This document shows, one piece after another, positions 1 through 64,000 of a stretch of DNA of 64,000 nt. A model generated the notes under the pieces. It did not search any database and was not told the DNA's origin. It saw nothing but the letters and a program-made list of their open reading frames with translations. Each line of letters starts with the position of its first letter. Positions within the stretch are counted from its first letter, which is position 1. Source of the stretch: Atribacter laminatus. GTDB taxonomy: Bacteria > Atribacterota > Atribacteria > Atribacterales > Atribacteraceae. Position numbers and translations under genes: made by a program. The stretch is from assembly GCF_015775515.1 (NCBI RefSeq), contig NZ_CP065383.1, positions 248,001 through 312,000 of the forward strand, given 5' to 3'.

Positions 1-835
1 TTAAAAAATCACGAACGGCATCTTCACGCATGGGATGTACTGAAATAATAGCCAAAAAATCTTCTTCGACTTTTTCCCCTATAGTAAAATCATTCCCCTC
101 ATAATTGATGAGAAGCTCGACTTTTGGAATTTTATCATTCCGGGTATAGATTTGATAAGCATTTAAAAAAACCTTTTCTTCCGGAAGGGTAACCCAGTTT
201 TTAACCGGCGGTCGAATGGGAGCTGAAATAAATGCGGTTGTTACCCTAAGTTCACCAATGAACTGAGCAATTAATTCTATATTCTCCTCTGAATCATTCA
301 ATCCCTTCACTAACATCGATTCAGTAATAATCTGACCGGTAAAATTTTTAGCAAAAGCTTTCAAACCAAAGATAAATTCCTCCCAATTTAACTCATCAAC
401 AGGTTGGTTAACCTGTTTCCAAACAGCCGGGGATCCACTGTCAATTTTAAGAGAAACTAAGTCACAGTTCGATAAAGAATTTCGTATTCGTTCATTTCTC
501 AGCAAAGTGCCATTGGTGATCACGGCAATTTTTATCTTGAGGTCTCGAAGCAAATCGATGGTTTCACCAAGATTTTTATCTAAGGTTGGTTCGCCATCGG
601 CAACAAAAGTCAGATAATCAATTTTTTCATTTTTTTCCAATAATCTTTGCAGCTTCTCCTGAACTGATTGAAATATTTGATTTGGCGAATAATAGTCAGC
701 AGCTTTTAAATGCTGATACCGTGTTTCTCCTAATTGGCAATATACACAGTTATAAGGACAGTGTTTAAAAGGGATATTGTTTATGCCCAGGCTTCTTCCT
801 AACCGTCGTGATGGAACTGGTCCAAAAACTATCAT
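1..835 (-). CDS. Radical SAM protein, COG0731-like (partial, C-terminus off window)
   Basis: The frame is open from an ATG at 835 down to base 1 with no stop, so about 278 residues are visible and the C-terminus lies outside. The N-terminus carries GPVPSRRLGRSLGIN followed by a CX3CX2C cluster (Cys26, Cys30, Cys33), the usual radical SAM [4Fe-4S] ligands. The GPVPSRRLG signature is typical of the COG0731 group, annotated as wyosine-synthetase-like or MoaA-like. The substrate is unknown. It is the most distal visible gene of the minus-strand MinD/ORP-like cluster, about 50 bp after the MBL gene, so it may serve that Fe-S-rich system. The family call is firm and the function open. Confidence 0.85.
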   Translation of the reverse strand, partial: MIVFGPVPSRRLGRSLGINNIPFKHCPYNCVYCQLGETRYQHLKAADYYSPNQIFQSVQEKLQRLLEKNEKIDYLTFVADGEPTLDKNLGETIDLLRDLKIKIAVITNGTLLRNERIRNSLSNCDLVSLKIDSGSPAVWKQVNQPVDELNWEEFIFGLKAFAKNFTGQIITESMLVKGLNDSEENIELIAQFIGELRVTTAFISAPIRPPVKNWVTLPEEKVFLNAYQIYTRNDKIPKVELLINYEGNDFTIGEKVEEDFLAIISVHPMREDAVRDFL

Positions 836-888
836 ATTGGTTTGCTCTTTCTTTTATTTTTAGAATAAAAACAACTCACATTAAAATT

Positions 889-1614
889 TTAAAACCATTC
901 AACTATAGTCCCAACTCCCGCATGAATACAATTGGTTCCATAGATCTCATGAGCAAGGTCAATACCAGCAAAACCAGTACAATGACAAGGAGCAATCTTT
1001 TCTACTCCCATTTTTTTCAAGTTTTGAAAAATTGATTGTATCTCATCATCATCGCTATGGCAAAGATGAAATCCGCCCAAAGCCGCACCAATGGTTTGAC
1101 CTGTAACATCTATTGCAGTTGATATCATTTTTTCCAATCCCGGATGACAACATCCTCCGATAAAAAGAGCCTTCTCCCTACCTCGAGCAGCTAACCCTTG
1201 CTCAGGAATAATACCTTTGATTTCACCAGTAGAAAAAAGCCCGGGAAGAATCTCCATTCCTTTGGTTACCTCTTTTAATAATAACCTCGGAGCAGGAAAA
1301 TTTTCTCGAAAAGCTGTGGTAAAAGAAGGAAGGATTAAAATCTCCAAATCATTTCGAAAAGATACCATTGTCTTCGCTCCACCAACATGGTCATAATGTT
1401 CATGAGAAAGAATTACCTTTTCAATGGTTGATGGATCTATATTTAACTGTTTCATGTTTTGAAGCAAGAGAGGACCACTTTCTCCGGTATCAAAAAGTAC
1501 TCTTCTCCCTTCATGATTTTCAACTAGGCAAGAAAAGCCGTGGGAAGAAAGGAGGTCGTCTCGGGTTGTTTGATTGTCATATAAAATTGTCATAGTAAAG
1601 AATGGATGTTGCAT
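889..1614 (-). CDS. MBL-fold metallo-hydrolase (COG1237-like)
   Basis: About 241 residues. HEHYDH (residues 71-76) is the HxHxDH metal-binding motif of the metallo-beta-lactamase fold. Further likely ligands lie in GGCCHPG and GGFHLCH. The arrangement resembles the DHPS-like/COG1237 hydrolases rather than lactamases or glyoxalase II. A longer reading to 1671 exists, but I place the start at ATG 1614. A GGAG lies 8 nt upstream, inside the end of the preceding ATPase gene, whose stop is at 1620-1622, so the two are probably translationally coupled. In anaerobes such hydrolases often sit beside MinD/ferredoxin ATPases. Substrate unknown. Confidence 0.85.
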   Translation of the reverse strand: MQHPFFTMTILYDNQTTRDDLLSSHGFSCLVENHEGRRVLFDTGESGPLLLQNMKQLNIDPSTIEKVILSHEHYDHVGGAKTMVSFRNDLEILILPSFTTAFRENFPAPRLLLKEVTKGMEILPGLFSTGEIKGIIPEQGLAARGREKALFIGGCCHPGLEKMISTAIDVTGQTIGAALGGFHLCHSDDDEIQSIFQNLKKMGVEKIAPCHCTGFAGIDLAHEIYGTNCIHAGVGTIVEWF

Positions 1615-1619
1615 TTTAT

Positions 1620-2519
1620 TCACTCCGTTCGGGAATTGACTGTCTGGAAAAAATTTACTAACTGATTCCATATGTTCAATATCTGCTGAGAAAAAATACT
1701 ATTTGGATTATATTCATAAGTAGATAAACCAATAGTCATTGACTTTACAACATCATCACTAAAGGGGATTTCAGCTACTAAAGGAAGGTTATTATCCTGG
1801 CAAAATTTCTTAATTTTATTGGTATTTTCTAAGCTTAAATCAGATTTATTCACCACTACCCATGCTTCTATCTGGAAATGTTTAGCTAATGCCCATATTC
1901 TTCCCAAATCATGAATTCCGCTTAAAGTGGGTTCGGTCACTAAAAGAGCTAAATCACAACCGGTGATGCTAGCAATGACTGGACATCCAATGCCGGGTGC
2001 ACCATCGATTAATATAAATTCAACCCCTTTTTCTTTGGCATATTGTTCAGCTTTTTCACGAATTGCTGTAACCATCTTTCCGGAGTTTTCTCCACCGGGT
2101 AGCAATCTCCCATGATAAAGGTTGTTTTTCCACCGGGTTATCGATGCCGATAGATAGCCACTGGTATGAGGTTCCATGGTAATGGCTTCAACCAAACAAA
2201 GGTAGGCACAAAGCCCACATCCTTCACACTTAATAGGATCGACATATGGGTAATCTAAAGATAGAGATATGGCATCAAATTGACAGGGACCCAAACAAGC
2301 TAAACACTGCTGGCATCGATCGGGATGAACCAGAGCTTTTTTGCTTGAAACAAAAGATTGATGAAAAAATTGTTCAGGATCAGCAACTAATGCTAAGTTA
2401 GGAGCATCAACATCGGCATCGACGAGAACCGCTCTCTTTTTTGCCAATGATGCTAATGAGGCGGTTACTGATGTCTTACCGGTGCCACCCTTCCCACTCA
2501 ATATCGCAATTTGTTTCAT
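1620..2519 (-). CDS. MinD-family P-loop ATPase with inserted 2x[4Fe-4S] ferredoxin domain
   Basis: 299 residues. A deviant Walker A GKGGTGKT (9-16) places it in the MinD/Mrp/NifH superfamily. An insert carries two CX2CX2CX3C clusters (Cys 69, 72, 75, 79 and 98, 101, 104, 108), so it should bind two [4Fe-4S] clusters; this is the COG1149 architecture. IDGAPGIGCPV around 172-182 is the switch/Walker A' region. ATG 2519 follows GGAG with 8 nt spacing. With the paralogue at 2827-3675 and the NifX-like proteins it resembles the anaerobe-specific orange protein (ORP) complex known from Desulfovibrio, where two such ATPases act together. A role in redox-cofactor assembly or cell organisation is inference. 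Confidence 0.9.
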   Translation of the reverse strand: MKQIAILSGKGGTGKTSVTASLASLAKKRAVLVDADVDAPNLALVADPEQFFHQSFVSSKKALVHPDRCQQCLACLGPCQFDAISLSLDYPYVDPIKCEGCGLCAYLCLVEAITMEPHTSGYLSASITRWKNNLYHGRLLPGGENSGKMVTAIREKAEQYAKEKGVEFILIDGAPGIGCPVIASITGCDLALLVTEPTLSGIHDLGRIWALAKHFQIEAWVVVNKSDLSLENTNKIKKFCQDNNLPLVAEIPFSDDVVKSMTIGLSTYEYNPNSIFSQQILNIWNQLVNFFQTVNSRTE

Positions 2520-2826
2520 AATTAAAACTCCTCTGGGTACTCAAATTTGTTTCTATCCAATAAATATAGTGAGAAGTAAATTGTGAGTAGTAAATAGTAC
2601 AAATAATCACTCTCATACCAACCTTCTCCCATTTTCTTTTTTCCTCTCCCCTGGCGGAAGAACCATTTCTCTCTTTTTTCCTCTCCCCTGGTGGGAGAGG
2701 ATTAAGGTGAGGGGGGAAACTTGGATATCTTCTGAAAGCTTCATTTTAAAACACCAACCCTGGATCTGAATCCAGGGTTTTCATCCTCATCCTAACCTTC
2801 TCCCAACAAGGAAGAAGAATTGAAGC
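2520..2826. repeat. Intergenic repeat segment between the two MinD-type ATPase genes
   Basis: No ORF. Bases 2630-2720 contain two degenerate copies of a TTTCCTCTCCCCTGG unit, followed by GGGAGAGG and a GTGAGGGGGG tail. Bases 2770-2820 carry the CATCCTAACCTTCTCCC / AAGGAAGAAG unit seen again near 4540, 10550, 33340 and 39880. These are members of the intergenic hairpin families described in the findings. They separate the two ATPase genes of one apparent operon and could act as mRNA processing or stability elements. Confidence 0.6.
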
Positions 2827-3675
2827 CTAATTCTTGGTTTCTATTCTTTTAAAAATCGCTAAAAGCTCTTGAGCATAATTGTTTTCTCCATCTATAAGGG
2901 TCATGCCTTGAGCGTATTTTTCTCCAATCGACTTTTCAAATGGTATTCTCCCTAAAATTTCAATACCTTTTTCCCGACAAAAAACTTCGGTTTTATTTCC
3001 GTCTAAACCATGTTTATTGATGATAACCCCAAATGGAATATGAAGTTCTTCGATAACGGCAACTGCCATTTTAAGGTCTGAGAAACCAAAAGGTGTTGGC
3101 TCAGTAACCAATAAACAATAGTCAGTATCTTCAACCGCTGCTACGAGTGCACAACCTGTTCCAGGTGGACAATCAATAATAATAACTTGATTCGACTCTT
3201 GGGGAAGATTCTTTTTTAAAACATTAATAATCACAGGAGATCTCGGCTCCCCAATATTCAGAATTCCTCGTCTAAAATCAATACCATCCGAAGTCTTCCC
3301 CTTTTCTATTGTACCTTTTATCGTTTGATCCTTTTCAATGGCTGCCTGTGGGCAAACCACCCGACATCCTTGACAGCTATGACAAAGCTCCGGGAAAAAA
3401 AGTATTTTCTTGTTCACTAAAGCCAACGCATTATAGGCACAAAATTCAACACATTTTCCACAACCATCACATCGATCTTCTATCACCAAAGGAGTAAACG
3501 AGGTTACGGTTTGGTTCTCAAAAAAGTCGGGTTTTAAAAAAAAATGAGCGTTTGGTGCTTCTACGTCTGCATCAAGAAATATTACCGACTTTGATCGCGA
3601 AATAGTTTGTGCCAAACTCGTCGCGATTAGTGTTTTGCCGGTTCCTCCTTTTCCGCTGGCTACCGCAATTTTCAT
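2827..3675 (-). CDS. MinD-family P-loop ATPase with inserted 2x[4Fe-4S] ferredoxin domain (second paralogue)
   Basis: 282 residues from ATG 3675. GKGGTGKT lies at 8-15, and two CX2CX2CX3C clusters lie at Cys 69, 72, 75, 79 and 98, 101, 104, 108. Once each start is set, the cysteine numbering is the same as in the neighbouring paralogue. IDCPPGTGCALVAA is the nucleotide-sensing Asp-containing loop. A longer frame to 3723 is open, but ATG 3675 overlaps the stop of the zinc-ribbon gene as ATGA, which favours the shorter form. The tandem paralogues, likely a heterodimer, match the two-ATPase pattern of ORP-type clusters in anaerobes. Confidence 0.9.
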   Translation of the reverse strand: MKIAVASGKGGTGKTLIATSLAQTISRSKSVIFLDADVEAPNAHFFLKPDFFENQTVTSFTPLVIEDRCDGCGKCVEFCAYNALALVNKKILFFPELCHSCQGCRVVCPQAAIEKDQTIKGTIEKGKTSDGIDFRRGILNIGEPRSPVIINVLKKNLPQESNQVIIIDCPPGTGCALVAAVEDTDYCLLVTEPTPFGFSDLKMAVAVIEELHIPFGVIINKHGLDGNKTEVFCREKGIEILGRIPFEKSIGEKYAQGMTLIDGENNYAQELLAIFKRIETKN

Positions 3676-3875
3676 GATGGTGTTATACCTTCTCGAACCA
3701 TATTTGTTCCACATTGCGGACACTTAACCTGAAAACAGGGGACGCCTGGTTGGTGTGGAACTTTGGTTCCACACTGTGGACATACACAAACTCCACCCGG
3801 ACCGGCTCCTGCTCCACCTCCTCGTCCCATCCCTTTTCCTCCACCACCTGAAGATCGATTCCCTAATCCACGCAT
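3672..3875 (-). CDS. Small glycine-rich double zinc-ribbon protein
   Basis: 67 residues. A Gly/Arg-rich N-terminal half leads into VCVCPQCGTKVPHQPG and then VKCPQCGTNMVRE, that is two CPXCG knuckles forming a rubredoxin-like or zinc-ribbon metal site. AGGAGG stands before ATG 3875. Its stop overlaps the start of the ATPase gene (ATGA), which supports it as a real coupled gene despite its size. No enzymatic motif is visible. It may be a metal-binding accessory or adaptor of the ATPase/NifX-like complex. Function unknown. Confidence 0.85.
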   Translation of the reverse strand: MRGLGNRSSGGGGKGMGRGGGAGAGPGGVCVCPQCGTKVPHQPGVPCFQVKCPQCGTNMVREGITPS

Positions 3876-3895
3876 CGTTTTATCCTCCTTTTCAA

Positions 3896-4261
3896 CTATT
3901 TCAAACCAAAATGAGAAGAAACATTCGCTTGAGTTGTAGGAGTCAACTTCCCATTTTTAAAATCATTAAGTGCCGATTCTCCCGTCCCGCTATTATTAAT
4001 ATAGACTTTAATTCCTGCCTCATTCAATACTTTTGAGGCATTGGGACCCATATTTCCTGTTAGGATTGCTTTAACTCCTCGATCAACCATAAACTGAGCG
4101 GTTTGAATTCCAGCTCCACCTCCCGCCGAAATCTGCGGATTGGGAATGGCTTCTACCTCATTTGTTTCATCATCGACAATTAAAAAATACTGGCATCGGC
4201 CAAATCTGGGATCGAGGTCATCTTTAAGAGTCTTTCCTTGCGAAGTAATTACGATTTTCAT
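3896..4261 (-). CDS. NifX/NifB-family dinitrogenase iron-molybdenum cofactor-type protein (ORP/MTH1175-like)
   Basis: 121 residues from ATG 4261, preceded by GGAAGG. The N-terminus MKIVITSQGKTLKDDLDPRFGRC and the GGGAGIQTAQFMVDRGVKAILTGNMGPNA core are characteristic of the COG1433 family (RNase-H-like fold, metal-cofactor binding). No nifHDK genes are present, so this is not nitrogenase assembly. In anaerobes such single-domain proteins include the orange protein that binds a Mo-Cu cluster and MTH1175-like proteins. It is the second of two paralogues in the cluster and sits just upstream of the zinc-ribbon and MinD-type genes. A longer frame to 4291 has no better ribosome site. Confidence 0.9.
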   Translation of the reverse strand: MKIVITSQGKTLKDDLDPRFGRCQYFLIVDDETNEVEAIPNPQISAGGGAGIQTAQFMVDRGVKAILTGNMGPNASKVLNEAGIKVYINNSGTGESALNDFKNGKLTPTTQANVSSHFGLK

Positions 4262-4780
4262 AATATATCCTTCCTTCCTTCGTGGATTCATATGAGAAGG
4301 AGTTTATTCTCCCTCTCGCCATCTTCCTTTCGGTATTTTCTTCCTGGTGGAAAAACTCACCTTCTTGCTATCCTCTCTTCTGTTCGTAAAGAAAAAAGGT
4401 GAAGCGGAAAAGCCTATTTTCAATCCTTTGTGGCACCACACCTGTGGTATGAGAGTTTATCCTGAAAATACCGGAACCAATTTTATAACTAACTCTTTAA
4501 GAACAACCAACCAGAACCTCAACCAAGGCTTTCACCCTCATCCTCACCTTCTCCCATTAAGGGAGAAGAACTCTGAATCGTCATTGCGAGGACGTGGCAA
4601 TCTCTTAGGTATAATATTTTTCATTTTTCTTCTCCCTATGTATTAAGTGTGAAAATTTTTTACATCACCCCTTCGTGGGAGAGGGTTAGGGTGAGGGGGC
4701 AACCTATTTTCATCCTCATCTAACACTGTTAATTACCATAAAGGTTTTCTATGTCTCACTTCACTGTGTTAAACTGTGAA
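4262..4780. repeat. Intergenic repeat island between the two NifX-like genes
   Basis: 519 bp with no credible gene. Bases 4417-4468 form a hairpin unit with TTTTCA/TGAAAA ends around GGCACCACACCTGTGGT. Bases 4540-4610 contain CACCTTCTCCC...GGGAGAAG and TCATTGCGAGGACGTGGCAATCTC. Bases 4660-4720 contain a CGTGGGAGAGGGTTAGGGTGAGGGGG unit. All recur in other gene-free gaps of this window. The 99-residue frame on the plus strand at 4347-4646 runs through these repeats and is not a gene. Confidence 0.6.
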
Positions 4781-5155
4781 TTAATCGTGGTGATGATCAC
4801 AATCTCCATTCCCTGAGTCTTGTTCATGGGTACATGTACTTTCACCAGCAATGAGAGTCCCTTTCTGTAACTTTTTTATAACTTCATCAATTGGTCCTTC
4901 TGCTCCAAGATAGACATCAATTCCTACTTCTTGAAAAAGATTTTGTGCCCGAGGACCCATACCTCCAGCTACGATCGCATTAACTCCGCCTTTGCGAAGA
5001 TATTGAGGTAGAAATCCTGGTTCATGACCGGGATTCTCAATAACTTCTTGAGCTATGACTTTTCCATCTTCTAAATCAATAATGGTATAGGTTGCGCAAC
5101 GACCAAAATGCGGTGATACCTGGTTTCCATCGGTTGATATAGCAATCCTTATCAT
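4781..5155 (-). CDS. NifX/NifB-family protein with acidic/His-rich tail (ORP/MTH1175-like)
   Basis: 124 residues from ATG 5155, preceded by GGGAGG at 7 nt; the longer frame to 5170 lacks a ribosome site. MIRIAISTDGNQVSPHFGRC and GGVNAIVAGGMGPRAQ are the COG1433 signatures. The C-terminus ends in a Cys- and His-containing tail (CTHEQDSGNGDCDHHHD) that could bind metal and is absent from the paralogue at 3896-4261. It lies directly downstream of the two DUF5320 genes, and all three are probably read from the Fur-box promoter near 5939-5987. Confidence 0.9.
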   Translation of the reverse strand: MIRIAISTDGNQVSPHFGRCATYTIIDLEDGKVIAQEVIENPGHEPGFLPQYLRKGGVNAIVAGGMGPRAQNLFQEVGIDVYLGAEGPIDEVIKKLQKGTLIAGESTCTHEQDSGNGDCDHHHD

Positions 5156-5220
5156 GAAAAAACCTCCCAATGTTAGGGTATGGAGGAGAGGGAAATTAAT
5201 TTCCCTCTCCCTATCTTGTT

Positions 5221-5601
5221 CTACGAATTTTCTTTTGGTTGGCTTTTTTGAAGTTCTCCAATCCGCTTGTCGATTTCCTCCAGTTGTTGCTTGAGAAATT
5301 CAGCCTGTTCTTTTAATACTTCTGCTTCTTCCTGTGGATTTGTTGGCGGCGGAACATTTCCCCAAGCAGGCGCAAATGGCGGATTATAATATTGGGCTCT
5401 TGACCATCCGGGAAGTCCGGTTGCATAGTACCAGTTTCTCCAACCACGACCGCCTCCTCGGCCAAACCAACCACGTCCAAACCCAAATCTTCCAAACGCT
5501 GGATTCATGTATCCTGGTACATCATAACCAGCACAATATCCAGCTGCTCTCCCCGTCATGGGCCCCATGCCCATTGGTCCGGTTCCATCTCCTCTTGGCA
5601 T
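5221..5601 (-). CDS. DUF5320-type Gly/Arg/aromatic-rich protein with C-terminal coiled coil
   Basis: 126 residues. It begins MPRGDGTGPMGMGPMTGRAAGYC, the hallmark of DUF5320 proteins. A low-complexity Gly/Phe/Arg/Trp section and a WYYATGLPGW motif follow. Residues about 90-120 are heptad-like (EEAEVLKEQAEFLKQQLEEI) and should form a coiled coil. AGGAGG precedes ATG 5601. DUF5320 genes typically accompany NifX-like and MinD/ferredoxin ATPase genes in anaerobes. Molecular function is unknown. Confidence 0.85.
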   Translation of the reverse strand: MPRGDGTGPMGMGPMTGRAAGYCAGYDVPGYMNPAFGRFGFGRGWFGRGGGRGWRNWYYATGLPGWSRAQYYNPPFAPAWGNVPPPTNPQEEAEVLKEQAEFLKQQLEEIDKRIGELQKSQPKENS

Positions 5602-5624
5602 ATCAAAATACCTCCTTTATTTAA

Positions 5625-5912
5625 TCAACAATAATAGCCTCTCGGTGAGTAATAATATCCCATTGGTCCTATTAAAGGATAGCCGTACTGGGCTCTTGCC
5701 CATCCGGGAATCCCGGTAGCGTAATACAAATGTCGCCACCCACGACCTCTCCCCCTACCAAACCGACCCAGAAAACGTCCACCGAAATACCTCGGTGAAC
5801 CTCTTAACCAAAACTGGTTAAGATGAGGACCAAGAGAGGTTACACAATAACCTCTTCCCCATCCAGTCATCGGTCCTAAACCTAAAGGTCCGGTGCCATC
5901 AAGTCCGGGCAT
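5625..5912 (-). CDS. DUF5320-type protein, short form without coiled coil
   Basis: 95 residues. It opens MPGLDGTGPLGLGPMTGWGRGYC, with a Gly/Arg/Phe-rich centre and a YYATGIPGWARAQYG motif in common with the next gene, but it lacks the coiled-coil tail. GGGAGG lies upstream of ATG 5912. It is the first gene downstream of fur and of the Fur-box at 5939-5953, and the two DUF5320 genes are 23 bp apart. The pair suggests duplication with loss or gain of the coiled coil. Function unknown. Confidence 0.85.
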   Translation of the reverse strand: MPGLDGTGPLGLGPMTGWGRGYCVTSLGPHLNQFWLRGSPRYFGGRFLGRFGRGRGRGWRHLYYATGIPGWARAQYGYPLIGPMGYYYSPRGYYC

Positions 5913-5938
5913 CTAATACACCTCCCTTTTATTGCTAT

Positions 5939-5987
5939 TGAAAACCATTTTCATTTATAAAATAAAAAAAATCTATGATTTATTCAA
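5939..5987 (-). promoter_or_regulatory. Putative promoter with Fur box for the DUF5320/NifX/MinD cluster
   Basis: A perfect 6-3-6 inverted repeat TGAAAACCATTTTCA lies at 5939-5953. Read on the minus strand it is the same 15-mer as the one before fur read on the plus strand. A plausible promoter lies just upstream on the minus strand: -35 TTGAAT (5982-5987, inside the last fur codons), a 17-bp spacer, and -10 TATTTT (5959-5964). The palindrome would cover the start site, a repressing position. The box is clear and the promoter is moderately convincing. Confidence 0.7.
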
Positions 5988-6437
5988 CTGACAGTTTTCA
6001 CATAAGCCATAAAACTGAATAAGGTGTTTATGAATCTGGAAATGATATTTCTCAGCAAGCCCTTTTTCAGTTCGATCCAGCAATTCTTTTTCTTCATCAA
6101 TAAAATCTGTATAATCTATAATTCGACCACATTCGGTACAAACCAAATGATGATGATGATGAAAACCATCCGGTCCTTCCGAAAGCTCGTATCGTGTTCG
6201 ACCGTCACCAAAATCAAATTTATAGACAATCCCCATATTGACTAAAATTTCTAAGGTTCGATAGACCGTAGTGAGTCCAATATTATCATTGTTATACTTT
6301 TGTCGCAGGGTTAGATAAATGTCCTCAGCACTGGGATGTTTCGTTGTTTTACTGAGAATATCGATAATTGCTAGGCGAGGCGACGTTAACCGTAAGCCTG
6401 CTCCTTCAAATTTCCCTCGCCACCAGCATTTACGCAT
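5973..6437 (-). CDS. fur: Fur-family metal-responsive transcriptional repressor
   Basis: 154 residues. The N-terminal winged helix runs through GLRLTSPRLAIIDIL, HPSAEDIYLTLRQ and GLTTVYRTLEIL. HHHHHLVCTECGRIID is the His-rich metal site plus the first CXXC, and CENCQ near the C-terminus is the second CXXC, giving the structural zinc. PerR and Zur share this plan, so the metal sensed is not proven, though the operator resembles Fur/PerR boxes. A GGAG lies 10 nt before ATG 6437. It stands at the head of the DUF5320/NifX/MinD cluster, and a Fur box precedes both it and that cluster, which suggests autoregulation and control of its neighbours. Confidence 0.92.
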   Translation of the reverse strand: MRKCWWRGKFEGAGLRLTSPRLAIIDILSKTTKHPSAEDIYLTLRQKYNNDNIGLTTVYRTLEILVNMGIVYKFDFGDGRTRYELSEGPDGFHHHHHLVCTECGRIIDYTDFIDEEKELLDRTEKGLAEKYHFQIHKHLIQFYGLCENCQLNKS

Positions 6438-6466
6438 TTTCTATGAGCTCCTTTTATTAATCTTAT

Positions 6467-6521
6467 TGAAAATGGTTTTCATTATTGGTTATATTATCAG
6501 ACCTTTCTATCCTTTTGTCAA
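6467..6521 (-). promoter_or_regulatory. fur promoter with Fur-box palindrome
   Basis: On the minus strand, -35 TTGACA (6516-6521), a 17-bp spacer, and -10 GATAAT (6493-6498) form a near-consensus promoter. The 15-bp palindrome TGAAAATGGTTTTCA at 6467-6481 begins 11 bases downstream of the -10, over the expected start of transcription. It is the reverse complement of the palindrome at 5939-5953. This geometry fits autorepression by the Fur-family protein. Confidence 0.75.
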
Positions 6522-6762
6522 GAGATAATTATGGGGTTTAAGGTTCTTTTTATAAAAATTAAAATCTTGATATATGATAGCAGTAGATGAGGATGAAAAT
6601 GATCTTTCTTGATGAGAGAGGGTGAGGATGATGGTGATATGTATTTTCCGGATAAACAAATAATACCTACATCATAATAAAAACTGATTATTATCGTATA
6701 ATATGAAAACGAATTTATAAATCTCTGAAAATAATGAATATTTAGTTAAGGATGGATCAAAA

Positions 6763-7542
6763 ATGGACATAAAAAACCTTAGAAAAAATCTACAACAAGG
6801 TAAAATCGTTGTAGGAAGTGAAGTTAACGAAGTTCGCTCCCCAGCCATTGCCGAAATATATGCAGCCGCTGGGTTGGATTTTATTGTCGTTGATATGGAA
6901 CATACTTCATTTACAATTTCAGAAGCTTCTCAAATATATCGAATGGCAAGAAATTGTGGTATTGCTCCAATAGTTCGTATTCCAGCCATCGATTATGAAG
7001 TAATTTGCCGAAATCTTGACCAAGGCGCTCGAGGGATCGTCGTTCCTCGAATTACTTCTGCCGAAGAAGTCCTTCAAGTCATTGAAATGATGAAATATCC
7101 TCCTAAAGGGAAAAGAGGTCTTTACCCGGGAGGAACTGCCACTGGCTATTGTCCAACTTCTCCAGCTGACTTTATTCAAGATCAAAATGATACGACTTTG
7201 CTCATTGTTCAAATTGAAAACCAGCAAGCGGTTCAGAACCTCGACAGCATTCTTTCCATCCCTGAAATCGATGTGATTCTAATCGGCCCGGCCGATCTTT
7301 CTCTTTCAATAGGTCATCCCTGTGAATTCATCCATGAAGACGTCCTTTTATTAATTAGAAAGGTGATTCAAAGGTGTCGGGATTTTAAAATTCCTTCTGG
7401 CGTTGCTTATGCCAACCCTAGTTTAGCAAGAAGTTGGATATCGGAAGGAGTGCAATTTTTCTGGGTTAACAGCGACATTAACATGCTTTTAACTGGATCC
7501 AAGGCAGTAGTGACGGAAATGCGTAAAAACTGTAATCAATGA
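6763..7542 (+). CDS. HpcH/HpaI-family aldolase (2-keto-3-deoxy sugar-acid aldolase-like)
   Basis: 259 residues, the usual size for COG3836. VVDMEHTSF (about 41-49), RIPAIDYEVICRNLDQGARGIVVPRI and VQIENQQAV...VILIGPADLSLSIG carry the class II metal ligands (Glu, Asp) and the phosphate/carboxylate loop of the HpaI fold. Members split 2-keto-3-deoxy acids or 4-hydroxy-2-oxo diacids into pyruvate and an aldehyde. The exact substrate cannot be told. It is a lone plus-strand gene between fur and the E1 pair, with AAGGATGG upstream of ATG 6763. The product pyruvate would be a possible substrate for the convergent E1 component, but that link is speculative. Confidence 0.88.
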   Translation: MDIKNLRKNLQQGKIVVGSEVNEVRSPAIAEIYAAAGLDFIVVDMEHTSFTISEASQIYRMARNCGIAPIVRIPAIDYEVICRNLDQGARGIVVPRITSAEEVLQVIEMMKYPPKGKRGLYPGGTATGYCPTSPADFIQDQNDTTLLIVQIENQQAVQNLDSILSIPEIDVILIGPADLSLSIGHPCEFIHEDVLLLIRKVIQRCRDFKIPSGVAYANPSLARSWISEGVQFFWVNSDINMLLTGSKAVVTEMRKNCNQ

Positions 7543-7658
7543 TGAAGTAGTGAACCTTGAGTTAGATAAACACTGTATATTTGTCTCAAAGGATTAACTA
7601 TTTTTGTTACACCCGTATCTTCACTTTCTCTTTTGAAGGGAGAAGAAATTTAAACTCT

Positions 7659-7699
7659 GTAAGTACTTACCCCCTCTAAAGGAGGAAGCAAGTACTTAC
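7659..7699. terminator. Stem-loop between convergent genes
   Basis: A perfect 10-bp inverted repeat GTAAGTACTT (7659-7668) / AAGTACTTAC (7690-7699) encloses a second small stem CCTC/GAGG. It stands between the aldolase gene (+) and the E1 beta gene (-), where a shared terminator is expected. No strong T run follows, so it may be a processing hairpin or a weak bidirectional terminator. Confidence 0.5.
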
Positions 7700-7770
7700 T
7701 TCATTGTTTAATATAGCTATGCATCTTGGCAGTACATTTTTGTTAATGGCATTAAAAAGACCAAAGGTTC

Positions 7771-8745
7771 TTAAGAGTTCATCATTTTTGTAGTCCTGAT
7801 TATCCTGTCCACATCGGGGAGGGCTTCAGATTCAAGAGAAGCTGCAAAAGGAACTGGGACATCTGCAGCAGCAATTCTCCGAACCGGAGCATCCAAATAA
7901 TCAAAACATTCTTCCCCAATCGAAGCTGCGACTTCGGCTCCAAAACCCGAGCTCTTGCAGTCCTCTTCAATTGTTAGACACTTTCCTGTTTTCTGAACTG
8001 ATTGAAAAATTGTCTCTTTATCAATTGGAGAAAGGGTCTGCAGGTCAATAACCTCGACATCAATCCCTTCCTGAGCAAGCTGATCGGCTGCATCAAGAGC
8101 AACATGAACCATTCTCGAGTAGGATATGAAAGTTATATCCCGGCCTTTTTTCATCAGGTTAGCTTTTCCTAAGGGCAAAAGATATTCCTCTTCGGGTACA
8201 TCTCCTTTTTTCGAATAAAGTAATTTATGTTCAATAAAAACAACCGGATTCGGATTCCGAATTGAAGATTTGAGTAACCCTTTGGCATTATAAGGGGTTG
8301 AAGGCATTACAACCATTAAGCCGGGAATATAACAAAATAAATTCTCAAGGCTTTGTGAATGTTGTGCTGCGCTACCAGTTCCCCCTCCTCCCTGAGTTCG
8401 AAATACTGCTGGTACTTTTGCCTGCCCACCGGTCATATATCTGATTTTCGCAGCTTGATTGATAATTTGATCCATTGCAATCGTTGTAAAATCTATAAAC
8501 ATAAACTCTACAACGGGTTTCATATCTAACAAAGCTGCTCCAACAGCAATTCCAGCTATTCCGGCTTCGGAAAGTGGACTATTTCTCACCCTTTCAGAAC
8601 CAAATTCTTTTACTAAGTTTTTGGTTACTCCAAAAGCCCCACCGTGCAAACCAATATCTTCGCCCATAAGAAACACTTTTTCATCACGAATCATTTCTTC
8701 ACGAAGCGCTTCATTCAATGCTTGCGAAAAGGTAATTTCTCTCAT
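7771..8745 (-). CDS. 2-oxoacid (acetoin/pyruvate-type) dehydrogenase E1 component, beta subunit
   Basis: 324 residues, full length. It begins MREITFSQALNEALREEM, with MGEDIGLHGGAFGVT, RVRNSPLSEAGIAG and EFMFIDFTTIAMDQI as the conserved E1 beta/transketolase-C signatures. EEDCKSSGFGAEVAA belongs to the C-terminal domain. Its ATG overlaps the stop of the alpha gene (ATGA), so the subunits are translationally coupled. Family members are AcoB, PdhB and BkdB; sequence alone does not separate them here. No E2 or E3 gene follows within the window. Confidence 0.92.
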   Translation of the reverse strand: MREITFSQALNEALREEMIRDEKVFLMGEDIGLHGGAFGVTKNLVKEFGSERVRNSPLSEAGIAGIAVGAALLDMKPVVEFMFIDFTTIAMDQIINQAAKIRYMTGGQAKVPAVFRTQGGGGTGSAAQHSQSLENLFCYIPGLMVVMPSTPYNAKGLLKSSIRNPNPVVFIEHKLLYSKKGDVPEEEYLLPLGKANLMKKGRDITFISYSRMVHVALDAADQLAQEGIDVEVIDLQTLSPIDKETIFQSVQKTGKCLTIEEDCKSSGFGAEVAASIGEECFDYLDAPVRRIAAADVPVPFAASLESEALPDVDRIIRTTKMMNS

Positions 8746-9722
8746 AGTTCTCCTTCTTTCACAAAAATATCGGTTAGTAATTCTTCTTTTGGCGGCTCCG
8801 GACTATCAAAAGCGAATTGAACCGCCTGATCAATTTCTTTTCGTATTTGGCTTCTCATTTGGTCAATGATATCCTGAGTTAAAATATTTCGGTCAAGTAA
8901 ATCTCTTTCCATTCTTAACAGCGGATCTTTTTGCTTCCACTGTTCCACTTCTTTACTGGATCGGTAAACTTCAGGATCTCCAATATCATGACCTTCGTGT
9001 CGATAGGTTTTAGCCTCGATTAATATCGGTCCACCATTTTGCCGGATCTTTTCTACCGCTGTTTTTGTCGTCTCATAAACCTGGAAAAAGTCGTTACCAT
9101 CGATGGTTATTCCTGAAAATCCATACCCTTCAGCTCTTTTTGCAATATCATCCAATCGACAAACATCACGGATACAGGTACTAATGCCATAAAGATTGTT
9201 TTCGCAAATAAATAAAACTGGAAGCTTCCAGATTGAAGCCATGTTCATCGCCTCATGAACCGAACCTTGATTGGTAGCAGCATCGCCAAAGAAACAGGCA
9301 ACTATTTGGTTACTTTTTTGAAGATGAAGTGCATATCCGGCACCAACGGCAATGGGTGTTCCAGCGCCGACTATCCCGTTAGCTCCTAATATCCCCAAGC
9401 TCATATCGGTAATATGCATTGATCCGCCCTTCCCTTTGCAATAACCGGTGCTTTTCCCCAATAGCTCAGCCATCATTTTTTTAACATCGCCACCTTTAGC
9501 GATACAATGTCCGTGGCCACGATGGGTACTGGTTATATAATCATCTTTTTGAAGTGCCGAACATACTCCAACTGCAATAGCCTCTTCTCCTAAATACAAA
9601 TGAACTGGTCCACGAATATAGTTTTTAAGAAATAAATCGAGGACTTTAGATTCAAATAATCGTATTCGAAGCATATTTCGATAGGCATCGATATAAAGTT
9701 TTTCTTCCTTAGATAATGACAC
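8742..9722 (-). CDS. 2-oxoacid (acetoin/pyruvate-type) dehydrogenase E1 component, alpha subunit
   Basis: 326 residues. The thiamine-diphosphate/Mg motif runs from GDAATNQG (146-153) to ENN (174-176). STHRGHGHCIAKGG and TGYCKGKGGSMHI are typical of AcoA/PdhA. It oxidatively decarboxylates a 2-oxoacid or cleaves acetoin, normally passing the acyl group to an E2 lipoyl protein. The alpha-beta pair overlaps by 4 bp. The pair lacks E2/E3 neighbours, so it must use proteins encoded elsewhere or act in another reaction. Confidence 0.92.
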   Translation of the reverse strand: MSLSKEEKLYIDAYRNMLRIRLFESKVLDLFLKNYIRGPVHLYLGEEAIAVGVCSALQKDDYITSTHRGHGHCIAKGGDVKKMMAELLGKSTGYCKGKGGSMHITDMSLGILGANGIVGAGTPIAVGAGYALHLQKSNQIVACFFGDAATNQGSVHEAMNMASIWKLPVLFICENNLYGISTCIRDVCRLDDIAKRAEGYGFSGITIDGNDFFQVYETTKTAVEKIRQNGGPILIEAKTYRHEGHDIGDPEVYRSSKEVEQWKQKDPLLRMERDLLDRNILTQDIIDQMRSQIRKEIDQAVQFAFDSPEPPKEELLTDIFVKEGEL

Positions 9723-10633
9723 AATAAAGCCTCCCCAGGTAATTTTCTTTCCTAGAATACAATTTCAACCAAATTCCCTTTATATCCATCTCTCCCTTTG
9801 GATAAAGGGAGATAGTTCGGGAATCGATTCGTTACCATTAAATTCAAATCCCCCTTGCCCTCTTTTCTAAAGGAGAAGGTTGATTCTTTAGTATATTTTC
9901 ATTGTCATCCGATGCTGCTAGGCAGCATGAAGGTCTATCCTGAAAATACCATCTTATAAACTCCCCCATTGAGGGGGGATAAAGGGGGGTGTGCCTTTAA
10001 TCGGTCATCCTGAGCCCTCGCTTTTTGAGGGCGTGAGGATCTCATCTTTTAAGTTTTTTCTTCATAAATACTTTAAATGATGAGATTCTTACGTCGTCCG
10101 GCAAAAACACCGGACTCCTCAGAATGACTAAGTGGATGGTAGAGATTGCCACGTCGCACAAGACGCTCCTCGCAATGACGGAGCGGGCGGGTGAGATTGC
10201 CACGTCGCATAGGACGCTCCTCGCAATGACGGAGCAGAAAAAAACTCAAATCTCCCTACCCCTTTGCTAAGGGGGGGGAGATTGGTTCTTGAGTATATAT
10301 TTTCATCCTCATTTGATGTTGCAAAGCAACATAAGGGCTACCCTGAAAAATCACGGGCATGATAAATCAAGCCCCTACCAAAGAATATAACATTGCAGGG
10401 CACAATGTATTGTGCCCATTCTTTAATTCATGTAGCGACATGCCATGGCATGTCGAATCTTGGTTTTTCATCCTCATCTGGTACTGTTAGGCAGCATGAC
10501 CGTCTATCCAATAAAATAGTGAGAAGCGAATTGTCTAAATTTCCCTCTTATCCCAAATTTCTCCCATCAGGGGAGAAGGAACTCTGAATCATCATTGCGA
10601 TAGGCAAAACGAGATAGCAATTGCCTCATTAAA
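9723..10633. repeat. Intergenic island of palindromic repeats
   Basis: 911 bp without a credible gene. It holds at least three hairpin units with TTTTCATCC... and ...TATCC(TGAAAA) ends (about 9897-9946, 10300-10349, 10465-10510) and two tandem GATTGCCACGTCGCA...CTCCTCGCAATGAC units (about 10143-10180 and 10195-10232). It also holds the perfect palindromes GGGCACAATGTATTGTGCCC (10398-10417) and GACATGCCATGGCATGTC (10437-10454), and CCCC/GGGG hairpins around 9963-9990 and 10250-10285. A 246-bp part recurs almost exactly near 41145. The plus-strand frame 10393-10587 is an artefact of these repeats. Confidence 0.75.
9934..10179. repeat. Long dispersed repeat, copy 1
   Basis: Bases 9934-10179 match 41145-41390 over 246 bp. 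By eye I find one substitution (C at 9961, T at 41172). Both copies lie in gene-free gaps in the same orientation, 31,211 bp apart. The unit contains a CCTGAGCCCTCGC...GAGGGCGTGAGGATC hairpin and a GTCCGGCAAAAACACCGGAC hairpin but no ORF, so it is a non-coding, possibly MITE-like or composite element. Confidence 0.85.
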
Positions 10634-11491
10634 CTATCCTTTAATGCCTGTCATCGATATTCCTTCTATAAATTTCCTTTGCAAAAATAAAAAGGCAATA
10701 ATAGTCGGTAAAGATGCGATAATAGATGTTGCCATGATTAAACCATACTCTCTTGCCTCCGCTCCCTCGCTCACTCCCGACATAACACTCGATAACCCGA
10801 CCGGCAAAGTTATCGAGCTATTACTTTGGGCAATAACCAAAGGCCAGAAAAAATTATTCCAAGAATTGGCTAAAGTTAAAATAACCAGCACGGTTATTGC
10901 CGGTATTGAGAGAGGAACAACAACCTTCCAGATCGTAGTCCATTGACTAGCTCCATCAATTTTGGCAGCTTCGTTCAGCTCTCTTGGGATACTTCTAAAA
11001 AACTGGGTAAGCAAAAATACCCCTATGGCTTCGGCTGCTTGAGGAAGGATAATCCCGGTTTTGGTATCGATGAGATTCATCCAACGGGTTAACTTATACA
11101 TAGGAACGGCTGTTGAATAAATGGGAACCATTATGGTAATAAGAACCAGAGCAAAAAGGAAATTTTTCCCTTTAAATTCCATTTTGGCAAAGGCATAAGC
11201 AATGAGGATATCACAAAATAAAGTTAGAACAAGAGTAAAGACCGCCGTTACTGCGCTGTTATTCAACCAATTAAACAAAGGCAATAACTCAAAAGCACGT
11301 TTATAATTGTCAAGGGTTAATGTATTTGGAATCCAACGTACTTGGCTTTCAAATACCTCCCATTTGGGCTTTAGGGATGTTGAAACCATCCACAAAGTGG
11401 GAGCCAGAGCAATAAGAATTAAAACAATCATGACCAAATAGAGAATTACTTTCATCGGTATCGGCGTAGATCTTTTAAGCTTTTCCTGCAA
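10634..11491 (-). CDS. Sugar ABC transporter permease, MalG/UgpE-type
   Basis: 285 residues with about six transmembrane segments. The cytoplasmic EAA loop reads ELNEAAKIDGASQWTTIWKVVVPLSIP, the contact site for the ATPase. It starts at a TTG (11491) with GAGGTG 8 nt upstream. It follows the MalF-type gene by 32 bp and is the last gene of the regulator-aldolase-binding protein-permease-permease operon. No ATPase gene is present, so a shared MsmX/MalK-like ATPase encoded elsewhere is expected. The substrate is a carbohydrate by family, exact sugar unknown. Confidence 0.9.
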   Translation of the reverse strand: MQEKLKRSTPIPMKVILYLVMIVLILIALAPTLWMVSTSLKPKWEVFESQVRWIPNTLTLDNYKRAFELLPLFNWLNNSAVTAVFTLVLTLFCDILIAYAFAKMEFKGKNFLFALVLITIMVPIYSTAVPMYKLTRWMNLIDTKTGIILPQAAEAIGVFLLTQFFRSIPRELNEAAKIDGASQWTTIWKVVVPLSIPAITVLVILTLANSWNNFFWPLVIAQSNSSITLPVGLSSVMSGVSEGAEAREYGLIMATSIIASLPTIIAFLFLQRKFIEGISMTGIKG

Positions 11492-11523
11492 CTGGGCTCA
11501 CCTCTTAATAAACATGATTAATA

Positions 11524-12423
11524 TTAACTCAAAGTCTGTTTATTCACCCTAAATATCCCCATTGAAATAAGGAAAATAACTATAAATAAAACAACACTAA
11601 TGGTTGAGGAATACCCTAATTTAAACAAACGAAAACCGTTAATGTAAAGATGTTGGACAAGAACCAGAGTGCTGTATCGTGGTCCTCCTCCGGTCATCGT
11701 ATAAACCTGACCAAAAACTTGTAAAGAATAAATGATGGTAGTAAGAACCACAAAAAAAGTAGTTGACCGAAGACAGGGAATAATAACATGAATTAATCTT
11801 CGAAAGGAGCCTGCTCCATCGATTTCGGCAGCTTCCATTAATTCTCGGGGAACATCTTGAAGCCCTGCCAGAAATATCACTGTATTGTATCCAATCGTCC
11901 ACCAGACCGAAGCCATTACAACTCCCAACATTGCTGTTGAAGATGAAGTGAGCCAGTAAATTGGTTCAATTTTTAATATCATTTGAAGATAATGGTTTAA
12001 AATTCCATAATTTCCTTCCAAAATCCATCTCCATAAAGCACCGACAACTGTAACCATTATGATATAAGGCATAAAAACTGCTGCCCGAGCTATAGCTCTC
12101 CCCCGGAGAGGTTTGTTTAAAAGCAAAGCAATAAAAAAACCTCCAATAACATTGATTGGCCCAACTAAGGCTAAATAGTAAAAGGTGTTTTTTAATGCAA
12201 TCCAAAAAAGCTTATCGGCAACTAAGCGGCTATAATTTTTAATCCCAACAAACTGCCCCGAACCAACTATATCAAGTTCGTATAAACTCACAAAAAAGTT
12301 CGAAACAATCGGGCCAAGTTTGAAGAGAAAAAATAAAGCAAAATAAGGAGCTAAATAAAGAAATGGAGATTCAACGATTTTCGACAGAACATTCTTCTTT
12401 TTAGATAAGGATTGATTATTCAT
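11524..12423 (-). CDS. Sugar ABC transporter permease, MalF/UgpA-type
   Basis: 299 residues with a cytoplasmic N-terminus, about six membrane segments, and the EAA loop ELMEAAEIDGAGSFRRLIHVIIPCL. It should pair with the MalG-type subunit just downstream to form the channel. The start is ATG 12423. The gene lies 160 bp after the binding-protein gene in the same operon. Family CUT1 importers usually take oligosaccharides, glycerol-phosphate or polyols. Confidence 0.9.
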   Translation of the reverse strand: MNNQSLSKKKNVLSKIVESPFLYLAPYFALFFLFKLGPIVSNFFVSLYELDIVGSGQFVGIKNYSRLVADKLFWIALKNTFYYLALVGPINVIGGFFIALLLNKPLRGRAIARAAVFMPYIIMVTVVGALWRWILEGNYGILNHYLQMILKIEPIYWLTSSSTAMLGVVMASVWWTIGYNTVIFLAGLQDVPRELMEAAEIDGAGSFRRLIHVIIPCLRSTTFFVVLTTIIYSLQVFGQVYTMTGGGPRYSTLVLVQHLYINGFRLFKLGYSSTISVVLFIVIFLISMGIFRVNKQTLS

Positions 12424-12583
12424 TTTTCATTCCTATACATTTTGTTAAAATCTCTCCTCCTATATAGGAAGAATGAAAACTAAATTTTTGTTTGGTCACT
12501 CTTATCTTAACATTATTGGGGGGCTGAAGAATATCCATTTCAACCCCCATAATCCATTTTAACTTAAATCAAATAACTCGCAT

Positions 12584-13831
12584 TTAAAAAATAGCATTTA
12601 TTTCGCTCACTGCTAAATCCAGAGCTTCCTTGGGATCTGCTTCATCCAACATTACCGCTAATATAGCATTGAGAACCGGCGACATGGTATTGTCAGCTCC
12701 AAAGCTGGCAGTTTGGACGACTAAGGGTTCAAAGTGAATGTTGTTAGCTTGTTCAATAAATACTTTGTAGTACTTATAATCGGGGAGATTTTTATAAGCT
12801 TCGCTTTGAATAACCGACAAAGACGCCGGTATTTGGCCTGAATTTCCCCAATCAACGCTGTGAGTCACGATATAGCTTAGCAGCTTAATAGTCGCTTCGA
12901 TTTTGGCTTGATCAGCACGTTTTGGAAGAGTTAAAGTATGTGATCCAGCCCAAACTGCTGGCTTTTCGAAAACTTGAGGGAACGGTGCAACAACTATATT
13001 TAGGTCTTTTTGCTCTTTGACTCCAGGAACCCACCATGGTCCTTCCATAAGATTGGCAACTTTCCCACTCAGAAAGTCCTTGTCGATATCGCTTTCATGT
13101 GGAGGAACCACTTGATATTTATAGCTCAAATCATGCATGAATTGGAGTGCCTTTACACCCTGATCGCTATTAAAAACAGCTTGGTTTTGTTCTTCATTCA
13201 AGAAAGCTCCGCCTTCTTGTTGGAATAACCAGCCATACCAATAGCGCATGGTATGAGAATGGTTGACGCCAATTGCTAAGCCGAAAACATCATCTTTGGT
13301 TGTTTTCTGCATCGAATCGATAAAAGATTCCATGGTATTCCAGGTTATATTGGGATCGATACCAGCAGCAGTATACATATCGGCATTTTTATAAACGGCC
13401 ATAGGATGGTAATCGAGTGGAATCCCGTATTGTTCCCCATCGTAAAATTGACCTTCCCAAACATTCAATGGGAAATCTTCTGCTTTAATATTATTGGAAA
13501 TAGCTATATCTTCAACATTCATTAACATTCCGCGAGTGGCAAATTGAGATATATCAGAGACATGCATAGCTAAAAGGTCTGGAGAAGCATTAGTTCCATA
13601 GGTCGTACTAAATTTTGTAAATACTTCCGTCCAAGGGGCAGTAAAAAATTCCACTTTAATATCTGGATTTTCTGCCATAAAATTATTAACAATTTTTTCC
13701 ATGCCAAATTTATCCGGTCCGGTCCATCCACCCCAAAACCGAATTGTTACTGGGTCGGCTGCCATAGCCACACTTCCTAATAGAAAAACTACCAAGATTC
13801 CAACTAAAAACATTTTCATTAAAGACTTCAT
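12584..13831 (-). CDS. Extracellular sugar-binding protein of ABC importer (family 1)
   Basis: 415 residues. The N-terminus (MKSLMKMFLVGILVVFLLGSVAMAA) is a signal peptide with likely cleavage after AMA. The mature part starts with VTIRFWGGWTGPD and has the two-lobe CUT1 binding-protein pattern (for example FEKPAVWAGSHTLTLPK). GGGAGG precedes ATG 13831. There is no lipobox Cys, so it is probably periplasmic rather than lipid-anchored, which would fit a diderm. It delivers substrate to the two permeases downstream. The nearby class II aldolase suggests a ketose, hexitol or amino-sugar-derived pathway. Confidence 0.9.
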   Translation of the reverse strand: MKSLMKMFLVGILVVFLLGSVAMAADPVTIRFWGGWTGPDKFGMEKIVNNFMAENPDIKVEFFTAPWTEVFTKFSTTYGTNASPDLLAMHVSDISQFATRGMLMNVEDIAISNNIKAEDFPLNVWEGQFYDGEQYGIPLDYHPMAVYKNADMYTAAGIDPNITWNTMESFIDSMQKTTKDDVFGLAIGVNHSHTMRYWYGWLFQQEGGAFLNEEQNQAVFNSDQGVKALQFMHDLSYKYQVVPPHESDIDKDFLSGKVANLMEGPWWVPGVKEQKDLNIVVAPFPQVFEKPAVWAGSHTLTLPKRADQAKIEATIKLLSYIVTHSVDWGNSGQIPASLSVIQSEAYKNLPDYKYYKVFIEQANNIHFEPLVVQTASFGADNTMSPVLNAILAVMLDEADPKEALDLAVSEINAIF

Positions 13832-13915
13832 GATCTTTTCCTCCCTTTATATTTTTTTTAGAAGTAAAATTATGAAATGTACTTTAAATTAAAAACACCT
13901 CCTCTTTTTTGGTAT

Positions 13916-14776
13916 TTACTGAAGAATGATAGAGCTTTTTAGAATATCCAACCAATTTTCAACAACTGTCACAATTGCATCTCTGGATTTTTCCATGACG
14001 GTTCTTGCTTCAACATAGGGATTTACCCCTTCATGAACTATGGTATCTACCAAAGTCCTTCTTAAATCAGTTCCCACGTTAACTTTTGCTACTCCTTCTT
14101 CGATGCAACGATGCACATCTTCAACCGGTATTCCCGAACCTCCATGAAGAACTAATGGTATTTTGGTTGCTTTCGATATTCGCTTCAATATATCAAAATG
14201 TATTTTTGGCTTCTTAACATAAACACCGTGAGCTGAACCAATTGATGGAGCTAAAGTATGAATTCCAGTTCTTAAAACGAAATCCCGAGCTGCTTCCGGA
14301 TCGGTAATCTTGAGTTGATCGTCCTTTTGGGTGGTTGATTCGAAAAATTCGCGAGTTCCTAAAATCACTCCCAACTCACCTTCAACAGGCACTCCAAACC
14401 ATTGGGCAATTTTTACTACCGATCGAGTTTTCTCAACATTTTCCTCATAGGGAAGCTGAGAGCCATCAAACATTATTGAAGAATAGCCACATCGCAAGCA
14501 TTTTTCCGCTAATTCAACCTGAGTACAATGATCCAAATGAAGGAGAAAGGGAATATCAAATTTCTTGGAATAAATTTTCATCAAGGATACGGCTAGTTCA
14601 GGGGGAAAATATTGAATGTCTACCTCTCCAGTCGCAATAATAACAGGAGATTTTTTCTTTAAAGCTGCTATGGTAACCGCATGGAACATTTCATTATTAA
14701 AAACATTAAAAGACCCTAAGGCAACTTTTTCTTGTTTTGCTTTCAAAATCAACTCTAAAGGTGAAAAATAAAGCAT
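13916..14776 (-). CDS. Class II ketose-bisphosphate aldolase (Fba/GatY/KbaY family)
   Basis: 286 residues. HLDHC (80-84) supplies the catalytic Asp82 and zinc ligand His83. VEGELG, SIGSAHGVY and VLHGGSGIP provide the remaining zinc ligands and the phosphate-binding loops; GGSG binds the substrate phosphate. It cleaves fructose- or tagatose-1,6-bisphosphate, or a related ketose phosphate, to dihydroxyacetone phosphate and an aldehyde. It lies between a SorC-type regulator and a sugar importer, so it probably serves that sugar rather than central glycolysis. Confidence 0.9.
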   Translation of the reverse strand: MLYFSPLELILKAKQEKVALGSFNVFNNEMFHAVTIAALKKKSPVIIATGEVDIQYFPPELAVSLMKIYSKKFDIPFLLHLDHCTQVELAEKCLRCGYSSIMFDGSQLPYEENVEKTRSVVKIAQWFGVPVEGELGVILGTREFFESTTQKDDQLKITDPEAARDFVLRTGIHTLAPSIGSAHGVYVKKPKIHFDILKRISKATKIPLVLHGGSGIPVEDVHRCIEEGVAKVNVGTDLRRTLVDTIVHEGVNPYVEARTVMEKSRDAIVTVVENWLDILKSSIILQ

Positions 14777-14810
14777 ACTTTCTCCTTTGTACTGAATTAG
14801 TTTTAGCTTA

Positions 14811-15776
14811 TTAAATTAGACTGATGATTTTTTTTACTGCTGACTCATCAGTTATCAATCCATTTATGTATCCACCATGCAAAGCTCCCAAAATTGCTTC
14901 TGCTTTATGTTCTCCACCAGCAATTGCCAAGGACAGTGAAGTTTGAGCTAATTGTTCTAAACTTATGCCGATTATTCTTGGGTTGGATTCAAAGTTGCAC
15001 TGCTGACCGAATTTATCAAAAAAACGTGAAAGAATATCTCCAACCGCATTGGAACGAAGTATTTCTCTTCGGTCTTCATCGGGCAAGTATTTAATATGCA
15101 GTAATGGTGGGTTGGATGGTTTTCTTGACTTGATTGAACCAATACCAATAATGGCGATATCTAATTCTTGCCATTTTCTTACTACTGATTGAATCCCACT
15201 ATCAGTAAATAGGGTTTCTTTAATTTTCTGCGATTCAACCAATGCCGGAGCATGAAGGGAGTGGCTTATACCACCTAACTTTCTTTGTAAAGCCCGTATT
15301 ATTTCATTCACCTGAAAATACTGTTCTGCTTCACCCAAACCTCCAATCATTGGGATCCAAGAAGGCTGCAAAAAGGTAAGATTCTCATCAGAAAATTCAT
15401 TAATAAAGGCATAAATACTTTTTCCCCACCCTATTCCAATTTTTTTATTCGGTCCAATATAATTCATAAAAACTCGTAGTGCTCTTTTGGCTAAATTTTT
15501 ATATAAAAGAGGGCTTTCAGGATCGCTGTTTGGAACAATTTCTAAAATTTTGAGCGGGAAAAAAGACATCAGTTTTTTACTCAAATCTTGATAAGTCGAT
15601 TCTGAAGGGTCAATAACTCGAATTTGGACAATACCCAACTCATGGCCTTCTTGTATGAGTCGCACAATTTTTGTTCGCGACATTTTAAGTGATTCGGCAA
15701 TTTCTTGTTGTGTCATTTTTTGTTCATAGTACATTCTGCAAACTTGAACGATGAGGGATTGATTATCCAAATCCAT
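14811..15776 (-). CDS. SorC/DeoR-type sugar-responsive transcriptional regulator
   Basis: 321 residues. An N-terminal helix-turn-helix (QQEIAESLKMSRTKIVRLIQEGHELGIV, about 23-50) is followed by the SorC sugar-binding domain with GIGWGKSIYAFI, IGIGSIKS and the C-terminal LAIAGGEHKAEAILGALHGGYINGLITDE signature. It is first in the operon with the aldolase and ABC importer and would respond to a phosphorylated sugar. AGGG lies 9 nt before ATG 15776. A promoter and repeated ACATNTGT half-sites lie about 60-105 bp upstream, consistent with self-regulation. Confidence 0.9.
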   Translation of the reverse strand: MDLDNQSLIVQVCRMYYEQKMTQQEIAESLKMSRTKIVRLIQEGHELGIVQIRVIDPSESTYQDLSKKLMSFFPLKILEIVPNSDPESPLLYKNLAKRALRVFMNYIGPNKKIGIGWGKSIYAFINEFSDENLTFLQPSWIPMIGGLGEAEQYFQVNEIIRALQRKLGGISHSLHAPALVESQKIKETLFTDSGIQSVVRKWQELDIAIIGIGSIKSRKPSNPPLLHIKYLPDEDRREILRSNAVGDILSRFFDKFGQQCNFESNPRIIGISLEQLAQTSLSLAIAGGEHKAEAILGALHGGYINGLITDESAVKKIISLI

Positions 15777-15837
15777 ACTTCAACACCCTTTAATAAAATG
15801 AATTTAAATTCTGACCCTCCAAAAAAACCTTAAAAAT

Positions 15838-15881
15838 ATTATACATTTGTTCTCAACATATGTCTATATTAAGACAAATGT
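15838..15881 (-). promoter_or_regulatory. Promoter and repeated operator half-sites of the SorC-regulated operon
   Basis: On the minus strand, -35 TAGACA (15861-15866), a 17-bp spacer, and -10 TATAAT (15838-15843). The promoter overlaps three ACATNTGT-type sites: ACATTTGT (15843-15850), ACATATGT (15856-15863) and the inverted ACAAATGT (15874-15881). The outer two form an inverted repeat with centres 31 bp apart, about three helical turns. This fits binding by a tetrameric SorC-family protein. Confidence 0.65.
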
Positions 15882-16232
15882 TCACTATTCTGAGGGTCAG
15901 GTCTTGATTCTTGAACTTATAACCAGTAATGGCATTGAAGAATCGAGAAAGTAGGCGATTGGGAAAAAGAAAGAATGAGGTCCTCACGCCCTCAAATTGC
16001 GAGGGCTCAGGATGTCGGATTAAAAAATTCATTTGATGGTATTTTCAGGAAAGATCCTATGCCACTTATTTTTAACCAAACGAAAATGAAAAATATTTAT
16101 TCAAGAATCGATAATTCCCACCTTTTTTTAGCAAAGAGAGAGGAAAAAAGAGGAGAAATTCTCTTCTACCAGGGGGAGAGGAAAAGAAGTAAAGTGCTCT
16201 CCCATCGAAGAAGAGGACGGACCTCCCCTCCT
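15882..16232. repeat. Gene-free segment with inverted copies of the dispersed repeats
   Basis: Bases 15975-16017 (GAGGTCCTCACGCCCTC...GAGGGCTCAGGATG) are an inverted copy of the CCTGAGCCCTCGC hairpin found at about 10010 and 41220. Bases 16035-16056 hold an inverted GGTATTTTCAGGA. A CTACCAGGGGGAGAGG unit lies near 16170. The 98-residue plus-strand frame at 15975-16271 crosses these repeats and the end of the next gene, and is not credible. Confidence 0.55.
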
Positions 16233-16772
16233 CTATTTGCTCAGACTATGGATGTAAAATCCGCTAAATAAGGAGATGACTCCAAACAACAAAGCATATA
16301 TTCCTACATATGATACGATAAGAAGAACTCCCAGCAGAGGACGAGACACGACAATAATACCAAATAAAATTGAAACGATACCATTGAGAATGATTAACCA
16401 TTTTCCAGTATTGGGAAGAATTCGATAAAACTGAATAACATTGATAATTTGAAAAATACCAATAAATAACATCCAAAATCCAATGAGAAGCGTAATAACC
16501 AATGCCGACATTCCGGGCATTGAGATCACCAAAATCCCGATTATAATACTCATTATTCCTTCCAGAATGAGCGGCCATCCTCCTTTGGTTCTCATCGCTT
16601 GGATGATTACCATTATTCCACCAATAATAGCTACTAAACCGATTAACCGAAGAAAAGCCACCACGCTAATTGCCGGCCAAGCTAAAATCATCAAGCCAAT
16701 TATTATTGCTATAATCCCTCTCCAAACCAAAGAACTCCAGCTACCGGTAAATACTTTTTGTTCAAATAACAT
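16233..16772 (-). CDS. HdeD/DUF308-family membrane protein
   Basis: 179 residues, almost wholly hydrophobic, with six predicted membrane helices in the two-fold repeat pattern of DUF308 (WRGIIAIIIGLMILAWP, then LEGIMSIIIGILVISMPG, then LNGIVSILFGIIVVSRP). E. coli HdeD is an acid-resistance membrane protein of unclear mechanism. AAGGAGG precedes ATG 16772. It lies downstream of the DUF72 gene, 83 bp away, and may be a separate transcript. Confidence 0.88.
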   Translation of the reverse strand: MLFEQKVFTGSWSSLVWRGIIAIIIGLMILAWPAISVVAFLRLIGLVAIIGGIMVIIQAMRTKGGWPLILEGIMSIIIGILVISMPGMSALVITLLIGFWMLFIGIFQIINVIQFYRILPNTGKWLIILNGIVSILFGIIVVSRPLLGVLLIVSYVGIYALLFGVISLFSGFYIHSLSK

Positions 16773-16855
16773 TGCTTTAACCTCCTTGATTTTCCCTCAT
16801 TTGATAGAATGAACTCATTAAATATGATATCGGTATTTGTATTGAAAAATTTAAT

Positions 16856-17557
16856 TTAAACTCTCTCTTTTAAAAGGCGATAAAAATATTGCGCGTTATC
16901 GAGCATAAAGTGGTCATTATTAAAAAAAGCATAGATTTTCTCCGGCTTTAAAGAACAACATTGGTTGACAGCTTCTTCCAGTTCATAAGGAAGATAGTTA
17001 TGGTTGTACCATTCGGTTCTTCCATGAAAACGCATGTAGATAATATTATTGGAGAGAATAATTTTATTCAGAAGATCAGGACTGTCCACGCTTACAAAAA
17101 CAACTGAAATTTGCTCCAGCTCTTTGATCCATTTTTTTTGATACCACTCGGAATTTCTCATTTCGATCGCTAACAGGCTATTAAATGAGCGGGGAATATT
17201 GGTAAAAAAGCGAACGAAAGTATCGAATTGTTTCGTGGTGAACGAGGGAGGAAACTGAAATAAGTAAAAATCAATAAGACTTTGAAGAGGCTTAAAAAGA
17301 TTGACAAAGGCTTCCCATATTGCATAAGAATTTTGGTTTAAACGATGAATATGGGTAATTCGTCGGGAAACTTTAATGGAAAAACGAATACCTGTCCCCT
17401 TTTGTGCCCAGGATTTTATTTGATTTGGAAAGGGGAAGCGATAAAAACTGGCATTGAGTTCAACGGCGTTTAGCTGACTATTATTTACATACCAGGTAAA
17501 ATTCTTTTCCTTATTCCAAGAATAATACCAACCACTGGTTCCAACATAGAACTCCAA
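16856..17557 (-). CDS. DUF72 (YecE-like) TIM-barrel protein
   Basis: About 234 residues. The N-terminus EFYVGTSGWYYSWN and the later WAQKGTGIRFSIKVSRRITHIHRL, LFQFPPSFTTK and IYMRFHGRTEWY are the DUF72 signatures. Biochemical function is unknown. I choose the TTG at 17557, because AGGAGGGGA (17566-17574) stands 8-9 nt before it and it yields the family's usual N-terminus. The longer frame starts at TTG 17593 and would overlap the kinase gene. It is the last gene of the long minus-strand run. Confidence 0.85.
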   Translation of the reverse strand: MEFYVGTSGWYYSWNKEKNFTWYVNNSQLNAVELNASFYRFPFPNQIKSWAQKGTGIRFSIKVSRRITHIHRLNQNSYAIWEAFVNLFKPLQSLIDFYLFQFPPSFTTKQFDTFVRFFTNIPRSFNSLLAIEMRNSEWYQKKWIKELEQISVVFVSVDSPDLLNKIILSNNIIYMRFHGRTEWYNHNYLPYELEEAVNQCCSLKPEKIYAFFNNDHFMLDNAQYFYRLLKERV

Positions 17558-17583
17558 GAAAAAAATCCCCTCCTGATTTTTTC

Positions 17584-19101
17584 TTATAAGCAATCAAATA
17601 CCTGGATTAAAGATTTATAGGCTTGAATAAAAACCGGATAAAGTCGGTCGTAGGTTTTGACGTCTTCAGGAAAAGGTTGATAACTATCTTTGATTTCTAT
17701 TAATTTCTCAGCAATGTCGAACCCAGGGAAAATACCTACCCCAACTCCCCCGGCAATTGCAGCACCCAAAGAAGTCGCTTCTTCAAGATACTTTGGACGT
17801 AGTATCTCCATATTAAACATGCTGGATAAAACCTGAGCCCAGAATGCGCCTCGAGCTCCTCCGCCAATGACACGCATATTTTCAATCTCTATACCTTGTT
17901 CTCGGAAAGCATCCAGGATAATCCGTAAATTAAAACTCACTCCTTCAAGGACTGCTCTAATCATATGAGGTTTTCGATGGCGTGCAGTTAAGCCGATAAA
18001 TGTACCCCGAGCGTGGGGGTTCCACCAGGGGGCCCGTTCCCCAAGAAGATAGGGCAGGAACAAAAGATTTTCAGCTCCGGCCGGAATTTTGCTTGCTTTT
18101 AAATTCATTAAATCATAAGGGCTGAGGCCAAGCTCACAAGCAAGGGCTTTTTCTCTTTCACAAATGGCATCTCGGCACCACTGGTAAGAGCCACCTGCCG
18201 CTTGCATGGTACCAGTGGGCATAAATAAGCCTTTGGATAGATGGTGAAAGGTAAAATTCCTTTTTTCTCGATCGTAAAACGGGCTTTTACTTGCTAAGGC
18301 AATCCAGGCAGAAGAACCTAAATAATTATAAGCCTGACCCTCTCTCACCACTCCAGCGCCAGCAGCAGCACAGGGACCATCTCCCCCGCCAATGACTACC
18401 GGTGTACCAGGAACTAATCCGGTTTCTTGTGCTGCTTCTGGTGTTACTGCTCCTATCACCTCCGAGGAAGCATAGAGTGGTGGAAGTTTAGCTGGATCGA
18501 TTTGAACTGCGTCTAAAATTTCATCAGACCAGGTTTCTTTTACCAAATCAAATAAATTGGTACCGGAAGCATCTGAATAATCACTGGCAAAATTTCCAGT
18601 TAACCGATAAACAATATAATCCTTTGCCATAAGAAAATATCTGGTATTTTTATAGACATCTGGATAATTATTCTTTAACCAGAGGATCTTCGCCATGGAA
18701 TAATTCGGGCTTAAACGATGCCCGCTAATCTTATATATTTGATCTTCATCGATTCTTTCTTTAACCCAATTGACCTCATTGACTCCTCGTCGATCAGCCC
18801 AAATTAAAATTCTATGCAGGGGCTTCCCGTCAGTATCAATCGGCAAAGCACCCATCTGCTGACCGGAAAAGCTCACTACGGCAATTTCGTTGGCATTAAA
18901 ACCGCTTTTTTTAATAAGCCTTTGAGTCGAGATGGTCACCGCTTCCCAATAATCTTCCGGGTTTTGCTCAACTGATAAAGAATCAAGGAAGTAAGTTTCA
19001 TAGCCAAAAAAATCACTTGAAATTAAACAACCATTTTCATCAAACAAAGTCGCCTTATTCCCGGTTGTTCCCAAGTCATGAGCTAAGATCAGTTTCGCCA
19101 T
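17584..19101 (-). CDS. FGGY-family carbohydrate kinase (xylulokinase-like)
   Basis: 505 residues. AHDLGTTGNKATLFDENG (phosphate-1), VSFSGQQMGALPID, ILIWADRRG and C-terminal NMRVIGGGARGAFWAQVLSSMF and EEATSLGAAIAGG are FGGY signatures. It phosphorylates a sugar with ATP. Xylulose is the commonest substrate, but SGQQMG instead of SGQMHG leaves this open. Its ATG at 19101 lies 26 bp inside the CNNM gene. It is an unexpected passenger at the end of the pyr/A2M run, with no importer adjacent. Confidence 0.88.
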   Translation of the reverse strand: MAKLILAHDLGTTGNKATLFDENGCLISSDFFGYETYFLDSLSVEQNPEDYWEAVTISTQRLIKKSGFNANEIAVVSFSGQQMGALPIDTDGKPLHRILIWADRRGVNEVNWVKERIDEDQIYKISGHRLSPNYSMAKILWLKNNYPDVYKNTRYFLMAKDYIVYRLTGNFASDYSDASGTNLFDLVKETWSDEILDAVQIDPAKLPPLYASSEVIGAVTPEAAQETGLVPGTPVVIGGGDGPCAAAGAGVVREGQAYNYLGSSAWIALASKSPFYDREKRNFTFHHLSKGLFMPTGTMQAAGGSYQWCRDAICEREKALACELGLSPYDLMNLKASKIPAGAENLLFLPYLLGERAPWWNPHARGTFIGLTARHRKPHMIRAVLEGVSFNLRIILDAFREQGIEIENMRVIGGGARGAFWAQVLSSMFNMEILRPKYLEEATSLGAAIAGGVGVGIFPGFDIAEKLIEIKDSYQPFPEDVKTYDRLYPVFIQAYKSLIQVFDCL

Positions 19102-20407
19102 GGTTTTCTTCCTCCTTTAGATTTTTTACTATTAAACGCAGAGTGACAATTCTTTTTCCTTTCATTCTTTCAACTTTAATTTGATAATGGTCAATATCAA
19201 CTATTTCACCCAATTCCGGTATTTTTCCCAAATGCTCCATTACTAATCCACCGATTGATTCGAATTCCTCACTTTCGGGGATTTGAAGAAATAGCAGTTC
19301 GTTCAAATCAACAATTGGAGTCGAAGCGCCCACTAAATATTCATTTTCGCCAACCTGGCGATAAGGCGGGGCTTCTTGATCATGTTCATCATGAATTTCA
19401 CCAACCAGTTCTTCGAGAAGATCCTCGATGGTTACTAATCCAGCTGTTCCTCCATATTCATCCAAAACGATTGCCATATGAATTCTTTTTTGCTGAAGTT
19501 CTCTGAGAAGTTCAATAATTTTTTTAGTAGCTGGGATAAAATGAACCGGTCGAATGAACTGTCGGACTTTCAATTCACCATTTTCTAATTTTTCCAAAGA
19601 AGGAAGAACATCTTTAATATGAACAAACCCTAAAATATTATCCAAATCATCTCGAAAAACCGGTATTCTCGAGAAATGAGAATTCATCGATAAATCAAGA
19701 AAATCTTTCAGGGTCGAGTTGTCTTCGATGCAAACCATGTCAGTTCGAGGAGTCATAACTTCATAAGCCATGGTATCTCCAAACTCAAATACTTCATTGA
19801 TTAAGACCTTTTCCTCAATAGGAACTGTCCTTTGTTCAGTGATAAATATTCGGAGCTCTTCATCGGTATGAGTTGAATGGTCAATATGGGTAATACCAAA
19901 CAGACGGGAGATAAAATCGGTTGATGCTGAAAGAATAAGTGCCATTGGCTTAAAAGCAATAAGTAAGTATTCTAAGGGTTTCGCCAACCGGATAGATAAA
20001 GCTTCTGGGTTGCTCATGGCTATTCGTTTTGGAACCAGTTCTCCAAATACCAGAGTTAGGTAGGAGATGACTAGAGTAACAGCAATCAATGCTATCTCTT
20101 CACCAAAACGACCCAATATTGGTAAACCGGAAGCTTCTAATTTCCTCCCCAGATTACGCGACAGCGAAACTGCACCGGTAGCACTGGCAAAAAATCCAGC
20201 CATCGTAACCCCAATTTGAATGGTGGCTAAAAATTGACTGGGATTTTTTAATAAACGATTCACTGTCTCAACTTGTTTTGATTTGTCGCTTTCCAGGAGT
20301 TTTAACTTGCTCCGACGTAAAGAAATAATAGCTATTTCTGAAGCTGCAAAAAAAGCATTAATAAATATTAAAAAGAATATAAGGAGTAATGTTGTTGCAT
20401 AATTCAT
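19076..20407 (-). CDS. CNNM/HlyC-CorC-type membrane protein with CBS domains
   Basis: 443 residues. The N-terminal DUF21 domain (about 1-190) has three or four membrane helices including FLATIQIGVTMAGFFASATG and VFGELVPKRIAM. A CBS pair (about 215-335, MTPRTDMVCIEDN..., SRIPVFRDDLDNILGFVHIKD, AIVLDEYGGTAGLVTIEDLLEELVGEI) is followed by a CorC/HlyC C-terminal domain. Homologues transport or regulate Mg2+/Co2+, and the 'hemolysin' label is historical. It overlaps the following kinase gene by 26 bp and follows the metallopeptidase gene by 24 bp. Confidence 0.92.
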   Translation of the reverse strand: MNYATTLLLIFFLIFINAFFAASEIAIISLRRSKLKLLESDKSKQVETVNRLLKNPSQFLATIQIGVTMAGFFASATGAVSLSRNLGRKLEASGLPILGRFGEEIALIAVTLVISYLTLVFGELVPKRIAMSNPEALSIRLAKPLEYLLIAFKPMALILSASTDFISRLFGITHIDHSTHTDEELRIFITEQRTVPIEEKVLINEVFEFGDTMAYEVMTPRTDMVCIEDNSTLKDFLDLSMNSHFSRIPVFRDDLDNILGFVHIKDVLPSLEKLENGELKVRQFIRPVHFIPATKKIIELLRELQQKRIHMAIVLDEYGGTAGLVTIEDLLEELVGEIHDEHDQEAPPYRQVGENEYLVGASTPIVDLNELLFLQIPESEEFESIGGLVMEHLGKIPELGEIVDIDHYQIKVERMKGKRIVTLRLIVKNLKEEENHGETDLSS

Positions 20408-20431
20408 TTGCTCTCCATTTTGCTCCTTTCT

Positions 20432-21097
20432 TTAATAGACAGAAATCTTAAAATATTTTTGAGTGGCGGCAATAAAACCATTCTCTTTGCAAAAAAGGAA
20501 AAAATCCTGAATTTCTCTCTGACTCTTCTCTTTCATTAACTTTCTAACCATGATAGAGGAATTGTTATAAAAATCCAGGACGCCAGACTCGTTGGAATCA
20601 CTACAATTTTCTTTATGGCTGAACATCGGTGATGAAGTAGAAAATAGAAAATGAGCAAAGCCTTCTTCAAACCACTGAGGAAGAATAATACCGTTTTGGT
20701 GAATAACAGCATGGAATAACTCGTGAGATAAAGTATTCTCTAATATACCCTTTTTGAGTAAAAGATGGGGATTTCGAAGATGAATCTCACCTTCTCGATA
20801 CACTGCAGCTGACCAATTAGGAAAGGCATGTTTATGAAAAGTAAAACCATTAGGATGAAGAATGACTCGTATGTTTATTTCTGTATTTAAACCCGTGTAA
20901 AAATAGATGGTATCAGCTGCCCTTTTCAGGCATTGTTCCATCTCTAATTGCGGGTATTGTAATTGACCAGAAAGAGCTACATAGGTCGTGCTCAAACACC
21001 AGGCTGGTGTTGGTATGGTAATTAGTAAAAATACCACTGTAGCAAGCGTCACCCGACGCTTGCTACAGTGGTATTCATCTTCCACTGTTAAATTCAT
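20432..21097 (-). CDS. Secreted HExxH metallopeptidase-like protein (Peptidase MA-like); N-terminus overlaps a perfect palindrome
   Basis: 221 residues. A signal peptide of about 35 residues is followed by a small domain with HELFHAVIH (HExxH zinc site) and, about 20 residues later, EEGFAHF, whose Glu is the likely third ligand, a gluzincin arrangement as in Peptidase_MA proteins. ATG 21097 overlaps the stop of the alpha-2-macroglobulin gene (21075-21077) by 23 bp. Codons 8-22, which give the basic SKRR part and the first hydrophobic residues of the signal, are the 44-bp palindrome at 21031-21074. The start is uncertain, because a GTG at codon 16 would still leave a signal peptide. Confidence 0.75.
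   Translation of the reverse strand: MNLTVEDEYHCSKRRVTLATVVFLLITIPTPAWCLSTTYVALSGQLQYPQLEMEQCLKRAADTIYFYTGLNTEINIRVILHPNGFTFHKHAFPNWSAAVYREGEIHLRNPHLLLKKGILENTLSHELFHAVIHQNGIILPQWFEEGFAHFLFSTSSPMFSHKENCSDSNESGVLDFYNNSSIMVRKLMKEKSQREIQDFFLFCKENGFIAATQKYFKISVY
21031..21074. repeat. Perfect 20-bp inverted repeat (4-nt loop) inside coding sequence
   Basis: The left arm 21031-21050 ATACCACTGTAGCAAGCGTC and right arm 21055-21074 are exact reverse complements around the loop ACCC. It begins just after the alpha-2-macroglobulin stop codon and lies within the signal-peptide codons of the metallopeptidase-like gene. Its TGTAGC...GCTACA borders are shared with the intergenic palindromes at 10431, 40148 and 35380, so it looks like one of those repeats captured in a gene. 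Confidence 0.9.
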
Positions 21098-24000
21098 ACT
21101 CTTTAGAGTACCCCCGTACTTCCGGGAAATACATTAAATAGGCTTGGGTAGGCCGTACATAAAATGAGCCTACATCCCGGACCCTCAGATAGTATCTTAT
21201 CATATTTTCTCCTTCTTCAATACGGGAAACGAAAAGGACAGGAAGCTGGTCATAAATTTTCTTATTGATATAAATTGGAAAATCAGAATTATCGTACACT
21301 TGGTCATCATGAAGCTGGTACACATAATCATTTCGAATCAGTTCAAAGCCGGCAGCCATACCATCTTCTATAACTAAATTATCAAATTGGTAAGGGCTTT
21401 CAATCAGTATCTCGCATACCAACTCATCTCCAGGCAGAAGAGTAGAAATCGCTTCTTTGGTAAAGACAAAATTCCCCTCTTCGTTCTTTATTGGTTTGAG
21501 TTTCCAATAGTTTTTACTCACTTTAATTTGTGAAGAAGGGGGCACGTCGGAGGTAAAACCTCTTATTTTAAACGTCATGAGGTAAACTCCTTCACCAAAC
21601 AATTCAATTCGGTTTTCTCCAGAAAGTAAATTTCCTCCATCCAAATCGATTTTTTTGTTGAAAATACCCGAATCGAATTGACCATCTTCTATTTTCTCCG
21701 AGTTCAGAACGATTTGATAGCGAGCTTCAGAAACCGTTGATTCTTCTTGGAATAGTGAAGCCAGTTTCATAAAATAAGCAACTTCCATGGTATTGATATA
21801 CCAGTCGGATTGAATATTGCGCAGCAGCCAAAGGAAAGCTTTTTCAGCAAGGGGCCGATTCTCTTTATTCAACGCCAAGGTTGCCCAGCATGTCGCTAAA
21901 AACCGATCATCTTCCCAAGGCTTTTCTGGATTGGAATATCCATAAAAAACCGCATCTCCAACTGGTTGTGCTCTTTTTATTAGTTCTTCAAGGAGCCTAT
22001 GTTGGGTATCTCCTTGCGCAACTAAGCTTAACCAGGCAATCTCTTTTGCATCCATCGCCTGCAATCTTTTGTCTATTTCAAAAGAAGTCAGGTCGGTGAT
22101 TTTCTCTCCGGCCTGGCTTAATACATAATAGCTCATGGCTTTCTCCCAAGGAACCAAATCCTTGTTGATATTCATTAAATAAGATTTTGCCTGGAGAATG
22201 GAATTTTCGGAAACCAAATATCCCTTTTCCCGAGCTATGATTAAAGCTAACAGGGCATGAGACGTATTAAAAACATTACTATCATCAAGGTTCCACCAAC
22301 CCCACCCACCATCATAGTGTTGCAAGGCATAGAGTTGATAAATTCCTTCTTGGATTTCTCGTGGTGCGGTTTTGGTCCATTCTAAATTGTCAGGAAGGGG
22401 CAAAGAAAGGAGAGAAATAATTCGACTGGAGGTTTGTTCGGTACAACCATAGGGATAATAATACATATCTTCCATGGTTTGGTAAAAAATGCCATTGAGA
22501 TTTCGATACAAAATACATTCCACCTTGGGTGGGTGATTGAACATTTCCGGTTGATAAACAAAATCGAGACTCCCCTTCCCATCAGAAACAAATGTAGTAA
22601 ATATTTGATCAATCTCAACGCCACGAGGTTTAACCTTTTGAGTGACTTCAATGGCATCTCCCGCAAGTTCGCCCCGTGCATACATTCTGACATAGGGTAA
22701 CCCAGCTTCAATCGCTTGAAATTGGACTGGAATAACTAAATTCTGGTTGGCATCAATCTCCACTTCACGAGGATAGGTTCCGATTTTTATTTCAGAACCG
22801 GTTTGGGCTTCGAGCCGAACTTTTTGCTTCGGATACTCATTCCAAAGGGTCATCTGGGTTTGAAGCGAATCCCCCTTAGAAAGAAATGGAGGCAACTCAA
22901 CCCGGAAAGCAAAAGGACTGGATGTTCTAAAGTTAATAACCGATTCTCCAAATTCATCCGCGGTGTTGGCTCTTACTTCAACTCGCCAACTGGCCAGATT
23001 GTCAGGACAGGTAAACTCAATTTCTGCTTCTCCTTGCTGATTGGTTTTTAGACTTGGCATCCAAAGCAGAGTGTCGGGAAAATATTTTCGCACAGTTGGT
23101 TCCACCGCTCCTCCTCGACCATTCCCCTTGAACTGAGGACGAACATTTTGGACTGTTTCTCCCTGACCATAAAAATACTCGTACCATGATGACTGGGTAT
23201 ATACTTTATTATATAAATTTTCATAATAGTGCTCGAAGATCTTTTCCCACCATTGCCAAGAAATATCAAAAATTGCTTGATCCACTATGGCAATAGAAAA
23301 ATCGCATTGCCTGGGGAGAGAATCACTTCCGAGAATCGTTACTTTAAGGGTTCCTTTTTCTTGAGGAAGGTATACTTCTTTATCGGTTGAAATTTTTACC
23401 AGGAGTTCTCTCTCTGGAATGACTGGAATTTGAATACTTTCATTGTAATAGTTTCCATTATTAAAAGTCGACAAAGTTACATAACAACCTAGTATATAGT
23501 CTTTGGTGATGGGTATTGAAACCTGATAAGGCTCTTTGGCCTTAGATTTCACTTCAATTTGGTGAATTTTCTCTCCCTCAATGGTTAATAAATGAGGAAA
23601 TTCCTCAGTTACCGGGGGAACTACAAGAAGATTCGCAGTTTCACCGACTTTATATTCTTTTTTGTCAAGATGAAGTTCTATTCCTGTGGTTGGAAGATAA
23701 AACCCGGATCCGGTGACATAAAAAGTATCAGAGGCGGTAATGGTATTCCCTTTTTCATCGCGAGTCTGGCAGGCCAAACGATAATATCCTGGTTTCTCCA
23801 TGGCAAAATCAATATCGGCCTTCCCGTTGACAACTTCAAAGGAAAAAAGCTTTACCGATTTTTCATTCCAATCTTTCTTTTCTTTATCCCAAGTCAAAAG
23901 ATATATTGTTGCGTAAACTTTTCCAACATCCACTTTTTTTTCTTCAGCATCATAAGCTTCAATAGTGTATTGGAGATTTTGATTGACTCCAACAAAATAG

Positions 24001-25529
24001 CGATCGGACTTAAGAAGTAGAGCAAAATCTCCCATCAAAACTTTTACATGTGCGGTTTTTTGCACTCCTCGATAAGCGGCATCAAATACTCCGACCTGCA
24101 CCTCATACCAGTAAGCATTCCCCTCTACTTCGGGAACAAAAGATATTTCTGCTTCCCCATTTTCATCAAGAGTTCCAGTATTTTCTTCAACCATTTCGCT
24201 CTGACTACCATATCTCCAGTAATACATTGGGTAGCGAAGGACTTGATAGCGAAATGTTCCAGGAGTAAGCGGTTGTCCAGAATAATAATTCGCCTGAATT
24301 CTGACTGTCACTGTTTCGCGATTGGCATAAGTTTCTTTTTCAGTTTTTATTTCAGCCTCAAAGGATGGTTTTTCGTAGTTTTCAATGGATACCATCCGAT
24401 AGAAATCGCTATTTTTCCAAGATAACTTAATCAAATAATCTCCTTCATCAAGAGACATTGGAAGGTCAAACCAGGACGATAGATTTCCATGCTCATCAGA
24501 AACCAGTTCGGTACTGGCATAGATATTATCACGATAATCAGTTAGAAAGGCTTTCACTTTCTCACCAGGAGGAGGTGCAATATAACTGGTTGCTAATTTT
24601 TCTCGTAACAGAGATTTAAAATAAACTCGCTGACCAGGTTTGTAAAGCGGTCTTTCAGTATAGATAAAAACATCCAGTTTAGACCTGGTATCTAAATAAT
24701 AAGGATAAATATTCATAAAAGCATATTCTTTATCCCTTTGAGCCATGAGGGTCATTTCATTTGGCTTCAAGTCGGTTCTGGACCAAAGACCTTCAGAATT
24801 GGTTTCTCCTTCGCTGACCACTTGATTTTTTTCTAATAACCTCATCCGAACCTTCTCTAAAATTTGCCCACTTTTTCGGTCTTGAACAAATACCATCATC
24901 TGGTTTTGATCAATTTTGGATATGAGAGACAACCGGGTAATGGAAAAAATAACCCGAGCTTCTTTGCCTCCACCCGCAGCAGTAAGAAGATAAACACCTT
25001 CTTGAAGTGGATTGAGAGTGATGGTTTGATAGGTATAGGAAGAATCTTTGGAATAGCGGATTTCTTGTAACCAACTTTTCAGCAGTGAAGAGTTACGGTG
25101 ATAATCATCACTGGTAATTTCAATTGGACGGGTGGGGATTGAACCTTCAATTCCTAAAATATCTTTTAAACTCTGTTTAAGACTTGGAGAAAGTACTTTG
25201 GAGGCAATCCCTCGTAGTGATTGGAAAAAACTAAATTTTAAATTTTGCCAATTTTCCTGCTTATTCAGTGGTCTCTTCGGTCTCCAGGTATCAACTGAGA
25301 AAAAATATTCTTTATTGCTTTCTAAGATATAGCTTCCCGGATCATCAATACGAAACAACGACATTTGAAGACTTTTGATTTCGCTCACATTAACCCTTGC
25401 TTCTATTGATTCACCCGGATAGATATGAGCCGGTACACTCAGTGAGATATATGGAGAAGCAAACGAACTTCCCGATAAAAAAATAAATACAGTTAAAAAA
25501 ATGAAACTAATCCAGGATAAGAGTTTCAA
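21075..25529 (-). CDS. Bacterial alpha-2-macroglobulin family protein with thioester
   Basis: 1484 residues, typical of the YfaS-like class. A signal peptide (MKLLSWISFIFLTVFIFLSGSSFAS) is followed by a series of MG beta-domains (YTERPLYKPGQRVYFKS, DKKEYKVGETANLLV, DKEVYLPQEKGTLKV). A bait-like segment (about 740-830, aromatic and Gly-rich) precedes PDTLLWMPSLKTNQQGEAEIEFTCPDNLASWRVEVRA. The thioester motif GCTEQ has Cys1029 and Gln1032. A terpenoid-cyclase-like domain follows (HYDGGWGWW). Such proteins trap proteases in the periplasm or at the cell surface. It has no lipobox Cys. It sits directly downstream of a DUF1175 gene, as yfaS does beside yfaT in E. coli. The mechanism here is inferred from the family. 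Confidence 0.95.
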   Translation of the reverse strand: MKLLSWISFIFLTVFIFLSGSSFASPYISLSVPAHIYPGESIEARVNVSEIKSLQMSLFRIDDPGSYILESNKEYFFSVDTWRPKRPLNKQENWQNLKFSFFQSLRGIASKVLSPSLKQSLKDILGIEGSIPTRPIEITSDDYHRNSSLLKSWLQEIRYSKDSSYTYQTITLNPLQEGVYLLTAAGGGKEARVIFSITRLSLISKIDQNQMMVFVQDRKSGQILEKVRMRLLEKNQVVSEGETNSEGLWSRTDLKPNEMTLMAQRDKEYAFMNIYPYYLDTRSKLDVFIYTERPLYKPGQRVYFKSLLREKLATSYIAPPPGEKVKAFLTDYRDNIYASTELVSDEHGNLSSWFDLPMSLDEGDYLIKLSWKNSDFYRMVSIENYEKPSFEAEIKTEKETYANRETVTVRIQANYYSGQPLTPGTFRYQVLRYPMYYWRYGSQSEMVEENTGTLDENGEAEISFVPEVEGNAYWYEVQVGVFDAAYRGVQKTAHVKVLMGDFALLLKSDRYFVGVNQNLQYTIEAYDAEEKKVDVGKVYATIYLLTWDKEKKDWNEKSVKLFSFEVVNGKADIDFAMEKPGYYRLACQTRDEKGNTITASDTFYVTGSGFYLPTTGIELHLDKKEYKVGETANLLVVPPVTEEFPHLLTIEGEKIHQIEVKSKAKEPYQVSIPITKDYILGCYVTLSTFNNGNYYNESIQIPVIPERELLVKISTDKEVYLPQEKGTLKVTILGSDSLPRQCDFSIAIVDQAIFDISWQWWEKIFEHYYENLYNKVYTQSSWYEYFYGQGETVQNVRPQFKGNGRGGAVEPTVRKYFPDTLLWMPSLKTNQQGEAEIEFTCPDNLASWRVEVRANTADEFGESVINFRTSSPFAFRVELPPFLSKGDSLQTQMTLWNEYPKQKVRLEAQTGSEIKIGTYPREVEIDANQNLVIPVQFQAIEAGLPYVRMYARGELAGDAIEVTQKVKPRGVEIDQIFTTFVSDGKGSLDFVYQPEMFNHPPKVECILYRNLNGIFYQTMEDMYYYPYGCTEQTSSRIISLLSLPLPDNLEWTKTAPREIQEGIYQLYALQHYDGGWGWWNLDDSNVFNTSHALLALIIAREKGYLVSENSILQAKSYLMNINKDLVPWEKAMSYYVLSQAGEKITDLTSFEIDKRLQAMDAKEIAWLSLVAQGDTQHRLLEELIKRAQPVGDAVFYGYSNPEKPWEDDRFLATCWATLALNKENRPLAEKAFLWLLRNIQSDWYINTMEVAYFMKLASLFQEESTVSEARYQIVLNSEKIEDGQFDSGIFNKKIDLDGGNLLSGENRIELFGEGVYLMTFKIRGFTSDVPPSSQIKVSKNYWKLKPIKNEEGNFVFTKEAISTLLPGDELVCEILIESPYQFDNLVIEDGMAAGFELIRNDYVYQLHDDQVYDNSDFPIYINKKIYDQLPVLFVSRIEEGENMIRYYLRVRDVGSFYVRPTQAYLMYFPEVRGYSKEYEFNSGR

Positions 25530-25587
25530 GAATCTCCCTCCTTCGGGCTTATCTTTCTAATCATTTAAACCAAGGTTATAATATTTG

Positions 25588-27764
<2,177 letters not shown>

Positions 27765-27811
27765 TACTGGGTTTTCTCCTTCAAAAACAATTCTCTCCAA
27801 TCAATATTAAA

Positions 27812-28399
27812 TTAAGGATTTGCTGATAAATTTCGGCTTCCCCGTTTTTGGAGTTCGATATGTTCTTGACAGAGAGGACACTCATCAGGTGAATAGGTTT
27901 TAACTTCCATTTGCAATAGGGGCTGAAAGGGATATTTGAATTGAATCTTACCCCCACTTCGGTCAACCAGTATCCCCACTCCGATAATCTTGGCTCCAGT
28001 TTCTTCTATAACATCAATCACTTCTTGAGCTGAAGAACCAGTGGTAACCACATCTTCAACGACGAGAACTGAGTTATTCTGGTCCAAAACAAAATCCCGA
28101 CGAAATTTCATTTTCCCATTTTCTCTTTCGGTGAAAGCCATTCGTATCCCCAATTGTCGTGCAACTTCATAAGCAAGAATAATACCCCCAACCGCAGGGC
28201 CAACAACAACATCCGGTGTCGCTCCCGAAAAACGCTCGATAAGCTCTCCTGCTAATAATTCAACATATTTTGGTTGTTGAAGTAATTTGAATTTTTCTAT
28301 ATAAAAGGGACTGTGTAAGCCGGAGGTGAGAAGAAAATGTCCTTCCATAAAAGCTCCAGCCTCGCGAAATAACTGAAGGATTTCTTGCTCTCTCATCAC
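27812..28399 (-). CDS. pyrE: Orotate phosphoribosyltransferase
   Basis: 195 residues. VLVVEDVVTTGSSAQEVIDV is the PRPP-binding motif, and GAFMEGHFLLTSGLHSPFYIEKFKLLQ is the PyrE N-terminal signature. It converts orotate and PRPP to OMP. It ends the block pyrB-C-F-K-D-E and follows pyrD by 5 bp. The C-terminus has a short CPLCQEH tail with two cysteines, a feature of the thermophile/clostridial-type PyrE. Confidence 0.95.
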   Translation of the reverse strand: MMREQEILQLFREAGAFMEGHFLLTSGLHSPFYIEKFKLLQQPKYVELLAGELIERFSGATPDVVVGPAVGGIILAYEVARQLGIRMAFTERENGKMKFRRDFVLDQNNSVLVVEDVVTTGSSAQEVIDVIEETGAKIIGVGILVDRSGGKIQFKYPFQPLLQMEVKTYSPDECPLCQEHIELQKRGSRNLSANP

Positions 28400-28404
28400 A
28401 ATAC

Positions 28405-29310
28405 CTACCTCACTTTTCCAATTAAATCATTAATATCAAAGATATTTTTTTGGACCAAATAAGTTTTGATACCTTCAATGATTTGAACAGCAGCCGAAGG
28501 ATCAATGAGATTTACCGATCCCAACGCAACTGCCTGAGCCCCGATAAGGAAATATTCAAGGGCATCTTCCGTTTTCATTATACCACCCATTCCGATGATC
28601 GGAAGTCGGGTTCTTTGTATTACATCATAGACCAGTTTAAGAGCCAACGGCTTAATAGCCGGCCCGGATAACCCAGCGGTTTTTCTGGAAAAAATATAGC
28701 TCTGATTTTCAACATCAATTGCTAAAGCTGGAAAGGTATTGGTAACACTCAGTATATCTACGCCTTCCTTTTCCATAAATTGAAGAACGTTATTCAGGTC
28801 ATCGGTATTAGGTCCTAATTTAACGATAAGGGGTTTTTGGATTTTCTGCCGCAAATTCTGAATGAGTTGGCATAAAACTTGACCATTAGACGAAAAACTT
28901 TCTCCACCTTGTTCGATATTAGGACAAGAAACATTCACCTCAATAGCATCAATCCGCTCTAATCCGTTCATCTTTTTGGCAATATCCGAATATTCTTCAA
29001 TGGTTTTTCCCCAAATATTGGCAATAATCTTGGTTTGAAAATTCTCTAAAAAAGGCAAGTCTTCTCGAAAAAAGCGGTCAAATCCTTTGTTTTCTAAGCC
29101 TATTGAGTTCATTATTCCCGCATAAGTTTCGTGAATACGAGGTGGCGGATTCCCCACCCAGGGAGTTGAGCTCAATCCTTTAAGAGTGAAAGCTCCAACA
29201 CGATCAAGATCTAAATAAGGAGCAATTTCTCGACCATACCCGGCAGTTCCTGAAGCTAAGATGATCGGGTTGGATAGGGTTAAATTTCCCAAGTGGACTT
29301 GGAGATTCAT
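28405..29310 (-). CDS. pyrD: Dihydroorotate dehydrogenase, class 1B catalytic subunit
   Basis: 301 residues. NPIILASGTAGYGRE, NSIGLENKGFD, EVNVSCPNIEQGG (with catalytic Cys) and the FMN phosphate loop IGMGGIMKTEDALEYFLIGAQAVALGS identify class 1B PyrD. It oxidises dihydroorotate and passes electrons through PyrK to NAD+. Its ATG overlaps the pyrK stop (ATGA), as expected for a heterotetramer made in equal amounts. This type suits an anaerobe, since it does not need quinone. Confidence 0.96.
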   Translation of the reverse strand: MNLQVHLGNLTLSNPIILASGTAGYGREIAPYLDLDRVGAFTLKGLSSTPWVGNPPPRIHETYAGIMNSIGLENKGFDRFFREDLPFLENFQTKIIANIWGKTIEEYSDIAKKMNGLERIDAIEVNVSCPNIEQGGESFSSNGQVLCQLIQNLRQKIQKPLIVKLGPNTDDLNNVLQFMEKEGVDILSVTNTFPALAIDVENQSYIFSRKTAGLSGPAIKPLALKLVYDVIQRTRLPIIGMGGIMKTEDALEYFLIGAQAVALGSVNLIDPSAAVQIIEGIKTYLVQKNIFDINDLIGKVR

Positions 29311-30080
29311 AGTTCAATTTCTCCTAATCGAAATACTGGGCCATCTTTACAAACATGGAAATATCCAGGTAGGCCTTTCTTTTTCACTGCACAACTTAGG
29401 CAAACACCGTATCCGCATCCCATTCGTGATTCGAGTGATACTTCTATCTGATTGGGTATAATGTCATCCATTTTTGCTAAAGTCTGAAACATTCCCTGTG
29501 GTCCACATGCATAAATTTTTGGAGCAGATTTTGATAAAGAATGTTGCTGACGCCAATTCTCAAAAGCGTCCAAAACTGTTCCACAATAGAAACCAGAAAA
29601 TTCCTCCTGGCAACTTATTACTAAAGGAATTGGAAGTTGAGAGAGGTATTCAATAAGGACTTTTTCTTCTTGACTTCGAATGCCGAAGAAAAATTGAAAT
29701 GGAACTTTTTTGTTGATAAAAATTTGGGCTAAAAAATAAAGGGGAACGAATCCACGACCTCCACCAATTAATAAAGCTTCTTTGGGATTTAACGAAAATC
29801 CATTCCCCAGAGGTCCAAGCAGATCGACCTGATCTCCAATCTCGAGCTGTGACAAAATTTGCGTTCCTCGACCAACAATTTCAAAAAGCAAACCAAATTG
29901 GTTTTCTTGACAAGCTAAAATTCCCAAGGGTCTTTTTAAAAAAGGGTCATAAGATGATCCAGTGGTAACCATCACGAATTGTCCAGGACTGGCGAGATGA
30001 GCAATGTCCTTTTCTTCCAGCCACAATTCAACAAAGGATGTTCCAAGGAATCTTTTTTGAACAATTTTGGCTCTTTTCAT
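29307..30080 (-). CDS. pyrK: Dihydroorotate dehydrogenase electron-transfer subunit
   Basis: About 257 residues. FLKRPLGIL and GPLGNGF lie in the FAD domain, LIGGGRGFVPLYFLAQI in the NAD domain, and MGCGYGVCLSCAV...HVCKDGPVF gives the CX4CX2C...C ligands of the 2Fe-2S cluster. ATG 30080 overlaps the pyrF stop (ATGA); the longer frame begins at a TTG (30095). It transfers electrons from PyrD to NAD+. Confidence 0.95.
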   Translation of the reverse strand: MKRAKIVQKRFLGTSFVELWLEEKDIAHLASPGQFVMVTTGSSYDPFLKRPLGILACQENQFGLLFEIVGRGTQILSQLEIGDQVDLLGPLGNGFSLNPKEALLIGGGRGFVPLYFLAQIFINKKVPFQFFFGIRSQEEKVLIEYLSQLPIPLVISCQEEFSGFYCGTVLDAFENWRQQHSLSKSAPKIYACGPQGMFQTLAKMDDIIPNQIEVSLESRMGCGYGVCLSCAVKKKGLPGYFHVCKDGPVFRLGEIEL

Positions 30081-31000
30081 CGAAAAAGTTCCCAAAATCT
30101 TTCTTGATAGTAAATCGCTCGTTCTCGAGCCTTTTTTTCAAATCCCACTCCGGATTCGTTGTTCAAATCTTCACGGTAGGCAAAAATCACATCGCGAGAT
30201 ACGTTAACAATTGCACCTAAACCATCATCTCGAAAGGCATTAGCCAGGGATTTAATATAACCTTTTTGAGCTCCTACTCCAGGAATTAAAAACAAAAGTG
30301 AAGGAAAATTGGTACGAAGTAGTTTCAAGTCATCAGGATAAGTCGCCCCAACGACAATTCCAATCGAACTGAATCCTGATTCACCGATCATTTTTTCTCC
30401 CAAGGCTTCTACCATCTGAGCAACTTTAACATAGACTTTTTCTGGACCCGAAACGTCCTGTACAGTAGGTGCGCTTCGGTTTGATGTTCGACATAACACA
30501 AAAATACCCTTGTCGGTTTTGCCTGCTTCATCTATAAAGGGTCTTAAGCCATCTTCTCCTAAATAGGGATTTATCGTTAAAGCATCAACCTTCCAAAAAG
30601 ATTCTATTTGACCACCTGGAAAAGAAACCGATGAGAGATATCCCCGTGCGTACGCAAGAGCAGTACTACTGATATCATTACGCTTTCCATCTAAAATGAT
30701 GATATATCCCAAGTTCCGAGCATGTTCAATAGTTGATTTTAAGGCTGACATTCCTGGAATCCCCAACATCTCATAAAAAGCCATCTGAATTTTTATCATA
30801 CCCACTGTGTCTTGGAGCTCATCTAGTAATTTATTATTGGTTAGGGTAACCGCTTGAGCCAGGGCTTCCCAGGTTTTTCCTTTTTCTTTCAGTTCTTGCT
30901 CAAGGATAAACCGGGGAAGATATTCAATATGGGGATCTAATCCAAGTACTAAGGGACCAAACTTTTGAATGCAGAGGCTTATTCTATCAGCAAAGTTCAT
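30077..31000 (-). CDS. pyrF: Orotidine 5'-phosphate decarboxylase, subfamily 2
   Basis: About 307 residues. VLGLDPHIEYLP and IILDGKRNDISSTALAYARGYL (catalytic Asp/Lys set) define the longer 'subfamily 2' PyrF. It converts OMP to UMP. A GTG at 31048 overlapping the pyrC stop would add 16 residues. I prefer ATG 31000, because GGAG lies 11 nt upstream and the product then begins in the conserved MNFADRI. Confidence 0.94.
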   Translation of the reverse strand: MNFADRISLCIQKFGPLVLGLDPHIEYLPRFILEQELKEKGKTWEALAQAVTLTNNKLLDELQDTVGMIKIQMAFYEMLGIPGMSALKSTIEHARNLGYIIILDGKRNDISSTALAYARGYLSSVSFPGGQIESFWKVDALTINPYLGEDGLRPFIDEAGKTDKGIFVLCRTSNRSAPTVQDVSGPEKVYVKVAQMVEALGEKMIGESGFSSIGIVVGATYPDDLKLLRTNFPSLLFLIPGVGAQKGYIKSLANAFRDDGLGAIVNVSRDVIFAYREDLNNESGVGFEKKARERAIYYQERFWELFR

Positions 31001-31044
31001 ACCATTTGGTTCTCCTTTACCATACTTCTTCTTTATACTTCTTA

Positions 31045-32328
31045 TCACGAAGGTCTCATCATTATTTTACCATTTACTATCGTTGCCACCGGCCATCCTT
31101 TTAACTGCCATCCATCAAAAGGACAATTTCTTCCTTTTGAGACAAATTCATTTACCTTGACCTCATGATGGGTATCCGGATCAAGTATGGTTATATCAGC
31201 ATCCATGCCAGTTTCTAAACTACCTTTTTTTATTAATCCTAAAAATTGAGCCGGATTGAAGCTAAGCAGTTTCCAAAAATCAAGCCAGTTGATGATTCCA
31301 TCTTCAATCAACGCCTTCGCATAGAGTGGGACTGCAATTTCCAAGTTGGAAATACCAAATGCAGCTTCATTAAAATCACCTTCTTTGTCCTCATGGGTAT
31401 GCGGAGCATGATCTGATGCTAAAATTTTAATAACTCCTCGCTGAATTCCTTCTTTTAAAGCAACAATATCGGTTTGATCCCGAAGGGGTGGTTTTACTTT
31501 GGCTTGATTCCCATATTGGAGAATGCTTTGATCATCAAGAAGAAGGTGATGTGGAGTGACATCGGAACTCACCTTAACTCCTTGGCCTTGAAACCATTCA
31601 ATTAACTTGACACTCATTGCCGTTGATAAATGGGTAAAATGAACAAGTGCCTCAGTCGAATGGGCAAGGACTAAATCTCTGGCTATGATCGAGTCTTCGG
31701 CAACTTTTGGTAAAGACCGGTATCCCATTTTAAACGCCATTTTTCCCTCATTGACTTGACCCTCTCCAGCAATATCAGTATCTTCTTCGTGCAGAATAAT
31801 AGGCATATGAAAATATTTTGAATAGGTCATGAGCCGATAAAGCAACAGGCTGTCTTTGACGCATTTTCCATCGTCGCTTAATGCTATTGCTCCGGCATTC
31901 TTCAAAAGCCCTACGTCGGTCATGGCTTTTCCTTCTAGTCCCAGACTGATTGCGGCAGTCAGAAAAACATTGACCAAGCCAATTTCACGAGCTCGGCTGA
32001 GAAGATAGGAAATCACTAAGGGAGAATCGATAGGAGGACGTGTATTAGGCATACATAGTACTGAGGTAAATCCACCCTTAATCGCTGCTCGAGATCCAGA
32101 TAAAAGATCTTCTTTCTTTTCTTCCCCGGGTTCGCGAAAATGAACGTGAATATTAATAAAACCCGGACCTACTAAACATCCACTGGCATTTATCACTTCT
32201 GCCTTTCCGTCATTTATCCCCGGTTCAATTTGAACGATGACACCATCATCTATTAATACATCGGCTTCTATGGTCCGATCCTTTTGGGGAAGAATTACAG
32301 TTCCATTTTTTATCAAGAGCTTATTCAT
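31045..32328 (-). CDS. pyrC: Dihydroorotase (class I)
   Basis: 427 residues. HVHFREPGEEKKED carries the HxH metal pair, CMPNTRPPIDS, HEED and HFTHLS carry further metal or substrate residues, and ASDHAPH carries the catalytic Asp. The class I, long form is typical of Gram-positives and thermophiles. It cyclises carbamoyl-aspartate to dihydroorotate. It starts 4 bp after pyrB and overlaps pyrF coding if the GTG start of pyrF is used. Confidence 0.95.
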   Translation of the reverse strand: MNKLLIKNGTVILPQKDRTIEADVLIDDGVIVQIEPGINDGKAEVINASGCLVGPGFINIHVHFREPGEEKKEDLLSGSRAAIKGGFTSVLCMPNTRPPIDSPLVISYLLSRAREIGLVNVFLTAAISLGLEGKAMTDVGLLKNAGAIALSDDGKCVKDSLLLYRLMTYSKYFHMPIILHEEDTDIAGEGQVNEGKMAFKMGYRSLPKVAEDSIIARDLVLAHSTEALVHFTHLSTAMSVKLIEWFQGQGVKVSSDVTPHHLLLDDQSILQYGNQAKVKPPLRDQTDIVALKEGIQRGVIKILASDHAPHTHEDKEGDFNEAAFGISNLEIAVPLYAKALIEDGIINWLDFWKLLSFNPAQFLGLIKKGSLETGMDADITILDPDTHHEVKVNEFVSKGRNCPFDGWQLKGWPVATIVNGKIMMRPS

Positions 32329-32332
32329 CCGT

Positions 32333-33256
32333 TCATCCCCCCAAGATAAGAGTTTCTAAAACTGCCATGCGGATGGCTAATCCACAGCTAACCTGTTCTT
32401 CAATCAGAGAACTTTCCTTTTCAACCAGAGATGAATCAATTTCTAATCCCCGATTTACCGGACCAGGATGCATGATTTTTTTCCAACGACCATTATTAGT
32501 ATTTTTTAGATTTTCTTTCAGACCAAAGAAGTGTGAATATTCTTTTGTGCTAGGGAAAAATCCCGCTTCCTGACGTTCTTTCTGGATGCGAAGCAAGTAA
32601 ACTACATTAGCTTGTCGGATCGCCTCCTCAACCGGATAAATAACCTGACCCTCTAACACCTCGATGCCTTTTGGAATGAGGGTTGGTGGACCAGAAAAAA
32701 TGATCTGACTTCCTAATTTTTTGAGTCCTATGCTTAGCGAACGGGCAACCCGACTATGCAGAATGTCTCCAATAATGGCTACCGTATTTCGGGTAAAATC
32801 TATTCCATCTCTTTTCATAGTGAGTAAATCAAGAAGGGCTTGAGTAGGATGTTCCCTCATGCCATCACCGGCATTGATTATATGAAAGGGCAGAAATTGT
32901 GAAATATAGAGTGGAATCCCACTAGATCGATGGCGAATAACCAAAGCATCGGCTTTCATCCGTGCCAGAGTCCGCACAGTATCACGGAAGCTCTCACCCT
33001 TATTTAAACTGCTCAATTCATTGGTAAAGTTTACAACCTCCATCCCTAAAAGTTTTCCGGCCATTTCGAAAGATACCCGTGTTCGAGTGCTCGCTTCAAA
33101 AAACAGGTTGATAAGATAATAACCAGACAATCGAGTTAACTTTTTTGGTGATTGCTCTAACCAATTTCGGTATTGATTTCCTTTCTCAAGAAGGATTTTG
33201 ATTTCTTCACCACTTAATTGATCAATCCCTAATAAGTGTTTATGTTTCCATTCCAC
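32333..33256 (-). CDS. pyrB: Aspartate carbamoyltransferase catalytic subunit
   Basis: 307 residues. FFEASTRTRVSFEMA is the carbamoyl-phosphate loop (STRT), SFRDTVRTL and HPTQALLDLLT complete the active site, and MHPGPVNRGLEI is the C-terminal signature. It is the first gene of the pyr run. No pyrI is beside it, so the enzyme is probably unregulated by a PyrI-type subunit. carA/carB are also absent from the window. The 5' leader contains the promoter/leader-ORF/terminator set at 33595-33724. Confidence 0.96.
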   Translation of the reverse strand: MEWKHKHLLGIDQLSGEEIKILLEKGNQYRNWLEQSPKKLTRLSGYYLINLFFEASTRTRVSFEMAGKLLGMEVVNFTNELSSLNKGESFRDTVRTLARMKADALVIRHRSSGIPLYISQFLPFHIINAGDGMREHPTQALLDLLTMKRDGIDFTRNTVAIIGDILHSRVARSLSIGLKKLGSQIIFSGPPTLIPKGIEVLEGQVIYPVEEAIRQANVVYLLRIQKERQEAGFFPSTKEYSHFFGLKENLKNTNNGRWKKIMHPGPVNRGLEIDSSLVEKESSLIEEQVSCGLAIRMAVLETLILGG

Positions 33257-33594
33257 TCCCCATTGACCCCCTTCTTTCTTATCAAGATTTAAATGAGTGA
33301 CGAATGAGTGGTGAGCTTAAAAATAATCACTCTCATCCTCACCTTCTCCCATCAAGGGAGAAGGAAATCTGACTCATCATTACGAGGAACGGAGTGACTC
33401 GGCAATCTCATGAGCTCAATCTTTATTCATTCCTCTCTTTGGACAGAGGGAGATGGTTCGGGATCCGATTTTTCAATTTTTAAATCTCCCTTATTCCCCT
33501 TTTGCTAAAGGGGGAGATTGGCTCTTGAGTTTATTTTCATCCTCACCGTTTTAATAGCTCATTTAAAAAAGACTATGGACAATGATTTTTTGGC
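33257..33594. repeat. pyrB leader segment containing intergenic repeats
   Basis: 338 bp with no ORF. Bases 33330-33365 contain TCACCTTCTCCCATCAAGGGAGAAGG, bases 33375-33412 a TCATTACGAGGAACGG...GGCAATCTC unit, bases 33480-33520 an AATCTCCC...GCTAAAGGGGGAGATTGG hairpin, and bases 33532-33546 the start of a TTTTCATCCTCAC unit. These are the shared repeat families. They lie between the leader terminator and pyrB. Confidence 0.6.
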
Positions 33595-33637
33595 AAAAAA
33601 AAGTCCACCTTTCCTAAAACCAGGATAAGATGGACTT
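33595..33637 (-). terminator. Intrinsic terminator upstream of pyrB (attenuator candidate)
   Basis: Read on the minus strand, AAGTCCATCTTATCC pairs with GGAAAGGTGGACTT (one mismatch and one bulge), and the stem runs into eight T (A's at 33595-33602 on the plus strand). No minus-strand protein gene other than a 21-codon leader ORF precedes it. It should therefore end a short transcript from the promoter at 33696-33724, or act as an attenuator about 340 nt before pyrB. Confidence 0.8.
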
Positions 33638-33679
33638 CTCAAATCGATTTTCTTTTTCCGCTTTCTTCTTTTCTAACAT
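33614..33679 (-). CDS. Putative 21-codon leader peptide
   Basis: ATG 33679 opens a 21-codon frame ending at TAG 33614-33616, in the loop of the terminator hairpin. The peptide is very Lys/Glu-rich in its first half (MLEKKKAEKENR) and ends in SWF. A ribosome finishing it would sit on the hairpin and could block it. There is no strong Shine-Dalgarno, only GGGTTG. It could be a true attenuator peptide or a chance frame inside a small RNA. Confidence 0.35.
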   Translation of the reverse strand: MLEKKKAEKENRFEKSILSWF

Positions 33680-33695
33680 ACTACAACCCTGAATA

Positions 33696-33724
33696 AGGAT
33701 ACTCATTTCAATGTTTCATGTCAA
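33696..33724 (-). promoter_or_regulatory. Strong promoter for the pyr leader transcript
   Basis: On the minus strand, a consensus -35 TTGACA (33719-33724), a 17-bp spacer, and -10 TATCCT (33696-33701). The predicted start is near 33689, giving a leader of about 95 nt to the terminator. It is the best minus-strand promoter I can see upstream of pyrB. Confidence 0.65.
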
Positions 33725-33759
33725 TTATTTTTAAGAGAATTTTTTGAGGCTGCCTTCTC

Positions 33760-33788
33760 TTGCCAGGGTCATAATTGAATGCTAATCT
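33760..33788 (+). promoter_or_regulatory. Putative promoter of the plus-strand xylulokinase gene
   Basis: TTGCCA (33760-33765), a 17-bp spacer, and TAATCT (33783-33788) lie 36 bp before the ATG at 33824. It diverges from the pyr leader promoter, with about 36 bp between the two -35 boxes. GGGAGGAGG before the ATG is a strong ribosome site. Confidence 0.45.
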
Positions 33789-33823
33789 TTATTAGCTGAA
33801 TACCTTTTGGGAGGAGGATTGCA

Positions 33824-35308
33824 ATGTCTTCTTTTATTGGAATCGACTTAGGAACTCAAAGCGTCAAAGTAGTTCTCTATGATGAGGCAGGGCATCTTCT
33901 ATCCTTGGCACAACGGGATTATCCCATTTTAACTCCACAATTAGGGTTTGCAGAACAAGAGCCTGAAGAATGGTGGAAGCAAACTTTTTCAGCATTACAG
34001 GAAGTCATTCATTCGGCTCCAAATCGAGAAATCAAAGCAGTAAGTTTTTCCGGTCAAATGCATGGTTTGGTCATGTTGGATAAAAATTATAAACCGGTTT
34101 GTCCGGCTATCATCTGGGCAGATCAAAGAAGCGAAAAAGAAGTTCATTTTATAAGAGAAAAACTGGGACCTCGTTTGGCTCCTATCGCCGGAAGTGATAT
34201 TGCTACTGGTTTTATGGCTGCTTCATTGTGTTGGATAAAAAAACACCGTCCTGAATCATACAAGAAAACTCACTGGGTTATGTTACCAAAGGATTATCTC
34301 AAAATAAAATTAGGGCTTGCGCCATCGTCAGATGTCGCCGATGCCGCCTCTACTCTTCTTTTTGATATCAATTCAAGAAACTGGTCGGAAGAAATCATCA
34401 ATAAGCTTGATTTGAAGCCTTCCTTATTTCCTCCCATTTTCGAATCAGCTCATATTATCGGATCAATATCATCTTCGGTTCAAAGAGAACTCGACATTTC
34501 TGGGGAAGCCTTGGTCATAGCCGGAGCTGGTGATCAACATTGTGCAGCTTTGGGAAATGGAATTATTAATGAAGGAGAGGTCCTTATCACCATAGGGACT
34601 GGTGGGCAAGTTTTTACCGCTATTCAAAAACCCATTGTTGATAGCCAGCTAAGAATTCATACCTTTTGCCACGCAGTGCCTCAAACCTGGCATTTATTGG
34701 GAGCATCACTTTGTGCTGGACTTTCCTTAAGTTGGTTTAAAAAATCCATTCTTGACAATAATCATTACACTTTCGATTATTCATCACTTGATGAAGAAGC
34801 CACCCGGGGAATAGCTGGAACCAATGGCTTGGTATTTCTCCCTTATTTAATTGGCGAAAGAACTCCCCACCGCGATTCATTAGCTCGAGGTGCTTTTATC
34901 AATCTACACCTCACCCATCAGCGAGGAGACATGGTTCGAGCTATTATGGAGGGAGTCAGTATGGCAATAAAAGACTCAGTGAGCATTTTTGAAGAACTAG
35001 GTATTCAAGGGAAGAAATTCATCTTTGCCGGTGGCGGGGCTAAAAGCCTGCTATGGAGATTGATTCTTTCTTCTTTCCTTGAGCATCCCCTTCAAAGCAC
35101 TAAAGTAAAGGAAGAGGCGGCTACTGGAGCCGCCATCTTGGCTATGGTGGGGAGTGGTCATTTTCAGAGCTTTAACGAAGCAGCTCAACAAATGATTCGG
35201 TATGATTCACCGGTCAATCCTCAAAATCAATGGTTTGAGATTTATAGAGAGAAATATCAAACCTATCGTTCTTTATATCCTGCCCTCAAACCCTTCTTTC
35301 CCCAATAG
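33824..35308 (+). CDS. xylB: Xylulokinase (FGGY family)
   Basis: 494 residues. GIDLGTQSVKVVLYDEAG, the near-invariant xylulokinase motif VSFSGQMHGLVMLD, IIWADQRS, GAGDQHCAALGNG and FIFAGGGAKSLLWR...EEAATGAAILA are all present. It phosphorylates D-xylulose with ATP to feed the pentose phosphate pathway. A strong GGGAGGAGG site precedes ATG 33824. It is monocistronic, divergent from the pyr leader, with no xylose isomerase or importer adjacent. Of the five FGGY kinases in the window it best matches true XylB. Confidence 0.92.
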   Translation: MSSFIGIDLGTQSVKVVLYDEAGHLLSLAQRDYPILTPQLGFAEQEPEEWWKQTFSALQEVIHSAPNREIKAVSFSGQMHGLVMLDKNYKPVCPAIIWADQRSEKEVHFIREKLGPRLAPIAGSDIATGFMAASLCWIKKHRPESYKKTHWVMLPKDYLKIKLGLAPSSDVADAASTLLFDINSRNWSEEIINKLDLKPSLFPPIFESAHIIGSISSSVQRELDISGEALVIAGAGDQHCAALGNGIINEGEVLITIGTGGQVFTAIQKPIVDSQLRIHTFCHAVPQTWHLLGASLCAGLSLSWFKKSILDNNHYTFDYSSLDEEATRGIAGTNGLVFLPYLIGERTPHRDSLARGAFINLHLTHQRGDMVRAIMEGVSMAIKDSVSIFEELGIQGKKFIFAGGGAKSLLWRLILSSFLEHPLQSTKVKEEAATGAAILAMVGSGHFQSFNEAAQQMIRYDSPVNPQNQWFEIYREKYQTYRSLYPALKPFFPQ

Positions 35309-35507
35309 ATTCTTAGGTCACATCGTGCCATAAATGAAAATGAAAATCCAAGATTCGACATGTCATGGTATGTCGCTACATTAATCGAGCATAATAAATT
35401 GCGACCCTACAGTTTCTTAAATCTTTTGTAGGGGCTTGATTGGTTATGGGCTTTCAAAGCAGTATTTTTGGATATTGCACACTACTTCATGACCTATGGT
35501 TTTATAT
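35309..35507. repeat. Short gap with palindromic repeats
   Basis: Bases 35357-35380 hold an inverted, slightly diverged copy of the GACATGCCATGGCATGTC palindrome ending in GCTACA. Bases 35385-35406 hold a degraded TGCAATTTATTGCA-type unit. Bases 35430-35452 hold AGGGGCTTGATT. The order is the reverse of the array at 40083-40172, as if the whole block were copied in inverted orientation. Confidence 0.65.
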
Positions 35508-36452
35508 TCAGGAACGAAAACTATTGGAAATATTTTCAATGCGGTTGAATAGATCGTCAGTAATATCAACATGAAAAACCTCGGCAATCACTTGAGTCCA
35601 CCCATGAATAAAGTATATCCACCCATCTTCAACGGTCAGATTTTTCTTTTCTTTTTGGCGGAGTGCTTGGTGCATAAAGAGGAGGTCACCTCGATAATTA
35701 ATCTCCCATACTAAGCTATTTTGAGGAAATTCACATTGATCAGAAAGCGGTGACCCTGGTCGATCTTTTCCTAAACCGGTCGCGTTAACAATAAGAGAAA
35801 AGGGTTTTAATTTTTTTAAAATATTATCATTAACAGTTACCTCAGGACAATGATGGTACTCAATAGGTGCCGCAGGACAGAGCTGTTTCATAATTTCTTT
35901 CATCGATTCCAATCGTGGGGTACTTCGATTGGCAACATACATTTTTGATGGGATATTTGTCCCTTTGTTTTTATCAAAGAGATAAGCAGCCATCGCTCGG
36001 GCACTTCCTCCAGCACCCATGATAAACACCTCACCACCGTGGTCATGCCAAAAATTTTTCGGCACAAAAGCTTCTAACGCTAAGCCACTCGATATTGGAT
36101 CTTTGGCATGTCCTGCTAATCGACCATCTTTTTTAGAAATTGAGGAAAGCTCTCCAAAGGCTTGAGCATAGGGATCAAGAAAATCAAATAAATCCTTGCA
36201 GGCATTATACAAATCAATTTTATGGGTGGTTACCAATGCTCCTGAAGAAAGAGGGTCGTCTTTTATAAAGGAAACTGCTTTACGGTAATCTTCTTCTGGT
36301 GCATGAATGGTAATATCAATTCCTTTTAGGACGGCTCCATCTAAACCCAACTCTTTTGCCCACAAGGGGAAAAGCTTCATAATGGAAGACTTTTCAGTAG
36401 TGACACCGATAAAATACATGGTGGGTTGTGTAGCCTTATCAGGCAATTTCAA
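35508..36452 (-). CDS. Shikimate dehydrogenase-like (AroE family) NAD(P)-dependent dehydrogenase
   Basis: 314 residues. TMYFIGVTTEKSSIMKLFPLWAKELG, ALVTTHKIDLYNAC (substrate Lys) and a Rossmann motif MGAGGSARAMAAYLF, followed by VNATGLGKDRPGSPL, give the AroE plan. In true AroE the substrate motif is SVT.P.K; here it is VTTHK, so it may be a sugar- or quinate-type relative. It starts at TTG 36452 with GGGGG upstream, 12 bp after the cupin isomerase gene. As the last gene of a sugar-kinase module it is more likely catabolic than aromatic biosynthesis. Confidence 0.8.
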   Translation of the reverse strand: MKLPDKATQPTMYFIGVTTEKSSIMKLFPLWAKELGLDGAVLKGIDITIHAPEEDYRKAVSFIKDDPLSSGALVTTHKIDLYNACKDLFDFLDPYAQAFGELSSISKKDGRLAGHAKDPISSGLALEAFVPKNFWHDHGGEVFIMGAGGSARAMAAYLFDKNKGTNIPSKMYVANRSTPRLESMKEIMKQLCPAAPIEYHHCPEVTVNDNILKKLKPFSLIVNATGLGKDRPGSPLSDQCEFPQNSLVWEINYRGDLLFMHQALRQKEKKNLTVEDGWIYFIHGWTQVIAEVFHVDITDDLFNRIENISNSFRS

Positions 36453-36464
36453 TCCAATTCCCCC

Positions 36465-37031
36465 TTATTTATTTTTCCGTTTTGGGTTGTCGATAACTGT
36501 AACCTTCCCATCAATTTCAACGACCAATTTTGGATAACCTTGTTCTTCAATAGTGGCGTAATCATGACCGGCATCGGCAGGGAAAATACAATAAAAGACT
36601 AACAACTCCTTTCCAACATTCATGGTACGGTGCGACCAATTGGGGGGAATATAGGAAGCTGAACCAGGGAACATTTCTAAAACTTCACAATCACCATCGG
36701 TAGATTCCATAATCAATCTCCCCTGCCCTCGCAAACAAAAGTAAATTTCGGCAGTGCTAAGTTTTTCATGATAATGTCCTTTGGTTAGGAAATATTCATT
36801 TCCGATTTTTCCCGGATAAATAATGGTCGTGCAGTGGCCTAAGTGTCCCTGCTCTTCAGGTACATCAGCATAAATCACTTCATAAACCATTGGATCACCC
36901 TTCTGGATCAATTCTTCAGCAGCCTGGGTATCGTAAAACATGTTTTTCACGTCGCTGACTTTGCGAATTATTCGTTTACCAGGATCCAGCGTCCCTGATT
37001 CAAAATTAATTACGACATTATAAGGTTTCAT
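36465..37031 (-). CDS. Cupin-type glucose-6-phosphate isomerase (cPGI)
   Basis: 188 residues from ATG 37031, preceded by GGAAGG. TKGHYHEKLSTAEIYFCLRGQGRLIME and PGSASYIPPNWSHRTMNVG are the two cupin motifs with the metal ligands (His, His, Glu, then His) of the archaeal/thermophile cPGI family. It interconverts aldose and ketose 6-phosphates, classically glucose-6-P and fructose-6-P. It sits between an FGGY kinase and an AroE-like dehydrogenase, so it may handle the phosphorylated product of that kinase. Other cupin sugar isomerases are possible. Confidence 0.85.
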   Translation of the reverse strand: MKPYNVVINFESGTLDPGKRIIRKVSDVKNMFYDTQAAEELIQKGDPMVYEVIYADVPEEQGHLGHCTTIIYPGKIGNEYFLTKGHYHEKLSTAEIYFCLRGQGRLIMESTDGDCEVLEMFPGSASYIPPNWSHRTMNVGKELLVFYCIFPADAGHDYATIEEQGYPKLVVEIDGKVTVIDNPKRKNK

Positions 37032-37085
37032 ACAAATCCTTCCTTTCTGAACTGAGTACAAATGATAACGGATTCTATAATCATT

Positions 37086-38609
37086 TCATAATAACTCTCG
37101 ATATTTTTCAAAAACTTCATTCATTTTGTCCATGGTTTCCAAATAATATGGGATAAATTTTTCATAGGTTTTTGATAATTTTTCATCAGGATAATGAACT
37201 TTTTTCTTTTCAACCGAATTGAGAGAAGCTTTTTGCAAATCTTGAAATACACCGACTGCATGACCAGCGATTAAGGCTGAACCCCATACTGCATATTCTT
37301 GACGGTTTAATTCAACATAGGGTACTTTTAAAATGCTGGCTTTAATCCTATTCCAAAGAGGAGACTTTGCCCCTCCCCCAACCACCCGAACTTCTTTAAA
37401 AGTTAGGGTGGGCATCAATTCTCGAATGACCTTTAAGTAAAAAGCATATTCAAAAGCTATGCCCTCCAATATCGCTCGGTATAGATTTTCACGCCGGTGA
37501 TCCCAGCTAAAACCAGCAAAAATTCCTCGTAACCATGGTTGGGTGGGAAAATTTCTTCCTCGTAAGTGGGGAATAAATATAACTCCCGAAGGTTTTGGCG
37601 CATTTTTTTCTATCTCCTGGGCCATTAATTGAAAAGCATCACGGGAATCAGCCCATTCCCGAAAGAGCTCTTTTTTTGCCCATTCTAAATCCATTCCCCC
37701 ACCGTTAATATAAGCCATAGCATAATAAAAATTTTTTAAAACGGATTGGGCCAACATGAGGGCTTTGTATTTTACATCAGGATTGTATTCATCGACAAAC
37801 AAACTAAAGCAAGATGCAGTCCCAGCAACATCAAAAGCAATTCCTGGTTCAGATACTCCAGCCCCTAAGGCATTAGCAGCTTGATCACCACAACCAGCTA
37901 TCAGAGGAATCCCAGCTAATAACCCCATTTCTTTTGCCCATGGTTGTTGCAACTGACCAATTTGCAGACAAGGATCAACTATTCGAGGGAATTTATCCTC
38001 TTCAACATCAAATATCTGAAGGATTTCCTTATCCCAACGAAGATTCCGCAGGTCTCCAAAACAGGTAAAGTGTAGATTGGTATAATCTAAATAAGTTTCT
38101 TCACCAGATAACCCAGCTAACTTTTGAGCTATCCAACTGGAAGGAACGGTGAATTTTTTAATCTTTCGATAAATTTCTGGTCTTTCATGCTTCCACCATA
38201 AAATTTTTGGACCGTGATTGATGCTTGGTCCCATGCCACTCTGACGAATAACTAATTGTTCTGCTTTCTTTTTCATCTTTTCAGCATAATCTGCCGAACG
38301 AAAATCTAACCATGAATCATAGGGGGTCGCTGCTTCACCTCGATCATCGACTCCCATAATTCCTGCCATTTGACCATCGAGTGCTATTGCTGCAACCTGG
38401 TTCGGAGAAATACCACTCTTTTCCATAACTTTCTTGACCGATTGTATAACCGATTGAAACATTTCATCAGGATCCTGGGTAACACTCCGATCATCGCCAT
38501 AAATTATATTGGAATCAACTTTCTCAACAACTATCAATTCACCCTTATCATTAAATAGAGCTGTTTTTGTAGCTGTTGTTCCCAAGTCACAACCAATCAA
38601 ATAAGTCAT
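37086..38609 (-). CDS. FGGY-family carbohydrate kinase
   Basis: 507 residues. GCDLGTTATKTALFNDKG, ALDGQMAGIMGVDD, YDSWLDFRS, AGCGDQAANALGAG and VRVVGGGAKSPLWNRIKAS...AVWGSALIAG form the FGGY fold. The xylulokinase HG after SGQM is absent, replaced by DGQMAG, so the substrate differs from xylulose; it could be a polyol, a deoxy-sugar or a hexulose. It follows the Gfo/Idh gene by 3 bp and precedes the cPGI gene by 54 bp. Confidence 0.88.
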   Translation of the reverse strand: MTYLIGCDLGTTATKTALFNDKGELIVVEKVDSNIIYGDDRSVTQDPDEMFQSVIQSVKKVMEKSGISPNQVAAIALDGQMAGIMGVDDRGEAATPYDSWLDFRSADYAEKMKKKAEQLVIRQSGMGPSINHGPKILWWKHERPEIYRKIKKFTVPSSWIAQKLAGLSGEETYLDYTNLHFTCFGDLRNLRWDKEILQIFDVEEDKFPRIVDPCLQIGQLQQPWAKEMGLLAGIPLIAGCGDQAANALGAGVSEPGIAFDVAGTASCFSLFVDEYNPDVKYKALMLAQSVLKNFYYAMAYINGGGMDLEWAKKELFREWADSRDAFQLMAQEIEKNAPKPSGVIFIPHLRGRNFPTQPWLRGIFAGFSWDHRRENLYRAILEGIAFEYAFYLKVIRELMPTLTFKEVRVVGGGAKSPLWNRIKASILKVPYVELNRQEYAVWGSALIAGHAVGVFQDLQKASLNSVEKKKVHYPDEKLSKTYEKFIPYYLETMDKMNEVFEKYRELL

Positions 38610-38612
38610 TTT

Positions 38613-39638
38613 TTACCACTCCCCATCAAAATTTATCGGTTTTTGTTGTTTTATTGATCGGTGGGCATATTCCACCACTTGCACTGCCCGAAAACCATCT
38701 ATCACCGATGGTTCAGGCTTTTCATCCTTCTGTATACATCGAATAAAGGATTTCATTTCTTCCAAATAACCTTCTTTAAAACGGTTTCTCCAAGCATCAT
38801 GGGTATCACAAATAGCTTTTTTGTCCAAAGTCATTAATACCGGACCATTCCCTTCGGTGGTTCCAATTCTTATCATACCCTTGGTACCTAAGATTTCCAT
38901 TCTTCCATCGTAGGCGTATCCAACCGGACAACCACCATCAATTGATCCTAATGGACCATCCTGAAAAGGAATAGTCACAATGTAATGGTCATAAAAATCG
39001 GGAAATTTCTCGCTGGCTTGGGGTGATTTAAAATTTTTAGCTTCCATGTAAATTCTTTCCGGTTTTTTTCCGGTAAACCATAAAACCGAATCAATATCGT
39101 GAGCAGAAACTTCGGCCAACATTCCACCGCTCTTTGATCGATCCCAAATCCAGGCCGGAGGAAGCCCTGGTCCTCGACCGGTCGATTTGATCACCACCAA
39201 ATCTCCAATAATTCCATCTTGAACCATTTGATAGGCTTTTCGTATGGCTGGATCGTATCGCCTCATAAAACCGATTTGAAATTTTATTCCGGTCTGATCA
39301 ACGATCTCTTTAATTTTTTTGGCTTCTTCAGGGGTTTGTGCTAAGGGTTTCTCGGAAAAAACATGCTTTCCTGCTCGAGCGGCTTTTTCAATGATCTCTC
39401 TATGGGTAAAAGTCAATGACCCAATACAGACTGCATCGACATCTTCTTTTTTTAAAATATCATCGAGGCTGGTTGAGTATTTTTTTACACCTGCTTCTTC
39501 TGCTGATTGTCTTGCCCGACTTTCATCAATATCAACTATTGCTACCAATTCAGCTTCTGGAATATAACCCGTTAAATTCCGGCCGTGAACCATTCCTGCT
39601 CTTCCGGCTCCAACTAAAACAAATCTGACTTTTTCCAA
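38613..39638 (-). CDS. Gfo/Idh/MocA-family sugar/inositol dehydrogenase
   Basis: 341 residues. N-terminal Rossmann fold FVLVGAGRAGMVHGRNL, FSEKPLAQTPEEAKKI (catalytic EKP lysine region), and the C-terminal beta-sheet domain with GMLAEVSAHDIDSVLWFTGKKP (HD.D motif). It oxidises a sugar or inositol hydroxyl with NAD(P)+. It leads the kinase-cPGI-AroE operon. Oxidised product, kinase and isomerase could form a route through a keto-sugar, but the substrate is not determinable. Confidence 0.9.
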   Translation of the reverse strand: MEKVRFVLVGAGRAGMVHGRNLTGYIPEAELVAIVDIDESRARQSAEEAGVKKYSTSLDDILKKEDVDAVCIGSLTFTHREIIEKAARAGKHVFSEKPLAQTPEEAKKIKEIVDQTGIKFQIGFMRRYDPAIRKAYQMVQDGIIGDLVVIKSTGRGPGLPPAWIWDRSKSGGMLAEVSAHDIDSVLWFTGKKPERIYMEAKNFKSPQASEKFPDFYDHYIVTIPFQDGPLGSIDGGCPVGYAYDGRMEILGTKGMIRIGTTEGNGPVLMTLDKKAICDTHDAWRNRFKEGYLEEMKSFIRCIQKDEKPEPSVIDGFRAVQVVEYAHRSIKQQKPINFDGEW

Positions 39639-40256
39639 GTTTTATTCCTCTCTTTCTTCAATGATTTTTTGATTACCTTTCTAGTCTTTAAATATAGTGA
39701 AAAGTAAGTTATGAATTATGAATAGAAAAAATTCATCATCACAATTTTCTCCCATTTCTCTTTTTTCCTCTCCCCCTGGTGGGAGAGGATGAAGGTGAGG
39801 GAGATGCTTGGATATCACCCACAAACATATTTTTAAATACCTAATCCTAGATCTAAATCCTGTCTTTCGCCCTCATCCTAACCTTCTCCCATCGAGGGAG
39901 AAGGAATATTAGAGGTCATCCTAAGGCTTCGGTTTTCGAAGCTGTAAGGATCTTATCTTTTCATTTTTTTTTACTATTACTTCTCCCTTTGGATAAAGGG
40001 AGAGATTGATTTCTGAATAAGTATTTTCATTGTCTTCTCATGCCACCAAAGTGGAATGAGGTTCTATCCTATAACCTATCTAGGGGCTTGATTAATCAAG
40101 CCCTTTCAATAGATTTCGTAGGGGTGCAATTTATTGCACCCGTTTAATGTAGCGACATGCCATGGCATGTCGGAATCTTAGGCCTTCATCCTCAACCGGT
40201 GTTTCGCAACGGTAGTGATGTCTATCCTGCTATATCTTTCCCTTTATAATGAGAAA
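39639..40256. repeat. Intergenic island of palindromic repeats
   Basis: 618 bp without genes. It contains a CCTCTCCCCCTGGTGGGAGAGG unit (39767-39790), a CTTCTCCCATCGAGGGAGAAGG unit (39882-39904), a CATCCTAAGG...GAAGCTGTAAGGATC hairpin (39916-39955), a TTTTCATTGTC...TTCTATCCT unit (40024-40070), and the perfect palindromes GGGCTTGATTAATCAAGCCC (40084-40103), GGGTGCAATTTATTGCACCC (40122-40141) and GACATGCCATGGCATGTC (40154-40171). A further ...TCTATCCTGC unit ends near 40230. It separates the GntR gene from the operon it probably controls. Confidence 0.75.
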
Positions 40257-40994
40257 TTATTTAGAAAATACTTCGACTTTGATTTTTCCTTTATCACCCC
40301 GAAAACGAGATTGAAAATAATCCATAATGGAATTTTCTGGGGTAAAAGTAATGTTTTTCATGAAAATAACTGGAGCTCCTTCGGGAATTTCCAGGATTTT
40401 AGAATCGAGGTCATCGGCAACTGTTGCTTCCAAGGTTATTTCGGCTCGATATGCCCGAAGATGGTACTTTTCAAAGAGAGTTCGATAGAGAGACTTATCG
40501 GTAAGGTCTTCATGAATGAGATCGGGACAAAGCGAAAAGGGAATAAAATTTGAAACTTTGACAATCGGCTCTCCTTCAACATAACGCATTCGTTCAATAC
40601 AAATAATAGGATCATTTTCAGCAATGGTTAAAATTTTTCCAATATTGGGAAGGTCATTTCTCACTTCAATGTTTAGAACTTTAGTATGAACTTGATAGCC
40701 TTTCTCTGCCATGTCGTCATAAAAGGTTGAAAACTGCTGAATGAAACCGTAATTAAACTTGGGGCGGGAAACGAAAGTCCCTTTTCCTTTCTCGCGATTG
40801 AGAAGGCCTTCGTAAGCTAATTCTTTTATAGCTTGACGCACGGTAGGCCGGCTGATTTGATATTTCTCCGACAATTCCCGTTCTGAAGGAATAATGTCTC
40901 CTGGTTTTAAAAAACCAGTTTCAATGTCTTTACGAATCATTTCTATTAATTGATAATAGAGAGGTATTGGCGTTTTACGATTTAAGGTTGACAC
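40257..40994 (-). CDS. GntR-family transcriptional regulator with UTRA domain
   Basis: 245 residues. The N-terminal winged helix (PLYYQLIEMIRKDIETGFLKPGDIIPSERELSEKYQISRPTVRQAIKELAYEGLLNREKGKGTFV) is canonical GntR. Residues about 85-240 form a UTRA sugar-sensing domain (KVLNIEV...ICIERMRYVEGEPIVKVSNFIP...). HutC-type members respond to sugar phosphates or other small ligands. A perfect palindrome at 41029-41048 lies over its own promoter, so autoregulation is likely. The adjacent Gfo/Idh-FGGY-cPGI operon is the probable additional target. Confidence 0.92.
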   Translation of the reverse strand: MSTLNRKTPIPLYYQLIEMIRKDIETGFLKPGDIIPSERELSEKYQISRPTVRQAIKELAYEGLLNREKGKGTFVSRPKFNYGFIQQFSTFYDDMAEKGYQVHTKVLNIEVRNDLPNIGKILTIAENDPIICIERMRYVEGEPIVKVSNFIPFSLCPDLIHEDLTDKSLYRTLFEKYHLRAYRAEITLEATVADDLDSKILEIPEGAPVIFMKNITFTPENSIMDYFQSRFRGDKGKIKVEVFSK

Positions 40995-41028
40995 ACAATT
41001 TTACTCCTCCAAAAGGGATGAAATAGGT

Positions 41029-41079
41029 TAAGTGGTTAATACCACTTAGCATGATAATATAGTACTTTCGTATAGTCAA
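41029..41079 (-). promoter_or_regulatory. Promoter and perfect palindromic operator of the GntR gene
   Basis: On the minus strand, -35 TTGACT (41074-41079), a 17-bp spacer, and -10 TATCAT (41051-41056). The 20-bp operator TAAGTGGTTAATACCACTTA (41029-41048, 8-bp arms) starts 2 bp after the -10 and covers the start site. The gene starts at 40994. GntR/HutC proteins bind such short palindromes. Confidence 0.75.
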
Positions 41080-41144
41080 GAATGATTACTCTTGAGTTTC
41101 TTTCCACTTGCCTTTTCTATATTTCAAAATGAAGAAAACTATGA

Positions 41145-41390
41145 TCTATCCTGAAAATACCATCTTATAAATTCCCCCATTGAGGGGGGATAAAGGGGGG
41201 TGTGCCTTTAATCGGTCATCCTGAGCCCTCGCTTTTTGAGGGCGTGAGGATCTCATCTTTTAAGTTTTTTCTTCATAAATACTTTAAATGATGAGATTCT
41301 TACGTCGTCCGGCAAAAACACCGGACTCCTCAGAATGACTAAGTGGATGGTAGAGATTGCCACGTCGCACAAGACGCTCCTCGCAATGAC
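41145..41390. repeat. Long dispersed repeat, copy 2
   Basis: Matches 9934-10179 with one substitution seen by eye. The flanking gap (41100-41600) has no gene. After the repeat it carries a CTTTGCTAAAGGGGG unit (to about 41440) and a TTTTCATCCTCAT...TGCTGCATAAGCAGCA...TCTATCC hairpin (41460-41507). The extra tandem 52-bp unit present after copy 1 is missing here. Confidence 0.85.
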
Positions 41391-41602
41391 CGAGCAGGAA
41401 AAAAACTCAAATCCCCCTTACCCCCTTTGCTAAAGGGGGAAACGATTCCTGGGAAGGCATTTTCATCCTCATGTGGTGCTGCATAAGCAGCATGAGGGTC
41501 TATCCTCATTATATTTCAATCATCTTGCCGCTTTCAGCCGACTTGATTTTCATGAAATAAATCTCCTTCTCTACGATTATTTATTTATCATTTTTTTTTA
41601 TT

Positions 41603-42922
41603 TTAAGACAATACCTCAATATTTAATCCGATAACCGAAGCGATTAATTCTAAGTCATTTTTATAATGTCCGGTTAATATGCAATTGTGATGAGAATAAA
41701 GCTTATTCATCAAAAGGTGACCATCGGGGATTCGAATTAAAGCACCGTTTCGACAATCAGAACCAGGATATTGAACATACTTCTCTAAATATCCCTCTAC
41801 TACGGATAAAGAAGAAAGCGAGGGACCAATTTTTGCCAGAGTAACCTCCCCTTCGGGAAATCTTGCATCAATGGCATTTGCATCTTCATGAACAATTTCA
41901 AGAACTCTTGGTTTTAATTTCCATTCATGAGAAAAAGAACGAGGAATGAACCCAAAATATCCACAATGAGCAATTAAGAGATGGTTATCGGGGTCTTGAA
42001 TCTCGGGAAAAGTATCAATCTTTTCATGTTTTAAGGCAGCCATTCCCATTAAAAATGGATAGACATTACTCATCATGATTGGGACTTCTAATGTATTATA
42101 AAGTATGTACTGGGTGAGCATAGACAAAGTATCGGCTTCACAAGCCCACATGATTCCTTTTTCTTGAAACAACAAATCCCATGCCAAACAGGGAGTGGTT
42201 TTAAAATAATAAGATTCATTTAAGCAGTTCGTCCCAATCCCTTTGATCGCAGCATCTCTGTTAATTTCTTTTTTAACAGCAAGATAAAGCCTGAGGGCAT
42301 TTTTAAGGGCTTGATCCGACACACCATCAATCGGTATATTTCGTTTTTCCTGAATCTTAATTACCTCTTCTTCTGATATTTTCTCAACATTTGCTGCGAG
42401 CAGTTTTAAACTTTTCCGAATGATTTCAACACCAAATTTTCGGTTGATTTGCTCAGTACATTCCTTCTCCCACCAATAAAAACGTTTAAATATACTGGCT
42501 TGCATACCCTCTCCGGGATTTTCCTGAAAAATAAGAAATTTGGTTGTTTTCATTTCTCTTTTTAGAGCTAAACATTTGAGGATTTTTTTTGACATTTCGA
42601 TATTATAAGGAGCAAATACTTCAAGGCCTTTCATTTTTAAAAAACTCACCACTTCCCAGTCCCACATGGAAACTGTACCAAACTCCGAGGTTATTACCAA
42701 AATTGGGAGTTTAATATTATAAAAATCATTAATTTTCCGATAAGCTTCTCCTAATATTTGAGGAAAAACCACTGCATCAGCTTCGGGAAGTTTTGCTCCC
42801 AGTGGAATAGGATTTAACAAATCAGCCTCCTCTTCAAAGAGTGTTTTCAAATTGCTCATTTGCTGATAAAACTCTTCATCGGGATCTGATTTAAGATAAA
42901 GAGGAACTAATTTTGCTTTCAA
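41603..42922 (-). CDS. L-fucose isomerase-like protein (COG2407 family)
   Basis: About 440 residues. The fold-defining features are an N-terminal alpha/beta region (DAVVFPQILGEAYRKI, PILVITSEFGTVSMWDWEVVSFLK) and a C-terminal domain with MWACEADTLSMLTQYIL (CEAD motif, metal ligands) and SHHNCILTGHY. Family members isomerise aldoses and ketoses such as fucose or arabinose; others are uncharacterised. I use TTG 42922, because GGGAGGG lies 8 nt upstream. The longest frame starts at another TTG (42952) with no ribosome site. It is divergent from the epimerase gene, suggesting a shared regulatory region of about 280 bp. Confidence 0.8.
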   Translation of the reverse strand: MKAKLVPLYLKSDPDEEFYQQMSNLKTLFEEEADLLNPIPLGAKLPEADAVVFPQILGEAYRKINDFYNIKLPILVITSEFGTVSMWDWEVVSFLKMKGLEVFAPYNIEMSKKILKCLALKREMKTTKFLIFQENPGEGMQASIFKRFYWWEKECTEQINRKFGVEIIRKSLKLLAANVEKISEEEVIKIQEKRNIPIDGVSDQALKNALRLYLAVKKEINRDAAIKGIGTNCLNESYYFKTTPCLAWDLLFQEKGIMWACEADTLSMLTQYILYNTLEVPIMMSNVYPFLMGMAALKHEKIDTFPEIQDPDNHLLIAHCGYFGFIPRSFSHEWKLKPRVLEIVHEDANAIDARFPEGEVTLAKIGPSLSSLSVVEGYLEKYVQYPGSDCRNGALIRIPDGHLLMNKLYSHHNCILTGHYKNDLELIASVIGLNIEVLS

Positions 42923-43204
42923 ATCTGTAACCCTCCCTTTCTTTTGAGACAAAAAATATACAATTTAATTTAATTTGTTAATTTTTAAAAAATTATTGAT
43001 AAATTTTCTGTTGAAAGGTTTGGAAAAACTACTTTAGTTTCTTTTTCAATAATTTTAATTATTTTACCAATTCATGACAAAAAAGAGTATATTATGACGC
43101 TTATTGTTGAATTAGACAACATATGAAGGTGGAAAATAAATAAAAGTAAACTTTTCTATTGGTTTCGGTTAAAATTTATTAAATTGAATAAAGGTGGTGG
43201 TTGT

Positions 43205-44167
43205 ATGAAGCTCCAAAATTTTCAAATGAAAGACAACTTAGTTATAAAGAAATTTCTCGAAATACGGAAAAAAACCAACTGGAAAAATCGCTTGAACTTA
43301 TCCTGGAGCAACTGGGGATTTGGTATTGAACCTTTTGAAACCTCTTGCGCTCGTTTAGCAAAGCACAATATTCACTACATCGAATTACACGGTAACAAGT
43401 ATGGACCTGATTTAGGGTATAAAGCCAAGGATATACGTCCAATTTTAGATGATTACGGAATCAAAGTCGGAGGAATCTGTGGTATGGTTTCCCCTGATTC
43501 AGAACTTTCCAGCAACAAACCCCATATTACTCAGAGATCAATTGACTACTTTCACCGACATATAGAATTTTGCGCCGAGATGGGCGGAAAATATATTCTT
43601 TTTTCACCTGGAGCAGTCGGTCGGCCTCAAAAGTACGATGATAGTGAATTTTACCGAGCGGGCGATGCTATCCGTATTCTCGCTGATGATTTTCAAAAAC
43701 ATGGAATTCGAGCTGCAATAGAGCCAGTTCGAGCTGCTGAGGTTAGTTTTTGTCATACCTTCAAGGAAGCGAAAGCTCTTATTGATTACATTAATCATCC
43801 TGGTGTTCAGCATATTGGAGGAGACCTTTACCATATGTTAGTTGGTGAAGATCACATCGGAACCACCATCCTTGAATATGGCAACTATCTAACCAACCTC
43901 CACACCGCTGATACCCAAAGAGGGGCACTGGGAAAAGGGTTCCTTGATGTTGATATGGTTATTATGGCTCTCTACTGTATTGGGTATAATAACGAATCTT
44001 GCTATGTTACCCCTGAGCCATTAGGACCCGGCGGAGACCCTTATCCTGCCATGTGGGGAAAACCGGATCCGAAGAGTTTAGATGAGTTAGTAGGGCAAAC
44101 TGCCAATTACTTCTATGAAAGAGAAGCAATTATTTTATCGGCAACCGATGAAGAGCTATTTCGATAA
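43205..44167 (+). CDS. TIM-barrel sugar epimerase/isomerase (AP endonuclease 2-like family)
   Basis: About 320 residues. RAAIEPVRAAEVSF (metal Glu), HIGGDLYHMLVGED (metal Asp and His) and LHTADTQRGALGKGFLD (His and Asp) form the xylose-isomerase-like metal site of the tagatose-/psicose-3-epimerase and IolE/IolI groups. It starts at ATG 43205 after AAAGGTGGTGG; a TTG at 43184 would add seven residues. It is monocistronic, followed by a strong terminator, and diverges from the fucose-isomerase-like gene. Ketose 3-epimerase or hydroxypyruvate/inosose isomerase activity is possible. Confidence 0.85.
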   Translation: MKLQNFQMKDNLVIKKFLEIRKKTNWKNRLNLSWSNWGFGIEPFETSCARLAKHNIHYIELHGNKYGPDLGYKAKDIRPILDDYGIKVGGICGMVSPDSELSSNKPHITQRSIDYFHRHIEFCAEMGGKYILFSPGAVGRPQKYDDSEFYRAGDAIRILADDFQKHGIRAAIEPVRAAEVSFCHTFKEAKALIDYINHPGVQHIGGDLYHMLVGEDHIGTTILEYGNYLTNLHTADTQRGALGKGFLDVDMVIMALYCIGYNNESCYVTPEPLGPGGDPYPAMWGKPDPKSLDELVGQTANYFYEREAIILSATDEELFR

Positions 44168-44178
44168 AATTTTTTCTT

Positions 44179-44212
44179 AAAAAGAGACGGTAAAAACTTA
44201 CCGTCTCTTTTT
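44179..44212. terminator. Bidirectional intrinsic terminator
   Basis: A perfect 15-bp inverted repeat AAAAAGAGACGGTAA (44179-44193) / TTACCGTCTCTTTTT (44198-44212) with loop AAAC. A/T tracts at both ends allow termination in both directions. It stands between the convergent epimerase (+) and uroporphyrinogen decarboxylase-like (-) genes. Confidence 0.92.
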
Positions 44213-44222
44213 CAATTTCATT

Positions 44223-45455
44223 TTAAGCCGAATGAATAGCATTAAACATTGCTTCGATATTTTCTGGAGGAACATTCGCCATTATGTTGTGGATCTGCTG
44301 AAATACAAAACCGCCCCCTGGAGCAAGAATTCTTACTCTTTCTCGAACATCTTCAGCTACTTGTTCAGGAGTTCCAACCCCTAAAACATCTCGAGTGTTG
44401 CATCCCCCTCCCCAAAAAACCATATCTTGTCCAAACTCTCTTTTTAAACGTTCGGGTTCCATATCTTTACAAGTGGTTTGAACAGGGTTGATAATATCCA
44501 ACCCTGCCTCGATCAAGCTCGGCAACAAAGGATAAACTCCACCACAACAATGAAGCATAACTTTTACATCAGCAAGTTTTTTGGCTTGCTTCCAAAGGCA
44601 ACCGTGACGAGGTTTAAAAAATGTATCATACATCTTTTTTGACATCTGAGGACCGGTTTGCATTCCGAGGTCATCCCCAAATTGGATAATATCAATATAA
44701 TCACCTACTGCGGAGAGATATTTTTCTAGATTTTTTGAATGATATTCAACCAATTGGTCTAAAAAATGGTGGGTTTTTTCCGGTTCTGATGCTAACATCA
44801 TAAACCAATTATCGGCACGAAAGAGAAATTGGGGGATTTCGTGCAGATTCCCACCGTAAAGACCAACGATTGCTCGATCAGTCGATTCACGGAGTTTTTT
44901 GGCTCCTTCCCTCAACAATCGAATACCTTCAGGATCATAGCTTAATGGAGCCGGAGGACTAGATAACTTAGTCCACATCGATTTTTCAAAAGCAGCATCA
45001 AAATCCACAGACTTTAAATCATTAGCGTTTTCTAAAGGAAAATAGATTTGATCAAAATACAGTGAATCTTTCGGCTGGGTGGCAATTCGAGTCCCATCAT
45101 CGGAGCAGACAAACCAATCGTCAGCTTCTTTAGCCAAATTGATGTAAGCAGGGATCTTGCAAGGAGTCCCGTCGGGAAGTTCCCACTCTTTCCAGTACTC
45201 TTTCTCCAGGCCAAAGCCACGGCCCAATTCAATAACGTCGATATGAAAGCGATCTAACACTTCTGGTTCGACAATAGCTAATTGCTGAGGAATATCGTAA
45301 ACATAGATATCCCCGCTGGTAATTCCTAAATACTTTTTTAGACGCGCATAAGCTATTGCCATAATACCGCTGGATCGATGACCACTAAAATCAACTGCGA
45401 CCCGATCTGGTTCCTTATGGTTGATAGCAGCGAGTACTCTTTCTCTTGAGGTCAA
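44223..45455 (-). CDS. Uroporphyrinogen decarboxylase-fold protein (MtaA/CmuA-like)
   Basis: About 410 residues. With start TTG 45455 (GGGAGG 8 nt upstream) the product begins MTSRERVLAAINHKEPDRV, the standard start of this family. VMLHCCGGVYPLLPSLIEAGLDIINPVQ and FWGGGCNTRDVL provide a His-X-Cys...Cys set like the zinc site of MtaA/CmuA methyltransferases rather than the haem enzyme. Members move methyl groups between corrinoid proteins and thiols or folate, but many are uncharacterised. It lies beside a second family member and an ABC importer. Confidence 0.85.
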   Translation of the reverse strand: MTSRERVLAAINHKEPDRVAVDFSGHRSSGIMAIAYARLKKYLGITSGDIYVYDIPQQLAIVEPEVLDRFHIDVIELGRGFGLEKEYWKEWELPDGTPCKIPAYINLAKEADDWFVCSDDGTRIATQPKDSLYFDQIYFPLENANDLKSVDFDAAFEKSMWTKLSSPPAPLSYDPEGIRLLREGAKKLRESTDRAIVGLYGGNLHEIPQFLFRADNWFMMLASEPEKTHHFLDQLVEYHSKNLEKYLSAVGDYIDIIQFGDDLGMQTGPQMSKKMYDTFFKPRHGCLWKQAKKLADVKVMLHCCGGVYPLLPSLIEAGLDIINPVQTTCKDMEPERLKREFGQDMVFWGGGCNTRDVLGVGTPEQVAEDVRERVRILAPGGGFVFQQIHNIMANVPPENIEAMFNAIHSA

Positions 45456-45695
45456 TCCTGTCACCTCCCAATTGCAAATAATTTTTAATTTATTTCATAG
45501 TTATCTAATATCTTAACATTATTTTATATTTACTCATGTCTTTCTCTTGAATGTCATAAGAAGCTTATAATGAGCCAGAGGCAATTATTCCTGAAAAATG
45601 GGGGAGATAAAATATCTGCTCTCTTGGCGAGAGAGGATAAGTAAAATATTTCGATTTTTTATCAGATTTCTTATTCCGTACTGTGGCAACTTTAA

Positions 45696-46886
45696 CTATT
45701 TACTGGATAATTCTTCTCGAGCGATTTCAATCCATTGCTTGATCTGTTTCAAGTCGTTTTCAAGAGTGCTGACAATTTGAAAAGCATCAGCACGGACAGT
45801 GTAATGAAGACCCTGACAGCAATCTTTAATCCTTCTCAGTTTCTCCTTCATCTCTTGAGGGGTTGCTTTTTCCACATCATCAACCGGATTGAGCACAATT
45901 TCCAGAATGATATCTTGATTGGCAACCAATGCAGCTTTTTCTAAATCGGTCCAGGGGCTAACGTGAACCATCTTTAAGAAAGGAATCTCCATAATATCCT
46001 TTAAAACTGGGTCAATCCGACCGCAACTATGCCAATAATCAATTCCTCCGTGAAATAGGCTTATTTCTTTTTCATAAGGGAGTATAAATTCGCGGTAGGC
46101 CTTGGGAGAGATAATTGGAACATTGACATCATCATTGGCAATATATAAGGACTGAAGAGAGGTTCCTAAAAACTTAGCCCTTTCTAATGACCAAGACTTC
46201 TTCACCCGAAGCAGAAATTTCATTAATTCATGAACAAAAACCGGGTTATCAATAAAATCTATGGAAAGATTTTCTAAACCTCTTAAGTGGGTAGCGATAC
46301 CAAAAGGTCCAAAATCCCATTCGGGAAAAATAACCTTAAAACCATCGCCTACCTGTTCCTTTATACGGGCATAAAAGTTATGGGCTAGCTTTGCTGGGGC
46401 ATAATTATAAAAATCTGGAATGGGTATTTTATCGAGGTCAGCCTTATCCTTAATAATAGATGTTTTCCCAACCCAGGGCTCATGTCCAGATTGAGCTGGT
46501 TCCTGTTGAATACCAAGGAGGCTTTCGCAAAATCCAACACCAAACCACATGGTTATGGCATCGGTTAAAGGATTATCATCAAAAAAATTTTGATAGGCAT
46601 AAACCTTTTTCCTCAATTCAAACTCTAGGTAAGCATCGGGATCAGTATAAACCTCGTTTAAGTCCATCTGGAAAATCGATGCCCACATTTCACGATCAAG
46701 ATCAGCAATAAAAGGAACGTTATTCAAATCTTTTTTGGGAAGGTGCCGAACAAATATCCCCGGTAAACCTGCAAAAGAGACCCAATTACTTTGGCGAAGC
46801 TGATTATCAATGCTCTCACATTGATTTTTAACAACTTCAATAAGAAATTGAATATGTTTACTACGGGATTCATTTCGATTTATCAT
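45696..46886 (-). CDS. Uroporphyrinogen decarboxylase-fold protein, divergent
   Basis: 396 residues. IDYWHSCGRIDPVLKDIMEIPFLKMVHVSPWTD holds the His-Ser-Cys-Gly motif of the URO-D superfamily, and VNPVDDVEKATPQEM resembles the barrel end. It is weakly similar to the neighbour at 44223-45455. It lacks the RERV N-terminus of that protein. AAGGAGA precedes ATG 46886. It begins 16 bp after the MalG-type permease and is evidently the tail gene of that ABC operon, so it may act on the imported compound. The substrate is unknown. Confidence 0.75.
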   Translation of the reverse strand: MINRNESRSKHIQFLIEVVKNQCESIDNQLRQSNWVSFAGLPGIFVRHLPKKDLNNVPFIADLDREMWASIFQMDLNEVYTDPDAYLEFELRKKVYAYQNFFDDNPLTDAITMWFGVGFCESLLGIQQEPAQSGHEPWVGKTSIIKDKADLDKIPIPDFYNYAPAKLAHNFYARIKEQVGDGFKVIFPEWDFGPFGIATHLRGLENLSIDFIDNPVFVHELMKFLLRVKKSWSLERAKFLGTSLQSLYIANDDVNVPIISPKAYREFILPYEKEISLFHGGIDYWHSCGRIDPVLKDIMEIPFLKMVHVSPWTDLEKAALVANQDIILEIVLNPVDDVEKATPQEMKEKLRRIKDCCQGLHYTVRADAFQIVSTLENDLKQIKQWIEIAREELSSK

Positions 46887-46902
46887 AAAAATCTCCTTAA
46901 CA

Positions 46903-47721
46903 TTATTTAATGGCTCCTAATGTTAATCCACGAACCAAATACTTTTGTACGATCATCGCTAATACTAAAATCGGAAGCGATGCCATGACCGCTGCAGCTG
47001 ACATATTTTCCCATTCAATTCCCATAAATCCAATATATCCAGATATGGCAACTGGCAGAGTTTGAGCAACCTTTCTGGTTAGAATAAGAGCAAAAAAGAA
47101 CTCATTCCAGGAAAATAAAAAAGAAAGAATAGTTGATGCTACAATTCCTGGAGCAGCCAAAGGGAAAGCAATGCGAACAAAAGCACCTAAATCGGTTGTC
47201 CCATCTACCAAAGCTGCTTCCTCTAACTCTTGAGGAACTTCATTAAAAAATCCTCTCATCAACCAAATTACAAAAGAAAGATTAAAGGTGAGATAAACAA
47301 TGATTAAAGTGATGTGGGAATCGAGCATTTTTAAATCACGGAAAAGCAAGAAAAAAGGAATAATTACAGCAATTGGGGGAGCAAATCGAGTACTGAGTAT
47401 CCAAAATAATAGGTCTCCCTTCCGTCGAAAATTATAGCGAGACAAGGCATAAGCGGCTGGGGTTCCTAATATTACCGATAAAAAAACCGTGACAATACTG
47501 ATAATAAAACTATTTAAAAAATTCCGAGGAAAGGCACTTTCAAAAAGGACTTTTCCATAATTACTCAGCAATGGTTTAAAAAACCAAACCGGCGGGATGC
47601 TGATGGCTTGAATTCGAGTTTTGAGAGACATGGTAACGATCCAATAAACTGGAAAAAGGAAAAAAACCAGGAGAATCCCGATGAGGATATATAAAATCCA
47701 CTTGTTTTTTTTCATCTTCAT
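46903..47721 (-). CDS. Sugar ABC transporter permease, MalG-type
   Basis: About 272 residues from ATG 47721, whose ATGA overlaps the stop of the upstream permease. There are six membrane segments and the EAA loop LEEAALVDGTTDLGAFVRIAFPLAAPG. It pairs with the MalF-type permease upstream. No ATPase is encoded in this operon either. The position between permease and URO-D-like gene ties the importer to the latter. Confidence 0.9.
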   Translation of the reverse strand: MKMKKNKWILYILIGILLVFFLFPVYWIVTMSLKTRIQAISIPPVWFFKPLLSNYGKVLFESAFPRNFLNSFIISIVTVFLSVILGTPAAYALSRYNFRRKGDLLFWILSTRFAPPIAVIIPFFLLFRDLKMLDSHITLIIVYLTFNLSFVIWLMRGFFNEVPQELEEAALVDGTTDLGAFVRIAFPLAAPGIVASTILSFLFSWNEFFFALILTRKVAQTLPVAISGYIGFMGIEWENMSAAAVMASLPILVLAMIVQKYLVRGLTLGAIK

Positions 47722-48587
47722 GCCATCTCCTTTTCGGGAATAATCTTGGTATAAAAGAGGCAAAAAATATTTACTAAAATTATCATGATTATCGAAAAAG
47801 CCGATCCTTTCCCAATGTTAAAGAAATTAAACGAGATGAGGTATGAATAGATACTGGCGGTTTCAGTTGCGATACCCGGCCCTCCGTTGGTCATGATATA
47901 TATGGTATCAAACCATTTAAAGGCATCAATGGTACGAAGTAAAACTGCAACTAAAATAACTGGTTTTAAAAGCGGAAGGGTAATCCTAGTTAAAACTTGC
48001 CAGGCATTAGCCCCATCGATTTTCCCTGCTTCATATGGTTCGGTTGGAAGGGCTCTCATTCCCGAATAAAGAACCAGGAAAATCAAAGGGGTCCATTCCC
48101 ATACATCGGTTAAAATAACCGAAAATAATGCCAATCTTCCAGTTCCCAACCAAGCAAGCGGGGTTATGCCGAGGAGTCGAACAAAGTAATTAATGATTCC
48201 CAAAGTGTGATCATACATCAAACGCCAGGTTAGTCCCACAACTACCGGAGTCATGACCATGGGGATAAGAAAAAATGGAACAATCCTACTTCCTTTCTCG
48301 GTTCCATTGATCAATGAGGCCATAGAGTAGCCCAAAATCAATTGTATAATTCCCCCAAAAATCACAAAATAAACGGTTATTTTTAATGAATGCCAAAATC
48401 TTATATCTTCAAAGAGTAGTTGGTAGTTGGTTGCTCCAATATAAGGAGTTCCCTTGGCTGGATTGGTTAAATCGTAAAAACGGGTACTATTGTTAATACA
48501 TACTGCAAAAGGAAATATGGCAACCATTATCAAAACCGCTAAAGCGGGAAGAAATAAAATATAAAAACTGGTTTTTTTCAATTTCAT
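47718..48587 (-). CDS. Sugar ABC transporter permease, MalF-type
   Basis: About 289 residues from ATG 48587. The longer frame to 48641 runs through the intercistronic hairpin and has no ribosome site. There are six membrane segments and the EAA-type loop EPYEAGKIDGANAWQVLTRITLPLLKP. It forms the channel with the next gene, overlapping it by 4 bp. Confidence 0.9.
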   Translation of the reverse strand: MKLKKTSFYILFLPALAVLIMVAIFPFAVCINNSTRFYDLTNPAKGTPYIGATNYQLLFEDIRFWHSLKITVYFVIFGGIIQLILGYSMASLINGTEKGSRIVPFFLIPMVMTPVVVGLTWRLMYDHTLGIINYFVRLLGITPLAWLGTGRLALFSVILTDVWEWTPLIFLVLYSGMRALPTEPYEAGKIDGANAWQVLTRITLPLLKPVILVAVLLRTIDAFKWFDTIYIMTNGGPGIATETASIYSYLISFNFFNIGKGSAFSIIMIILVNIFCLFYTKIIPEKEMA

Positions 48588-48608
48588 TATTGCTTCGCCC
48601 TTTCTCAT

Positions 48609-48640
48609 TGCGGGTGGTTCAATTGATACAACCACCCGCA
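48609..48640 (-). other. Intercistronic stem-loop after the binding-protein gene
   Basis: A perfect 11-bp stem TGCGGGTGGTT (48609-48619) / AACCACCCGCA (48630-48640) with a 10-nt loop lies between the binding-protein stop (48665) and the permease start (48587). There is no T run. Such hairpins often stabilise the upstream mRNA so that binding protein is made in excess over permease. Confidence 0.8.
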
Positions 48641-48664
48641 ATATTTTGGCTTACCAAACAATAA

Positions 48665-49978
48665 TTATTGGTAATAACCGGCTTGTTCTAACACTTTGTA
48701 CATATCATCATAGGCAATTTTCATTGCATCTTCGACACTTGCTTCGCCGGTGACTGTTCTGGAAATCTGGGTTCCAATTGATTCGCAAAGTTCAGGGTAT
48801 TCAGCAATATGTGGCATATAGTCGGGGTTAGCGAGCTTTAAAGCTTCAAGAATGACCGGTACACCTGGATAAGTATTGGAAAATTCTTCACTTGCCATAG
48901 CTGAAACGCTGGTTATACCGGTATTTCCGCCTTCAATCATCGTTCTCATCTGTATGTCTTTACTGGTCATCCACTGTAAGAATAACCATGCTGCATCAAT
49001 ATTCTTTGAGTCGGCATTGATTCCCATACCAGCAGTGAATAAGTGTGAAGCATAGCGCTCAGTGACTGGGCCGTGTGGTCCCGCTGGAGCCAGAGCATAA
49101 CCAATTTTCCCAACAATTTGTGACAAATTCGGATCTTCAATACGACCTATAAAATCAGATGCGTCGAAAATAATCCCAGTATTGCCAGTTACAAAAGTAT
49201 TCTGCACTTCGAGCCAGCTATAACGCGAGACATCGGGAGGGCCGTAATTCTTCAGGATATCGCTGAACCACTTTGCGCCTTGGATAAATTCCGGGCTGGT
49301 CACTCCTGGTTTCATATTTTCATCGAGCCACTCTCCACCATGAACCCAAGTCCAGGATGTAGAAATGATCGGGTTATCCTCTCCCTTAATTGCTCTCATG
49401 GCCATACCGAATTTATTATTGGCTTTATCAGTTAATTTTTCTGCCGCAACCATCAATTCATCGGTATTCACCGGAACCGTGATCCCCTTTTCTTCGAACA
49501 AGTCTTTTCGGTACATTAATATTCCAACATGGCCATAATAGGGAAGGCCCCACAGTTTCCCGTCATAACGAAGGGCATCGAGGTAAATGGGAGCAAAATC
49601 TTCACAAAAATATTCGGATTTCTTATTAGCCAGAAGATCATCCAGTGCAGCGACATATCCAGCTCGAGCATAGCGAGCAGTTTGCCAACCGTCAAGCAAG
49701 AAAATATCATAGGCACCGGTTTTTGCTGCCAGGTCGGCAATAACTTTCTCCCGAAGAACCGGCTCAGCAAATACATTCCAATCAACTTTCATTCCGGTTG
49801 CTTTTTCAAATTCCGGGATAAGTTTTTCAATAGCACGAGCCGTTGCTGTATCCCAAGTAATAATGGTGACAGTGGTGCCTGCATAAGGTTGATCTTGAGC
49901 GAGAACCATACCTGACAAACCTATAATGGTGAGTATAGCCACTACGAACCAAACGATTCCTTGATAACCTTTTCCCAT
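48665..49978 (-). CDS. Extracellular solute-binding protein of sugar ABC importer (family 1)
   Basis: 437 residues. A signal peptide (about 1-27, ...LSGMVLAQ) precedes GTTVTIITWDTATARAIEKLIPEFEKATGMKVDWNVFAEPVLREKV, the usual N-lobe. DIFLLDGWQTARYARAGYVAALDDLL and AWLFLQWMTSKDIQ are family 1 features. A GGAGG precedes ATG 49978. It is the first gene of the importer operon, which ends with a URO-D-like gene. The ligand is unknown; carbohydrate, polyol or a methylated compound are possible. Confidence 0.9.
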   Translation of the reverse strand: MGKGYQGIVWFVVAILTIIGLSGMVLAQDQPYAGTTVTIITWDTATARAIEKLIPEFEKATGMKVDWNVFAEPVLREKVIADLAAKTGAYDIFLLDGWQTARYARAGYVAALDDLLANKKSEYFCEDFAPIYLDALRYDGKLWGLPYYGHVGILMYRKDLFEEKGITVPVNTDELMVAAEKLTDKANNKFGMAMRAIKGEDNPIISTSWTWVHGGEWLDENMKPGVTSPEFIQGAKWFSDILKNYGPPDVSRYSWLEVQNTFVTGNTGIIFDASDFIGRIEDPNLSQIVGKIGYALAPAGPHGPVTERYASHLFTAGMGINADSKNIDAAWLFLQWMTSKDIQMRTMIEGGNTGITSVSAMASEEFSNTYPGVPVILEALKLANPDYMPHIAEYPELCESIGTQISRTVTGEASVEDAMKIAYDDMYKVLEQAGYYQ

Positions 49979-50177
49979 GGTATTACCTCCTTAATTAATT
50001 AACACAAAATCATTCACACCCTCATAATTGCACAGGGTTCTAATGAAAAACCAACCACCCCCTTTTAGCTTTTATAAACCCGGCTGAAAACCTCCGAGCA
50101 TTTTTTAAAATTTTGTATTTTGACTTTCAATCATTGGTAAAAAAAACAGCAATTAAACGCTTATAACTGGGTTTCAA

Positions 50178-51614
50178 CTAAATTTCTATTTTGATATTTT
50201 TCCATTCTAAATATTGGTCAAGTCCATAATGGCCAAGTTCTAAACCGATTCCACTTTCTTTCCATCCCGGATAAGGTGCATACAAACTGTCCGGACTAAT
50301 ATTATTTATAGCTACATTCCCCCATTCCAGATTTTCTGCGACCCATCCAGCCTTCTTGATATTGCTGGTATAGACATAGGCAACTAAACCATATCGAGTG
50401 TTATTGGCTTTGATAACCGCTTCCTCAGCACTAGAAAAAGTGTCTATAGCCACGATTGGCCCGAAGGGCTCATCCATCATAATTTTCATTGCCGGCGTAA
50501 CGTTGGTTATGACTGTTGGCTCAAAGTAAAACCCTTTGCTGAATTTTGGATCCTCCGGTCTCTTCCCTCCACATTCAATTCGACCGCCATGAGTTTTCGC
50601 ATCTTGAATGAATTCTTCCATCTTTTTCACACCAGATTGATTGACCATTGGTCCACAGTCAGGAGCTGGATTCTCAAAGGGATCACCAATACGTATTTTT
50701 TTAGCCCCTTCAACAAAATTCTTCACAAATTGGTCATAAACACTCTTTTCAACAAAAATTCGATTGACTGAATTACAGATTTGACCAGTATTTCGGAATG
50801 ATCTTTTTATGCCATCTTTTATAGCTCGATCCAGATCAGCATCGGCAAAAACGATAAAGGGGGAATGCCCACCCAATTCCAACATCAGTCTTTTAACGGT
50901 ATGGGCAGAAGCTTTAATAAATTCTTTTCCAGTTTCAGTCGAACCAGTAAGAGCTACCAGTTTCACCAATGGATTAGAAAATATTTCATTACTGATCAAG
51001 GCATTTTCACCACTTACTACGTTTAAAATTCCGGCCGGTAACCCGGCTTCATTACAAACTCGCACAAATTCTATGGTGGAAAGGGGGGTTTCTCGAGATG
51101 GTTTGACGATAACCGTACAACCGGCAGCTAAAGCTGGAGCAACCTTCCAAGAAATAAGACTAACCGGGTAATTCCAAGCAGCAACCGCAAACACGACTCC
51201 TATTGGTTGCCGTAGGGCAATGCTTCTCAAATTCATAGCATTCGGGGGTGGAACTTCGCCTAAAATATTTACTCCCAAACAAGCATAATATTCCAAACAA
51301 TCGGCTGCTCCAATAATCTCTTTCTCGGCATCTTTAATCGCCTTTCCTTGTTCTTTGGCTAAGAGTGTACCGATCTCGGCAGCTTTTTCCCTTACTTTTG
51401 CTGCTGCTTTAAAAAGTGACCGACTCCTTTCAATGGCAAGCTTTTTTGACCAGGTCTTAAAGGCAGAATGAGCAGCATCAATGGTATTTTTCATCTGATT
51501 GAGCGTCACTTTAGACACTGACGCAATTACTTCACCATTGGACGGATTGGTAACCTCAAAAGAACCTTCTCCTTCTTCCCATTTTCCATTTATTAAAGAA
51601 TGATAATATTGCAC
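50178..51614 (-). CDS. NAD(P)-dependent aldehyde dehydrogenase
   Basis: 478 residues. The oxyanion Asn148 (AWNYP), KPSRETPL for cofactor binding, GSTETGK, the general base Glu246 in LELGGHSP and the nucleophile Cys280 (NTGQICNS) are all present, so the enzyme should be active. It resembles succinate-semialdehyde, lactaldehyde or glycolaldehyde dehydrogenases. It starts at GTG 51614 with GGAG 8 nt upstream, 2 bp after the FGGY kinase. An aldehyde from aldolase-type sugar breakdown is a likely substrate. Confidence 0.9.
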   Translation of the reverse strand: MQYYHSLINGKWEEGEGSFEVTNPSNGEVIASVSKVTLNQMKNTIDAAHSAFKTWSKKLAIERSRSLFKAAAKVREKAAEIGTLLAKEQGKAIKDAEKEIIGAADCLEYYACLGVNILGEVPPPNAMNLRSIALRQPIGVVFAVAAWNYPVSLISWKVAPALAAGCTVIVKPSRETPLSTIEFVRVCNEAGLPAGILNVVSGENALISNEIFSNPLVKLVALTGSTETGKEFIKASAHTVKRLMLELGGHSPFIVFADADLDRAIKDGIKRSFRNTGQICNSVNRIFVEKSVYDQFVKNFVEGAKKIRIGDPFENPAPDCGPMVNQSGVKKMEEFIQDAKTHGGRIECGGKRPEDPKFSKGFYFEPTVITNVTPAMKIMMDEPFGPIVAIDTFSSAEEAVIKANNTRYGLVAYVYTSNIKKAGWVAENLEWGNVAINNISPDSLYAPYPGWKESGIGLELGHYGLDQYLEWKNIKIEI

Positions 51615-51616
51615 TT

Positions 51617-53116
51617 TTAGTTCTCCTTTCCAAAATGAAAATAAGCCTGTTGGAAAATATCATGGAACAAGCGAAAATTTTTATACTGCTTTTGATATTC
51701 ATAAAAATGCGATTCATCGGGAACATAGACCTGTTTTATTTTTAACCACTCCTCGGCTATCTCATCAACCGGATTCTGACTTATGGCAGAAAAAGCTAAT
51801 AAGGCGGCTCCGATGATTCCACCTTCGGATTCAGCTAGAGTAAAAACTTTTTTTTGATAGATATCGGCTTTGAGTTGGCACCATAGAGAACTCCGGGCTC
51901 CTCCCCCTATCACTGACATCTCTTCTATCGTCCCCGAATACCGCTTTTCAATCTCATCCAAGCTCATTTTTAAGTCAAAGCAAACTCCCTCCATCACTGC
52001 TCGGGCAAAATGCTTTCGCTGATGGTGAGGACGCAGACCAAAAAAACTTCCCCGAGCCGAGGAAGAACCTAATAACCTCTCTCCCATTAAATAAGGAAAA
52101 AACAACAAGCCATCGGCACCAGCTGGAACATCACCTGCTTCTTCATCAATCTGAGTGTAAGATAGATTTCTACCATCTTCCTGATGATAAAAAGCCTCTC
52201 GAAGCCACTTTAAGCTTCCACCACCACTGTCTAAAATTCCAAAACTAATCCACCCATCAACAGCATGATGGAGATTCATTAAATGCTCGGTTAAAAGAGG
52301 CTTGGGGCTCAATACTGAAACATCTGCAGCTGTACCGGTTACATCACAAGAATGTCCTTCTCGAACCATTCCTCCTCCTAAAAGGAGACACAACATATCA
52401 CCAGCTCCACAAATCACTGGAATAACAGGTTGGCAGCCGATTTGAGCAGCGATATCCGGAAGTAATTTTCCAATTATCGCGTTTGAAGGTAAAATTTCCG
52501 GTAGTTTTAATTTATTAATCCCAAACAACTTAATCAGTTCATTATCCCATTGTTTGGTTTTCCAGGAAAAAAGGAAACTACCGGATGCTTCAGAAAAATC
52601 GGTATATTTTTCACCAGTAAAACGGTAGTTAAGGTAGTCTTTCGCTGTAAGGAAAATTTCAGTTTGTTGATAGATCTGAGGAAGGTTATCTTTAATCCAC
52701 TTCATTTTTGGCCCAGTCCAACTTGGTATGATGAGATTAGCGGTTAATTGGATCTGTTCTTGGGGCAAAATCTCTTTTTGGTAATGTTGACATATATCGG
52801 CAGAACGCTTATCACACCAGATAGGGACTTTATCCATCAATAGGTTCCCATGAGAATCAATTGGAACCACTGCATGCATTTGAGCACTGACCCCGATCGC
52901 TATAACTTCAATCCCAGGATGCTCAACCATGAGTTGTTTAAGGCACGCTATGGTTAATTCCCACCATTCATCGGGTTTTTGCTCGGCCCAACCAGGATGA
53001 GGTGAAAAAAAATCGGTAGACCGGGATTGAATACCAACAATCGCACCCGAACTCTCAACCAGAGCAGCCCTTACGCTCTCGGTACCGATATCTACAACCA
53101 GGAAACATTCTGGCAT
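51617..53116 (-). CDS. FGGY-family carbohydrate kinase (xylulokinase/gluconokinase-like)
   Basis: 499 residues. VVDIGTESVRAALVESSG, the SAQMHAVVPID variant of SGQMHG, VPIWCDKRS, CGAGDMLCLLLGGG and MSVIGGGARSSLWCQLKADIY match FGGY kinases. SAQMHA with WCDKR is atypical for xylulokinase, so another ketose or polyol is likely. It is 7 bp after the cupin gene and 2 bp before the aldehyde dehydrogenase gene, a kinase-dehydrogenase pair under the GntR regulator upstream. Confidence 0.88.
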   Translation of the reverse strand: MPECFLVVDIGTESVRAALVESSGAIVGIQSRSTDFFSPHPGWAEQKPDEWWELTIACLKQLMVEHPGIEVIAIGVSAQMHAVVPIDSHGNLLMDKVPIWCDKRSADICQHYQKEILPQEQIQLTANLIIPSWTGPKMKWIKDNLPQIYQQTEIFLTAKDYLNYRFTGEKYTDFSEASGSFLFSWKTKQWDNELIKLFGINKLKLPEILPSNAIIGKLLPDIAAQIGCQPVIPVICGAGDMLCLLLGGGMVREGHSCDVTGTAADVSVLSPKPLLTEHLMNLHHAVDGWISFGILDSGGGSLKWLREAFYHQEDGRNLSYTQIDEEAGDVPAGADGLLFFPYLMGERLLGSSSARGSFFGLRPHHQRKHFARAVMEGVCFDLKMSLDEIEKRYSGTIEEMSVIGGGARSSLWCQLKADIYQKKVFTLAESEGGIIGAALLAFSAISQNPVDEIAEEWLKIKQVYVPDESHFYEYQKQYKNFRLFHDIFQQAYFHFGKEN

Positions 53117-53123
53117 GGTGATA

Positions 53124-53513
53124 TCAACCTTCCTTTTTGACGGTTATCCATACGTAAGAAAGAGGAAGATGATATGGGTTCTCAGTTCGATGAAATTTAG
53201 CAAAAGGGATATATACTACATCACCGGCTTCTGCTTCAAATTTTTCTCCTTCTATCTCCATTATTCCTTTTCCGGAGGTTATAAAATAGACCTCTTCCAA
53301 CGGAGCATGTATATGACCACGAGTAAAGCATTGGGGATATATAGTCGTATATCCTACTTTAATTCGCCCTGATTCTGATTCGTTTTCTCTCAGAAGCATG
53401 AGGGTATCGCGAACCACATTACTATCAACTTTGCTTAGAATATCAGAAAACGTGTTATTACCCGTTTCCGCTTCAGCTTCCAGTAAATTTCTTTTTTTCA
53501 ATATTTCTTTCAA
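53124..53513 (-). CDS. Small single-domain cupin protein
   Basis: 129 residues. CFTRGHIHAPLEEVYFITSGKGIMEIEGEKFEAEAGDVVYIPFAKFHRTEN contains both cupin motifs (His, His, Glu, and His) and a beta-barrel core. It is often an isomerase or sugar-binding protein. It starts at TTG 53513 with GGGAGG 8 nt upstream. It heads the kinase-aldehyde dehydrogenase set. An aldose isomerase or mutarotase-like role is possible, but the family is too broad to say. Confidence 0.82.
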   Translation of the reverse strand: MKEILKKRNLLEAEAETGNNTFSDILSKVDSNVVRDTLMLLRENESESGRIKVGYTTIYPQCFTRGHIHAPLEEVYFITSGKGIMEIEGEKFEAEAGDVVYIPFAKFHRTENPYHLPLSYVWITVKKEG

Positions 53514-53891
53514 AGAAATAACCTCCCTGTTTAATTTGCCATTTATTTTTAATCAATTAACATACAATTTTTCAATCTAAAAAACCATCACTCAGTCTTT
53601 AAATGATTTTCAAGAAAAACAAAGCTTTTTTTAGATTATTATTTTAACGAATTGATCTTTTAAAAAAGAATACGAGAATGACTCCCTATTTATCCTATCA
53701 GAAAATTTTAAAAATGAAACATCCTCACTTCCAAGTTGCTATCATTTTTGAAGGTTTTTGGAAACAAAGTTAAACCTAAAGAAGATTTATAAACAGATAT
53801 AAACGATGCGGTAAGTTAATTTCTAACTTATTAAGAACGAATGAAATGACAATGAAATTTTATTTCAATTGTAAAATTCTGAATCTATGTA
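53514..53891. other. Gene-free region, AT-rich
   Basis: 378 bp between the GntR gene and the cupin operon. I see no ORF, palindrome or hairpin of note. A direct repeat TATAAAC (53788-53794 and 53798-53804, 10 bp apart) is the only structure. It should contain the cupin operon promoter, but I cannot place one convincingly. Confidence 0.4.
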
Positions 53892-54632
53892 TTAAAATTG
53901 AGGTGGTCTTCCTTTCAGAAAAACTCGGTATTGATATTTATCAGCTCGAATAACAGAAATAACCACTTCAAATGGTGTACCGTCTTCTAAGTAAGTAACC
54001 CTCAAAGCATGAAAGAGTGCTGTTTTTTCCGGAACTTGAAGAATAGTAGTTTCAAGAGGGCCACTATTATAAGCTTCTATTGTTTCAACCGCCTGATTCA
54101 GTCTTAATTTAAAATCCTTTTCAAATATTTGATAAAGGCCCTCCTCATAAAGTTGATCTTTTTTATCAGCAAGGTCGGGAACAAACCGAGGTATAATGTA
54201 ATTGTTCATATATGCAATGGGTATTCCATCAGCAATTCGGAGACGTTGGACAAGGTATATTTTTTCACCTTTCTTAAGATTTAAAAGCGATGCAACTTTT
54301 TGTGGTGGATTGACAAGTTCAACATTTAAGCTTCCTGTTTCAATTTTTATGTTTTTCTCTTTGAGGGTTTCAGCAAAAGAAGTAATATAGTTCATATTTT
54401 CGATGGTTTTGGTTTCCATTACTACTGTTCCTTTGCCCTGTTTGCGAACTACTAATCCCTCTCTTTCTAACAATCCTAATGCATTTCGAATGGTAGTCCT
54501 ACTGGTTAGGTATTTCTTTTCTAATTCGTTTTCTGTTGGAAGAAGTTCACCAACTTGATAAACACCATTTAGAATTTCTTCCTTTAAAATGTTGCTAATT
54601 TTTAGATAAAAAGGTATTTGATTGACTGACAT
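53892..54632 (-). CDS. GntR-family transcriptional regulator with UTRA domain
   Basis: 246 residues. The N-terminal winged helix (IPFYLKISNILKEEILNGVYQVGELLPTENELEKKYLTSRTTIRNALGLLEREGLVVRKQGKGTVV) and a UTRA domain (VELVNPPQKVASLLNLKKGEKIYLVQRLRIADGIPIAYMNNYI) define it. It resembles the regulator at 40257-40994 but differs in operator-contact residues. An imperfect TATAGAT...ATCTATA inverted repeat (54655-54682) lies just upstream of its ATG and may be its operator. It probably controls the downstream cupin-kinase-ALDH genes and the importer. Confidence 0.9.
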   Translation of the reverse strand: MSVNQIPFYLKISNILKEEILNGVYQVGELLPTENELEKKYLTSRTTIRNALGLLEREGLVVRKQGKGTVVMETKTIENMNYITSFAETLKEKNIKIETGSLNVELVNPPQKVASLLNLKKGEKIYLVQRLRIADGIPIAYMNNYIIPRFVPDLADKKDQLYEEGLYQIFEKDFKLRLNQAVETIEAYNSGPLETTILQVPEKTALFHALRVTYLEDGTPFEVVISVIRADKYQYRVFLKGRPPQF

Positions 54633-54654
54633 AGTACAAAAAACTCCTTTATTG

Positions 54655-54682
54655 TATAGATAATTTTAAAGATAAATCTATA
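54655..54682. promoter_or_regulatory. Candidate operator of the second GntR regulator
   Basis: TATAGAT (54655-54661) and ATCTATA (54676-54682) form a 7-bp inverted repeat with a 14-bp spacer, 23 bp upstream of the GntR start. AT-richness makes chance occurrence quite possible. Confidence 0.3.
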
Positions 54683-54912
54683 AAAACCAAGAGGAGTATT
54701 TTAGTTTTTAAATTATCAATATCTAATCTATAATTATTCTACAAACATTTTTAATTAAGAATAATATTTATTTTAAATCCTATTTTTTTTAAAACTAACA
54801 CATTATTAAATTTTCATTATTAATACACTACAGGAGTGTAAATATTAAAAAACTAATCTTTATAAAAAACTATTACTTGACATGAATTGTTAACTAAATT
54901 TTTAAAGATTTC

Positions 54913-54942
54913 AACCGAGACTGGATCAGTCTCGGTTTTTTT
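54913..54942 (+). terminator. Plus-oriented intrinsic terminator with no obvious plus gene
   Basis: A perfect 10-bp stem AACCGAGACT (54913-54922) / AGTCTCGGTT (54928-54937), loop GGATC, is followed by a T run to 54942. The T tract is on the plus strand only. The 384-bp region (54633-55016) has no ORF. A TTGACA at 54877-54882 precedes it by 31 bp but has no good -10. It may end an unannotated small RNA. Confidence 0.75.
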
Positions 54943-55016
54943 AAAATGAAATAACCAGCCTTTTCTACCAAAAAATACCATCATTTTTCGTTTTTGTGTC
55001 TAATTATTTATTATTT

Positions 55017-56171
55017 TTATTTCTCCATGTCTACAAAACTCATAAGGAGTGCTTCAGGGATACTTAATACCTTGTCCTTCTCCCAATATTTTTTAAGGGC
55101 TGCATAGGAAAGCGAGTCTGAAGTTACAACATAATCAGGTTTTAATTCCATAATGTCGGCAATTCTATTGTTTGCTAATTTTTTTAAATAATCTTCAGAT
55201 AATCCAAGAGGATAAACTGCTGGAGCCAATGGTCTGGCTTCTTCCCTACTGGTTCTGAGTTCTTCAAAACGAGTAAACAAAGGCTTTACTAACATCCTAG
55301 GAGTATCGAATTTTTTTAGGTATCTTGCCATAAAAGACCCATCATGATAAACAACCAATCCCTCATTTTTAATAAAGTTTTGTATGTCAAGTGGCCTCAA
55401 TTTATATTCACTATGGTGCACAATTAACAAGTTTCGAAAGAAATCGGTTTCTAAAATTACCTCTTTATTTATCTCAATATTAATCTCTTTATACCACTCG
55501 GTTAAAGCATAAAACGCTTTAGGGGATGATACTATTAATTTAGACGCAGATAGATTATTTAAATAGTCTGCGGTATTCTTAGCTATGGAAGCAGCCTCAT
55601 CCAAAAAACCAATTGCTTTAATATCGTAACCAGTTTCAAGCATATCCGAAATTATCGGTTTGACATTCTTTTTGTTCATTAATTGAATTGCAGCTTTTGG
55701 AATTTCCGGACTTAATGCTAACACCTCAGCATCGACTAAATAGATAATACCTTCATTCTTGCCGCTTTTATTAATCGCTTTAACTTCTTTAAGGACATTA
55801 GATACATCACCGTATAAATTTCCAAATTCCTTAATTCGCATTTCGGCTTCTTTCACAAAATCAGACTTTATTCCTTTTCTAATTATTTCATGTCTAATTT
55901 CCTGAATAAGAGGAACTGGATCCCTTGGTTTACCCTTTATTCCATATAAGCAGAAGGTTTTGCAAAGTCCACAACTACAACATTGATAAAGTACATCTTG
56001 AACATTCTCATCCAGTTCAATTTCATTTTTTATTATACAACGAGCCAAATATACTTTCCTTCCAGGATAAACGGTAGTAGTCCTGTTTATAGTAAATGCT
56101 GGACAGCCATAGACACACTGATCATTACACATTGAACAATCTTCCATTAGATCTTTGTATTTATCCAACAT
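55017..56171 (-). CDS. Fe-S-binding oxidoreductase subunit (GlcF/heterodisulfide reductase-like)
   Basis: About 384 residues. CSMCNDQCVYGCP and QCCSCGLCKTFC are two cysteine clusters in the N-terminal 100 residues that fit ligation of two [4Fe-4S] clusters, as in GlcF, GlpC and HdrD. The region 145-380 is a CCG-like domain with unusual absence of the CCG cysteine motif. It overlaps the FAD subunit gene by 11 bp from ATG 56171 (GGAGG 8 nt upstream); a GTG at 56180 is the longer option. It should accept electrons from the flavoprotein. Confidence 0.82.
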   Translation of the reverse strand: MLDKYKDLMEDCSMCNDQCVYGCPAFTINRTTTVYPGRKVYLARCIIKNEIELDENVQDVLYQCCSCGLCKTFCLYGIKGKPRDPVPLIQEIRHEIIRKGIKSDFVKEAEMRIKEFGNLYGDVSNVLKEVKAINKSGKNEGIIYLVDAEVLALSPEIPKAAIQLMNKKNVKPIISDMLETGYDIKAIGFLDEAASIAKNTADYLNNLSASKLIVSSPKAFYALTEWYKEINIEINKEVILETDFFRNLLIVHHSEYKLRPLDIQNFIKNEGLVVYHDGSFMARYLKKFDTPRMLVKPLFTRFEELRTSREEARPLAPAVYPLGLSEDYLKKLANNRIADIMELKPDYVVTSDSLSYAALKKYWEKDKVLSIPEALLMSFVDMEK

Positions 56172-57609
56172 TTGCTTCACCTCCTAATCCAAGAACCGGA
56201 GGATTCATTATGTTATTGGGATCAATTGCTCTCTTAATTTTTTTCATTACCTCAAAACCATTATTATGTTCGTCAGACATCCACTTGCTTTTCAGTGTAC
56301 CAACTCCATGGTGATGAGATATAGAACCACCGGCCTTTACACAGGCATCTAAAGCTTTCTTAACACATTTAAGGAAGTTCTTTTCTGCATCTTCAGAATT
56401 CTTCCCCCTTATTGTGTGTATGATGCAATATAAATTACCTCCAGTATGATACATATGAGAAAAGTGAACATGTATTATTTGAGCATAAGGAGCTATAGCA
56501 TTTCTCATAGCTAACCATACATCTTCTAACTTGTCCCATGAGGCAGAAACTTCTAACGATTCCGCAGCGCCATTGGGAAGATGAGTTGTACCAAGTCCGT
56601 ATGAGGTATCAAGTCTGTCCTTTTCCCACTGTTTGGCTGCTTGGTCACCTTTATAAAGGCCGCCCTCGGCACGACAAATTTCGTCACTAATATTCATTTC
56701 GAGATCGACTTGGTCCTTTCTCCCTTCAAAGCCAAGGTAAAGCAAAGCATAACCTTCTTCGAACTTATAGGCATCAATTGTAAAAACCGATTCATACTCA
56801 TCATAAAGTCTAACAACTGCAAGCGTTGCCTGACCCAGTGACACAATCTTCCTAACTGCTTCAAATCCATCATGGGTTGTCTTAAAAGTATAGACAGAAA
56901 ATTTCCTTGCTTCTGGTTTAAGCCAAATCTTGGCAGTTACCTCAGTACATATACCATAGGAACCCTCTGAACCAAGAAACAAATAATTTAAATTAATGCC
57001 GGTTGAAGCCTTGGGGGAATCTTTAGTATATAATACTTCACCAGTTGGTAAAACAACTTCGAGGGCAATTAGTATATCATCAAATTTTCCATATTTTGTA
57101 GAAAAAGTTCCGATGGCGCTAGTAGCTACAGAGCCAGCAATTGTAGCTGAATTCATAGATTGAGGAAAATGACCCATAGTATATCCAAAACGGTTTAATT
57201 CATCCTCTAACTGACCAATGTTCCAACCAGCTCCAACCGTGACTGACATCCCCTTCTCATTGAGAATAAACTTAGTTAACTTTTTGGTATCGAGGCAGAT
57301 ACCACCATTAAAAAACACCGACCCCATTACCGAACCTGAACCACCACCATAGGGTATCACCACAGTTTTATTTTTATTTGCTATTTTTAGAATTTCCGAT
57401 ACTTGTTCAGTAGTCTCTGGCCAAACCACTAAGTCAGGAATATAGGGATACTTGCCAGCTTGAATCCATTTATATTCAACATTAAATGCACCATGGCATA
57501 CCGCCAATCTATCCACTATTTTTGTAGAAACAGCATCTTGTGGCAGTATTTTTCTCATTTCTTCTATAACTAACTCATTAATATTATTTTCATATACTTT
57601 TGTATTCAT
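56161..57609 (-). CDS. FAD-linked oxidase (GlcD/D-lactate dehydrogenase-like)
   Basis: 482 residues. Residues about 55-230 form the PCMH FAD-binding domain (VVWPETTEQVSEILKIANKNKTVVIPYGGGSGSV, NSATIAGSVATSAIGTFSTKYG). The C-terminal cap ends in SISHHHGVGTLKSKWM. The pattern is shared by glycolate oxidase, D-lactate dehydrogenase and alkylglycerone-phosphate synthase-type enzymes. Substrate is likely a 2-hydroxy acid made from a sugar. With the Fe-S subunit it would be a soluble or membrane-bound two-subunit dehydrogenase. Confidence 0.88.
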   Translation of the reverse strand: MNTKVYENNINELVIEEMRKILPQDAVSTKIVDRLAVCHGAFNVEYKWIQAGKYPYIPDLVVWPETTEQVSEILKIANKNKTVVIPYGGGSGSVMGSVFFNGGICLDTKKLTKFILNEKGMSVTVGAGWNIGQLEDELNRFGYTMGHFPQSMNSATIAGSVATSAIGTFSTKYGKFDDILIALEVVLPTGEVLYTKDSPKASTGINLNYLFLGSEGSYGICTEVTAKIWLKPEARKFSVYTFKTTHDGFEAVRKIVSLGQATLAVVRLYDEYESVFTIDAYKFEEGYALLYLGFEGRKDQVDLEMNISDEICRAEGGLYKGDQAAKQWEKDRLDTSYGLGTTHLPNGAAESLEVSASWDKLEDVWLAMRNAIAPYAQIIHVHFSHMYHTGGNLYCIIHTIRGKNSEDAEKNFLKCVKKALDACVKAGGSISHHHGVGTLKSKWMSDEHNNGFEVMKKIKRAIDPNNIMNPPVLGLGGEANVG

Positions 57610-57839
57610 ATTTTTACTTTTTTTTCTCCTTTGGTTTAATGGTTTTTTTCTTTTAACCTTAATGGCTATTAATTTAAGAAATATATTTTTTCTGGTGTTA
57701 TTTATTTGATCAATTTTTAATACAATTAAAATAAACGTAATAATTTAATAGAATTCTATTATTTTCTAATAGTCTCTTTTTCAATTTTTTCGTCATTTTA
57801 TTGTGTAATATTTAATTTATAAATATTTTTGGCTCTTTA

Positions 57840-58310
57840 TTATAAATCTATTATTACATCCTCCTCTAAATTCCTTATTTCACAATCGTCTTGTGACGTA
57901 CCTTCTTTAAAAACAATTAAAGTTTTACATTCCGGTTTTGCAATTGGGAATGGTCCCCAATGCCACGTTCCTTGATTTAAAACAACTGCTTGCCCACTAT
58001 TAAAATAGAAGGCTTTAATATCTTTTATTGAATCCCTTTGGTCATTTTGTTTTGCAAAAAAAACAACCGAGTCATTTTCTAATTGAACAAGAATTTCAAC
58101 GGTTTCCTTGTGTCTTTCTAAATTTTTCAATACCATTTCTCTTTTTCGACCGAATAATATGCCAACAGTCATCTCTCCATCGACCATTAATTTATAAACA
58201 TCACTTATATATTTAAAATGTTCGTTATTTAATATTGGATCCTTTTTGCTCTCGCTTAATAAGTATCCATAACCTTTTATGCTCTCTTCTGTTAGAATAA
58301 CTGGCTTCAC
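57840..58310 (-). CDS. Ureidoglycolate lyase-like (AllA-type) cupin
   Basis: 156 residues. RHKETVEILVQLENDSVVFFA and FYFNSGQAVVLNQGTWHWGPFPI resemble the AllA family, whose members release urea from ureidoglycolate. The typical AllA length is about 160 residues. No other purine-degradation gene (allantoinase, xanthine dehydrogenase) is nearby, so in this sugar module it may act on a similar 2-hydroxy acid or have another role. It starts at GTG 58310 after GGAGGAG, and ends 230 bp before the GlcD-like gene. Confidence 0.7.
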   Translation of the reverse strand: MKPVILTEESIKGYGYLLSESKKDPILNNEHFKYISDVYKLMVDGEMTVGILFGRKREMVLKNLERHKETVEILVQLENDSVVFFAKQNDQRDSIKDIKAFYFNSGQAVVLNQGTWHWGPFPIAKPECKTLIVFKEGTSQDDCEIRNLEEDVIIDL

Positions 58311-58405
58311 GGTTTCTCCTCCTTAATCAATTTTTATAACTTTAATCATTTTCAATTTTAGTAATAGCGGTGAGTTCACCATCATCCTGAGATGCATTTT
58401 GTTAC

Positions 58406-59869
58406 CTATTTTCCTGCGAGTTCCATATATTTTTTAAAGACTTCGTTATATTTTTGATGATTTTCTTCATTAAATCCCACTTTTATGCTATTTTTTAAAT
58501 TCCTTTCTATCTTGCTGCGTGCATCCCAAATTCCAGCACCCTGCCCCGCCATGAGTGCAGCACCATAAGCGGCATCACAATATTGTGGGATAGTTGCTCC
58601 TTTTCCCAAAACATCGGTTAAAACTGCCACCCAAAATTTACTTTTAGTACCTCCTCCGACAAAAAAAACCTCTTGAACATTTTCAAACTCTTTCACTGAA
58701 TTAATTACGTCTCGTATGGAAAAAGAAACACCTTCATAGGCAGCTCTTAAAAAATGCTTTCTTCTATGTCCTGAATTAATACCATTGAATTTTGCTCTTA
58801 ATGAAGAATTGAAATAGGGAGCATTTTCACCCGATAAATATGGATGATAAAGAAGACCCTCTGAGCCCAATGGAACAGTTGAAGCTTCTTTATCCATAAC
58901 AGTATAAGTATTGCTATCAGCTGGTAATTCACTAAAAAATACGTCTCTCATCCATTTGATTGACGCAGCACATGCAGTGGTATATCTCGAGATGATTAAA
59001 TAATCTCGCATAACACCTCGAATTCCTGGCCAAATATCTTGATGTTTAAATTGGTCAACATGAACAACCATACCTATATCTGCCGCCGAGCCTAATCTTA
59101 TAATCATTTTCGACATTCCTTCGATGCCGATAGAATATTTTTCTGAACCTCCATCTCCCCCACCAGCCACAACAGGAATGCCTTCTTGAAGTCCAGTCTC
59201 CAAAGCAGCTCTTTCGGTAACGGTTCCAATCATATCGAAACAACCAGTGAGCTCCGGAATTTTTGATTTTTCGACTTCACATCGGCGAATCAATTCATCC
59301 GACCAACAATTGTTTTTAACATCATTCAATCCAGAAAAAGATATGTTGTTTTCATCAGCAATGATTCGATCGGTTAATTTATAGGTAATAAAATTTGGAG
59401 CAAATGTAAACTGATAAGTTTTATTCCAATTACTTGGTTCATGCTCTTTTAACCAAGCAATTTTACTCACAGTCAAAGCGGGAGTCACAAGAAAACCAAT
59501 CGTTTTTTCCATAATTTCACCAAATTTTTTGTTCAACTCATTGGTTTCACGCTCGCTTCGAATATCATTCCATAGAATTGAATTTCGAACTGGATTCCCA
59601 TCTTTACCAATTAAGGTAATTCCTTGCATTTGCCCGGTAACACTTACTGCTACAATTTTTTTTAAATCTACTTTATCTAATTTATTGATTTGATTTAAAC
59701 AAAATATAGCTGCTTCATACCATTCATTTGGATTCTGCTCTACTGTTCCATCGGCTTTGGTTATGGGAAAATATTCCTTCGACTTGGTTATTATTGGCTT
59801 CCCTTCTTGGTCTAATAACACACATTTACATCCACTCGTTCCAATGTCTATGCCTAATATGTATTCCAT
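58406..59869 (-). CDS. FGGY-family carbohydrate kinase
   Basis: 487 residues. GIDIGTSGCKCVLLDQEG, VSVTGQMQGITLIG, ILWNDIRS, AGGGDGGSEKYSIG, GENAPYFN and EVFFVGGGTKSKFWVAVLTDVLG...AAYGAALMAG are FGGY signatures. TGQMQG deviates from the xylulokinase SGQMHG, so substrate is uncertain. It lies between SDR dehydrogenase and AllA-like genes within the RbsAC importer module, and presumably phosphorylates the sugar or its keto product. Confidence 0.88.
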   Translation of the reverse strand: MEYILGIDIGTSGCKCVLLDQEGKPIITKSKEYFPITKADGTVEQNPNEWYEAAIFCLNQINKLDKVDLKKIVAVSVTGQMQGITLIGKDGNPVRNSILWNDIRSERETNELNKKFGEIMEKTIGFLVTPALTVSKIAWLKEHEPSNWNKTYQFTFAPNFITYKLTDRIIADENNISFSGLNDVKNNCWSDELIRRCEVEKSKIPELTGCFDMIGTVTERAALETGLQEGIPVVAGGGDGGSEKYSIGIEGMSKMIIRLGSAADIGMVVHVDQFKHQDIWPGIRGVMRDYLIISRYTTACAASIKWMRDVFFSELPADSNTYTVMDKEASTVPLGSEGLLYHPYLSGENAPYFNSSLRAKFNGINSGHRRKHFLRAAYEGVSFSIRDVINSVKEFENVQEVFFVGGGTKSKFWVAVLTDVLGKGATIPQYCDAAYGAALMAGQGAGIWDARSKIERNLKNSIKVGFNEENHQKYNEVFKKYMELAGK

Positions 59870-59921
59870 ATTTTCCTCGCTCTTAAATAATGAAATATAT
59901 TTATATAAGGATCAATTCCTA

Positions 59922-60758
59922 TCATTTTTGCTTAGCTTCTTTTTTATTATAATCACGTATTATTTTTACCAATTCCCAATTATGCTGTGCTCCGGTGTGG
60001 GCGGTTAATCCCCCATCAATCACTAAATTGATGCCTGTAATAAAGGAGGCCTGTTCTGAAGCAAGAAATACAACTGCATTGGCAACTTCTTCAGGAAGGG
60101 TAACTCTTTTCAATGGATACTGCAAAGAATGTCCTAAATCTAAAATTTCTTGTCCTCCAACCGAATCAAAAAATTTACTATACATTGAAGTTCTTACCGA
60201 TCCAGGAGCCACTGCATTAACACGAATATTATATTGAGCATAATCAAGAGCCATGTTTCTGGTTAGATTTGCCACAGCACCTTTTGCAGTGTTGTAAGAA
60301 CAAAAAGTATAATCGCCTTGTAATCCGGAAATGGACGAAGTATTTATGATCACTCCTCCACCCTTTTTAATCATCTGAGGAAGAAAATATTTAGACATGT
60401 AATAAACTCCATTCACATTTACATCCATAGTTCGCAGCCATTCTTGGGTTGGAGTTTCATGGAGTATATGGGCGTCTATTATTCCCGCATTATTAAATAA
60501 AACATCACAACCATGATATTTTTCATTAATATATAAAGCAAAACTTTTAACTTCTTCTTCGTTGGTAACTTCTAATTGCTTATAATCATACTTACCTTGA
60601 TAATTTTGATACTTGGTAAAATCCAGACAATCAGGTTTCTCTATACCAGTAAATATTACTGTTCCCCCAGATTCAAGAAAATTTTTAACTGTTGCTTCTC
60701 CTATTCCGGTTGAGCCACCACTCACAACAATAATTTTTCCGTCAAATCTTATATCCAT
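59922..60758 (-). CDS. Short-chain dehydrogenase/reductase
   Basis: 278 residues. GGSTGIGEATVKNF (TGxxxGIG cofactor loop), LFNNAGIIDAH (NNAG), SSISG...YNTAKGAVANLTRNMALDYAQYNIRVNAVAPGSV with catalytic Ser, Tyr-XXX-Lys, here YNTAK. A classical SDR that oxidises or reduces a sugar or polyol. It precedes the FGGY kinase by about 50 bp and follows the permease gene by about 60 bp, in the RbsAC module. AAAGGAGG stands before ATG 60758. Confidence 0.9.
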   Translation of the reverse strand: MDIRFDGKIIVVSGGSTGIGEATVKNFLESGGTVIFTGIEKPDCLDFTKYQNYQGKYDYKQLEVTNEEEVKSFALYINEKYHGCDVLFNNAGIIDAHILHETPTQEWLRTMDVNVNGVYYMSKYFLPQMIKKGGGVIINTSSISGLQGDYTFCSYNTAKGAVANLTRNMALDYAQYNIRVNAVAPGSVRTSMYSKFFDSVGGQEILDLGHSLQYPLKRVTLPEEVANAVVFLASEQASFITGINLVIDGGLTAHTGAQHNWELVKIIRDYNKKEAKQK

Positions 60759-60820
60759 TTTTTTCCTCCTTTATCTAAAAAACTAAATAATCAGGTATGA
60801 TTACTTAAATGAATGAATTT

Positions 60821-61747
60821 CTATTTAACAAACATTACCTTTTCTTTCTCAAAGGATAACGATATGATGGTGATAAGGATTAAACCTTTCACCAATTGCT
60901 GATATAAGGTTGGAACATTTAATAGCACTAAACCATTATTGATTACCGAAATGGTAATTGATCCAAGAATAACCCCTAATAATTTACTATTTGCTCCGCC
61001 GGTGAGGGGAGTTCCACCCAATAAAACCGCAACTAAAACATCCCATTCAAAAAAATGCCCGGTTACCAAAGCTAAGGTACCTGCTCTAAAAACACCAAAT
61101 AAAGAACATACCCCTCCAAGCATACCGGATAAAACAAAAGCTAAAATCTTCATTTTCTTTACTGGAACTCCTGAATACTCAGCGACCTTTTCATCAGAAC
61201 CAATCGCTTTACTGAATTTTCCAACTTTAGTAAATTCAAAAAAATAGTACATGGTTAGCACTATAAGAATAAGAATAGGAATTTTATATTGCGATTTATC
61301 CAACACAAAAAGGTTAAATGGAATATAAACATACCCTCCGGGAATGTAATCCCATAGAAAATAAGCGAAGTTTCTTAAAACAAAACTCAAACAGAGTGTT
61401 GCGACAAAAGAAGGCACCTTTAAAAGTGAAAAAATTGATCCGGTCATTAATCCAAGTAACATCCCAACCACAATAACCATTGGAATGAATGAACCAGGAA
61501 TAGCGTTTTCGCTAAAAATTCCAATTAAAGGTGCTAAAACTAAAATAGATCCTTGGGTAAGGTCCAAACTCCCTTGAGACATAACAAAAATGACACCCAT
61601 ACCACTAATTATCAATGCAACACTTTGGTTTAATATGTGTTTAATATTGGTAAAATTAATGTTTCTGCCTTTTGTCAAAATCGAAATCACAGTGACAAAA
61701 AGAACAAACACTATAATTGGTATGTATTTATCAATTTTTTTCAGCAC
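60821..61747 (-). CDS. RbsC-type sugar ABC transporter permease
   Basis: 308 residues with about eight to ten membrane segments. SGMGVIFVMSQGSLDLTQGSILVLAPL and the cytoplasmic loop GVPVKKMKILAFVLSGMLGGVCSLFGVFRAGTL, then VAVLLGGTPLTGGANSKLLGVILGSI are characteristic of CUT2 permeases. It starts at GTG 61747. The second permease gene beyond the ATPase gene may form a heterodimer with it. No binding protein is seen within the window. Confidence 0.9.
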   Translation of the reverse strand: MLKKIDKYIPIIVFVLFVTVISILTKGRNINFTNIKHILNQSVALIISGMGVIFVMSQGSLDLTQGSILVLAPLIGIFSENAIPGSFIPMVIVVGMLLGLMTGSIFSLLKVPSFVATLCLSFVLRNFAYFLWDYIPGGYVYIPFNLFVLDKSQYKIPILILIVLTMYYFFEFTKVGKFSKAIGSDEKVAEYSGVPVKKMKILAFVLSGMLGGVCSLFGVFRAGTLALVTGHFFEWDVLVAVLLGGTPLTGGANSKLLGVILGSITISVINNGLVLLNVPTLYQQLVKGLILITIISLSFEKEKVMFVK

Positions 61748-61791
61748 TTAATTTTCTACTTTCCTTTCTCTTTTTAAAATTATTTAACTCA

Positions 61792-63312
61792 TCAAATCAT
61801 ATAATTTATTATTTCTTCTTCTCGCGGTCTTTCGTCTCTAATAAATATTTTTTGACACAAATTTCCTTCTTTCATTATTAATATTCGATCTCCCATCCCG
61901 ATTAATTCAGTAAGCTCCTCCGATATAAGAATAATCGATTTTTTTTGTAATTTTAATTGATGTAATTTTTGGTAAATATAAGCTTTTATCCCTACATCAA
62001 CTCCTCGAGTTGGGCAGTCCAATATTAAAATCTCGCATTCTCGCATCAGCCATTTCACTAAACTGACTTTTTGTCTATTTCCACCACTGAGACCAATGCA
62101 AAACTGATTAATATTGGCGGTTTTTATGCTTAACTCTTTAACTCCCTTTTCAGCAAAGGTTACTTCATCTTTGGGACTAATAAATGAACTTTTTCGCTTA
62201 ATTCGATCTAAAGAAACCAGAGTAATATTATCTTTCACGCTTGCCAGCAACATAACCCCTTCAGAGTCCCGGTCTCGAGGGAGGTATGCTATTCCCTGAT
62301 TTATAGATTCAACTGGCGAGTGATTTTTTAAATACTTATTTTTTTCTGGTAAATAGATTGTTCCAGTATCAGTTTTTAATAATCCAAATATAGCTTTCCC
62401 TAACTGGGACATACCACATCCACTTAATCCACCTAAACATAATATTTCACCTTCATGCAATGAAAACGAAATATCATGAAATGCATCTTTCGAACTTAAA
62501 TTTTCGACCTTCAACACAACTTTTTCTTTATTAAAGGTTGCTTGATTATCCTCACGATAATAATTAGATTTCAGTTCCCGACCCACCATCATTTTCTTTA
62601 AATCATCTTCGGTACGGTTATTCGAATCGATATTATCTATTATTTCTCCATCTCTCATGATGGTAATTGTATCGGTAACTTCTACAACTTCTGAAATGGT
62701 ATGAGAGATATATATAATTGAAACACCTTCGTTTTTAACTTTTCTAATTACATCCCATAATAAATTTTTGTTATCCCGAGAAAAAGCATCTGCTGTTTCA
62801 TCTAATATTAATATTTCAGGATTTTGATATAAGGCCTTTATTATTTCTATTAATTTTTTATCTTCAAATGAATAGTTTAAAATTTTTTCTTCTACTTTAA
62901 ATTTCTTATCTTTTAGTATTTTATAAATCATTTGATTGGCAGCTTCATTTATTTCTTTCACCTTTATAAAACCATTCACAGTAAAATCTTTTTCTCTTCC
63001 GAGCAATAAATTATTTGCTATCGATAAATCTTCAATCAATCCACTTTCTTGAGTCACGATGGCAATTTTATTTTTGAAAGCATCCTGAATTTGTTTTGGG
63101 TTATACTCTTTCCCTTCCTTGAGCATCTTCCCGCCATCTTTTAAAACAATCCCTGCTATTATCATTGCCAAGGTAGATTTTCCGGATCCATTTTCTCCAA
63201 TTAATCCCCTTATTTCTCCCCTTTGCAAACTAAAATCAACATTATTTAACGCCCTCACCGGGCCAAAACTTTTACTCACATTGATTGTTTGAAATAAAAT
63301 ATTTTCATCCAT
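61792..63312 (-). CDS. RbsA-type duplicated sugar ABC ATPase
   Basis: 506 residues, two ATP-binding halves. N-half: GENGSGKST (39-47), but the signature region reads YSFEDKKLIEIIKAL instead of LSVGQ..., followed by LILDETADAF (Walker B with Asp/Glu). C-half: GLSGCGMSQLG (degenerate Walker A typical of RbsA) and LSGGNRQKVSLVKWL with LILDCPTRGVDVG. The N-half signature is unusual, so ATPase asymmetry may be marked. It energises the two RbsC-type permeases; 24 bp separates it from the frameshifted permease gene. Confidence 0.9.
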   Translation of the reverse strand: MDENILFQTINVSKSFGPVRALNNVDFSLQRGEIRGLIGENGSGKSTLAMIIAGIVLKDGGKMLKEGKEYNPKQIQDAFKNKIAIVTQESGLIEDLSIANNLLLGREKDFTVNGFIKVKEINEAANQMIYKILKDKKFKVEEKILNYSFEDKKLIEIIKALYQNPEILILDETADAFSRDNKNLLWDVIRKVKNEGVSIIYISHTISEVVEVTDTITIMRDGEIIDNIDSNNRTEDDLKKMMVGRELKSNYYREDNQATFNKEKVVLKVENLSSKDAFHDISFSLHEGEILCLGGLSGCGMSQLGKAIFGLLKTDTGTIYLPEKNKYLKNHSPVESINQGIAYLPRDRDSEGVMLLASVKDNITLVSLDRIKRKSSFISPKDEVTFAEKGVKELSIKTANINQFCIGLSGGNRQKVSLVKWLMRECEILILDCPTRGVDVGIKAYIYQKLHQLKLQKKSIILISEELTELIGMGDRILIMKEGNLCQKIFIRDERPREEEIINYMI

Positions 63313-63336
63313 AGAATCAATTACTACCTCTTTTAT

Positions 63337-64000
63337 TTATTTAACGATTAAAGTATTTTTACTGCTTCCGCGCGGTCCAAATGCCACCACACAAATTAAT
63401 AAAGCGCCCATAACCATTTGCTGGATTGTCGTTGGCAACTTAATAATAATTAATCCATTCATTAATAAATTTATCGTTAATTGCCCAACCACAACTGCAA
63501 TGATTATATTGACCCTTTTACTTATTGCTAAAGCATAAAAAAACCTGTCAGTGCAGGAAATACTAATAATAAGCTGGTCAGACCAATTTGAGGTTGTACA
63601 AAGCGCCCATAACTTTGGTAAAATACCCCTCCAATTCCTCCAAAAATCGCACAGATTAAAAAACCTATCAACTTCATCCTTTCAACATTGACTCCGGCAT
63701 TTTTGGCGATTTTTTCCGAACTTCCTATGGTTTGAATATGCAAACCAATAATGGTTCGATTATATAGAAAATAGGCAATGACCCCACCAATGATCCAAAT
63801 TATTAAATTATAGGGTGCGTGAGATAAGAGACCTAATCCATCAGGAAGGTATAAACCTCTGCCCTTAGACATAACGCTCGATAAAATTTCATATATCATT
63901 ACTAATCCTATAGTTAGAATAACTGAGGGTACTTTAAACAATAAAAAACTAAATCCGTTTATTGCTCCAACGATGAGCCCAGTTAAAATTCCTCCGAATA
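63337..64000 (-). pseudogene. RbsC-type sugar permease, partial at right edge and apparently frameshifted
   Basis: The N-terminal part continues beyond base 64000. LTGLIVGAINGFSFLLFKVPSVILTIGLVMIYEIL and VERMKLIGFLICAIFGGIGGVFYQSYGRF are RbsC-like. The reading frame stops at 63528-63530, soon after FPALTGFF. One base added in the A7 run (63537-63543) would join it to a second frame. That frame reads YALAISKRVNIIIAVVVGQ..., gives about 65 further residues in the normal permease C-terminus, and ends at TAA 63337-63339. It is either a real mutation, a slippage site, or a sequencing error in the homopolymer. Confidence 0.75.

Follow-up and report, generated by a model that had tools for sequence, protein, structure and literature searches.

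A conserved RNA-level hairpin at the stop codon of an alpha-2-macroglobulin gene is overprinted by signal-peptide codons of the next gene in Atribacter laminatus

The window analyzed here, a 64,000 nt stretch of the Atribacter laminatus genome (3.10 Mb, single contig), contains a perfect 21 bp hairpin that starts at the stop codon of a secreted alpha-2-macroglobulin (A2M) gene and lies within the signal-peptide codons of the following gene for a secreted metallopeptidase-like protein. The hairpin is conserved at the RNA level, is present in a single copy per genome and is inherited vertically. We propose, with a probability of roughly 55%, that it is an intercistronic dosage element at the 3' end of the A2M message, acting as a partial intrinsic terminator and/or as a nuclease barrier or cut site.

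The features of the locus are listed in Table 1. The product of the A2M gene, a protease trap, comprises the bait region, MG2, A2M, and bMG10 domains. The N-terminus of the peptidase, MNLTVEDEYHCSKRRVTLATVVFLLITIPTPAWC, is a signal peptide, and the domain behind it contains SHELFHAVIH and WFEEG (HELFH..EEG), by its residues a zinc metallopeptidase pattern. No Pfam family over the cut-off was found for the peptidase ORF, and the only resemblance was weak, to the active sites of M1 aminopeptidases (in a PDB search) and of SprT-like proteins. The peptidase gene starts 20 nt ahead of the A2M stop, and the first base of the hairpin is the final base of the A2M TGA. An earlier note on this DNA had placed the palindrome at the A2M stop and inside an ORF, where it would encode the basic residues and the first hydrophobic residues of the signal peptide, and all of this was confirmed. 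The stretch from 20432 to 26568 of the window forms a neighborhood of DUF1175, A2M, and secreted metallopeptidase-like genes.

Table 1. Position of the features in the window.
Feature	Position	Strand	Remarks
Hairpin	21030..21075	(-)	mRNA-sense AATACCACTGTAGCAAGCGTC-GGGT-GACGCTTGCTACAGTGGTATT; perfect inverted repeat, 21 bp, 4-nt loop
Loop-proximal 10 bp	21041..21064	(-)	93% of pair cells retained over ten family genomes
U-rich tail GTATTTTTAC beyond last G-C pair	21025..21034	(-)	terminator-like; gene strand only
Upstream gene, secreted A2M	21075..25529	(-)	thioester motif CTEQ; stop TGA 21077-21075
Downstream gene, secreted metallopeptidase-like, 221 aa	20432..21097	(-)	start ATG 21097-21095; +1 frame relative to A2M
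Coding overlap A2M/peptidase, 23 nt	21075..21097	(-)	no synonymous change in first seven peptidase codons, six congeners
Signal peptide, codons 1-34	20996..21097	(-)	assigned by eye; codons 8-22 form the hairpin
DUF1175/NlpC-P60-like gene	25588..26568	(-)	upstream of A2M, same neighborhood

The arms of the hairpin are exact and the loop has 4 nt, as the earlier note had described, while the arm length had to be corrected from 20 to 21 bp. Its predicted folding energy is -37.2 kcal/mol, and it is the longest perfect hairpin of the window. A 464-kb sample of this genome contained three perfect hairpins of at least 21 bp, this one included. The pattern TGTAGCN{10,30}GCTACA occurred once, and it did not occur in shuffled sequences. 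Within the same sample we surveyed 172 junctions of co-directional genes with a gap of ≤100 nt to the next gene. The structure 3' of the A2M stop was the most stable of all (-39.0 kcal/mol; runner-up -28.8), and the A2M-peptidase junction was the sole one below -20 kcal/mol with overlapping genes. No Rfam family scored above its gathering score anywhere in the window.

Peptidase orthologues were present in 10 of 10 genomes of the family, each following and overlapping A2M in the +1 frame. All six congeners formed 21 of 21 pairs (126/126 pair cells), preserved through compensatory changes, and the pairs that varied were C-G/U-A (columns 11-48), C-G/U-A/U-G (26-33), G-C/G-U/A-U (19-40), and A-U/G-U (22-37). 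At pair 19-40 the change in G004 involves two amino-acid replacements, Ser to Asn together with Ala to Val. The sister genus (G008) showed 15 consecutive pairs with a U-run after them. In G006, G007, and G009 a short upper stem was found and the lower stem was absent. This upper stem exceeded the expectation given by the peptide in G007 (P 0.0007) and G009 (P 0.008) and did not exceed it in G006 (P about 0.07), so that a family-wide claim depends on G007 and G009 only. The predicted energy of the upper 10 bp was between -14.7 and -18.5 kcal/mol across seven genomes. The loop sequence was not conserved.

The peptide alone lifts the expected pairing to about 13/21, and this would favor the view that protein constraint or chance produced a peptide that happens to be encoded by a palindrome. 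However, when the sequence of G000, the genome of the window, was recoded synonymously by codon usage with the peptide fixed, 21 pairs were never reached in 200,000 trials, and the same-peptide codon randomization for each of the six congeners gave 21 pairs in 0 of 60,000 trials. Together with the covariation, these results contradict such an origin, which we regard as extremely improbable. No orthologue in the genus was found to encode the same peptide by synonymous codons that leave the stem unpaired.

Synonymous divergence among the congeners was 0 in the first seven peptidase codons and 0.097 in the hairpin, compared to an average of 0.252 elsewhere in the gene. The lowest 15-codon window elsewhere in the peptidase gene had a value of 0.043. 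Low synonymous change by itself is therefore no proof of constraint on the hairpin, whereas the pairing is. For the last 20 A2M codons the value was 0.077, which is low partly because of the overlap. The final A2M codons ahead of the overlap (window 21098-21140) belong to this unusually conserved part, and they perhaps hold ribosome-binding signals for the peptidase (CGGGGGTACTCTAAAGAG).

On the mRNA strand, the seven species that carry the long hairpin showed four wobbles, all of them G-U, and no A-C pair. The restriction to G-U points to a constraint at the RNA level, although the sample is small and the observation is supportive only. A DNA-level palindrome, i.e., an operator for a dimeric regulator, a cruciform or a recombination site, would fit the perfect symmetry and, if conserved, would likewise show paired changes. 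It does not account for wobbles that are of the G-U type on the mRNA strand only, for a single site per genome fixed at a stop codon, or for a U-run that is confined to the gene strand, and we consider it unlikely. From the covariation, the codon randomization, and the G-U wobbles we concluded, on the basis of sequence comparison, that the hairpin is an RNA-level element that is vertically inherited and co-evolving. The structure of the hairpin and its conservation are solid, although independent double changes are few and only seven genomes carry the full form.

The earlier note had taken the palindrome for a REP-like element and suggested that further copies might be found in genes. REP elements and the palindromic elements of Rickettsia share the palindromic nature with the hairpin, and those of Rickettsia can sit in frame within genes. 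Both are dispersed in many copies, in contrast to the hairpin with its single copy and vertical inheritance. A search with a covariance model of the hairpin hit this locus alone in every one of the seven genomes, and the further 43 genomes of the phylum that were searched gave no significant hit. Thus, 7 of 7 carriers have one copy and not the dispersed multiple copies that characterize REP elements, and the search for further copies in genes returned none. The orthologues align without gaps through the hairpin site, and no empty site indicating an insertion was seen.

A resident REP-like family with the core CGACATGCCATGGCATGTCG occupies 117 places in G000 and 1-40 in the congeners; it was not found in the other genera of the family. 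G008 has the hairpin and lacks this repeat family. The only letters common to the family and the hairpin are the hexamer TGTAGC at one border. The notion that the borders TGTAGC/GCTACA are shared with intergenic palindromes therefore held in part: TGTAGC is found at one border of the three palindromes at 10436-10455, 35356-35375, and 40153-40172, but the other border and the core (CGACATGCCATGGCATGTCG) differ, and beyond these six letters they are unlike the hairpin. An inserted REP-like or Rickettsia-type element that supplied the signal peptide would agree with an in-frame palindrome in a coding region and with a hexamer common to dispersed palindromes. It was ruled out by the single copy, the vertical inheritance, the covariation, and the lack of kinship to the 117-copy family, and relatives without the hairpin still have the signal peptide; we give this origin hardly any probability. 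A mobile-repeat origin should not be assumed for perfect palindromes in coding regions.

Two dispersed REP-like palindromes were recorded in the window as such. The first, TGTAG-CGACATGCCATGGCATGTCG, is genus-specific and expanded here (10431-10455, 35356-35380, and 40148-40172). The second, TTTTTTCCTCTCCCCTGGTGGGAGAGGATTAAGGTGAGGGGG, is located at 2680-2700 and 39767-39788, and also at L113:7046-7066.

We also compared the gene overlap and the export signal in more distant relatives. Three families of the order share the adjacency of A2M and peptidase genes. In family f2 (G019, G021, G022, and G024) the start of the peptidase precedes the A2M stop by about 31 nt, the frame is likewise +1, and the protein has an ordinary signal peptide (MEKKRIWWWN...); in f3 (G011) the overlap consists of ATGA; the hairpin is absent from both. 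The genera g2 and g3, which belong to the same family as the window's genome, have the signal peptide and lack the 21 bp palindrome. Since the f2 and f3 relatives have overlap and signal without the hairpin, both are likely older than the hairpin, as judged from these sequences. The suggestion that the palindrome created the export signal is not compatible with signal peptides in the A2M-overlapping peptidases of f2, f3, g2, and g3. The absence of the lower stem from G006, G007, and G009 implies that the gene pair as such can do without the strong form, which counts against the proposed dosage role.

A start of the peptidase downstream of the palindrome was considered and rejected. In G007 the stretch from the upstream TTG to the hydrophobic core has no in-frame ATG, GTG, or TTG, and likewise no such start was noted in a coarser reading of G009. 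Within the genus the loop codon varies between GTG, TTG, and CTG, which argues against a conserved downstream start. The upstream one of the two starts that the earlier note had left to choose from is thus supported.

The favored dosage element would work as follows. The start of the peptidase gene lies 20 nt ahead of the A2M stop, and for this reason the hairpin of the A2M 3' end is overprinted by signal-peptide codons. We infer termination or processing at this site, its direction, and its relief by translation. A block at the hairpin would leave more A2M message than A2M-peptidase message. After a cut or termination, A2M would remain intact and the peptidase message would be headless or absent, so that more A2M than peptidase would be expected. 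By the usual size of ribosome footprints, a ribosome positioned on the A2M stop would cover the lower part of the 5' arm, about half of it. A ribosome terminating on A2M would hence allow the upper 10 bp or more to fold, while one already translating the peptidase would have to melt the hairpin, and the block would be relieved. A positive loop between peptidase translation and completion of the transcript could result.

The features of the hairpin agree in part with an intrinsic terminator. On the transcribed strand the G+C-rich stem runs directly into a U-rich tract, which an A interrupts. Terminator scoring on the gene strand classified the structure as terminator-like, with 20 pairs, 10 of them G-C, and the tail TTTTACTAAT, and across the seven long-hairpin genomes the tail has 5-7 T per 10. 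On the other hand, 21 bp is long for a terminator, and together with the A that breaks the tail GTATTTTTAC this points against termination. The U-run may simply derive from F, L, and V codons of the signal peptide. With regard to processing, RNase III is encoded in the genome. Other strong hairpins are located just 3' of stop codons within operons of this genome.

Similar arrangements are known from Clostridia, where the stoichiometry of operons is set by internal terminators that combine long stems with paired U-tracts (PMC9045158) and by stem-loops that follow a gene (PMC4423207). SRPS stem-loops, e.g., in the cip-cel operon of Clostridium cellulolyticum (PMC4423207, PMC10311766), directly follow an upstream operon gene as stable structures, and unequal dosage was proposed for them. 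The hairpin likewise is a stable stem-loop directly 3' of a gene in a putative operon. While SRPS stem-loops are intergenic or in the 3'-UTR, the stem described here also forms codons 8-22 of the next gene. The internal intrinsic terminators in ABC-transporter operons of cellulolytic Clostridia resemble the hairpin in their long stems, modest U content, and paired U-tract, and also in their location after the gene for the more abundant product; they are found in relatively long intergenic regions of about 90 bp or more (PMC9045158), whereas the genes overlap by 23 nt here.

A more specific form of this mechanism is a self-relieved intragenic attenuator, in which the A2M message is ended by an intrinsic terminator or a hairpin sensitive to nucleases. 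The early codons of the next gene would hold this element, and the transcript would be continued only by a ribosome that is already translating this gene. Terminator hairpins can be prevented by ribosomes (PMC12548453, PMC5021804), and we consider this form tentative. If true, initiation on the peptidase gene would license its own transcription, and RNA pairing would have shaped the evolution of the signal peptide, with paired replacements such as S to N with A to V.

Alternatively, the hairpin could be a pure translational gate that slows early elongation on the peptidase gene or controls backward reinitiation and leaves transcription and RNA stability unaffected. This would be in line with the overlap conserved in ten family genomes, in each of which the start precedes the stop and the frame is +1, and with the weak Shine-Dalgarno sequence of the peptidase gene in the genus. 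A structure right after the upstream stop codon also reduces coupling (reviewed in PMC12548453). However, the stem begins at +23, beyond the initiation footprint, and the start region is not sequestered. In the PvuII C/R genes, with an overlap also of about 20 nt, no role was found for the overlap or for hairpins, which are weak there (PMC2997769). We regard a pure gate as a possible but doubtful explanation. Like translationally coupled overlapping pairs (PMC12548453), the gene pair has a start upstream of the preceding stop, conserved in the ten family genomes and the f2 and f3 relatives and thus across the order. The known inhibitory structures of coupled pairs usually cover the downstream ribosome-binding site, while the structure described here is downstream of the start. 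The earlier proposal of a translational gate or mRNA processing site, i.e., of a regulatory RNA element, thus held in outline and remains the best class of explanation, with the specific mechanism being a proposal.

The position of the hairpin directly 3' of a conserved UGA, with a second in-frame stop after three sense codons in 10 of 10 genomes, could also suggest a bacterial SECIS element for selenocysteine or a frameshift stimulator that fuses A2M to the peptidase. No match for SelB or tRNA-Sec over the cut-off was obtained in the ten family genomes, which excluded selenocysteine insertion at the A2M UGA; hits below it probably represent other translation factors and tRNAs. Moreover, the loop is variable in sequence, and readthrough would add a few residues only. 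A frameshift fusion is unlikely, as it requires +1 slippage, for which no slippery site is known, and the fused product would contain an internal membrane segment. Taken together, a recoding role has a negligible probability. The second stop (TAG or TAA; window 21063-21077) is also present in those family genomes that lack the long hairpin.

A conserved hairpin that doubles as a coding segment of the downstream gene was a combination not found in a limited literature search. An RNA structure that is kept by compensatory, amino-acid-changing substitutions in an export signal represents a clear case of RNA constraint on a signal peptide. The hairpin is also a concrete candidate for a dosage switch of a bacterial A2M and the peptidase that partners it, and hardly any regulation is known from this phylum.

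Other hairpins were noted in the sampled genome. A perfect hairpin between two co-directional genes (L108:10482-10514; TAACCCTCCATGGTTTCAAGCCATGGAGGGTTA on the gene strand) holds a Shine-Dalgarno-like GGAGGG in its 3' arm and may gate the next gene by sequestration. Two perfect 22 bp hairpins of unrelated sequence (L113:12821-12867 and L108:12015-12061), one of them 37 nt upstream of a 423-aa ORF, are possible operators or attenuators.

Follow-up and report, generated by a model that had tools for sequence, protein, structure and literature searches.

How is the pyr operon of Atribacter laminatus controlled? In the window (the whole 64,000-nt stretch of DNA that we analyzed, from a genome that is a single contig of 3,101,225 bases), six genes are consecutive on the minus strand: pyrB, encoding aspartate carbamoyltransferase (32333..33256; TIGR00670, 289.5 bits); pyrC, dihydroorotase (31045..32328; TIGR00857, 437.8 bits); pyrF, OMP decarboxylase (30077..31048; TIGR02127, 253.9 bits); a pyrK-like electron transfer subunit (29307..30095; NF000799, 147.8 bits, which is under the cut-off of 314); pyrD, dihydroorotate dehydrogenase (28405..29310; NF005574, 347.1 bits); and pyrE, orotate phosphoribosyltransferase (27812..28399; TIGR01367, 221.1 bits). 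Upstream of the operon, xylB is divergent. A sequence-only reading of this DNA had described a promoter, a short ORF, and a terminator on the minus strand ahead of pyrB.

These elements are indeed present. The -35 box (TTGACA, 33719..33724, minus strand) is followed by a 17-nt spacer and the -10 box (TATCCT, 33696..33701). After six more bases comes GGGTTGTAGT, with GGGTT at the predicted +1 to +5 (33685..33689), and then the ATG, at +11, of a leader ORF of 21 codons plus a stop (33614..33679). This ORF runs into an intrinsic terminator, which is predicted from folding and covariation (33600..33638). The terminator's T8 tract (33595..33602) overlaps the last paired bases of the hairpin. One detail of the earlier description needs correction: in the predicted fold, the right arm begins with the TAG stop (33614..33616), which borders the 4-base loop instead of lying inside it. 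The 95-nt leader RNA has a predicted folding energy of -22.9 kcal/mol, which is matched by 4 of 200 shuffled sequences (z = -2.48). A simple terminator scan did not list the window's hairpin, probably owing to its bulge.

Judging from the comparisons below, this feature is real and is conserved ahead of pyrBCFKDE. We are confident that it is an attenuator of the operon. We also propose, with a probability of roughly 0.6, that its sensor is stuttering on G's at the transcript start, which would read the level of UTP.

Conservation of the leader and its distance from pyrB

We searched for PyrB (E <= 1e-60) in 50 genomes of the phylum and found it in 22, all within one order (25 genomes). Upstream DNA was available for 20 of these 22 genomes, including A. 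laminatus itself, and all 20 have the TTGACA promoter and the terminator. (Two genomes, G008 and G015, were left out because a contig edge truncates pyrB, and two more, G005 and G023, because they have no PyrB at E 1e-60; a second copy of the leader in G014 was left out as identical to the first.) A 21st leader, from G011, has no PyrB at 1e-60 and was found with a promoter-plus-GGG pattern, so it is a biased addition, since the pattern contains GGG. The -35 box is present in 21 of 21 leaders, which were delimited by TTGACA. Similarly, that the leader always adjoins pyrB is partly built in, as the loci were sought by PyrB.

Is the leader part of the operon's control region, or is it a separate gene? 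In eight of the 20 genomes (G006, G010, G012, G013, G014, G016, G017, and G024), the hairpin ends just 25-37 nt upstream of the first aligned PyrB codon. Because of these short distances, the leader is most likely an attenuator and not a stand-alone small RNA. The sequence-only reading had offered two options: attenuation of the pyr operon, coupled to translation of the leader ORF, or a small RNA of 95 nt. Attenuation of the operon is favored by the conserved layout, and the small RNA is unsupported. A related alternative is that the pyr operon has its promoter elsewhere, and that the promoter and terminator seen here belong to a small-RNA gene or act as a constitutive partial terminator. The leader does end in a T8 terminator, and in the window species it is 343 nt from pyrB. 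But the short gaps in the eight relatives argue against this alternative, as does a consensus promoter scan, which found no further minus-strand promoter between the leader and pyrB in the window. We consider it very improbable.

Much of the 343 nt in the window species is a copy of a dispersed repeat of ~220 bp (33327..33545, minus strand). A BLAST search of the genome with this region gave 59 matches, including the window copy, and many of them cover positions 46-264 of the query. The distance from hairpin to pyrB is 277-740 nt in the window genus and is different in each of its five species.

We made two other observations about the junction with pyrB. In G012 (L027), G014 (L028), and G013 (L030), no stop interrupts the leader ORF over the ~164 nt that were read, so it extends beyond the start of pyrB, and translational coupling is possible. 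In G006 (L010), the frame of pyrB itself continues on the 5' side of its aligned start without a stop, across the terminator (an open frame of 328 aa).

The terminator is present in all 21 leaders, and its pairing is maintained. With the structure taken from one leader, 95.7% of cells are paired and two-sided changes are seen at 8 of 10 pairs; the covariation score is 0.512, versus 0.227 for shuffled alignments and at most 0.153 for slid ones, but the sequences are related and shuffles overstate the significance.

A conserved hairpin could be the binding site of a protein (PyrR or another one) that controls termination. Consistent with this, the left arm (CCATCTTTCCC) is similar across most genera, and there is a sub-threshold match to a PyrR site (17 bits, E = 9.9). 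However, that score for the PyrR binding loop (RF00515) is far under the gathering threshold of 54, and in the genus that we call g8, the sequence of the hairpin differs while the layout is the same. The loops vary as well. Also, PyrR was not found in the A. laminatus genome: none of its seven matches to PF00156 is PyrR. (Scans identify two hpt, apt, a comF-like gene, and pyrE; a prs-like and a purF-like gene were judged by length and score.) No Rfam family matches the window at its gathering threshold, in line with the sequence-only reading, which had seen no PyrR-type motif. Regulation by such a protein therefore seems improbable to us. (A permissive Rfam search gave 13 sub-threshold matches. 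The best was RUF4, on the other strand, with 28.6 bits, E = 0.0015, and a gathering threshold of 55, which we took to be due to chance.)

The predicted transcript start and the leader ORF

We then examined the bases around the predicted transcript start. In 20 of the 21 leaders, three or four G's followed by TT are found there. Seventeen leaders have GGG six bases past the -10 box, G001 and G004 have GGGG five bases past it, and G024 has GGGG six bases past it. The sole leader without a G-run start is that of G009, which has TGGTG at this place. If positions are numbered from six bases past the -10 box, then G is found at +2 and +3 in all 21 leaders, and 20 of them share the common base at each of +1, +4, and +5. 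From +6 on, the leader sequence is variable. G's at +1, then UU, then free variation would fit slippage that is controlled by the next nucleotide. (In the G009 leader, L008, the start codon is preceded by GGTGAT, and a run of six G's followed by T lies inside the leader, shortly ahead of the hairpin.)

Given these features, the leader could work as follows. RNA polymerase would start at the GGG and would require UTP at +4 and +5. If UTP is ample, the polymerase would proceed and the leader would end at the terminator, releasing an RNA of ~95 nt. If UTP is scarce, the polymerase would stutter and add extra G's, and the G-tailed RNA would escape termination. UTP would be the natural signal, since U comes next in the transcript and UMP is the product of the operon. 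The G tail could act by either of two routes, which are not mutually exclusive: it could capture the pyrimidine-rich left arm of the terminator, or it could provide a strong Shine-Dalgarno sequence for the leader ORF, so that a ribosome would run into the left arm. GGGTT would be both the stutter site and the seed of the Shine-Dalgarno sequence.

A different kind of start-site control is known from E. coli pyrC, where the start switches between C and G. We do not favor this type of switching here, as position -2 of the leaders is C, G, or T.

A caveat is that the promoter-plus-GGG pattern is not specific by itself. The A. laminatus genome has 166 promoter-like matches, versus 87 in the reversed control; with GGG added, there is one match (the window leader) and one reversed-control match. 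Across the 25 genomes of the order, the full pattern has 81 matches, versus 25 in the reversed control, and 22 of the 81 are the 20 leaders with a G-run (one was counted twice and one is the duplicate copy). Among the other matches, the sequences of 17 loci were inspected. In G012 (L139, G012:C2:64295), another promoter is followed by GGGTTT and then by a short inverted repeat, and the gene downstream looks by eye like one for a cold-shock protein. Similar promoter matches are present in G011, G014, and G015, which belong to the same genus. We also looked upstream of PyrB in other phyla: among the best 80 loci, none has the promoter followed by GGG and then T or C within 450 nt, but this says little, as the pattern is strict and some of these loci have scant upstream DNA.

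The place of the start codon is conserved as well. It lies at +10, +11, or +12 in all 21 leaders (ATG in 19 and GTG in two), which is 6-8 nt downstream of the GGG. In mononucleotide shuffles, the chance of this is 0.06-0.18 per leader; the product over ten genera is ~2e-9, provided that the genera are independent. In 18 of 21 leaders, the frame of the leader ORF has no stop before or within the left arm. Stops block frame 1 in 15 of the 21 and frame 2 in 8, and the figure for frame 1 is inflated by frequent ATGA. In the remaining three leaders (G006, G009, and G022), the ORF stops 7-16 nt ahead of the stem. So the leaders agree in where the ORF begins but not in how long it is or where it stops. 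We rejected the idea of a conserved leader peptide: the frame across the left arm varies between genera. Among seven pairs of leaders that we compared, only the closest pair (G000/G002) has no nonsynonymous change. Overall, the conservation that the sequence-only reading had proposed to check holds for the promoter, the start codon, and the terminator; it does not extend to the sequence of the ORF or its stop.

These results also bear on an alternative mechanism resembling that of E. coli pyrBI. There, the leader ORF would always be translated, low UTP would slow the polymerase in a U-rich stretch, and the ribosome would then draw level with it and block the terminator. The GGG would merely be a weak Shine-Dalgarno sequence. 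This alternative accounts for the conserved position of the start codon (21 of 21), for the ORF being open into the terminator (18 of 21), and for the use of GTG instead of ATG in two leaders. The codon differences between G011 and G014 (0 synonymous and 9 nonsynonymous) are also expected if only the act of translation counts, and in most genera, the left arm itself contains U's. On the other hand, the fraction of T from +6 to the stem is at most 0.27 in 18 of 21 leaders, so there is no U-rich pause tract there. (It is 0.20 in the window leader, which agrees with the earlier remark that this leader is unlike the U-rich one of E. coli, and above 0.3 in 3 of 21.) Furthermore, the left arms of G018 and G021, from genus g8, have no U, and the G-run and TT at +1, followed by variable sequence from +6, are left unexplained. 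We view this alternative as unlikely.

Two possible effects of a G tail

If stuttering adds G's, what would they do? We first consider pairing with the left arm of the terminator. Pyrimidine runs of at least 7 are found in the left arms of 15 of the 21 leaders, versus 13 of 140 control hairpins from the A. laminatus genome (464 kb) and 10 of 96 from its relatives (300 kb); using genus medians, p = 2e-5 against each control set, where the controls are hairpin-plus-T-run calls on both strands that are unproven as terminators, and the 140 include the window leader itself. The predicted duplex with G9UU averages -10.4 kcal/mol for the leaders, versus -5.4 for the controls from the same genome and -6.1 for those from relatives (p = 0.003 for genus medians against relatives' controls). 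However, complementarity to poly(G) ranges from strong in g8 through fair in most genera to weak in the window species. In g8, the left arms are wholly different, C/U-rich, and complementary to the G tail plus UU. The left arm in the window is a poor partner: its longest pyrimidine run is 4 and its duplex with G9UU has -6.7 kcal/mol, which is equalled or exceeded by 34% of the control hairpins from the same genome and by 40% of those from relatives. The longest run is likewise only 4 in G002 and G003.

We also predicted how added G's would affect folding. Adding two to four G's is enough to abolish the terminator at equilibrium in G018 and G021. In the other 19 leaders, the terminator persists at equilibrium even with 10 added G's, so capture by the G tail would need to be kinetic. 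In the nascent RNA of those 19 leaders, 6-10 added G's capture about 5-13 bases of the left arm. Adding A's instead had little effect (a control on three of the 21 leaders).

The second effect would be on translation. The 3' end of the 16S rRNA of A. laminatus is GAUCACCUCCUUU. Given the position of the start codon (+10 to +12 in all 21 leaders), our duplex predictions suggest that added G's would also strengthen the Shine-Dalgarno sequence of the leader ORF. For the window leader, the predicted duplex has -3.2 kcal/mol with GGG, -9.6 with two extra G's, and -4.9 with added A's. Without extra G's, it has -3.2 to -4.6 kcal/mol in 15 of the 21 leaders and -5.9 in G024. It reaches -6.5 to -7.8 in G001, G003, G004, and G020, partly from bases that are too close to the start codon. 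In G009, the encoded GGTGAT gives -8.8 kcal/mol without extra G's. With two extra G's, all 21 leaders have -9.6 kcal/mol or stronger.

This raises a variant of our proposal: at low UTP, the untemplated 5' G's would build the Shine-Dalgarno sequence of the leader ORF, and the ribosome, not RNA pairing, would remove the terminator. We consider this variant rather unlikely. Some observations speak against the G-stutter attenuator in general: the missing G-run start in G009, the strong duplexes that G001, G003, G004, and G020 have without extra G's, and the stops ahead of the stem in G006, G009, and G022. Moreover, if ribosomes translate the ORF even when no G's have been added, termination would be disrupted at all times.

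Relation to known leaders and significance

The closest parallel to the proposed G-stutter attenuator is pyrG of Bacillus subtilis. That transcript starts with GGGC and senses CTP, and its G tail pairs with an arm of the terminator. (The CTP-sensitive attenuator of B. subtilis pyrG, based on reiterative transcription, was reportedly described by Meng, Turnbough, and Switzer in 2004.) As in our leaders, a predicted or known run of G's precedes the pyrimidine to be sensed, the leader has a terminator, and the left arm is pyrimidine-rich, here in most of the relatives. Attenuation of the pyrG type is not known to need a regulatory protein, which is another likeness. Unlike in B. subtilis pyrG, the G's are followed by U instead of C, the operon is that of pyrB, the start of a leader ORF is conserved at +10 to +12, and the left-arm match is weak in the window species. 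The lineage is also probably outside of the Firmicutes. Two papers describe this system: pyrG is CTP-sensitive through reiterative attenuation (PMC4403831), and a shortage of pyrimidines leads to the addition of G's at the start of its transcript, so that attenuation is prevented (PMC4448216).

We looked for the same leader ahead of pyrG within the order and did not see it within 300 nt in 12 pyrG upstream regions (from 24 genomes with a match to pyrG; the L198 stretch lies inside a longer open frame). As a positive control, we examined nine pyrG upstream regions, drawn from ten genomes with Clostridia, Clostridiales, or Firmicutes in their titles (one region was just 22 nt), and found no GGGC after a -10-like hexamer. 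So the comparison to pyrG rests on published descriptions of that leader.

The attenuator of the pyrBI operon in E. coli and Salmonella also combines a terminator with a leader ORF that runs into it, and the operon has a run of U's at its start. The leaders described here are shorter. They share with pyrBI the pyrB operon, the leader ORF running into the terminator, and UTP as the likely signal, but they have a G-run instead of a U-run, and 18 of the 21 have no U-rich tract before the stem. According to PMC6245113, UTP-dependent reiterative transcription occurs at pyrBI, codBA, upp, and carAB of E. coli, and both the start sequence and the spacing between the -10 box and the start influence slippage at promoters of this species.

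In Streptococcus agalactiae thyA, the transcript starts at the Shine-Dalgarno sequence, with a 5' UTR of 12 nt, and the authors of PMC4448216 suggest that reiteration may modulate the initiation of translation. The predicted start of our leaders is similarly placed. In contrast, U is reiterated in thyA and no terminator is described in the passages on it, while in our leaders, the Shine-Dalgarno sequence would consist of the reiterated G's.

The sequence-only reading had supposed that the mechanism would be new. It had overlooked the G's followed by UU at +1, and hence the resemblance to a known mechanism. What would be new is a UTP-reading version of a switch that is known from another gene in Bacillus. 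In the open-access literature, the titles and opening lines of abstracts among the matches listed gave no description of this leader or of a UTP-sensing attenuator with a G-run.

If our proposal is correct, it would provide a means of pyrimidine control for a little-cultured lineage in whose genome PyrR was not found. It would also imply that the nucleotide read by a stutter-start switch can be changed from CTP to UTP, and that such a switch can precede a whole pathway. If the ribosome is what removes the terminator, then a nucleotide shortage would be converted into translation. The natural variants (two unrelated left arms, and one leader without a G-run) could separate pairing by the tail from the making of a ribosome site.
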